DNA of 25,193 bases, from IMG/VR virus record IMGVR_UViG_3300036817_000217, positions 1 through 25,193 of that record, one strand, 5' to 3'. Below the pieces are notes generated by a model that was not told the DNA's origin, ran no database searches, and saw only the letters and a program-made list of their open reading frames with translations. Of this stretch, positions 1 through 25,193 are shown in pieces (position 1 is the first letter of the stretch; each line of letters starts with the position of its first letter). Origin of the DNA: a virus. The position numbers and the translations under genes are program-made.

Positions 1-99
1 CCGCGGTGCGGCGCGACTACCTGCAGAGGTTGGTAAGTCCGAAATTGCTACAGGGGGGTACGGAGCGGGGATATGCGAGGAAGCTTCCGGGGCTACCGG

Positions 100-148
100 T
101 CATAACGGAATAAAAATACGAGACCTACGCAATTATTCGGCGTTATGA
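100..148. other. Long imperfect hairpin in the 5' noncoding region
   Basis: Bases 100-107 (TCATAACG) pair with 141-148 (CGTTATGA), and 108-113 (GAATAA) continue the helix with 133-138 (TTATTC), leaving a GG bulge at 139-140 and a 19-base loop. That is 14 base pairs by direct reading. No open reading frame with a plausible start crosses it. It could be part of a structured RNA on either strand or a protein-binding inverted repeat; the sequence does not decide between these. Confidence 0.5.
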
Positions 149-150
149 TC

Positions 151-179
151 CGTAAATCGTTGATAATCAACGACTTACG
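151..179. promoter_or_regulatory. 29-base near-perfect palindrome, operator-like
   Basis: Arms CGTAA-N-TCGTTGAT and ATCAACGA-N-TTACG flank a single central A at 165, with one mismatch (A156/C174). A one-base spacer suits a dimeric DNA-binding protein better than an RNA hairpin. It lies 15 bases upstream of the candidate promoter at 194-222, a plausible position for an activator or repressor site. No recognised family consensus is claimed. Confidence 0.5.
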
Positions 180-193
180 AAGGACGATTTCAT

Positions 194-222
194 TTGATTT
201 TGTGCTCAAATAGCTTTATTGT
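194..222 (+). promoter_or_regulatory. Candidate sigma70-like promoter for the first early transcript
   Basis: TTGATT at 194-199 and TATTGT at 217-222 are separated by exactly 17 bases. It sits just upstream of the GC-rich noncoding stretch, so transcription starting near 229 would produce a leader of about 540 bases before the first gene at 768. The -10 box is only fair, so this is a prediction. Confidence 0.4.
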
Positions 223-228
223 ATTGCG

Positions 229-655
229 TCGGAGGAGATCGGCGCATCGCACGCGACGCGCGGGCCGCCTCCGGCAGAGCGAGCCACACCTGCCGCGCGA
301 GCTACGCAGGGTGACCGCGAGAATAGTGCTGGGGCGGGTGGAGGTGAGTTGCGGGGGCTTGTACCCCCCGCGAGCGTGAGGCGCGAGGGCGTTCACCCCC
401 ATCAGCGGTGATAGCGATCATCCGGCGGATACCCACTTCGGGGGCGGTCAATGCCCTGCGGGTCCAATTCGAAGACCGGACGTTGCTAGTGGCCTAGTTG
501 CGAGGAGATGCGGGCGATTTATTCCCCGCTGATATTCCGTGCGCTCTACTCCGCCTAGCGGGCGGCACAGAGCTCCAAATCTCCAACCTAGAAGGCTGCG
601 ATGTTGGTAAAGTTGTTTTGTTGGTTCGCTGCTGATTCGCTCGCAAGGGCGGGTC
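229..655. ncRNA. GC-rich, strongly folded noncoding region; candidate structured RNA
   Basis: This stretch is visibly richer in G and C than the rest of the window and has no credible gene on either strand; frames that stay open have no ribosome site and arginine/proline-rich nonsense content. It is dense in helices: CGGAGG/CCTCCG nested with CGGC/GCCG (about 230-274), CGGCAG/CTGCCG (about 272-295), GCGGGGG/CCCCCGC (about 351-370), GGAGAT/ATCTCC (about 504-584) enclosing GCGGG/CCCGC and CCGCC/GGCGG, and an 11-pair helix at 632-642/647-657 closed by a GCAA tetraloop. A GNRA loop on a long helix points to RNA read on the + strand. I do not recognise the family: I see no tRNA, RNase P or tmRNA signature. 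Confidence 0.4.
612..631. repeat. Copy 1 of a 20-base element complementary to the early start regions
   Basis: The sequence matches 13695-13714 at 19 of 20 positions (consensus GTTGTTKTGTTGGTTCGCTG). Both copies lie in large noncoding regions and both run directly into a stable hairpin. Its reverse complement, AACCAACAMAACAAC, is essentially the A/C-rich start region of the early genes. In cis, 612-619 and 623-626 can pair with 760-767 and 756-759, the bases immediately before the ATG at 768. It could mask that start, or it could be a minus-strand copy of the leader itself. Confidence 0.55.
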
Positions 656-767
656 AGTAGCTTTGAGCCCTTCTACGCAAACTGATAGGAGAAGCATTAG
701 CCCCTCGGGGAGTGTGTCAGTGAAAGGCGAGGGCTCAAAGCTACTCAACCGTAGCAACCAAAACAAC
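656..767 (+). promoter_or_regulatory. Two-hairpin leader of the first early gene (leader 1 of 9)
   Basis: Hairpin A is a perfect 16-pair helix, AGTAGCTTTGAGCCCT (656-671) with its complement (730-745), enclosing an inner ACTGA/TCAGT helix with CCCC-TC-GGGG. Hairpin B is GCTAC (740-744)/GTAGC (751-755). The 3' arm of A and the 5' arm of B share bases 740-744, so the two cannot both form fully. The ATG follows twelve bases later, after AACCAAAACAAC, with no Shine-Dalgarno sequence. The other eight early leaders share this architecture with different sequences. Confidence 0.7.
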
Positions 768-974
768 ATGACAAGATTACATATCTATAAGGGTCAAGAG
801 ATTAAAACCTCCTGCAATTACAAGTTCTGGATTGCCTTTGTTAATGGTAATGACATCCTGATGAGGGAGCAGATTACCGAGACCATGGCATTAAATAGAG
901 CCAAAGCTTATATTGACAGTAAGTATACAGATAAGGAGTTGGAGGAGAGGGAAGCAGCGGAGGAGGATAGGTAA
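768..974 (+). CDS. Small early protein of unknown function, 68 aa
   Basis: I do not recognise this protein. The frame is open further upstream, but I chose the ATG at 768 because it directly follows the two-hairpin leader and the A/C-rich start region common to the early genes; the upstream codons fall inside hairpin A. The product begins MTRLHIYKGQE, has a strand-rich first half and a glutamate-rich end. Its pattern (tyrosine-lysine-glycine near the start, a short hairpin, then a helix with alanine and a YID segment) loosely resembles the products at 975, 2297 and 6738, suggesting a divergent family of small early proteins. The next gene begins on the base after its stop codon, so the two are probably translated together. 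Confidence 0.75.
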   Translation: MTRLHIYKGQEIKTSCNYKFWIAFVNGNDILMREQITETMALNRAKAYIDSKYTDKELEEREAAEEDR

Positions 975-1169
975 ATGACCTACGACTACAACGATCATAC
1001 GATAACGATAACCTCCTATGAGGAATATCTACACCCCGAGTATGAGGAGAAGTTTAACTTCTTCGCTATCAAGGTGGATGATGAGCAGTTAGTAGGGATG
1101 TACATAACGGAGGAGGAAGCAAAGAAGGCGGCAGAGGACTTCATAGATGAGGAACTCCAATACCTGTGA
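975..1169 (+). CDS. Small acidic early protein of unknown function, 64 aa
   Basis: The start immediately follows the stop of the gene at 768 and is preceded by a purine-rich GGAGGATAGG ribosome site, so the pair forms an operon. The protein is strongly acidic and ends with a helix rich in alanine and glutamate (residues about 43-60, including the segment FIDEEL). It is similar in layout to the product at 6738-6920, which also has a short strand-rich half followed by a helix ending in IDEE. Small acidic early phage proteins often bind host proteins or mimic DNA, but nothing here proves either role. Its stop overlaps the GTG of a tiny membrane peptide gene. Confidence 0.75.
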   Translation: MTYDYNDHTITITSYEEYLHPEYEEKFNFFAIKVDDEQLVGMYITEEEAKKAAEDFIDEELQYL

Positions 1170-1240
1170 TTATATTACTCCTTATGATATTGGGACCGAT
1201 TGTCGGACTATCGTTCGCAATGTGGTCATGGAAGAATTAA
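1166..1240 (+). CDS. Tiny single-pass membrane peptide, 24 aa
   Basis: A GTG start overlaps the TGA stop of the previous gene in the GTGA arrangement typical of translational coupling. The 24-residue product begins MIILLLMILGPIVGLSFAM and ends WSWKN: one hydrophobic stretch with tryptophans and a lysine at the C-terminal interface, as in a real transmembrane peptide. It fills almost the whole gap to the next leader. The function is unknown; small membrane peptides in early phage operons can act on host membrane enzymes or in superinfection exclusion. A comparable gene overlaps dpdA at 8649-8735. The very short length keeps confidence moderate. Confidence 0.45.
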   Translation: MIILLLMILGPIVGLSFAMWSWKN

Positions 1241-1242
1241 AA

Positions 1243-1332
1243 TGCTTAGGTGCCCTCCTAGATGGAGGGCACTCATAGCAATTTAATAATGGTTATTAAA
1301 TTGTGAAACCAACAACAGCAGAGATTACAACA
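1243..1332 (+). promoter_or_regulatory. Two-hairpin leader of the antirestriction gene (leader 2 of 9)
   Basis: Hairpin A has outer TGCT/AGCA (1243-1246/1277-1280) and inner GTGCCCTCC/GGAGGGCAC (1250-1258/1264-1272), with an asymmetric internal loop of TAG against TCAT. Hairpin B is the 11-pair CAATTTAATAA/TTATTAAATTG (1279-1289/1293-1303), whose 5' arm takes the last two bases (CA) of the A stem. A 29-base A/C-rich segment then leads to the ATG. Hairpin A is almost identical to that at 2216-2254. Confidence 0.7.
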
Positions 1333-2214
1333 ATGAATGATAAGAAGATGGATGTCTACGATATTGTGACCGAGCGTATTGTAAAGATACTGGAGTCGGG
1401 GGTAATACCCTGGAACAGTCCCTACGATCACAACACCTCTCTGGGGTATATGCCCCGCAACCTGGTGAACGATAAGGAGTATCGGGGAGTTAACCGATGG
1501 CTTCTTTACGGCAGGTTTGAGAATCCCTACTACGTCAGTGCCAATCAGTGCAGGGCATTGGGGGGAGTGGTTCGAAAGGAGGAGTGGTGGAAGAATTCCC
1601 TGGTAACCTGGTGGAAGACGGAGGAGCACATCGATGAGAGGACCCAGGAGGTCACCAAACGGTGGTACCTGAGATTCTATAAGGTGTGGAACGTTTTACA
1701 GTGTGACGGTATCAAACACAAGAGGTTGGACGTTAAACTTAACGATAACCCGGAGATGGTTAAACCCACTGCGGTGGTTAGGGGAATGCCTAACAAGCCT
1801 GCCATCAAGCAGGACAGCCCGAAGGTTGCTTATTACAACCCGAAGGCGGATGAGGTGCATATTGGTAAGGTGGGGAACTTCAAAACCTCCACCGCCTACT
1901 ATGCAACCCTCTTTCATGAGTTGGTGCATTCGACGGGTCACGAGTCACGATTGAATCGAGGATTGGAGGGTATCACCACCAATAAACTCGGTTATAGTCG
2001 GGAGGAGCTCGTGGCGGAGTTGGGTAGCGCATACCTTTGCGAGTTAAGTGGGATTGGCAAACCCACCCTGAAGAATGCTGCGGCCTACATACAGCATTGG
2101 GTAACCTTCATAACGGAGGATCCCAAGGCGATGGTGGGAGCGGCATTAAGGGCAGAGAAGGCCTGCGACTACATACTGAATCGCGAACACGAATCCTCCT
2201 CGGAGGAGGAGTGA
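1333..2214 (+). CDS. ardC: ArdC-like antirestriction protein with zincin metallopeptidase domain
   Basis: ArdC-type proteins bind single-stranded DNA and protect incoming DNA from host restriction. The N-terminal part (residues about 6-130) shows the usual opening YDIVTERIVKILESGVIPW and later aromatic motifs of the ArdC N-terminal domain. The C-terminal part carries the zincin signature HELVH at about 195-199 followed by STGHESRLNR and YSREELVAELGSAYLC, a set of motifs characteristic of the family; the downstream glutamate would be the third zinc ligand. At 293 residues it is a usual length. I chose the ATG; a GTG ten codons upstream is in frame but lies at the end of hairpin B and looks like leader. 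In this phage it would act together with the DNA modification cassette at 7766-10660. Confidence 0.92.
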   Translation: MNDKKMDVYDIVTERIVKILESGVIPWNSPYDHNTSLGYMPRNLVNDKEYRGVNRWLLYGRFENPYYVSANQCRALGGVVRKEEWWKNSLVTWWKTEEHIDERTQEVTKRWYLRFYKVWNVLQCDGIKHKRLDVKLNDNPEMVKPTAVVRGMPNKPAIKQDSPKVAYYNPKADEVHIGKVGNFKTSTAYYATLFHELVHSTGHESRLNRGLEGITTNKLGYSREELVAELGSAYLCELSGIGKPTLKNAAAYIQHWVTFITEDPKAMVGAALRAEKACDYILNREHESSSEEE

Positions 2215-2215
2215 G

Positions 2216-2296
2216 TTGCTTAGGTGCCCTCCTAGTGGAGGGTACTCATAGCAATTCGAAGGAATTGTGAAACAACAACAACTACTACAATACAAA
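2216..2296 (+). promoter_or_regulatory. Two-hairpin leader (3 of 9)
   Basis: Outer TTGCT/AGCAA (2216-2220/2250-2254), inner GTGCCCTCC/GGAGGGTAC (2224-2232/2237-2245). Hairpin B is CAATTC/GAATTG (2252-2257/2262-2267), sharing CAA with the outer stem. Hairpin A is a near copy of that at 1243-1280, but hairpin B has a completely different sequence that still pairs, which is evidence that the structure is what is conserved. An A/C-rich start region follows. Confidence 0.7.
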
Positions 2297-2500
2297 ATGA
2301 GCGAACAAAAGGTAATTAGATCCACCTACAAGGGAGTTAAGATAGAGGTATATCCCATAGAGACTGCCGAAGGACATTATGTCTATGACTTCATGGTCAA
2401 TGAGATATATTGGGGAACGGTATTTAAACTGGAGGAGGTTCAAAGGTACATGGACCTATTTAGAAACAAGGTAGATAGAGGGGAGAACTTACATGAATAA
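2297..2500 (+). CDS. Small early protein of unknown function, 67 aa
   Basis: I do not recognise this protein. It starts MSEQKVIRSTYKGVKIEVYP and has alternating charged and hydrophobic residues suggesting a small beta sheet followed by a helix (residues about 45-60). The pattern TYKGVKIEVYPIE resembles the KYKDYIIDVFPFT of the product at 6738, so the two may be divergent paralogues. I chose the ATG at 2297, after the A/C-rich leader, over an in-frame GTG at 2267 that lies at the end of hairpin B. Its last codons overlap the start of the next gene, so the genes at 2297, 2493 and 2709 form one operon. Confidence 0.75.
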   Translation: MSEQKVIRSTYKGVKIEVYPIETAEGHYVYDFMVNEIYWGTVFKLEEVQRYMDLFRNKVDRGENLHE

Positions 2501-2705
2501 CCCTCCTATGGAGTTTCAAGAGTATCTAGAGAAGATGCCTCCCGCAATGATCGGTAGTCTAATCATGGAGTATCTTCGGGAGAGCAATCATCAGGGGTGG
2601 GATGGATTTAGTCCCCGACATATGTCGGGTATTAGAGCATTATTTAGGGATATAATGCTGTATGGTAAACACCATAGTGTCTATGGGGAGAAAAAGGAGG
2701 AATAA
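2493..2705 (+). CDS. Small early protein of unknown function, 70 aa
   Basis: I do not recognise the family. The gene overlaps the preceding one by eight bases and has a purine-rich GGGGAGAA ribosome site, so translation is probably coupled. The product is mostly helical by composition, with a hydrophobic central stretch (residues about 14-27) and a basic, histidine-containing second half (SPRHMSGIRALFRDIMLYGK), and ends in a charged tail. No membrane segment or cysteine motif is visible. Confidence 0.7.
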   Translation: MNNPPMEFQEYLEKMPPAMIGSLIMEYLRESNHQGWDGFSPRHMSGIRALFRDIMLYGKHHSVYGEKKEE

Positions 2706-2708
2706 CAA

Positions 2709-2906
2709 ATGGAGAAGAAGCAAAGGGAGAAAATCTTCATCGAACATATGGGTAAAAGGTATCAGTTAGTGGGAGTTAAGGCAATGCTGAGACCAATAGG
2801 GGAAGATGAGAATATTAAGATGATATGGGCCGATGTTAAATTGGACACCCTTATATTGAAGGCCGCCTTGGATGTGCGGAAGCTAGAGAAGAAGAAACGC
2901 AAATAA
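2709..2906 (+). CDS. Small basic early protein of unknown function, 65 aa
   Basis: A strong Shine-Dalgarno sequence (AAAAAGGAGGAA) lies ten bases before the ATG, in contrast to the leader-borne genes of this block. The product begins MEKKQREKIFIEHMGKRY and ends in a lysine-rich tail, giving a net positive charge compatible with nucleic-acid binding, but no recognised fold is visible. It is the last gene of the operon opened by the leader at 2216; the next leader begins right after its stop. Confidence 0.7.
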   Translation: MEKKQREKIFIEHMGKRYQLVGVKAMLRPIGEDENIKMIWADVKLDTLILKAALDVRKLEKKKRK

Positions 2907-2907
2907 A

Positions 2908-2986
2908 TTGCTAGTCTGCCCTGACGAGTTCAGGGTAGCTATAGCAGTTTAATAATGGTTATTAAATTGTGAAACAACCAACATAT
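2908..2986 (+). promoter_or_regulatory. Two-hairpin leader (4 of 9)
   Basis: Outer TTGCTA/TAGCAG (2908-2913/2942-2947), inner TGCCCTGA/TCAGGGTA (2917-2924/2930-2937). Hairpin B is CAGTTTAATAA/TTATTAAATTG (2945-2955/2959-2969) and shares CAG with the outer stem. Here the inner helix differs in sequence from leaders 2 and 3, while hairpin B returns to the AATAA-TGG-TTATT form. The start region ACAACCAACATAT precedes the ATG. Confidence 0.7.
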
Positions 2987-3571
2987 ATGGCAAACAACAA
3001 AAAAGAAGAAGCAAAACCCTCCCTTTCACGGGAGGAGGAGGTCACACTTAAGAAGTGTGAGGAAATCATCGACGCGGGTCTAAAGACCCTCTTCGAGGTG
3101 GGTAAAGCTCTACAGACCATTCAATTGGGTAAACTGTATCGGTTAACCCATTCCACCTTTCAGTCCTATGTGCAGGAGAGATTCCAAATCTCCCTGCCCT
3201 GGGCCTATAAGTTAATGGAGGCCGCGAAGGTGGTGGGTGATTTCAAGGGAGAGAACCTAAACACCAATCAGGCTGCTGCTTTGGCTAAGGTGGATCCCAA
3301 TAAACGTAAGACAGTGCTTAACAAAGCCAAGGCAAGTGCCAAGGCTCGGGGTAAGAGGGTGACTGCGAGGGACATCCATAACGCCAATGGGAAGAAGACC
3401 ACGGGGGATAAGTATACCCTGGAGCAGTTCGCCAAGGAGTTGGGCGGATTGGTAAATAAGGCAAAGGCCGAGGGACTTCCTCTGGTGGTGATCACCGATA
3501 CCATCGGTGCAATTCATGGTAGTCTGGTTCGACTCTGCAAAGAGCAGTCAGATAAGAGGAAGGCAGCCTAA
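2987..3571 (+). CDS. ParB-like DNA-binding protein without nuclease domain
   Basis: The central region has the pattern seen in a group of phage and plasmid ParB/KorB-like proteins: a helix around residues 33-49 (VGKALQTIQLGKLYRLTHST), then FQSYVQERF...SLPWAYKLMEAAKVV, then TNQAAALAKVDPNKRKTVLNKA. In this group these segments form a helix-turn-helix for DNA binding. The rest is lysine/alanine-rich (about 105-130), probably a flexible basic linker, followed by a helical C-terminal part that could dimerise. The N-terminal nuclease or CTPase signature of true ParB proteins is not visible, so partitioning is not implied; a regulator or replication accessory is more likely. I chose the ATG after the A/C-rich leader rather than the in-frame GTG at 2969. 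At 194 residues it is the second largest early protein here. Confidence 0.6.
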   Translation: MANNKKEEAKPSLSREEEVTLKKCEEIIDAGLKTLFEVGKALQTIQLGKLYRLTHSTFQSYVQERFQISLPWAYKLMEAAKVVGDFKGENLNTNQAAALAKVDPNKRKTVLNKAKASAKARGKRVTARDIHNANGKKTTGDKYTLEQFAKELGGLVNKAKAEGLPLVVITDTIGAIHGSLVRLCKEQSDKRKAA

Positions 3572-3575
3572 CAAT

Positions 3576-3658
3576 TAGCCATCTGTCCCCCTCGAGGGAG
3601 GGGGATAGTGGCTAGTGGTTAATTAGAACCATTAGAACCAAAATAACAACAACACATA
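3576..3658 (+). promoter_or_regulatory. Two-hairpin leader (5 of 9)
   Basis: Outer TAGCCA/TGGCTA (3576-3581/3609-3614), inner TCCCCCTC/GAGGGGGA (3586-3593/3598-3605). Hairpin B is a nine-pair CTAGTGGTT/AACCATTAG (3612-3620/3627-3635) with one G-T pair, sharing CTA with the outer stem. An A/C-rich segment of 23 bases (AACCAAAATAACAACAACAC and so on) precedes the ATG. Confidence 0.7.
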
Positions 3659-4078
3659 ATGCAATACATAACTAAGTTAGTATTAAGCCAGGATGATTAC
3701 CATAATCTTCTGGAGGCCCTACAACTCTTCATTAAGTCACCCAAGGTGACGGAGGAGAACTTCGATGAACTACGAAACCTTTATGGTCACATAAAGCAAC
3801 AGTATGGTCGAAGGGAGAAGGCGACTAATCTAACCTCTGCTTCGGAGGTAATGGAGGAGGAGAAGACCTCTACTCCTACACCTGCACCTGTTAGTAAGAA
3901 GGTGGGGGTTAAGTCCTCCAAGGCGGTGGAAAAGACGGTGGAAGATAATGGTGTGGAGGCACACCCCTTCATCGCATCCAAGAAGCAGAGTTGGATTTGC
4001 ACCGAGTGTGGTAAGAGTCGTAATAGTTCCTACCATAAGAATGCGGAGGGTAAACTTTGGCTACCCAAGAAAGGCTAA
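3659..4078 (+). CDS. Early protein with C-terminal cysteine-pair motif, 139 aa
   Basis: The protein has three parts: a helical N-terminal domain (residues 1-52) starting MQYITKLVLSQDDYHNLLEA, a long low-complexity linker rich in Ser, Thr, Pro, Val and Lys (about 53-105), and a short C-terminal module with CTECGKSRNSSYH. Two cysteines plus a following histidine suggest zinc binding. The N-terminal domain matches that of the next gene (DDxYxxLxEALxxFI), so the two are paralogues joined to different zinc modules. Function unknown; the design of a domain, a linker and a zinc knuckle suggests a nucleic-acid or protein adaptor. The gene stands alone between two leaders. Confidence 0.75.
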   Translation: MQYITKLVLSQDDYHNLLEALQLFIKSPKVTEENFDELRNLYGHIKQQYGRREKATNLTSASEVMEEEKTSTPTPAPVSKKVGVKSSKAVEKTVEDNGVEAHPFIASKKQSWICTECGKSRNSSYHKNAEGKLWLPKKG

Positions 4079-4083
4079 ACGAT

Positions 4084-4151
4084 TAGTCAGCTGCCCCTCT
4101 TAGGAGGGGCGGTGACTAGTGGTTAACACCCATTAGAACCAACCAACATAT
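4084..4151 (+). promoter_or_regulatory. Two-hairpin leader (6 of 9)
   Basis: Outer TAGTCA/TGACTA (4084-4089/4113-4118), inner GCCCCTC/GAGGGGC (4093-4099/4104-4110). Hairpin B is CTAGTGG/CCATTAG (4116-4122/4130-4136) with one G-T pair and shares CTA with the outer stem. The start region AACCAACCAACATAT precedes the ATG. Confidence 0.7.
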
Positions 4152-4649
4152 ATGAAACAGATAGTATTACAATTGGATGACGAACGCTACCAGGTATTGG
4201 TGGAGGCATTAGATTGCTTCATTAGGAAACCTGAAAAAGGTGCTGCTTATATGCAGTATCCTGAGAAGGAAAGGGTAATGGCCGAACAGTTGAAGGGGTT
4301 AATAATAACCCAATGGACCGGTAGCAGATATACCTCGCAGGAAATGGAGGTTATCGAGGCAGTTAAGTCCAACGTCATGCCCGTGCATGAGTATGTGCAT
4401 GATGCAAAAGCGGGGGTATGTAGTAGATGTGGGCTATCAGAAAGGCATAACATACACCTTGATCCTGTTAGTCAGGAGTATGTTAGGATAGGTAAGGAGA
4501 AGATGCCTATTAGGGTGGGTAAGGAGAAACAGCCTGTGAACTATCATAGGTTTGAACCTTCAACCAAACTTGATGGTACTCCCGACTACAAGAGATGTGT
4601 GATATGTCATAAGGGTCAAAGGGCCCACGTTCATCGCCTGGATGATTAG
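4152..4649 (+). CDS. Early protein with two cysteine/histidine zinc-knuckle-like motifs, 165 aa
   Basis: The N-terminal domain (MKQIVLQLDDERYQVLVEAL, then FIRKP) is a paralogue of the product at 3659. Two metal-binding-like motifs follow: CSRCGLSERHNIH at about residues 90-102 and CVICHKGQRAHVH near the C-terminus (about 149-161). Both are a CxxC pair followed a few residues later by two histidines, as expected for small zinc knuckles. The C-terminal half is rich in histidine and lysine. Function unknown; a nucleic-acid-binding or host-takeover role is possible. Two repeats of the motif in one protein and one in its neighbour suggest duplication within the early region. Confidence 0.75.
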   Translation: MKQIVLQLDDERYQVLVEALDCFIRKPEKGAAYMQYPEKERVMAEQLKGLIITQWTGSRYTSQEMEVIEAVKSNVMPVHEYVHDAKAGVCSRCGLSERHNIHLDPVSQEYVRIGKEKMPIRVGKEKQPVNYHRFEPSTKLDGTPDYKRCVICHKGQRAHVHRLDD

Positions 4650-4658
4650 TTAAACGAT

Positions 4659-4719
4659 TAGTCAGCCACCTCACTTCGGTGGGGTGGTGACTAGTGGTTA
4701 AACACTAGAACAAAACAAC
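4659..4719 (+). promoter_or_regulatory. Two-hairpin leader (7 of 9)
   Basis: Hairpin A is almost continuous: TAGTCA/TGACTA (4659-4664/4688-4693) stacked on CCACCTCAC/GTGGGGTGG (4666-4674/4679-4687), closed by a TTCG tetraloop. Hairpin B is CTAGTG/CACTAG (4691-4696/4703-4708), sharing CTA. The start region AACAAAACAAC directly precedes the ATG. Confidence 0.72.
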
Positions 4720-5025
4720 ATGTATAAGAAATTAAAGGAAGAAGAATTAAGTGAGTTTAATAGGAGGATAACTGTTAGGCTCAATGGAACCAAGAAGAAC
4801 CCCTTTGCTATATGGGGTTTGAAGCAGAATCCCTTTCCTCAGATAGGAGAATACCGGTATGATCCCTTCGATCATATGGTTCATTCTCTGGGTGGAATAC
4901 CTCTAAAGGGACAGAAGGATATTAGGGATAGGTTAAGGGGATGTTCTGAGGAGTTCGTGGAACTATGTTGTATGAAGTTCAAAAAGGGGGAGATGGTGGA
5001 ATTCGAGGTTCATTGGAAGGATTAA
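4720..5025 (+). CDS. Early protein of unknown function, 101 aa
   Basis: I do not recognise this family. The product begins MYKKLKEEELSEFNRRITVR and contains two NPF segments (KKNPFAIWG and KQNPFPQIG) about ten residues apart, then a segment YDPFDHMVHSLGG and a charged C-terminal half with two adjacent cysteines (ELCCMKFKKGE). The final strand-like stretch ends VEFEVHWKD. No membrane segment is present. It is the first gene of a two-gene unit with the zinc-finger gene at 5027. Confidence 0.75.
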   Translation: MYKKLKEEELSEFNRRITVRLNGTKKNPFAIWGLKQNPFPQIGEYRYDPFDHMVHSLGGIPLKGQKDIRDRLRGCSEEFVELCCMKFKKGEMVEFEVHWKD

Positions 5026-5026
5026 T

Positions 5027-5248
5027 ATGGGTGGATATGTCTATGTAATGGGTAATTGCATTGCGTGTGGAAGGTTGTTTAGCTTTCACCCGCATCATGT
5101 ACCCTCCAGTAGTGCTGTAACCGGCAAACGGGAACCCGTTTGCAGGGGGTGCATGGAGAGGATTAATGGAAGGCGAAGGGAGATGGGATTGGAACCCTTT
5201 TCCATCTTACCCGATGCCTATGAGGCCTGCCCTGAGGAGGAATTTTAA
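5027..5248 (+). CDS. Small zinc-finger protein with two CxxC pairs, 73 aa
   Basis: The segment CIACGRLFSFHPHHVPS (residues about 11-27) followed by VCRGCMERIN (about 38-47) gives two CxxC pairs separated by 23 residues, a treble-clef-like zinc site. Very similar short proteins with the GRLFSFxPxxVPS pattern recur in tailed phages, where they are usually annotated only as zinc-finger or HNH-like proteins; no nuclease histidines are evident here. The start used has an AAGGA ribosome site. A second ATG at codon 8 would also keep the motif. It is the second gene of the unit opened by the leader at 4659. Confidence 0.75.
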   Translation: MGGYVYVMGNCIACGRLFSFHPHHVPSSSAVTGKREPVCRGCMERINGRRREMGLEPFSILPDAYEACPEEEF

Positions 5249-5252
5249 CTCA

Positions 5253-5322
5253 CAAGATACCCTCCCCCATCGAGGTGGGGGAGCAATCTTGTTAGGATAA
5301 GAACTAATAAGGAACCAACAAC
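5253..5322 (+). promoter_or_regulatory. Two-hairpin leader (8 of 9), divergent sequence
   Basis: Outer CAAGAT/ATCTTG (5253-5258/5286-5291), inner CTCCCCCAT/GTGGGGGAG (5262-5270/5275-5283) with loop CGAG. Hairpin B is CTTGTTAG/CTAATAAG (5288-5295/5304-5311), eight pairs including one G-T, sharing CTTG with the outer stem. The arm sequences differ from all the other leaders, yet the same overlapping geometry is kept, which argues for selection on structure. GAACCAACAAC precedes the ATG. Confidence 0.72.
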
Positions 5323-5562
5323 ATGATACAAACAATAGAGTTAGATTGTCCTCCCGGTGCTCTACGACCGGGAGATTTAATAGAGGGAGTAATCAAGGGT
5401 ACCGGGTTACCTCGGAGGAAAGACATTAGTCGATTCTTTGGTCAATGGACCTGGGATTACTCCGATATACCTGAGGATAAGTGGAAAGCTATACAGCCCA
5501 AACTGAAGGAACGTATAGAGGCATTATATCATAGGGGGGTAATTCGTTATGGCAGCTGGTGA
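5323..5562 (+). CDS. Small early protein of unknown function, 79 aa
   Basis: I do not recognise this protein. It begins MIQTIELDCPPGALRPGDLI, a strand-rich opening with a Pro-Gly turn, then KGTGLPRRKDISRFFGQWTWDYSD, and ends with an amphipathic helix (residues about 55-72). The opening resembles a short beta-barrel or SH3-like start, but that is only an impression. Its last 14 bases overlap the next gene, so the genes at 5323, 5549 and 5727 form a coupled operon behind the leader at 5253. Confidence 0.72.
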   Translation: MIQTIELDCPPGALRPGDLIEGVIKGTGLPRRKDISRFFGQWTWDYSDIPEDKWKAIQPKLKERIEALYHRGVIRYGSW

Positions 5563-5749
5563 CAAGAGAACGTTGTTATGGGAGGTTTGGTTTGGTGCAT
5601 CCTTGGAAGATGCAATCCTAATCAAAACCACTCCCAACTTTGTGGAGGCCCACAAGTTATATAAGGAACGATCCAAATTTACCTATGTTTATAGGGTGGA
5701 GAAATGGTTGTGGATGGAACCGAAGAATGAAGGCAAACCAAATACGTAA
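5549..5749 (+). CDS. Small early protein of unknown function, 66 aa
   Basis: The gene overlaps its upstream neighbour by 14 bases and its downstream neighbour by 23. The ATG is preceded by AGGGGGG eight bases upstream, a plausible ribosome site. The product begins MAAGDKRTLLWEVWFGASLE, is rich in aromatic residues (four Trp, several Tyr and Phe) and has a strand-helix-strand layout with the second strand TYVYRVEKWLW. No catalytic or metal motif is visible. Confidence 0.65.
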   Translation: MAAGDKRTLLWEVWFGASLEDAILIKTTPNFVEAHKLYKERSKFTYVYRVEKWLWMEPKNEGKPNT

Positions 5750-5966
5750 TTTACAGATAATCCGAATGAGGCAGAATGGAGGAACCTACGCCAGCATAGG
5801 TGCCCTCTTTTCCATTACCCCGGCTCGGGTAAGACAGATATGTATAGAGGAGGATGGTAGGGGAGCTAGAAGGCGAAAGTTTCGCCAGGGTAAGATTTCT
5901 GGTACCCTTTATAACCTACAAGTGATATGTGATCAACTTCAGATACTTCTGAAGCCGGACCTTTAG
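5727..5966 (+). CDS. Small helix-turn-helix protein, 79 aa
   Basis: From the ATG at 5727 the protein reads MKANQIRNLQIIRMRQNGGT and then TYASIGALFSITPARVRQIC at about residues 20-39. This is the pattern of a sigma-region-4 or Trp-repressor-like helix-turn-helix: a first helix entering through YASIGALFSI, a turn, and a recognition helix starting TPARVRQI. A basic segment (GARRRKFRQGK) follows. It could be an early transcriptional regulator, and with the palindromes of this phage in mind it is a candidate ligand for one of them, although nothing directly links them. The reading frame is open further upstream, but that part overlaps the gene at 5549 and has no ribosome site, so I used the internal ATG. 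Confidence 0.6.
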   Translation: MKANQIRNLQIIRMRQNGGTYASIGALFSITPARVRQICIEEDGRGARRRKFRQGKISGTLYNLQVICDQLQILLKPDL

Positions 5967-6036
5967 TCAGCTGTTCCCCTTCGGGGGAACAGTGACTAGT
6001 GGTTATACACTAGAACCAAAACAACAATACACAAAA
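5964..6036 (+). promoter_or_regulatory. Two-hairpin leader (9 of 9)
   Basis: Outer TAGTCA/TGACTA (5964-5969/5993-5998), inner GTTCCCC/GGGGAAC (5973-5979/5984-5990) closed by a TTCG tetraloop. Hairpin B is CTAGTG/CACTAG (5996-6001/6008-6013), sharing CTA. The leader starts inside the stop codon of the preceding gene. A 23-base A/C-rich start region precedes the ATG at 6037. Confidence 0.72.
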
Positions 6037-6273
6037 ATGGAAATACCAGAGAAGTATCTAATTCGTCGCATCTCCCCTATGTCGGGGAAGATGAATGAAA
6101 TGGAGATTATGTTAACTTCCTCCCAATTCAAGGCTATATTGGCCTGGCAAAGGGGGGAGGGTCCCAATATACAGGAGGTTCTACCTTATCATACTGCCGA
6201 GGTTAGGGAGTTTATAATAACCGGGCTTAGTGTGGAGGAGCAGAGTCAGGTATTTGGGGAGGAGGATGAATAA
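6037..6273 (+). CDS. Small early protein of unknown function, 78 aa
   Basis: I do not recognise this protein. The frame is open 15 codons further upstream, but those codons lie in hairpin B and the A/C-rich start region, so I chose the ATG at 6037. The product begins MEIPEKYLIRRISPMSGKMN, is moderately acidic, and ends with a glutamate-rich tail (VEEQSQVFGEEDE). It looks like a compact alpha/beta protein without membrane segment or metal motif. Its stop codon TAA shares its last base with the next ATG, so the genes are coupled. Confidence 0.72.
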   Translation: MEIPEKYLIRRISPMSGKMNEMEIMLTSSQFKAILAWQRGEGPNIQEVLPYHTAEVREFIITGLSVEEQSQVFGEEDE

Positions 6274-6653
6274 TGCCTAGAGTTAAACTAACGGAGGAGT
6301 TATTGAGGGAGATACAGGAGAGGGTATTTGGACCCTGTACCATTGTTTATGAGGCTATGACCCTGGAGGAGATTAGGCGGGACATAGAGAATTACCTAAA
6401 AGCTAATAGGGTATACATGAGGGGGGAGAAGAAAGCCATATATAAGCCGGGTCTTACCATAACCAACCTTAAGAGTTGGTTACTGTTAAGAAGGGATATG
6501 GAGATATATGATGTAGATCCTGAAACCCCCTTTGATAGAACAGATGCCCAGATTGAGAATGCTCAGAGGAGGAGAAATGAGTTAGAGAGGGTATTAGATG
6601 CCAATATTAATGAATTGGTATTAAAGTTAAGGCATGAGAATAAGCATAACTAA
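6273..6653 (+). CDS. Early helical protein of unknown function, 126 aa
   Basis: The start overlaps the previous stop by one base and follows a GAGGAGGA ribosome site. The product is largely helical and charged: an N-terminal helix (MPRVKLTEELLREIQERVF), a central part with GLTITNLKSWLLLRRDMEIY at about residues 60-79, and a long C-terminal helix (about 90-125) with heptad-like leucine and isoleucine spacing that may be a coiled coil. No recognised domain. It overlaps the tiny gene at 6634 by 20 bases. Confidence 0.7.
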   Translation: MPRVKLTEELLREIQERVFGPCTIVYEAMTLEEIRRDIENYLKANRVYMRGEKKAIYKPGLTITNLKSWLLLRRDMEIYDVDPETPFDRTDAQIENAQRRRNELERVLDANINELVLKLRHENKHN

Positions 6654-6741
6654 GAAGGAAAGGGAGTATCTAATCAGGTTACTGGAGGCCCAGATAACCT
6701 TTGAGGCGGATACCCTGTTAAGGAAACTTAGGAAGAAATGA
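6634..6741 (+). CDS. Tiny basic helical protein, 35 aa
   Basis: The frame starts MRISITKKEREYLIRLLEAQ and ends RKLRKK, a short amphipathic basic helix. It begins 20 bases inside the preceding gene, and its TGA overlaps the next ATG in the ATGA arrangement, filling a gap of 84 bases that would otherwise be noncoding in a tightly packed operon. The ribosome site is weak (AAGG). Function unknown; the gapless packing is the main evidence for it. Confidence 0.45.
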   Translation: MRISITKKEREYLIRLLEAQITFEADTLLRKLRKK

Positions 6742-6920
6742 CCATCAAGTATAAGGATTACATCATTGACGTATTCCCATTCACGGATGAACACTATGAG
6801 GTAAAGTATAGGCATGTAAGGAGTGAGTTTGATACCTTCTTTACGGGATTGTTTGATAGTCGAGAACAGGCTATTCAAGCGGCAATAGAACAAATAGATG
6901 AGGAGTGTAAAAATAACTAA
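6738..6920 (+). CDS. Small acidic early protein of unknown function, 60 aa
   Basis: This is the last gene before the terminator at 6925. It begins MTIKYKDYIIDVFPFTDEHY and ends AIQAAIEQIDEECKNN. The arrangement of a strand-rich first half, a phenylalanine-glycine turn (FFTGLFDS) and a C-terminal helix ending in IDEE is shared with the product at 975-1169, so the two are probably divergent paralogues at opposite ends of the early block. Function unknown. An AGGAAGAA ribosome site precedes the start. Confidence 0.72.
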   Translation: MTIKYKDYIIDVFPFTDEHYEVKYRHVRSEFDTFFTGLFDSREQAIQAAIEQIDEECKNN

Positions 6921-6924
6921 ATGA

Positions 6925-6958
6925 AAAGAGGCGACCCCAAAAAGGGTCGCCTTTTTTT
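6925..6958 (+). terminator. Rho-independent terminator ending the early block
   Basis: A nine-pair GC-rich stem AGGCGACCC/GGGTCGCCT (6929-6937/6944-6952) with loop CAAAAA is followed by a run of seven T (6952-6958). It lies right after the last early gene and before the promoter at 6987, separating two transcription units. It also indicates a bacterial host. Confidence 0.92.
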
Positions 6959-6986
6959 GTCCCCCTGTCCTGGTAATAAACGGGAT

Positions 6987-7015
6987 TTGACTTTTTCTCC
7001 CTTTTAGGTTATATT
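6987..7015 (+). promoter_or_regulatory. Sigma70-like promoter of the modification and packaging operon
   Basis: TTGACT (6987-6992) and TATATT (7010-7015) are separated by 17 bases. The 16 bases 7006-7021 are identical to 13619-13634 at the second internal promoter. Transcription would begin near 7022, leaving only about eleven bases before the ATG at 7033. Confidence 0.75.
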
Positions 7016-7032
7016 ATATTAGTGGGTGGATT

Positions 7033-7266
7033 ATGACCAAGTTTAGATTACATAGAGGAACGTTGGAGGAGAGTATGGCCACCGTAAGGGAGGTATCCAC
7101 AAAGCGAGATATTCTGTCAATACTAATTAAGGAGGAGTTGGGGGTTCCCTTAACAGAAACAAGGTGTGAGATTTTACCTTATGGTTATGACCCCCGTATC
7201 GGATGGGATACCTATATAGTTACGGTGGAGGGTTTTGGGGTGGTGGGTTTCACAGATGGAATTTAA
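7033..7266 (+). CDS. Small conserved-looking phage protein, 77 aa, function unknown
   Basis: The product begins MTKFRLHRGTLEESMATVRE and ends with a segment PRIGWDTYIVTVEGFGVVGF followed by TDGI. Short proteins with this FRLHRGxLEESMxT opening and an RIGWDTY segment look familiar from many tailed phages, but I know of no assigned function. It is the first gene after the promoter at 6987, with a very short leader and a weak GGGTGG ribosome site. Its stop codon lies inside the palindrome at 7262-7280, which directly precedes the next start. Confidence 0.75.
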   Translation: MTKFRLHRGTLEESMATVREVSTKRDILSILIKEELGVPLTETRCEILPYGYDPRIGWDTYIVTVEGFGVVGFTDGI

Positions 7267-7280
7267 TAACCGTTATTAAA
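7262..7280. promoter_or_regulatory. Start-adjacent palindrome TTTAATAAC-C-GTTATTAAA
   Basis: Perfect nine-base arms around one base, with the preceding gene's stop codon in the left arm and the next ATG immediately after the right arm. There is no Shine-Dalgarno sequence. It is the first of seven such sites in the middle and late region. Confidence 0.75.
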
Positions 7281-7769
7281 ATGAACGACGACAGAGAACA
7301 TAAGGAGAGGATGCTTAAACATTTAACCAAACAGAAGAAGGTGTTGGATATGGCCAACCTGGAAATACCTCCCCTTCCCCCGGAACATGAGATTAAGATC
7401 AAACCCTTTGATATTGACAAGGCCACCAAGCCGGAATTGGATAAGGAGTATGTTAGGAAGAGAATCAAACGTACCGAGGCTCTTACCGTATCGGTGGAGT
7501 TGGAGTTGGCAAGGGCTAGAGGGGAGTTGATCGAAAGGGATCTAGCTATTAAGCAACTACAGTATTTAATGGTTACCGCCCGACAAAGACTACTGGCCCT
7601 ACCCACCTCCCTGGCCCGTCAACTACAACATAAGGAGGACATTCGAGAGATACATGGTATTCTACAAAGGGCGATTTATGAGGTATTGAATGAGTTGAAG
7701 GATCTACCTTTGAAGGTAACCGACCCCCGTTGGTTGGAACAACTAGATGAGGAGGAGCAGGGTAAATGA
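7281..7769 (+). CDS. Putative terminase small subunit (Nu1-like C-terminal segment)
   Basis: The C-terminal part carries a pattern common to Nu1-type small terminase proteins: QYLMVTARQRLLALPTSLAR, then a helix ending in ILQRAIYEVLNELKDLP (residues about 97-150). In that family this region assembles the oligomer or contacts the large subunit. The N-terminal 35 residues are lysine-rich and could bind DNA, but the usual winged helix-turn-helix is not obvious, and the middle (about 55-95) looks like a helical coiled coil. It begins directly after the palindrome at 7262 without a ribosome site, and its stop overlaps the dpdA start (ATGA). The large terminase follows only after the modification genes, an unusual separation that lowers certainty. 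Alternative: an accessory protein of DpdA. Confidence 0.45.
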   Translation: MNDDREHKERMLKHLTKQKKVLDMANLEIPPLPPEHEIKIKPFDIDKATKPELDKEYVRKRIKRTEALTVSVELELARARGELIERDLAIKQLQYLMVTARQRLLALPTSLARQLQHKEDIREIHGILQRAIYEVLNELKDLPLKVTDPRWLEQLDEEEQGK

Positions 7770-8668
7770 AGTTCTATATAGGGATGAATCGTACCGAAAA
7801 TGCGTGGGCTTTTGAGAGGTCCATGTTTTCTATTAATCTACTTTGGAATAATTTTAAACCCTTTAAGGTAAATAAGTGGTTATTAGATAGTGGGGGTTAT
7901 TCTCAGATCGCTAAGTTTGGGCGTTATATTAGTTCCCCTAAGTGGTATGTTTGGAGGATGGAGAAACTTCGGGTGAATGGACATTTGACGGGAGCCATGG
8001 CTCAGGATTGGCAATGTCAGCCGGTTCATTTGGCGAAAACGGGGTTTACCAAGGAGAAACACCAGGAGTTAACGATTAAGAGTTATGTAGATTTACAGGC
8101 TCTAACTACCGTTAGAATAATTCCCGTACTACAGGGGCATCATGCCCGCGATTATGTTAATCATGTTAAGATGTATGGAGATATTCTAAAACCCGGTACC
8201 TGGATTGCGGTGGGAGGAATTGCTGCCCGAAATAATCAACCAGGTTTAATTTTGAAAATATTGGAGGGTATTAAGTCCGAAAGAAGTGATCTTCGATTAC
8301 ATGGATTTGGTTTGAAATTTTCCTCCCTACAATATGAGTCAATAGTAGATTTGTTGTATACCGCGGACTCCATAAATTGGGTTATGAATGTTAGGTGGGA
8401 GGACATGGAGAGGTTTACTAGATTTGGTTATCACCTTAATGATGAACAGGATCCTCGACATGCATTGAAGTTTGCTTTCAGGATACAATCCCTGAAGGGG
8501 GTGGAAAATATAGTATATGGTATTAAAAAACCCTTTAAACGAACTACCCCAAAGGAAAAGGGATTGTATGAGAGGTTTTGGAAGGGTAAGGTGGATTTTG
8601 AAAATGATGGGGAGTTACATCGATGTCCTAGATTGGTAGGAGGAGAGTATGATCAGCTTGCTAGATAA
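7766..8668 (+). CDS. dpdA: DpdA-like DNA guanine transglycosylase
   Basis: DpdA proteins are relatives of tRNA-guanine transglycosylase that exchange guanine in DNA for a 7-deazaguanine base. The family hallmark here is LLDSGGYSQIAKFGRY (about residues 39-54), with the aspartate of the substrate-binding loop. Further TGT-like elements are MAQDW (78-82), PVLQG (120-124), AVGG (about 148-151) and LHGFGLK (178-184). The CxCxxC zinc motif of tRNA enzymes is not seen, as expected for a phage DNA version. At 300 residues it has the length of short phage DpdA proteins. The start overlaps the previous stop and has a GAGCAGGG ribosome site. It opens a cassette with queE, folE2 and queD that would supply the base; the presumed benefit is resistance to host restriction enzymes. 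Confidence 0.88.
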   Translation: MKFYIGMNRTENAWAFERSMFSINLLWNNFKPFKVNKWLLDSGGYSQIAKFGRYISSPKWYVWRMEKLRVNGHLTGAMAQDWQCQPVHLAKTGFTKEKHQELTIKSYVDLQALTTVRIIPVLQGHHARDYVNHVKMYGDILKPGTWIAVGGIAARNNQPGLILKILEGIKSERSDLRLHGFGLKFSSLQYESIVDLLYTADSINWVMNVRWEDMERFTRFGYHLNDEQDPRHALKFAFRIQSLKGVENIVYGIKKPFKRTTPKEKGLYERFWKGKVDFENDGELHRCPRLVGGEYDQLAR

Positions 8669-8735
8669 ATGGGGTTTAATTGTATTGATTTTTGCAGTAG
8701 GTATAGTGATGCTCATTTTAATTTGGCAATTGTAA
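8649..8735 (+). CDS. Tiny single-pass membrane protein, 28 aa
   Basis: The ATG lies 20 bases inside the end of dpdA and is preceded by an excellent Shine-Dalgarno sequence (AGGAGGAG) that is itself within dpdA. The product reads MISLLDKWGLIVLIFAVGIV and continues with a hydrophobic stretch ending IWQL: a short polar start and one transmembrane helix. It fills the gap to queE, which otherwise would be 78 noncoding bases in a closely packed operon. Function unknown; it sits within the DNA-modification cassette but nothing in its sequence suggests catalysis. Confidence 0.55.
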   Translation: MISLLDKWGLIVLIFAVGIVMLILIWQL

Positions 8736-8746
8736 GTCTTTAAAAA

Positions 8747-9433
8747 ATGTATATAAGCGAGATATTTTACTCAATACAGGGGGAGGGAGAACTAACGGGG
8801 ATTCCCTCCGTATTTATTAGGACCTCAGGTTGTAATCTTCGTTGTGTGTGGTGTGATACGAAGTATGCATCCTGGTATCCGGAGGGTAAGCAGATGACGG
8901 TGGGGGAGATTTTGGATGAGGTAAATCAACATGCCTGTGATCATGTGGTGTTAACGGGAGGGGAGCCCATGGTTGCTCGGGATATTCATGAATTGGCTAA
9001 TCGACTTAAGGCACAATCTAAACATATTACCATTGAGACCGCGGCTACGGTAATGCCCCAGGGTATTAAATGTGATCTGGCTTCCCTAAGTCCCAAGTTG
9101 TCCAATTCCACTCCCCAGGGAAGGGAAAGGGAGAAACATGAGAAATTAAGACTGCAACCGGAGGTAATTTATGAGTGGATTAATTGGTATGATTACCAAC
9201 TTAAGTTTGTGGTAAGTTCCGACAGGGATGTGGAGGAGATTAAGAATATATTGGTAAGTACTGGGGAGGCGGATTTTATAGAACGAGAAAGAATTATGTT
9301 AATGCCCGAGGGGACCAATGTGGATACCCTTCGATCCCGAAGTAAAATGGTGTCAAATATATGCAAGGAGTATGGTTGGAGGTATTGTCAACGACTACAG
9401 ATTGATTTATATGGAAATACAAGAGGAACGTAG
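8747..9433 (+). CDS. queE: 7-carboxy-7-deazaguanine synthase (radical SAM)
   Basis: QueE rearranges 6-carboxy-tetrahydropterin to 7-carboxy-7-deazaguanine, using S-adenosylmethionine and a 4Fe-4S cluster. The protein opens with ISEIFYSIQGEGELTGIPSV, the classic QueE beginning, followed by the radical SAM cluster motif CxxxCxxC (Cys29, Cys33, Cys36 in SGCNLRCVWCD) and the TGGEP motif (70-74) for SAM binding. SPKLSNSTP (about 124-132) corresponds to the family's substrate-binding segment. Its 228 residues are the usual length. No clear ribosome site precedes the ATG. The end overlaps the folE2 start by 23 bases. It would supply the base for DpdA. Confidence 0.95.
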   Translation: MYISEIFYSIQGEGELTGIPSVFIRTSGCNLRCVWCDTKYASWYPEGKQMTVGEILDEVNQHACDHVVLTGGEPMVARDIHELANRLKAQSKHITIETAATVMPQGIKCDLASLSPKLSNSTPQGREREKHEKLRLQPEVIYEWINWYDYQLKFVVSSDRDVEEIKNILVSTGEADFIERERIMLMPEGTNVDTLRSRSKMVSNICKEYGWRYCQRLQIDLYGNTRGT

Positions 9434-10223
9434 ATTATTTGAGGGTAAGTTATTTGATGTACAGCGTATCCCGGATGATAGGGGTATTGAGATCGATAAG
9501 GTGGGAGTTTGTGATTTAAGATACCCCTTGGTAATATTGGACAAGGAGAGGGGGAGGCAATCGGTTACCGCTAAAATATCCATGAGTGTATCTTTACCTC
9601 ATAACTTTAAGGGAACCCATATGAGTAGATTTTTGGAGATATTAGCTATACCTCGAGAAACTCTTACCCTGAAAATGTTACCCTTAGTCTTGGGAGAGTT
9701 AAAGACTAAACTCTCGGCAGAGAGTGCCCATATTGAGATTGAGTTTGATTACTTTATAACTCGTAAGGCTCCAATATCAGGATTGGAGGCGCCCATGGAT
9801 TACCATTGTGCCTTTGTGGGGGAGATGAATGGAGGAGAGATAGATTTGGTATTAAGGGTAACGGTACCCGTGGTCACCCTATGTCCCTGTTCAAAACTTA
9901 TCTCGGATTATGGTGCACATAATCAACGAGGGTATGTTACCATAGAGGTAAGGGGTTCCGAAATGATTTGGATCGAGGAGTTGGTGGAAATTGCTGAGAG
10001 GTCCGCTTCCGCTCCTATTTACCCTCTATTAAAAAGGGTGGATGAGAGACATATAACCATGCAGGCTTATGATAATCCCGTTTTTGTGGAGGACGTGGTT
10101 CGTAATGTTGCCCTGAGATTGGGTGCGGATCTTAGGGTAACATCTTTTGAGGTAAGAGCAGAGAATCAGGAAAGTATACACAATCATTCCGCCTTTGCGG
10201 TGGTAACTGGAAGGAAATTATAA
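9411..10223 (+). CDS. folE2: GTP cyclohydrolase IB (FolE2 type)
   Basis: This enzyme converts GTP to dihydroneopterin triphosphate, the first step of deazaguanine synthesis. The type IB signature is clear: VTLCPCSKLISDYGAHNQRG at about residues 145-164, with the catalytic cysteine, then NPVFVEDVVRNV and a C-terminal ESIHNHSAF segment. The unrelated type IA enzyme (FolE), which many phage deazaguanine cassettes carry, has a different motif set. The frame is open 31 codons further upstream, but I chose the ATG at 9411, where the family-like sequence begins (MEIQEERRLF); the earlier codons lie within queE. At 270 residues the length is normal. The TAA stop shares one base with the queD start. 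Confidence 0.93.
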   Translation: MEIQEERRLFEGKLFDVQRIPDDRGIEIDKVGVCDLRYPLVILDKERGRQSVTAKISMSVSLPHNFKGTHMSRFLEILAIPRETLTLKMLPLVLGELKTKLSAESAHIEIEFDYFITRKAPISGLEAPMDYHCAFVGEMNGGEIDLVLRVTVPVVTLCPCSKLISDYGAHNQRGYVTIEVRGSEMIWIEELVEIAERSASAPIYPLLKRVDERHITMQAYDNPVFVEDVVRNVALRLGADLRVTSFEVRAENQESIHNHSAFAVVTGRKL

Positions 10224-10660
10224 TGTTCACCATATGTAAGACCTTTGAAATTGAGAGTGGTCACATGCTAAGTAAGCATCCCGACAAATGTAGGTTTCCC
10301 CATGGTCATACCCGTAAGATAGAATTCTATTTGACGTCGGAGGATTTGGATGAGAATGAAATGTTATGTGACTTCAAAATACCCAAATTGGTAATTTCAG
10401 ATTACCTGGAGGCGTTGGATCACTCCATGTGTATTAATAGGGAGGATCCCGGGGCTCATGAATTGCTTACCCGTTATAAATCCCGGGTAATTCTTTATGA
10501 GGGAGATCCCACCACCGAAATAATGGCTCGGGAGTTGTTTGAAATATTTAGTGAAAGGTTACTCAGTTATGAGGGACCCTATAAGCTAAGGAGAAAGGTA
10601 AAGCTAGCTAAGGTTAGGGTTTGGGAAACCTCCTCCTCCTGGGCAGAATACTCCCTATGA
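10223..10660 (+). CDS. queD: 6-carboxy-tetrahydropterin synthase
   Basis: QueD converts dihydroneopterin triphosphate to 6-carboxy-tetrahydropterin, the substrate of QueE. The expected zinc ligands are present: His14 in ESGHML and His27 and His29 in PHGHT, together with the catalytic Cys23 just before them. LDHSM (about 75-79) and the closing VRVWETSSSW segment, with its substrate-binding glutamate, complete the family picture. The 145-residue length is slightly above the bacterial norm of about 120. The gene overlaps the folE2 stop by one base, so all three synthesis genes are tightly coupled. Its end overlaps the small gene at 10657 (ATGA). Confidence 0.94.
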   Translation: MFTICKTFEIESGHMLSKHPDKCRFPHGHTRKIEFYLTSEDLDENEMLCDFKIPKLVISDYLEALDHSMCINREDPGAHELLTRYKSRVILYEGDPTTEIMARELFEIFSERLLSYEGPYKLRRKVKLAKVRVWETSSSWAEYSL

Positions 10661-10881
10661 ATAGATCAACCTATGAGTATGCCGCGGGTCAGGCAATTCT
10701 AAGAGCATTGGGAATAACCATAGATGTTAGTACCAGGGAACCGGGGGAGGTTATCATTAACATATGTAACGTTCCTACCCTATCTAGAGAGTTAATGGAT
10801 AGGGTAGAAATGGAGGTTAATAATCCCGCTATTAGACCCCTAACTGATATGGTTACAATTACCTACGATGGACACATTTAA
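10657..10881 (+). CDS. Small protein of unknown function at the end of the modification operon, 74 aa
   Basis: I chose the ATG at 10657, overlapping the queD stop (ATGA); codons further upstream in this frame lie in queD. The product begins MNRSTYEYAAGQAILRALGI and has a probable helix (residues about 5-17), then strand-rich EPGEVIINICNV and a second helix around 42-55. I do not recognise it. The position between queD and the large terminase could make it either a pathway helper or a packaging protein. Its stop codon lies in the palindrome that precedes the terminase start. Confidence 0.65.
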   Translation: MNRSTYEYAAGQAILRALGITIDVSTREPGEVIINICNVPTLSRELMDRVEMEVNNPAIRPLTDMVTITYDGHI

Positions 10882-10895
10882 TAACGGTTATTAAA
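10877..10895. promoter_or_regulatory. Start-adjacent palindrome TTTAATAAC-G-GTTATTAAA
   Basis: Perfect nine-base arms with one central base. The left arm contains the TAA stop of the preceding gene, and the last A of the right arm is the first base of the terminase ATG. No Shine-Dalgarno sequence is present. Confidence 0.75.
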
Positions 10896-13072
10896 TGGCT
10901 AAGATTGGCGCATCCCTGGAGCAGCGTAAAAGGTCTAATCGTTGGAAGGAGACCAATAGGGGAGGAAGACTAGCTACCCGATTTAGGAATTTATCTCAGG
11001 ATAAGCTGGATAGAGTTTTAAGGGTAAAGAATCTTTTATCTCAACTTATTCATGACTGGGATGATACCTCCCCTGCGGGATTTAGAGAGTGGCATAAGGG
11101 TTTTAGATTACTTTCTCCTCCCCCTATAATTACCATTAGTGAATGGGCGGATACCTATCGATTTATCTCCACCGAGTTTGCTGCGGAACCCGGTAAATGG
11201 CATACCTCCAAGTTTGAGCCCATGAGGGAGGTAATGGATAGTTGTTCCCCAGGGAGTCGTTATCGAAGAGTGGTATTGGTTAAACCCGCCCAAAGTGGGG
11301 GTTCCGAGTCCTGTGTTCTTAATGTAATTGGATATACCATAGATGTAAATCCGAGGTCCATGTTGGTGGTATTTCCCACCTTGGATAGTTGTGAATCCTT
11401 TTCAAAGGAGAGACTGGATCCCATGGTTGCCGTAACTCCCGCCCTTAGTAATAAGGTGGTGGAGGTGGGCAGAGTAAAAAAGGGGGTATTTACCAGTACC
11501 GTTAAGAAAAAGAAATATCCCGGGGGTTTTTTAAATATGGTGGGGGCCAATTCCACCACGGGATTGTCTAGTAGACCCGTACCCATAGTAATTGTCGATG
11601 AAGTCGATTTATGTATTAAGAATGCCAATAGGCAGGGTAATCCAGTTAAACTGGCACTTAGTAGAACCACTACCTTTTTCGATAGAAAGGAAATCCTACT
11701 ATCTTCACCAAGTAATGATGAGGGTGAAAGCGGAATCATCCCATTTTGGGAGGATGGATCCCAAGCTCGTTTAGAGAGATGCTGTCCTAATCCTAATTGT
11801 GCTACCTTTCAGGTTTTAGATTTTGATAGGATGGAGGTAGATAGTGCCATGCTATGTTGTGAGAAGTGTGGTAACTACTTTCCTCAGTGGAAATGGCATT
11901 TATCTGGATTTCGTTGGCAACATGCTAATGTGGAACATCCCACTACCGCTAGTTACTGGATATCGGGTCTAGATTCTCCCTGGATAGATTGGAAGGTAGA
12001 TTTATGTGAGGATTATGTTATCTGTAAACGTCTAGCAGATATAGGAGATGACAGTTTATTGAGGGTATTTGTTAACTCCAAGTTAGCCAAGCAGTATAAA
12101 CGCAAGGGTAAACGGGTAGATGTGGATTTATACCACGACCGTAGGGAGATATATGATTGTCATGCCTCGGGTGCGGAGGTACCTGACGGAGTAATATTGA
12201 TAACGGCAGGAGTGGATGTACAGGATAGTTTTATTAGTTATGATGTAACGGGATGGGGTAAGGGTAGGGAATCCTGGGGTATAGAAACGGGGGAGTTTCA
12301 GGGAGATCCTCGGATACCCGATAGTGAGGTATGGAAGCAATTGGACCAATTTGTCTATAATAGAATATGGAGGTACGCGGATGGTAATTATATCCGTACC
12401 CGGTTATTATTTATTGATAGTCAGGGACACTGCACCGATGATGTTTATAAATACTGTAAATCCCGACATCCTAGGGTACTTGCGATTAAGGGTATCGGAG
12501 GGCAGGGTCAACCTATTATTATGGGGGGACGAGTTAAAAGACGTCAAAAGGTGGTTGAAGGAGTCTGGTTGATAAAATTGGGGGTAGATACCTTAAAGGA
12601 TGAATTCCATTCTAGATTATCGATTGTGAAGGTGGGTCCCGGCTATTGTCATTGGCCCATGCAACCTAATGGTATGCCCGCGTGTGGTTATACCCTGGAA
12701 TACTTTGAGGAAATTATAAGTGAGCAAAGGGAGTTGACCTATAACAAATCGGGGTTTGCGGAATATAGGTGGACCAAGAATAGAACCGATCCCAACGAGG
12801 CTCTGGATTGTAGAAACTATGCCCGAGCGGCTCTGGAGTATTTAAGGATTAGATTGGAACAAATGTCCCGAGATGTGGTAGTCCTTCTTCCCCAGGATGT
12901 GGAGAGGGTGGAGGTGGGTACTGATCGATTTATATATGTACAAAAATCAGATATAAAAACTCGTCATCGGGCGGGTTATAGTCGTTATGGAAGCGGTGAA
13001 CAGGAACAATCACAACAACCACCAACTAGAGGAACTACCCAATTTGGAGCAGGAGGTGAAACCAGTTTTTGA
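10895..13072 (+). CDS. Terminase large subunit, GpA family
   Basis: This is the ATPase-nuclease motor that packages DNA into the prohead. The 725 residues match the length of lambda gpA-type proteins. Motifs in order: ISEWADTYRFIS and EPGKWHTSKFEPMREVMD (about 81-115), the Walker A-like VKPAQSGGSE (about 129-138), the Walker B-like IVIVDEVDL (231-239), a cysteine cluster CCPNPNC with a later CCEKCG (about 290-325) typical of the GpA zinc-binding region, then AGVDVQDSFISYDVTGWG at the start of the nuclease domain and a closing DPNEALDCRNYARAA. The start is directly after a palindrome. The 3' end overlaps the HNH-like gene by 86 bases. The C-terminal tail is rich in Gln, Gly and Thr. Confidence 0.94.
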   Translation: MAKIGASLEQRKRSNRWKETNRGGRLATRFRNLSQDKLDRVLRVKNLLSQLIHDWDDTSPAGFREWHKGFRLLSPPPIITISEWADTYRFISTEFAAEPGKWHTSKFEPMREVMDSCSPGSRYRRVVLVKPAQSGGSESCVLNVIGYTIDVNPRSMLVVFPTLDSCESFSKERLDPMVAVTPALSNKVVEVGRVKKGVFTSTVKKKKYPGGFLNMVGANSTTGLSSRPVPIVIVDEVDLCIKNANRQGNPVKLALSRTTTFFDRKEILLSSPSNDEGESGIIPFWEDGSQARLERCCPNPNCATFQVLDFDRMEVDSAMLCCEKCGNYFPQWKWHLSGFRWQHANVEHPTTASYWISGLDSPWIDWKVDLCEDYVICKRLADIGDDSLLRVFVNSKLAKQYKRKGKRVDVDLYHDRREIYDCHASGAEVPDGVILITAGVDVQDSFISYDVTGWGKGRESWGIETGEFQGDPRIPDSEVWKQLDQFVYNRIWRYADGNYIRTRLLFIDSQGHCTDDVYKYCKSRHPRVLAIKGIGGQGQPIIMGGRVKRRQKVVEGVWLIKLGVDTLKDEFHSRLSIVKVGPGYCHWPMQPNGMPACGYTLEYFEEIISEQRELTYNKSGFAEYRWTKNRTDPNEALDCRNYARAALEYLRIRLEQMSRDVVVLLPQDVERVEVGTDRFIYVQKSDIKTRHRAGYSRYGSGEQEQSQQPPTRGTTQFGAGGETSF

Positions 13073-13379
13073 TTTGAATGAGGATGATTTGATAGGAATT
13101 GCGGTGGGTATTAGTAAGGAGAGAATATTACTGGTAGATCGATACGGGCTTAGATTGTGGAGGAAATATGGACAGAATGGCAGTTGGGGTTGGAGGTATA
13201 ATGAGACTCGAGGATATCATAGACTGTTGACTAGAGATAGAAATAGAAGACGTTATATAACCTTCAAGAGGGAATTATTAGGTATTAGGGGTCCCGTATC
13301 TATTACCTTTAAAAATGGGGATAATTTGGATTTAAGAATATGTAATTTGATGGTGGGGGGTATTTCTTTGATTGGTTAA
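12987..13379 (+). CDS. HNH/AP2-like protein, probably a degenerate homing endonuclease
   Basis: The second half shows the usual course of small HNH endonucleases that lie near phage terminases: TRGYHRLLTRDRNRRRYITF, then FKRELLG and a closing NGDNLDLRICNLMV (about residues 108-121), which corresponds to the NGDxLDNRxxNL tail of the HNH fold. The histidine normally found just before it (DHxNGD) is replaced (ITFKNGD), so catalysis is doubtful. The gene overlaps the terminase by 86 bases in another frame. Its N-terminal part is Asn/Gln/His-rich because it shares bases with the terminase tail; a later GTG at 13056, preceded by GGAGCAGGAG, is an alternative start. It may be a domesticated or decayed selfish gene. 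Confidence 0.55.
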   Translation: MEAVNRNNHNNHQLEELPNLEQEVKPVFDLNEDDLIGIAVGISKERILLVDRYGLRLWRKYGQNGSWGWRYNETRGYHRLLTRDRNRRRYITFKRELLGIRGPVSITFKNGDNLDLRICNLMVGGISLIG

Positions 13380-13425
13380 CAATAAATAAGGAGGTAGATG
13401 ATTAGAGGGAAATAGACCGGTAACT

Positions 13426-13466
13426 GGAATGGCAGAGATAGGCCCCTCTGCCATTTCTCATTTTAA
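13426..13466 (+). terminator. Hairpin after the HNH-like gene; weak terminator or orphan leader
   Basis: A 12-pair stem GGAATGGCAGAG/CTCTGCCATTTC (13426-13437/13446-13457) with an eight-base loop is followed by TCATTTTAAT, only a short interrupted T run. It would end the terminase transcript, but an imperfect AATAA-TGG-GTATT palindrome follows directly, the same order (hairpin A then hairpin B) as in the early leaders, although no gene starts here. Both readings are possible. Confidence 0.5.
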
Positions 13467-13598
13467 TAATGGGTATTAATTTCCGCAATTTTGTTCATTA
13501 CTACCGTAAAATTGCGGAGGGTGAAATTGGGGGTACATTCGTCGCGGAGGTCACTCCGAGGATCGCGTGATTCAGTTTCTGGAGGTTAAAAATAAATG
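13462..13598. other. Structured intergenic region between packaging and head genes
   Basis: The interval 13380-13793 has no credible gene. This part holds an imperfect palindrome (13462-13479), a perfect 11-pair hairpin TCCGCAATTTT/AAAATTGCGGA (13482-13492/13508-13518) with a 15-base loop, and a CGGAG-GTCA-CTCCG hairpin flanked by CGCG repeats (about 13540-13568). It could be the end of the upstream transcript, a DNA site such as a packaging or replication signal, or a small RNA. The sequence does not decide. Confidence 0.45.
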
Positions 13599-13628
13599 TT
13601 GCCACACCTCTAGAACATAGGTTATATT
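13599..13628 (+). promoter_or_regulatory. Sigma70-like promoter for the late head and tail genes
   Basis: TTGCCA (13599-13604) and TATATT (13623-13628) are 18 bases apart. Bases 13619-13634 are identical to 7006-7021 in the other internal promoter, including the entire -10 region. The transcript would carry a leader of about 160 bases with the repeat at 13695 and the palindrome at 13776 before the gpW-like gene. Confidence 0.65.
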
Positions 13629-13694
13629 ATATTATAGGTAGATGAGAAAGAAAAGGTCTACTTATGAGGGGGTATCCCTTACCTGGTAATTCAT

Positions 13695-13755
13695 GTTGTT
13701 GTGTTGGTTCGCTGGCCGTCAGGTTATGCTTCGCCTGACGGTCGGCACCAGAGTA
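13695..13755. repeat. Copy 2 of the anti-leader element plus hairpin
   Basis: Bases 13695-13714 match 612-631 at 19 of 20 positions. They run into a hairpin with CCGTCAGG/CCTGACGG and CTGG/CCAG arms (about 13712-13752), just as copy 1 runs into the GCAA-loop hairpin. On the minus strand the order is hairpin, then AACCAACACAACAACATG, which reproduces the early gene start region including an ATG, but that frame stops after ten codons. Confidence 0.55.
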
Positions 13756-13775
13756 AGGTAGGGTGGAGGCAGAAA

Positions 13776-13792
13776 TTAATAACCGTTATTAA
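13776..13792. promoter_or_regulatory. Start-adjacent palindrome TTAATAAC-C-GTTATTAA
   Basis: Perfect eight-base arms with one central base, ending one base before the ATG of the gpW-like gene. No Shine-Dalgarno sequence lies between it and the start. Here there is no upstream gene, so the palindrome is not explained by stop codon placement. Confidence 0.75.
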
Positions 13793-13793
13793 A

Positions 13794-14081
13794 ATGGCAA
13801 CAGTATATACGGGTTCGGCTTTTTGGGAGACTCCTCCTATATCAAGTCTCTCCCTTCTTTATCCACCCGCTCTTTGCCAAGAAATGATTCATGCTACCCT
13901 AGATGCCATGCGTAAGGCTTTGGCTTCGGGAACGGTGGAGTATCATATAGGTAGTAGGGGTCTTAAACGATTTACCCTAGCAGAACTAAAGGATTTTCTG
14001 GGTTTCTGGAATACCATGTTAGATGCCTCTATTTGGGGTGGAAGTATAGTGGCTCGAAGGGGTATTCCCACCGATTATTAA
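13794..14081 (+). CDS. gpW-like head-tail joining protein
   Basis: Lambda gpW is a small protein placed between terminase and portal that completes the head for tail attachment. This 95-residue product has the typical pattern IHATLDAMRKALASGTVEYH (about residues 31-50), then SRGLKRFTLAELKDFLGFW and a basic end ARRGIPTDY, which also occurs in longer gpW family members. The N-terminal 30 residues are an extension relative to lambda gpW (68 residues). Gene order supports the call: the portal ATG follows two bases after its stop codon. Its start is set by the palindrome at 13776. Confidence 0.75.
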   Translation: MATVYTGSAFWETPPISSLSLLYPPALCQEMIHATLDAMRKALASGTVEYHIGSRGLKRFTLAELKDFLGFWNTMLDASIWGGSIVARRGIPTDY

Positions 14082-14082
14082 T

Positions 14083-15849
14083 ATGAATAGGAGAACTAAA
14101 TCTAAACCCAAAATGCAGGGATCCCTTGCGGAGGTACCGGGGGTACCTAATAGATATCCCACGGGCAGGGGAGGATTTTTCTCCAATCGAATGGGTTATG
14201 GTAATTATGGTGCCTCCCAATCGAAGATTGCTAATCAGGCTTGGCATGCCTTTAGTGGTTCCGCGGACCAGGATATTATTTACAATTTACCCCTATTGCG
14301 AGTAAGGAGTAGGGATCTTTTTATGGGTTCCCCCATTGCGGGTGCCGCCATATTAACTCTTTCGGATAATACCATAGGTAATGGATTGACTCCCATACCT
14401 CAAATTGATGCCGAGTATTTGGGGATGGATACCGAGGAGGCGGAGGTTACTAATAATCTAATTAAGAAGGAGTTTAACCTTTTTGCCGACACCTTGGAAT
14501 GTGATTGGAATCGAAGACACACCTTTTATGAATTAACCCGGCTGGCTTTTATTAATATGTCGATTAGTGGGGACGTACTGGGTTTACTACCTCTAAAGAG
14601 TAGACCCGGTGCGGTTTATGATACCAAGATTCGGATGTTGGAGGCCGATAGGGTAACCAGTTTTGATTTGATAAGATCAGCGGGTGTTTCAGGATCTAAT
14701 CCAAAGGGTCCCGATATATATGGAGGAGTGGAGATTTCGGAGGATGCAGAGGTGGTTGCCTATTGGATAGTAGATAAACACCCTCAAAGTGGTAATTTTG
14801 TATTTATACCTAAGAGGGAGAATTTTACCCGGATACCTGCTTTTGGGGAGGAAACCGGCAGACCCCTGGCTCTTTTAATTGCGGAGATGGAACGACCCGA
14901 GCAACGTAGGGGGGTACCTCTAATGGCGAAATGTCTCACGGAAATGAAGCAAATGCAGAGGTATATTGAATCCACCACCATTCAGAATGTTATCAAAAGT
15001 TATTTTACTGCCTTTATTGAGTCTCAAATGCCCTCCTCGGAAATGTTTGATAGGTTAATTGACGATGAGTGGGTGCAGGATTATCAGAGAAATAGTCGAT
15101 ATAATGTTAAATTGGGACCGGCTATTATTAATTGGATGCGTCCGGGCGATCAGATTAAATTTCCCATAGGCGCGGGACCGGAAGCTCAATTTGAACCTTA
15201 TGTAGTAGCTCTATGTAAGTTTATTGGGGCTTGCATGGGTATACCCTTTGAAATACTACTTAAACAATTTAATGCCTCCTATTCGGCTAGTAGGGCTGCG
15301 AAGTTGGAATTTTGGAGAAGGGTAACGGTGTTACGTCAACTAATGGTAAATCAATGGTGTCAACCGATTTATGTAAACTGGATGATGGAGGCAGTAGCTC
15401 AGAGGATTATTAAGGCTGCTAGATTTTTTGAGGATCCCCGAATATTTAAGGCTTGGACTAAATGTTCCTGGACCGGTAGTTCACCCGGGAGTATAGATCC
15501 CTTAAAAGAAATTCAGGCTAGTGAGGGTAGGATACGTTTAGGTGCCAGTACCCTGGAGAGGGAATGTTTAGAAATTAATGGTAGTAATTGGAAGGATAAT
15601 ACTGAACAACAATATCACGAGGCTCGATTTAGTACCGAACAGGGATTAACTTATACCCGAAATCTAGATACCCGAGGAAATCCGGTGGCAAATTATGGAA
15701 TTATGGCACAGTGGCGTCCGGAGGATGAGGTTCTTTCGGTAACCACCCCTCCTCCTTCTCCTGATGAACCTCCTCCCGATGAACCTCCTCCAGATGAGGG
15801 AGATGAGGCTACTCCTTCACCCACTTCGTCATTGAAATTGATTCCCTAA
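14083..15849 (+). CDS. Portal protein, lambda family
   Basis: The portal is the dodecameric ring through which DNA enters and leaves and to which the tail joins. The 588-residue protein shows the lambda-type course: DLFMGSPIAGAAILTLSDNT near residue 80, a segment TLECDWNRRHTFYELTRLAF, then MLEADRVTSF (about 186-195), FEPYVVALCKFIGACMGIPF (about 368-387), NASYSASRAAKLEFWR and a late DPLKEIQASEGRI. The C-terminal tail (about 548-588) is Pro/Asp/Glu-rich with tandem DEPPP units. It follows gpW directly with no separate ribosome site, suggesting coupling. Confidence 0.93.
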   Translation: MNRRTKSKPKMQGSLAEVPGVPNRYPTGRGGFFSNRMGYGNYGASQSKIANQAWHAFSGSADQDIIYNLPLLRVRSRDLFMGSPIAGAAILTLSDNTIGNGLTPIPQIDAEYLGMDTEEAEVTNNLIKKEFNLFADTLECDWNRRHTFYELTRLAFINMSISGDVLGLLPLKSRPGAVYDTKIRMLEADRVTSFDLIRSAGVSGSNPKGPDIYGGVEISEDAEVVAYWIVDKHPQSGNFVFIPKRENFTRIPAFGEETGRPLALLIAEMERPEQRRGVPLMAKCLTEMKQMQRYIESTTIQNVIKSYFTAFIESQMPSSEMFDRLIDDEWVQDYQRNSRYNVKLGPAIINWMRPGDQIKFPIGAGPEAQFEPYVVALCKFIGACMGIPFEILLKQFNASYSASRAAKLEFWRRVTVLRQLMVNQWCQPIYVNWMMEAVAQRIIKAARFFEDPRIFKAWTKCSWTGSSPGSIDPLKEIQASEGRIRLGASTLERECLEINGSNWKDNTEQQYHEARFSTEQGLTYTRNLDTRGNPVANYGIMAQWRPEDEVLSVTTPPPSPDEPPPDEPPPDEGDEATPSPTSSLKLIP

Positions 15850-15863
15850 AAAAAGGATTAAAA

Positions 15864-17030
15864 ATGATTAGAGCATACTTAAGGGGTATAGTAAGGGAGA
15901 GGGGTAAGGGTAATATGGGAGTGGGTTTGGAACTATTTCGTTTAGATGCGGCAGATTCCGAGGAGGTGGAGTTAACCGAGAGTGAGTCCGATTCTATAGG
16001 GGAGACAAAATCAGATACCGCCATTATGCGGATATATGAGGAAATAGGGGAGGATTTTTGGACGGGCACGGGAATCTCTGCCAAGAAGTTTGCCAAGGAA
16101 TTGTCCGACATGGGGGATATAAAACAGTTAAATGTCCATATTAATAGTTTAGGGGGTGACTGTTTTACTGCTCAGACCATTTATAATATTATAGGAGATC
16201 ATCCGGCTCATACCACCACCTATATTGATGGAGTTTGTGCTAGTGCTGCTACCATTATTGCTAGTGCCGCGGATGAGGTGGTGGCACGACAAAACACCAC
16301 GTATATGATTCATAATCCCTGGGCTATTTGTATGGGTAATGCTGGAGATATGCGTAGAGCCGCAGATGACCTGGATAAACTAACCGTTCCCATTGTGGGG
16401 GTATATAAGACCCAGGTTAAGGGTAGAATTCGGGAGGCTAAGATTCGTACCCTAATGGAAAATGAAACCTGGATGACCGCGGACGAGGCCCATGATTATG
16501 GTTTTGTGGATAAGGTAAAGGGGAAGATTAAACCCATTGCTCGGGCCAGTGCCTCGGAATTAATTTGTAATGGGGTAATGCTTAACTTTGCCAAATACCA
16601 TTACCAAAATGTACCTGAATACCCAATGGAAGAAAGGAAAAAAGAAATGAGTAAAGAAAACACACCTAAGGTGTCTGATTTAACCAAGGAAATGGTTAGG
16701 GAGTCATACCCCGAGGTATACTCCTCTATTGTGGGGGATGAAAGGGATAGGCTAGCCAAATTGGAGGCTATGCGACCTCTGAATTGTCCCCCTGAATTGG
16801 CCCAACTAATTGAGAAGGCCAAGACGGAGGGTAAAATGCCGGGTGATATTGCCATGGAGGCCTATAATCTGGCTCAAACTCAAATTGCTAGTACCCAGCA
16901 ATTGGGAGCGATGAAACGGGAGGGAAATTTTAAAATTCCCGCGGGTGATGCTCCTAATAATAGGGTAGAAACTTCAACCCAAAAGGGGTCTCGATTATTG
17001 GCCCAGGCTTTTAGGTCAAACGGAGGATAA
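15864..17030 (+). CDS. Head maturation protease (ClpP/S14-like) fused to scaffold
   Basis: The N-terminal two thirds form a ClpP-like serine protease domain: IYEEIGEDFWTGTGISAKKF, VHINSLGGDCFTAQTIYNII (91-110), the nucleophile Ser127 in GVCASAAT, His150 in YMIHNPW, and the helix after TWMTADEAHDYGFVDKV (about 203-218). In lambda-like phages such a protease cleaves scaffold and other head proteins during assembly. The C-terminal 127 residues are helical and charged and correspond to a scaffold, with its own internal start at 16647. The first 50 residues are acidic and not conserved. A clear AAGGA ribosome site precedes the ATG. Confidence 0.9.
   Translation: MIRAYLRGIVRERGKGNMGVGLELFRLDAADSEEVELTESESDSIGETKSDTAIMRIYEEIGEDFWTGTGISAKKFAKELSDMGDIKQLNVHINSLGGDCFTAQTIYNIIGDHPAHTTTYIDGVCASAATIIASAADEVVARQNTTYMIHNPWAICMGNAGDMRRAADDLDKLTVPIVGVYKTQVKGRIREAKIRTLMENETWMTADEAHDYGFVDKVKGKIKPIARASASELICNGVMLNFAKYHYQNVPEYPMEERKKEMSKENTPKVSDLTKEMVRESYPEVYSSIVGDERDRLAKLEAMRPLNCPPELAQLIEKAKTEGKMPGDIAMEAYNLAQTQIASTQQLGAMKREGNFKIPAGDAPNNRVETSTQKGSRLLAQAFRSNGG
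16647..17030 (+). CDS. Internal in-frame scaffold protein (Nu3-like), 127 aa
   Basis: Within the protease gene an in-frame ATG at codon 262 is preceded by the strong ribosome site AAAGGAAAAAAGAA. Translation from it would give MSKENTPKVSDLTKEMVRES and the rest of the C-terminal domain as a separate protein, exactly the arrangement of lambda genes C and Nu3. The product is charged and mostly helical, with a Gln/Thr-rich end, as expected of a scaffold that fills the prohead and is later removed. A second ATG seven codons earlier is a weaker option. Confidence 0.7.
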   Translation: MSKENTPKVSDLTKEMVRESYPEVYSSIVGDERDRLAKLEAMRPLNCPPELAQLIEKAKTEGKMPGDIAMEAYNLAQTQIASTQQLGAMKREGNFKIPAGDAPNNRVETSTQKGSRLLAQAFRSNGG

Positions 17031-17034
17031 GACT

Positions 17035-17457
17035 ATGGCAGTAAAACAAGGAACCGCTCCCACCATTCTTACCATTGTTGGTAAGGATTTGGACATTGGG
17101 AATACCTTTAACTCTGAGTTTGCGGCAGGAACACCTGCATTGGTCGCAGGAACCCTGGTACTTTATGACGAGGCGGCCATGTTGTTTAGCAAGTGGGCTC
17201 CAGGGGGAGATGTATTTGGGTTATTAGCACATGACATGGATGCATCTACCTCTACCGTACCGGTGCCCGCTCTGGTGTATCGGACAGGTACCTTTTTGAG
17301 GCAGGAAGTTGAAACTGCCAACGGGGTTCTTATTCCCCCTAATAGTGCGGATGATAAGGCTCTTAGGGATAAGGGTATATACCTGGAGTGGAGTTATATG
17401 GATTATATAGGAATTCCAAATCCACCGGCAGGTGCACCACCAGAGGTTAAAGGATGA
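17035..17457 (+). CDS. Head decoration protein, lambda gpD family
   Basis: Decoration proteins of this family trim the capsid as trimers and stabilise it. The 140-residue product has the family pattern: ALVAGTLVLYDEAAMLFSKW (about 35-54), PGGDVFGLLAHDMDAS (about 56-71) and VPVPALVYRTGTF. It lies between the protease/scaffold gene and the capsid gene, the usual position of gene D. A GGAGGATAAGACT sequence provides a Shine-Dalgarno site. The C-terminal end is Pro/Ala/Gly-rich and probably flexible. Confidence 0.88.
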   Translation: MAVKQGTAPTILTIVGKDLDIGNTFNSEFAAGTPALVAGTLVLYDEAAMLFSKWAPGGDVFGLLAHDMDASTSTVPVPALVYRTGTFLRQEVETANGVLIPPNSADDKALRDKGIYLEWSYMDYIGIPNPPAGAPPEVKG

Positions 17458-17463
17458 TGCAAT

Positions 17464-17482
17464 TTTAATAACCGTTATTAAA
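17464..17482. promoter_or_regulatory. Palindrome TTTAATAAC-C-GTTATTAAA before the capsid gene
   Basis: Perfect nine-base arms with one central base, in the 42-base gap between decoration and capsid genes. It ends 17 bases before the capsid ATG rather than abutting it, the only exact middle or late copy with that spacing. Confidence 0.72.
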
Positions 17483-17499
17483 TATAGAAAGATGAGCTT

Positions 17500-18645
17500 A
17501 TGATTAGACGTATAAAATTGCAGACAGGGGGATCGCAGCAGGCAGGTGGTGGATCACCTCCTCCTTCTCCTCCTTCAGAACCCAGACCAGTGGCATCCGC
17601 GGTAATTCCCCTGGATATGTCATTGTTCTCGACCACCAGCATACTGGATGCACTGGTAATTCGTATACCGGTTCCTTCCTTTATAAGGGATATGTTCTTC
17701 CCTATGGTGGATTATGCCTCCTCTGATTGGGTTCAGATGGATGTGAAACGAGGAGGGAAAACCTTGGCACCCTTTATTCTGCCCCTAGAGGGACAGGTCG
17801 TGGGTCGAAGAATTCCCTTTATGCGAACCATGGTGGAGGCACCCACCCTTGCTCCAGCACGGGTGATTACCCTTCGCGATGCTGTTCGTCCCTATTTTGG
17901 GGAAACCGTATATGACTATTTTTCTCCCGAACAACGGGTGGCTAATATGTTCGCAGAGGATTCCCTGGATATGGATGAGGAGATTGGTCGAACGGAGGAA
18001 TGGATGTGTTCCTCCATAATGTTTACGGGTAAGTTTCAATATTCCGTTCGAACCAAAAATCCCATTTCGGTGGATTATAATTTCACCAACATTACGGCGG
18101 TTCCCAAACCCTGGACCGATCCCACGGCTCTACCCTTAGATGACCTACAATTGGCACAGCAGGGGTTGAACGGTAATGGTTATTCCGGTAATGTGGCCAT
18201 TTATGGTACCGAGGCCTGGGCGGCTCTATGGAAAAATCCACAGGTAAAGGAGTTAATGAAAAACTTATCGGGTTTAACTCCCATTAGTAGTTATACCTTG
18301 GGTCAAAGCATTCCTGTGGGTACCCAAAGGGCGCCCTCCTTCTCCTATCCCGTTATGGAGAACTGGATTTATAGCGCTACCTATATGGAGGGAGGAGTGG
18401 CAAAACCCTATGTACCTCCGAATAAGGTACTCATAGGTAGTAGTGATGTAAGGAATCGCATAATCTATGCTTTGGTTACCCAAATCGAGCAATCAGATGG
18501 AGAGTTTCATAGTTACTCCTCTGATCGGGTACCCAAGGTGGAATGTAATGTAAACAAGAATCTTTACATGTACACCATCACCTCCCGTCCCGTGCCTATG
18601 CCCCAGGATTTACTATCTTGGACCGTATTGGATGGGGTTGTTTGA
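17500..18645 (+). CDS. Major capsid protein, lambda gpE family
   Basis: The product builds the head shell. From about residue 43 it follows the gpE family: FSTTSILDALVIRIPVPSFI then RDMFFP, MDVKRGGKTLAPFI, VYDYFSPEQRVANMFAEDSL (about 146-165) and a C-terminal VECNVNKNLYMYTITSRP segment. At 381 residues it is about 40 longer than lambda gpE, mainly because of an unusual N-terminal extension rich in Gly, Pro, Ser and Gln (residues 8-32). That extension could be removed by the head protease or exposed on the inside of the shell; both are guesses. The position directly after the decoration gene supports the call. Confidence 0.92.
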   Translation: MIRRIKLQTGGSQQAGGGSPPPSPPSEPRPVASAVIPLDMSLFSTTSILDALVIRIPVPSFIRDMFFPMVDYASSDWVQMDVKRGGKTLAPFILPLEGQVVGRRIPFMRTMVEAPTLAPARVITLRDAVRPYFGETVYDYFSPEQRVANMFAEDSLDMDEEIGRTEEWMCSSIMFTGKFQYSVRTKNPISVDYNFTNITAVPKPWTDPTALPLDDLQLAQQGLNGNGYSGNVAIYGTEAWAALWKNPQVKELMKNLSGLTPISSYTLGQSIPVGTQRAPSFSYPVMENWIYSATYMEGGVAKPYVPPNKVLIGSSDVRNRIIYALVTQIEQSDGEFHSYSSDRVPKVECNVNKNLYMYTITSRPVPMPQDLLSWTVLDGVV

Positions 18646-18652
18646 GATTTTT

Positions 18653-18916
18653 ATGGCTAGTGTAAAACTAAGAACCAACATGATAATCGCGGGGGCCTTC
18701 TACAAGTTTGGCACCGTAATTGACGAGCAGAAGGTGCCCCCGCAATACCGAAAAAGGAAATACATATTACGGGAAGGAGAGGTGGATTATCGGGAACAGG
18801 AACGGGAACAACAGATGGCCCTGGCTGAAAGGGAAATGGAGGAAATTAATAAGGGAGAGGACCTCATAGTAGATGAGGGAGAGGAGAATAAGATAAGGAG
18901 AATAGGAAGACGATGA
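18653..18916 (+). CDS. Small protein after the capsid gene, unknown, 87 aa
   Basis: The ATG at 18653 follows the capsid stop by seven bases; an earlier in-frame ATG at 18632 overlaps the capsid gene. The first part (MASVKLRTNMIIAGAFYKFG then TVIDEQKVPPQYRKRKYIL) looks like a compact domain, and the second half is a charged helix rich in Glu and Arg. In lambda-like heads this place is taken by FI-like or connector genes, but I see no specific match. Small proteins with a FYKxGTxID-type core and a highly charged tail are common at this position in phages. Confidence 0.7.
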   Translation: MASVKLRTNMIIAGAFYKFGTVIDEQKVPPQYRKRKYILREGEVDYREQEREQQMALAEREMEEINKGEDLIVDEGEENKIRRIGRR

Positions 18917-19299
18917 TAGCAGAACCCCCTCGGAATTATGGGTTGCGAGATCAGTATGAGGAGGACTTCATAACGGTCTTTGCCGAGAGGGCGGAGTTTG
19001 CCTGTTGGAAGGAGTTTGAAATAACGGAGAATAAGCAATCCAAGATATTTGCAGATAGTGTGGTTTGGGATACCGAATCCCTAAAGAAGCGAATGATAGT
19101 ACAACAACAGGGAGTTTATTTGGGTAGTGTACTATGCTTCATTTTGAAGAAGTGGTTTTTGGTAGAACCCAAACCCGGAGATATACTATGGGAACGCATC
19201 GATCAGGAGGGTAAGGTGATTAAGGAGGGTTGGAGAATTATGGATGTGACTGATTCCGAGTATGTATATGAGTTAGGTTTGGATAAGTTAGGAGGCTAA
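18913..19299 (+). CDS. Putative head-tail connector (stopper-like), 128 aa
   Basis: The start overlaps the preceding stop by four bases. The C-terminal half has the pattern VEPKPGDILWERIDQEGKVI then EGWRIMDVTDSEYVYELGLD and KLGG, the kind of PxPGDxI...WxIxxV...Y beta barrel seen in lambda FII-like and other head-closure proteins. Together with its position between capsid and the gpZ-like gene, a role in closing the head or joining the tail is likely. The N-terminal half (residues 1-60) is not informative. The assignment rests on pattern and order. Confidence 0.5.
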   Translation: MIAEPPRNYGLRDQYEEDFITVFAERAEFACWKEFEITENKQSKIFADSVVWDTESLKKRMIVQQQGVYLGSVLCFILKKWFLVEPKPGDILWERIDQEGKVIKEGWRIMDVTDSEYVYELGLDKLGG

Positions 19300-19300
19300 A

Positions 19301-19921
19301 ATGCTAGTAATGGGATTAGTTCCCCTGGGATTTAAGGAAGCCGAAAAAATGTTGAAGGGTATTAGGAATGGATATCCCCGAGCAATGAGGGATGCCATTA
19401 ATAGGGGATTACAGGAGGGTAAGAATGCCGCGGTAGAGGCTATTACCCATCGATATGTAATGTCTGACTCCAAGGTTAAGCAGGGTATAAAGGTTAATAA
19501 GGCTTCCCTGAATGATTTAAAGGGAAATTTAGACATTAAGGGGGAGATGCAAAGGATAGATCAGTTTCACCCTCGGATTAGCTATATTCGAGGATCTAGG
19601 GGTCCCCGGAGACAGGTGGTTAGGGTTACCATTATACGGGGACAAACCAAGGTTGTAAGGGGAGCCTTTAGAATACCGGATAAAAGAATAATGGAAAGGA
19701 GGCAGAGTAGTAGGTTTCCCATATTTCCGGTATCTACCATAGGTATTGCTCATATGGCGGGTCACCATAGGGTGGCACCGGTAATACAAAAGGCTATTAA
19801 CTCAACAATTAATACCCAGTTAAAGCATAATGTTGAACAGGTTCTGCAACAGCAGAAAAAGATTAATGCCCGAATAAGAACCTTGGCAAAGAAAAATATA
19901 ACCCCCCGGGAGGTAAGGTGA
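19301..19921 (+). CDS. Minor tail protein Z-like tail completion protein
   Basis: gpZ-family proteins act at the head-tail interface during tail completion. The 206-residue product follows that family's plan: a helical start with YPRAMRDAINRGLQEGKNAA (about residues 25-44), TxRYxM-like ITHRYVMSDSKVKQGIKVNK, a central segment of beta strands with RQVVRVTIIRGQTKVV, then RRQSSRFPIFPVSTIGIAHM and a final helix with Gln-rich sequence. The last part is basic. The TTAGGAGGC ribosome site before the ATG is strong. A second ATG three codons later is possible. Confidence 0.7.
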   Translation: MLVMGLVPLGFKEAEKMLKGIRNGYPRAMRDAINRGLQEGKNAAVEAITHRYVMSDSKVKQGIKVNKASLNDLKGNLDIKGEMQRIDQFHPRISYIRGSRGPRRQVVRVTIIRGQTKVVRGAFRIPDKRIMERRQSSRFPIFPVSTIGIAHMAGHHRVAPVIQKAINSTINTQLKHNVEQVLQQQKKINARIRTLAKKNITPREVR

Positions 19922-20514
19922 CCATCTTCGAATTGGAGGATGCCCTGACGGAGTTCTTTGTACAAAATACCCGGGACTATTTATTGCGCTCCAATTCAGC
20001 ATCAGATTTAACCACCCCTCCCAAGGTTTGGAGTGGATTTATACCTCGTAACTCGGTGGGTGCAATTGTACCGGGAGATATTTCCACCTATCCCTGTATT
20101 ATTATTAGTGCCCGACGGGGTAGTACCGAGGTGGATGGCTCCGAAAGTGGTCAGGATTTGGTACAGGTGGAGGTGATAATGGGAGTTTTTGATGACAGTT
20201 TGGATCAACAGGGTTACCGGGATGCCCTTAACTTCGTACAACGAATGAGGGATCGGCTGGCACAAATTAGTATAATTAGGGAAAGATTTCCCCTTCAACA
20301 TCCCATTAAGTGGGAGGTTAATCGCTTTTATGGAGGGGAGGGTACGAATTACTTTCCCTATTTCTTTGCCGAGATGTTACTTATGTTTGCCCTACCCATT
20401 ATGGTTAGTCAATATGATGTGGACTATGCTACGGGTGATACCACTCCCGGTATATATAATGAATTTCCCATTCCTGCGGCCACTCCTAAGGATCAATTTA
20501 ATAACCGTTATTAA
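19918..20514 (+). CDS. Putative tail terminator protein, 198 aa
   Basis: A GTG start overlaps the preceding TGA. The middle of the protein has the composition and order of tail terminator proteins: YPCIIISARRGSTEVDGSES, then VQVEVIMGVFDDSLDQQGYR (about 82-101) followed by DALNFVQRMRDRL and a late PIKWEVNRFYGG. These proteins cap the growing tail tube and sheath. The C-terminal end is unusual: its last five codons and stop are the palindrome at 20498-20514, read as FNNRY. Position between the gpZ-like gene and the sheath supports the call. Confidence 0.55.
   Translation: MTIFELEDALTEFFVQNTRDYLLRSNSASDLTTPPKVWSGFIPRNSVGAIVPGDISTYPCIIISARRGSTEVDGSESGQDLVQVEVIMGVFDDSLDQQGYRDALNFVQRMRDRLAQISIIRERFPLQHPIKWEVNRFYGGEGTNYFPYFFAEMLLMFALPIMVSQYDVDYATGDTTPGIYNEFPIPAATPKDQFNNRY
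20498..20514. promoter_or_regulatory. Palindrome TTAATAAC-C-GTTATTAA inside the end of a gene
   Basis: Perfect eight-base arms around one base. In contrast to the other copies, the left-arm TAA is out of frame; the palindrome is read through as the last codons and the final TAA is in the right arm. The next ATG begins two bases later with no Shine-Dalgarno sequence. Confidence 0.72.
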
Positions 20515-20515
20515 T

Positions 20516-20761
20516 ATGCCCTATATCTATATAGGTCCCACCTCCCCTCAATTAGGATTGAAGGAGGCAAATCTTTATAAGGATCCCAATCCCCCTGCAT
20601 CCTTACAGGAATACATAGATAAGACTCCCCTTTTTCGGGCTCTATATATTTCCACCGACTATCTGAGTGAGGCCCGAAAAAATTTACGAACCGATGTACA
20701 CAGTGCAGAAAGTTTAGCCTATAAGAGCTTTAAAGAGATAGTTAGTAAACTACCAAGATAG
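20516..20761 (+). CDS. Small tail-region protein upstream of the sheath, 81 aa
   Basis: I chose the ATG right after the palindrome; the open frame extends far upstream but overlaps the terminator gene. The product begins MPYIYIGPTSPQLGLKEANL and contains DKTPLFRALYISTDYLSEAR, a pattern (GPTLPxLGLxxNxxY then PxxxxLxxxxxxLxxAR) I associate with short proteins encoded just before sheath genes in myoviruses. Its function is not known to me. The sheath start lies 13 bases after its stop. Confidence 0.7.
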   Translation: MPYIYIGPTSPQLGLKEANLYKDPNPPASLQEYIDKTPLFRALYISTDYLSEARKNLRTDVHSAESLAYKSFKEIVSKLPR

Positions 20762-20774
20762 AAAGAAACGCATC

Positions 20775-22286
20775 ATGGCAGTCTCAACATATAAACATGG
20801 CGTAACCTGGAGGGATCTTCCCACCAGTATTGTTGCACCGATTACGGCAGATAGTGGCATACCCGTGGCAACGGGTGTGGCACCCATCTATTTGTCAGAT
20901 GATCCCGCTCCCCTGAATGTTCCTCGAATCTACTACAGTTTTGAGGAGGCAGCACAGGAGATGGGATTTACCTATGCATGGAGGAGATATCCCCTGTGCG
21001 AGGTGATGTATACCTACTTTGTCCTATTTAATGTGGGTCCCATTATTCTTAATCAGGTGGCTGATCCCCTTAATTATCCCGGAACTCCGGTGACTGATAC
21101 AAAGTTTACCTTTATTAGCTCCTCAATTGTTATCGGTCCCGATATTCCTCGGGAGACGGTAATCGTGAAAAGTGCAGATGGGGCCATTACCTATGAAAGG
21201 GATAAGGATTACGTACTTAGTTATGATATGAGTGGGGATTTGGTTATCACTCGATTATCTGCGGCCCTGGGAGGAACCATTCCTGGAGGTGCTACAGATG
21301 TATTGGTGAGTTATACTCCCTGTGATTTAAGTCTAATTACCAAGAATGATATTATAGGAGGTGTGGATCCCGAAACCGGTAAGGGTACCGGATTGCAGGC
21401 TATCGAGGATGTATTTCCCTCCCTGGCAATTGTACCGGGAATTTTGCTCACCCCCGGTTGGTCTCATTCTCCGGAGGTTGCCGCGGTATTGGCTTCGGTG
21501 GCGGGTAATATTAATGGTTGCTTTAGATGTACCGCCTATGTGGATATTGACTCGGAGGTGGTTATCAAACCCCAGGATGTGTTTAGTTGGAAACAGAGTA
21601 ACAACTATATTGATCCCCGCTTAATTGATTGTTGGCCCCGGGTTGCTATCGATGAGAAGGATAACTGGATGAGTACCCAGGCGGCAGCATTAACGGAACG
21701 GGTAGACCAATCCAATGATGATGTGCCCGTAGAGAGTCCCAGCAACAAGAATCTCAAGATGAATAAGACCATTGCGGGACCCCAGAATGCACCCATTGAT
21801 GTGTTCTTTGGCAAGGCTAATGCCGACATGTTGAATGGACAGGGTATTGTTACCGCCATCAACTGGATTGGGGGCTGGAAACTTTGGGGTAATAATACCT
21901 CGATTTATCCTGCCAGTTCAGATCCCAAGGATCGATGGATTAGTGTTAGGAGAATGACTGATTGGCTGGGTAATACGGTGGTTTTAACCTGCTACCAGTT
22001 TGTAGATAAGCCGGGGAATAGGAGGTTAATTGACTCCGTAATCGATTCATTGAATATCTGGTTAAATAGTTTGGTTAGTAGTGGGGATAGTCTGGGTGCA
22101 AGGGTGGAGTTTCGTCAGAATGAAAATAGTGATGCCGATCTATTAAATGGGCATTATACCTTCCATATCTACGAGGCATTTCCTACCCCCGCAGAGTGGA
22201 TCGAGTTCCTACTGGAATTCGATATAACCTATCTGAGTACCTTGTTTACTCCTCTGACATCCCAAACCCCCCAAATGGCAGCATAA
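20775..22286 (+). CDS. Contractile tail sheath protein
   Basis: The sheath contracts to drive the tube into the host cell. The 503-residue product has the typical layout: an N-terminal part with GVTWRDLPTSIVAP and VATGVAPIYL, a middle with IDPRLIDCWPRVAIDEKDNW, and the conserved C-terminal domain beginning near AINWIGGWKLWGNNTSIYPA (about 358-377), followed by RWISVRRMTDWL, DKPGNRRLIDSVIDSLNIWL and a final GHYTFHIYEAFPTPAEWIEF. This last region is shared with P2 FI-like sheaths. It proves a myovirus-type tail. The ribosome site (AGAAAG) is weak. Confidence 0.95.
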   Translation: MAVSTYKHGVTWRDLPTSIVAPITADSGIPVATGVAPIYLSDDPAPLNVPRIYYSFEEAAQEMGFTYAWRRYPLCEVMYTYFVLFNVGPIILNQVADPLNYPGTPVTDTKFTFISSSIVIGPDIPRETVIVKSADGAITYERDKDYVLSYDMSGDLVITRLSAALGGTIPGGATDVLVSYTPCDLSLITKNDIIGGVDPETGKGTGLQAIEDVFPSLAIVPGILLTPGWSHSPEVAAVLASVAGNINGCFRCTAYVDIDSEVVIKPQDVFSWKQSNNYIDPRLIDCWPRVAIDEKDNWMSTQAAALTERVDQSNDDVPVESPSNKNLKMNKTIAGPQNAPIDVFFGKANADMLNGQGIVTAINWIGGWKLWGNNTSIYPASSDPKDRWISVRRMTDWLGNTVVLTCYQFVDKPGNRRLIDSVIDSLNIWLNSLVSSGDSLGARVEFRQNENSDADLLNGHYTFHIYEAFPTPAEWIEFLLEFDITYLSTLFTPLTSQTPQMAA

Positions 22287-22313
22287 AAAAAGGAGAAAAG
22301 GAGAAATTAGATT

Positions 22314-22835
22314 ATGGCAATGAGCGTGCCGAATCAGGTAAATAACTATAGTATCTGGTTTCAGGGAGCCAGATTCGTGGGTATGGCAGATTGTACCCTA
22401 CCAAATCTGGCTAATATGACCGATGAGTTGAAGGGTGCAGGGTTAGGGGGTGCTATAAACTTCCCCGTAGTTGCCCATTATAATGATTGGGCGTTGGTAA
22501 TGAATTTTCATGTTATTACCAAGGATGGGGTGGAGTTAATGCGTCAGGATGGATTAAAGATTGAGGCTCGATGTGGTATGCAATATCTCGATGCCGGGCC
22601 CCATAAACTTTACATAGGGGCCTGGAGATTTGTTATGGCGATTTTACCCCGAGGTTTTGATTTGGGGAAATTGGAGGTGGGAACCAAACAAACAAACGCG
22701 GTGGAGGTGGGGGTTACCTATATTAAGGCGGTACTCGATGGGGAGGAAATGTTTGAGAAGGATAAGATCAATTTGATTGATAGGGTAAGGGGTGTGGATT
22801 ATGCGGCTCCCATCAGGAGCGCAATTGGAATATAG
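22314..22835 (+). CDS. Tail tube protein, P2 FII-like
   Basis: The tube protein forms the inner conduit of the contractile tail. The opening VPNQVNNYSIWFQGARFVGM and the following ADCTLPNLANMTDELKGAGL then GGAINFPV match the P2 FII-like pattern of a strand pair, a LPxL segment and GAGxxGxI. The 173-residue length is typical. Two strong ribosome sites (AAAGGAGAAAAGGAG) lie before the ATG. It follows the sheath directly, the standard order. Confidence 0.93.
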   Translation: MAMSVPNQVNNYSIWFQGARFVGMADCTLPNLANMTDELKGAGLGGAINFPVVAHYNDWALVMNFHVITKDGVELMRQDGLKIEARCGMQYLDAGPHKLYIGAWRFVMAILPRGFDLGKLEVGTKQTNAVEVGVTYIKAVLDGEEMFEKDKINLIDRVRGVDYAAPIRSAIGI

Positions 22836-22844
22836 TCCCCGCGA

Positions 22845-22861
22845 TTAATAACAGTTATTAA
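22845..22861. promoter_or_regulatory. Start-adjacent palindrome TTAATAAC-A-GTTATTAA
   Basis: Perfect eight-base arms with a central A, one base before the ATG of the tail assembly chaperone gene. The central base varies between copies (C, G or A) while the arms are kept, as for a two-fold symmetric site or a hairpin. Confidence 0.73.
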
Positions 22862-22862
22862 A

Positions 22863-23201
22863 ATGATAGTAAAATTAACAGAACCACAACAGATAAATGG
22901 CTCAGAAATTGCTGAGATTGATCTAAAAATTGAAAAGCTAAAGGGGACTGAGTTATTGGAAATAGCCTCGGGATATAGAAAATACAGTAGGGAGTTTACT
23001 CCCGTACTTGAGTTGGATAGAGGTTTTCAGGCATTTGTGGCAGGAAGGATGTGTGGGATAAATCCCGAGGACCTGGGTGAGTTACTGGCTCCCGATTTTA
23101 TAGAGGTATGTACAACAGTACAAAATTTTTTGCTAAAGTCGGGATCGCCAGCAATGTCACAACAGGGAGTAGTCTCTGTGACACCACCTTTGAAACCCTA
23201 A
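22863..23201 (+). CDS. Tail assembly chaperone, zero-frame product
   Basis: Between the tube and tape measure genes most myoviruses encode a chaperone made in two forms, the longer by a ribosomal frameshift. This 112-residue product begins MIVKLTEPQQINGSEIAEID and has the common pattern of a beta-rich start, a helix LKGTELLEIASGY, and a late APDFIEVCTTVQNFLL where the D...V..F pattern is typical. It probably coats the tape measure protein during tail assembly. Past the slippery site (23123-23132) the zero frame reads a low-complexity Ser/Pro/Val end and stops. Confidence 0.78.
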   Translation: MIVKLTEPQQINGSEIAEIDLKIEKLKGTELLEIASGYRKYSREFTPVLELDRGFQAFVAGRMCGINPEDLGELLAPDFIEVCTTVQNFLLKSGSPAMSQQGVVSVTPPLKP

Positions 23202-23362
23202 TTAGAATTGTTTTAACCATGTCCAGAACCTTTCATACCCCCATTAATGTTTGGTTGGACATGGAGATACCCCGGTTGTTTGATTGGGTGGTAATCGCGG
23301 ATGTAATGTTTGAGGAGGAGAGAGCAAAACACAATGTTCAAAATGTGGGGCCCGGGCTTTAA
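22863..23362 (+). CDS. Tail assembly chaperone, -1 frameshift product, 166 aa predicted
   Basis: A reading frame at -1 relative to the zero-frame gene runs from before the slippery site to 23362 with no stop. If ribosomes slip at 23123-23129, the first 89 residues join a 77-residue extension (FAKVGIASN to the stop). The extension contains TPINVWLDMEIPRLFDWVVI, a pattern close to the MPLxELxxW segment of known frameshifted chaperone partners. The ATG at 23219 in this frame has no ribosome site, so separate translation is unlikely. The product is predicted and depends on slippage. Confidence 0.65.
23123..23132 (+). promoter_or_regulatory. Programmed -1 frameshift slippery site
   Basis: In the zero frame the codons read CAA AAT TTT TTG. 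This gives A AAT TTT (23123-23129) and, overlapping it, T TTT TTG (23126-23132), both of the X XXY YYZ type. The site lies in the overlap between the chaperone gene and the -1 open frame. Confidence 0.72.
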
Positions 23363-23375
23363 TAACCGTTATTAA
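23359..23375. promoter_or_regulatory. Start-adjacent palindrome TTAATAAC-C-GTTATTAA
   Basis: Perfect eight-base arms with one central base. The stop codon of the frameshift extension (TAA, 23360-23362) is in the left arm, and the tape measure ATG follows three bases after the right arm. No Shine-Dalgarno sequence. Confidence 0.74.
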
Positions 23376-23378
23376 TTT

Positions 23379-25193
23379 ATGCCTACTGCAGCCGAATTCT
23401 TTGATACCGTCTTTAAAATCGGTGCTGTCTTTACCGGGGAAGCAGCATTTGATAGGGCAAATAGTGCGGTATCCCTTTTAGAGAAGCAGGGTCTCCTAGC
23501 AAATATATCTCTAAAGAAAATGGTAGCCACGGTAGGGGGATTGGCTGCGGGGGCATTTACCGTTAACAAGATTACTGGTTACATTAATAACTCCGTTACT
23601 GCTGCCAGAAATGCAAAGGCAGCCTATGAGGGTATAGGGGAGTCTTTAAAGAAAATACCCCAGATGCAGAAACTGGGCAATGTTGCTATCGATGCTCAGA
23701 AATTGAAGTTGAAGCAATTAGCGGAGCAAATGCAAAAGACGGGGTTAATAGCCTCCGAGTCCCTGGCGGGTGCCTTTACGAAGTTATTAGATACGGGAAT
23801 GTCTCCTGCTAGGATTCATGATATTTCTGGAGCATTTGAGGATTTGGTAATTAGGGTAAAGGGAGTGGGAGCCACGGCAGATGATGTGGCTACGATTGCG
23901 GATCAACTGGGAGGGGCCATTAAGGCGGGGGGAAAGGTAGGTGCGGATGCCCTAATACAACTAGGAGTTATTACCGAGGAGCAGAGGACTAAGTTCGAGT
24001 CTCTCAAGAGTGGTAATGAGAGATATAATATGGTTCTGGGTCAAATGAATACCAAGGTGGGGGACACCTCGGAGGCCATGAAAACCTGGGCAGGATCACA
24101 GCAGAAATTTAAATTAGCTTTTAAGGATATTAGTGTTGCCGTAGGAACCCCCTTTGCAGCGGCCCAGGATAAAATATCAGAGGCTCTGGTTAAAATTCAG
24201 GGTAAGCTAACCGAAAATGCGACCAAGATTTCGAATTCCATTACCCCGATTATCTCCAAGTATGCTGATAAGGCGGCAGATTTCTTTAACAAATTGATTG
24301 AGGGTTCCGATAAGTGGGCTCCCAAGTTGGATGAGGTAGGAAAGACCATCGAGAAGGTTTTTGGTTACTTTACCGAACATCCGGAGGTGGCCGTTGACAT
24401 TGGCAAGGCGGTAGCGGTCTTGGCGGGTATTGGAGGTGCCGCTGCGGTAGCAAAGCCCATAGGAGATTTGATTGGAGTCATAAAAAATGTGGGTGGAGCA
24501 ATGGAAATGCTTATTACCTGGGGACCCAAGGTGGCGAGTGCTTTAAGTACCGCTTTTGTGGCGATGGGACCCGCGGGTTGGATCACCCTGGCAATTGCCG
24601 CATTTATTGCCGCACTAGTTTTGATTATTACCCATTGGAAGGAGATCACCGAATGGATAGGCAAGGCAATTGAGGCCATAAAGGAGTTCTTCGGGTATTC
24701 GGCAAAGGTGGTTAATCCCCTTAGTCCCGAGGCAAAGAAGTCCACCACCGAGGCGGTGCAGGCTACCCGTGAGGCCACCCTGACTCCTGTACAGTTAAGT
24801 GATACCCAACGACTAATGGCAGCCCGTGCGGAGGATGCAAAACTGGGTGCAACTCATCACGAGAACTTTAAAGCCCTACAAAAGGTAATTGCCGCGGAGC
24901 ATGAGGCACAAAAGAAACAAGCTGAAAATACCAAGGCGGTAACAGACTCCACCAATGCACTTTATGGTAGGTCTCCGGGCTTTATTCCCGGGATACAATC
25001 TGCCACTGCTTTACTGTCTAAATTTGAGACCTCCCTGAGTCAGGCAAATACCGCGGTTACCCAGATGGGAGGTATGGGAGGGGCAGAGGGAGGAGGAATG
25101 TCCCTGGGAGCAGGAGGAGGAGGTTCGGGAGGTATACAGGTTACCCATTATGGCTATGAGAAAAAGGGACAAAAGGATTGGGATCCCAATAGT
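23379..25193 (+). CDS. Tail tape measure protein, incomplete at the window edge
   Basis: The frame runs open from the ATG to the end of the window (605 codons), in the position for the tape measure protein that sets tail length and occupies the tube lumen. The product begins MPTAAEFFDTVFKIGAVFTG, is rich in Ala, Gly and Lys, is mostly helical, and has hydrophobic segments near residues 50-60, 335-365 and 400-420 (WITLAIAAFIAALVLII), as expected for a protein that can enter the host membrane. A Gly-rich stretch (about 563-587, ending GAGGGGSGG) leads into VTHYGYEKKGQKDWDPNS, perhaps the start of a C-terminal enzymatic domain lost at the edge. Confidence 0.88.
   Translation, partial: MPTAAEFFDTVFKIGAVFTGEAAFDRANSAVSLLEKQGLLANISLKKMVATVGGLAAGAFTVNKITGYINNSVTAARNAKAAYEGIGESLKKIPQMQKLGNVAIDAQKLKLKQLAEQMQKTGLIASESLAGAFTKLLDTGMSPARIHDISGAFEDLVIRVKGVGATADDVATIADQLGGAIKAGGKVGADALIQLGVITEEQRTKFESLKSGNERYNMVLGQMNTKVGDTSEAMKTWAGSQQKFKLAFKDISVAVGTPFAAAQDKISEALVKIQGKLTENATKISNSITPIISKYADKAADFFNKLIEGSDKWAPKLDEVGKTIEKVFGYFTEHPEVAVDIGKAVAVLAGIGGAAAVAKPIGDLIGVIKNVGGAMEMLITWGPKVASALSTAFVAMGPAGWITLAIAAFIAALVLIITHWKEITEWIGKAIEAIKEFFGYSAKVVNPLSPEAKKSTTEAVQATREATLTPVQLSDTQRLMAARAEDAKLGATHHENFKALQKVIAAEHEAQKKQAENTKAVTDSTNALYGRSPGFIPGIQSATALLSKFETSLSQANTAVTQMGGMGGAEGGGMSLGAGGGGSGGIQVTHYGYEKKGQKDWDPNS

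Follow-up and report, generated by a model that had tools for sequence, protein, structure and literature searches.

Paired hairpins with a shared strand precede nine Shine-Dalgarno-less genes of a phage

Nine genes of a phage genome, starting at positions 768, 1333, 2297, 2987, 3659, 4152, 4720, 5323, and 6037 of the window (the whole analyzed stretch of 25,193 nt), each have in front of them a long hairpin (A), a second hairpin (B), and an A/C tract that is poor in G and runs into the ATG. The initial annotation of this DNA had described such a recurring plan, and all three parts were indeed found before all nine genes. The overlap of the two hairpins, which it had put at 2–5 bases, comprises 4–8 nt of the 3′ arm of A. 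In all nine leaders the full lower stem of A and the full hairpin B, which use this one strand, are mutually exclusive and represent true alternatives, in line with the competition that had been proposed. We tentatively interpret the nine elements as modular, Shine-Dalgarno (SD)-independent translation leaders with a bistable RNA element that would be gated by ribosomes, a reading that we hold at slightly less than an even chance.

Results

Structure of the leaders

All nine leaders are located on the + strand. The arm sequences vary and the pairing is retained, as had been noted previously, and the three arm pairs cited as examples proved to be correct. When the arms of the leaders were swapped, 39–56% were paired, versus 99–100% for the own arms, a comparison that is partly circular because the arms had been selected by pairing. 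As a non-circular counterpart, B with the shared arm was compared, given A, with shuffles of the downstream sequence, and was superior in all nine cases (p = 0.001–0.018 for eight leaders, 0.046 for that of gene 768). In 80-nt windows tested against dinucleotide shuffles, eight of the nine leaders were among the most significant folds of the 25-kb window (z from −4.2 to −6.6).

In the leader of the ArdC-like gene 1333 (1243–1332), A extends from 1243 to 1281, the 12-bp hairpin B from 1278 to 1304 (TTTAATAA-TGG-TTATTAAA), and the A/C tract from 1305 to 1332 (p = 0.001). For gene 2297 (leader 2212–2296), P1 of A (2212–2258) takes in the upstream stop codon, and B (2251–2268) is followed by the tract at 2269–2296 (p = 0.003). 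The corresponding positions of A, B, and tract are 2904–2951, 2944–2970, and 2971–2986 for gene 2987 (leader 2904–2986, p = 0.006); 3574–3616, 3612–3635, and 3636–3658 for gene 3659 (3574–3658, p = 0.010); 4082–4120, 4116–4136, and 4137–4151 for gene 4152 (4082–4151, p = 0.018); 4657–4695, 4691–4708, and 4709–4719 for gene 4720 (4657–4719, p = 0.005); 5252–5292, 5287–5312, and 5313–5322 for gene 5323 (5252–5322, p = 0.007); and 5963–5999, 5996–6013, and 6014–6036 for gene 6037 (5963–6036, p = 0.002). The leader of gene 768 (656–767) is a variant, with a long-range P1 of 15 bp (656–670/731–745) around a complex loop, a short B (GCTAC 740–744/GTAGC 751–755, with GCTAC as the shared strand), and an A/C tract up to 767; its folding z-score is about −4.3. 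A 19-codon open reading frame (601–660) has its TAG stop inside this P1, a weak observation that may be due to chance.

The leaders of the window are partly duplicates of one another and form two sequence groups plus those of 5323 and 768, so that they do not represent nine independent trials. A covariance model built with MAFFT recovered no more than 7 pairs, owing to the differences in length and sequence among the leaders, and a purpose-written structure detector was used instead. An Rfam search of the window, including ribozymes, riboswitches, and leaders, gave no match above the gathering threshold; a permissive search added only sub-threshold matches, which fell on the terminator or within coding DNA.

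Competition between the two hairpins

The energy difference between the A and B states ranges from −6.7 to +7.0 kcal/mol, and in five of eight leaders it is at most 4 kcal/mol. This balance is not conserved: B dominates in the leader of 1333 and in that at 55825 of the related phage G001, and A dominates by 5–7 kcal/mol in the leaders of 4152 and 4720. The 5′ arm of P1 lies −4 to +15 nt from the upstream stop codon, a closeness that may simply reflect the compact spacing of phage genes. Masking this arm in silico, as a terminating ribosome would, brought B to 0.81–1.00 in all eight window leaders that were modelled. Judged solely by thermodynamic modelling, a switch between A and B is possible. 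Neither state pairs the start tract, and only the length of the free RNA differs; an on/off effect is therefore not evident, which counts against the bistable-leader reading.

Start regions

The lack of SD motifs at the leader genes, also reported in the initial annotation, is real: the mean anti-SD duplex energy is −1.2 kcal/mol for these genes, whereas the 25 remaining genes have a mean of −6.8 kcal/mol and random positions one of −4.2 kcal/mol (rank test of leader versus other genes, p = 0.0007). As the other genes of the same phage are SD-enriched, the lack of SD is confined to the leader and palindrome classes. The A/C content of the last 15 nt is 0.67–0.93 at the leader genes versus a mean of 0.46, and seven of the nine have an A at −3.

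Genomic context

An intrinsic terminator at approximately 6929–6957 on the + strand, read directly as GGCGACCC...GGGTCGCC followed by seven T, closes the leader-gene operon; the scan found the same stem on the − strand. It is followed by a sigma70-like promoter before the packaging and structural genes (6987–7015, + strand, TTGACT-17-TATATT), the best + strand match with 10 of 12 positions. The leaders had been termed early; their cluster does precede a strong terminator with hairpin and T run and a sigma70-like promoter, and the timing is deduced from this position only. Simple termination after A had been considered unlikely, and a T run is indeed absent behind every A hairpin; in the terminator scan only that of 5323 (5262–5283), with the tail CAATCTTGTT, was weakly terminator-like. 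A consistent promoter was not found within the leaders, the region containing 15 sigma70-like matches versus 11.4 (sd 3.3) in shuffles, and the combination typical of T4-type PeSL cassettes, an early promoter plus a stem-loop at each joint, was not observed.

Occurrence in other phages

Alignments of the early genes identified G001 as essentially the sole close relative. In its homologous region the same plan occurs, with unrelated sequence, at 52198, 52967, and 55825. The initial annotation had regarded homologous leaders without compensatory changes as evidence against its proposal; the first G001 leader, homologous to that of the window, retains the plan although its sequence differs (A GCTACTTAGAGTAGACT/AGTCTATTCTAAGTAGC; B AGTAGC/GCTACT, p = 0.0025). 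For the leader of 55825, p was 0.002 for B, and that of 52967 was found by the structure detector. A further candidate judged by eye, at 54630, was rejected, its B being too weak (p = 1). In several of the G001 leaders the hairpins simply stand in tandem and share only 0–3 nt. The unrelated phage G005 has the same plan at 27468 (L060_9731; p = 0.022) and 26644 (p = 0.0015).

When an A/C tail of 0.75 or more was required, the detector gave 13 matches in 15,703 start regions versus one in shuffles, and 10 of the 13 belong to the window, G001, and G005; among about 15,700 other start regions the two-hairpin plan hardly occurs. The neighbors of ArdC in three GenBank phages had no convincing leader of this kind, and IMG/VR DNA-pattern scans with CTAGTGGTT..ACTAGAACC and TAGTCA..TGACTAGTGGTT retrieved only chance matches in other contexts. 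Terminase-based searches for relatives yielded only four close contigs and none in GTDB genomes, and a megablast of the window against phages gave no match.

Discussion

Comparison with known systems

Leaders of the erm/attenuator type consist of three segments, the middle one of which has two alternative partners, the first and the third, and a ribosome on segment 1 favors 2:3 pairing. The leaders described here likewise contain two exclusive helices on one strand, the middle strand pairing with the first or third segment. They differ in that no stalling leader peptide is established, that neither state sequesters the start site or makes a terminator, and that nine sequence-unrelated copies without an Rfam match lie between the genes of one phage operon. 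Early genes of phages can also be separated by repeated stem-loops, as with the RNase III sites of the T7 early region and the T4-type PeSL cassettes, neither of which is characterized by a hairpin pair with a shared arm plus an A/C tract. Literature searches on mutually exclusive phage leaders and on T7 RNase III sites gave no usable results.

Non-SD start regions with a Kozak-like A at −3 occur in Bacteroidetes and other bacteria (PMC6847099); absence of SD, low structure near the start, and A at −3 are shared with the leader genes, which differ by the added upstream hairpins and by SD-enriched genes in the same phage. TAACTGA repeats before start codons, with a suggested translational role, are described for Beggiatoaceae, Cyanobacteria, and Bacteroidetes (PMC4679880). 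Tandem AACT-type units directly before the ATG in the absence of SD are similar (AACTAACTAACTAACT-ATG in G001 leaders), but the unit is 4 nt, AACT, instead of the 7-nt TAACTGA (the window has AACCAAAACAAC), and the passages considered here show no shared-arm hairpin pair.

Alternative explanations

A passive role is a serious competitor, at a probability that we put clearly below even. The hairpins would guard mRNA ends, keep the A/C tract from pairing with coding RNA, or serve as RNase III-type processing sites, and the shared bases would merely stack neighboring hairpins without single-stranded linkers. In the T7 early region such sites split a polycistronic transcript. P1 and P2 of the leaders form a near-continuous helix of about 14–20 bp, a plausible substrate of a double-strand RNase with a length compatible with an RNase III site, at which cleavage would be putative. 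The G001 tandem hairpins without real overlap and the unconserved A/B balance point in the same direction. By itself, however, passive structure leaves unexplained why B repeatedly pairs with 4–8 nt of the 3′ arm of A, both across the leaders and in unrelated phages.

Recombination or shuffling cassettes similar to the PeSL modules of T4-type phages, in which leader and gene would be mobile and the repeats used for homologous recombination, appear unlikely. Between the small accessory genes the leaders do take up all of the intergenic space, and those of 4152 and 4720, from one within-genome group, contain the near-identical blocks ACGATTAGTCAGC/GTGACTAGTGGTTA. However, homologous recombination does not need pairing retained despite sequence divergence, the leaders of homologous genes in G001 are unrelated in sequence to those of the window, and the varying sequences speak against a joint for recombination alone, as do the strict orientation, distance to the ATG, and placement between stop codon and ATG. 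A single RNA-binding protein of the phage that controls the whole set through these sites would fit one shape present in many copies within one operon, two genes of which, 3659 and 4152, have products with CxxC...H motifs as read from the translations (no Pfam match above cut-off). A sequence motif common to all leaders was not found, in loops and bulges or elsewhere, which argues against a sequence-specific protein. The P2 loops also vary, and we regard this option as very unlikely. Hardly probable at all are nascent-RNA antiterminators, which would alter RNA polymerase to permit readthrough of the long operon. The put RNAs of HK022 are about 70 nt long with two stem-loops, and the two put sites per genome have a common sequence, are positioned downstream of early promoters, and have RNA polymerase as their target (PMC9378689). 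The leaders resemble them in having two adjacent stem-loops in about 70 nt of probably early phage RNA, with bulged bases, but are present in nine copies of unrelated sequence, each directly before an ATG.

Proposed function

The repeated plan, the A/B competition, and the absence of both terminators and SD motifs noted in the initial annotation were borne out, so that its interpretation is supported in part. Under the bistable-leader reading, the nine elements would be cis-acting 5′ leaders on what is probably a single polycistronic phage mRNA, each a module set between a stop codon and the ATG of the gene that follows, and the unpaired G-poor A/C tract would recruit ribosomes as a landing site in place of SD. 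The middle strand could pair with the 5′ arm of A or with the 3′ arm of B. With the upstream stop codon unoccupied, A would usually form and leave 19–51 nt of free RNA before the ATG, and a ribosome terminating there would cover the 5′ arm of A, so that B forms and the free tract is 8–32 nt. Because B formation shortens the tract, access to the start site would change with upstream translation, and the A/B exchange might be used for regulation.

More speculative, and in our estimate rather improbable, is a sequence-independent, ribosome-gated switch that serves as a standard component. A separate copy would belong to every gene group of the probable early operon, a ribosome terminating on the upstream gene would flip A to B, the state would set initiation at the SD-less A/C start, and unrelated phages would have the design in common by convergence or module transfer.

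Competing-hairpin leaders with almost no sequence conservation would escape sequence homology searches. If the leaders drive translation, they would represent an SD-free expression module that is portable and operates alongside the SD genes of the same genome, and SD-independent initiation together with termination-coupled refolding would be testable in nine natural variants.

Architecture of the leaders

At the level of sequence, the two-hairpin leaders of the genes starting at 768, 1333, 2297, 2987, 3659, 4152, 4720, 5323 and 6037 are real, repeated and conserved in structure, and they are also present in an unrelated phage. From 5' to 3', each consists of hairpin A, in which a small internal loop or bulge separates a P1 lower stem of 4–10 bp from a GC-rich P2 of 9–11 bp, followed by hairpin B (6–12 bp). 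The 5' arm of B includes 4–8 nt of the P1 3' arm, and B and the full P1 are mutually exclusive. The 768 leader follows the same logic with a long-range, 15-bp P1 and a short B. In free-energy scans, eight leaders were among the window's most significant folds.

To evaluate B without circularity, shuffling was confined to the sequence 3' of A, and the score taken was that of the best helix that included 4 nt or more of the P1 3' arm. The resulting p values were 0.001 (1333), 0.003 (2297), 0.006 (2987), 0.010 (3659), 0.018 (4152), 0.005 (4720), 0.007 (5323), 0.002 (6037) and 0.046 (768). By sequence, the leaders fall into the groups 1333/2297/2987, 3659/4152/4720/6037, 5323 and 768, so that they represent about four independent cases rather than nine. 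Up to five standard pair types occur per helix position. Arms of the same leader pair at 99–100% of positions, compared with 39% (P1), 52% (P2) and 56% (B) for arms exchanged between leaders, a partly circular comparison that overstates the covariation because the arms themselves were chosen by pairing; the shuffle tests of B are free of this flaw.

The same plan in other phages

The relative G001 (IMGVR_UViG_3300046374_000002; 60,208 bp), whose terminase is 64% identical to that of the window, encodes homologs of several leader genes at 52–56 kb, including ArdC (55%) and the product of 2987 (35%). Their starts lack a Shine-Dalgarno (SD) motif, and most have AACTAACTAACTAACT or variants just upstream. 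The first leader, at 52198, retains the plan with a different sequence (A, GCTACTTAGAGTAGACT/AGTCTATTCTAAGTAGC; B, AGTAGC/GCTACT; p = 0.0025), as do those at 55825 (p = 0.002) and 52967; other G001 leaders have hairpins in tandem that share few bases or none. In the unrelated phage IMGVR_UViG_3300012202_000002 (G005, fetched via ArdC as L060), two full examples, 26644 (p = 0.0015) and 27468 (L060_9731; p = 0.022), adjoin the ArdC gene.

A structure-only detector that required an A/C fraction of 0.75 or more in the tail yielded 13 matches in 15,703 start regions, against one in shuffles: eight window leaders, G001 55825, G005 27468 and a further three, including at least one terminator, judging by its T run. 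A less stringent run also recovered G001 52967 and G005 26644, and found no convincing leader in three GenBank phages with ArdC.

Translation start context and late-gene palindromes

Upstream of the ATG, the anti-SD duplex energy has a mean of −1.2 kcal/mol in the leader genes (p = 0.0007) and −0.5 in the late palindrome genes (p = 0.0006), compared with −6.8 in the remaining 25 genes and −4.2 at random positions. Thus, this phage seems to use SD motifs in other genes but to exclude them here. A and C account for 67–93% of the last 15 nt in the leader genes vs. 46% on average in the others (p about 1e-5).

The late palindrome, a perfect TTAATAACnGTTATTAA, lies 0–30 nt 5' of the ATG in seven late genes (7263, 10878, 13776, 17465, 20498, 22845 and 23359), likewise without SD, and may function as either an operator or a translational operator. 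In the relative L003, it precedes two genes, with different center bases. The G001 palindrome differs, TCATAACGTT(A/G)TGA, with 17 sites in 60 kb, mostly directly before start codons; both share a TAAC(n)GTTA core, with a spacer of 0 in G001 vs. 1 in the window. Hairpin B of leaders 1333 (1283–1299) and 2987 (2949–2965) nearly reproduces the late palindrome (TTAATAATGGTTATTAA), suggesting that leaders and late sites may have a common origin.

Genome context

The window derives from a contractile-tail phage (25,193-bp IMG/VR viral record) with genes for terminase, portal, head protease, head protein and sheath. Its left end is CCGCGGTGCGG, and G001 carries CCGCGATGCGG at its start and, in the same orientation, at its end. 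The motif CCGCG(G/A)TGCGG, found at window positions 1–11 and at both G001 ends, looks like the cohesive end of a packaged genome.

The leader genes form a co-directional cluster that runs from 768 to about 6920. It ends in a strong intrinsic terminator, read directly in the sequence (6929–6957), after which comes the region's best sigma70-like promoter (6987–7015). From the position of the cluster and its ArdC-type antirestriction gene (PHROG 7245), we infer that these are early genes. The products of 3659–4078 and 4152–4649 contain one and two CxxC...H motifs, respectively; neither has a Pfam match above the cut-off. In each of the three phages, an element resembling ATTATCAACGACTTACGA, in either orientation, is located 5' of the leader-gene cluster (window, 155–180; G001, about 47.2 kb and about 51.8 kb; L060, about 7550). 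The GC-rich, non-coding stretch at 230–600, 3' of a weak promoter-like site, is possibly a leader RNA; it contains GCGCTCTACTC(C)GCC, also found at the equivalent place in G001. Genes at 7766–10660 resemble a 7-deazaguanine synthesis cluster (queuine tRNA-ribosyltransferase-like, QueE, a FolE2-like protein recognized by eye, and QueD), which suggests modified DNA or tRNA.

Possible exchange between the two hairpins and comparison with known systems

The energy of state A minus that of state B ranges from −6.7 to +7.0 kcal/mol across the leaders. In the unmasked model, A is dominant in 2297, 2987, 4152, 4720 and 6037, whereas 3659 and 5323 each occupy both states and 1333 is mainly in B. When the P1 5' arm was masked in silico, the probability of B rose to 0.81–1.00 in all eight window leaders modeled. 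This arm lies −4 to +15 nt from the upstream stop codon, a span approximating the footprint of a terminating ribosome. Together, the masking result and this proximity make it possible that ribosome termination gates A/B refolding, although compact gene spacing alone would also put the upstream stop codon near A. The ATG is unpaired in both modeled states, and only the length of unpaired RNA 5' of it differs.

None of the Rfam families searched fits the leaders. In attenuators and erm leaders, segment 2 pairs with either segment 1 or segment 3. The window leaders have the same logic of alternative pairing but not the defining effect of those systems, in which the start site is hidden or a terminator is formed. 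With HK022 put (PMC9378689), they have only two adjacent stem-loops in common. The A/C starts resemble the non-SD initiation described for Flavobacterium (PMC6847099) and the TAACTGA repeats that stand before start codons (PMC4679880). Taken together, the most likely reading is that each leader is a module for SD-independent translation that carries a bistable hairpin pair, with a putative regulatory use.
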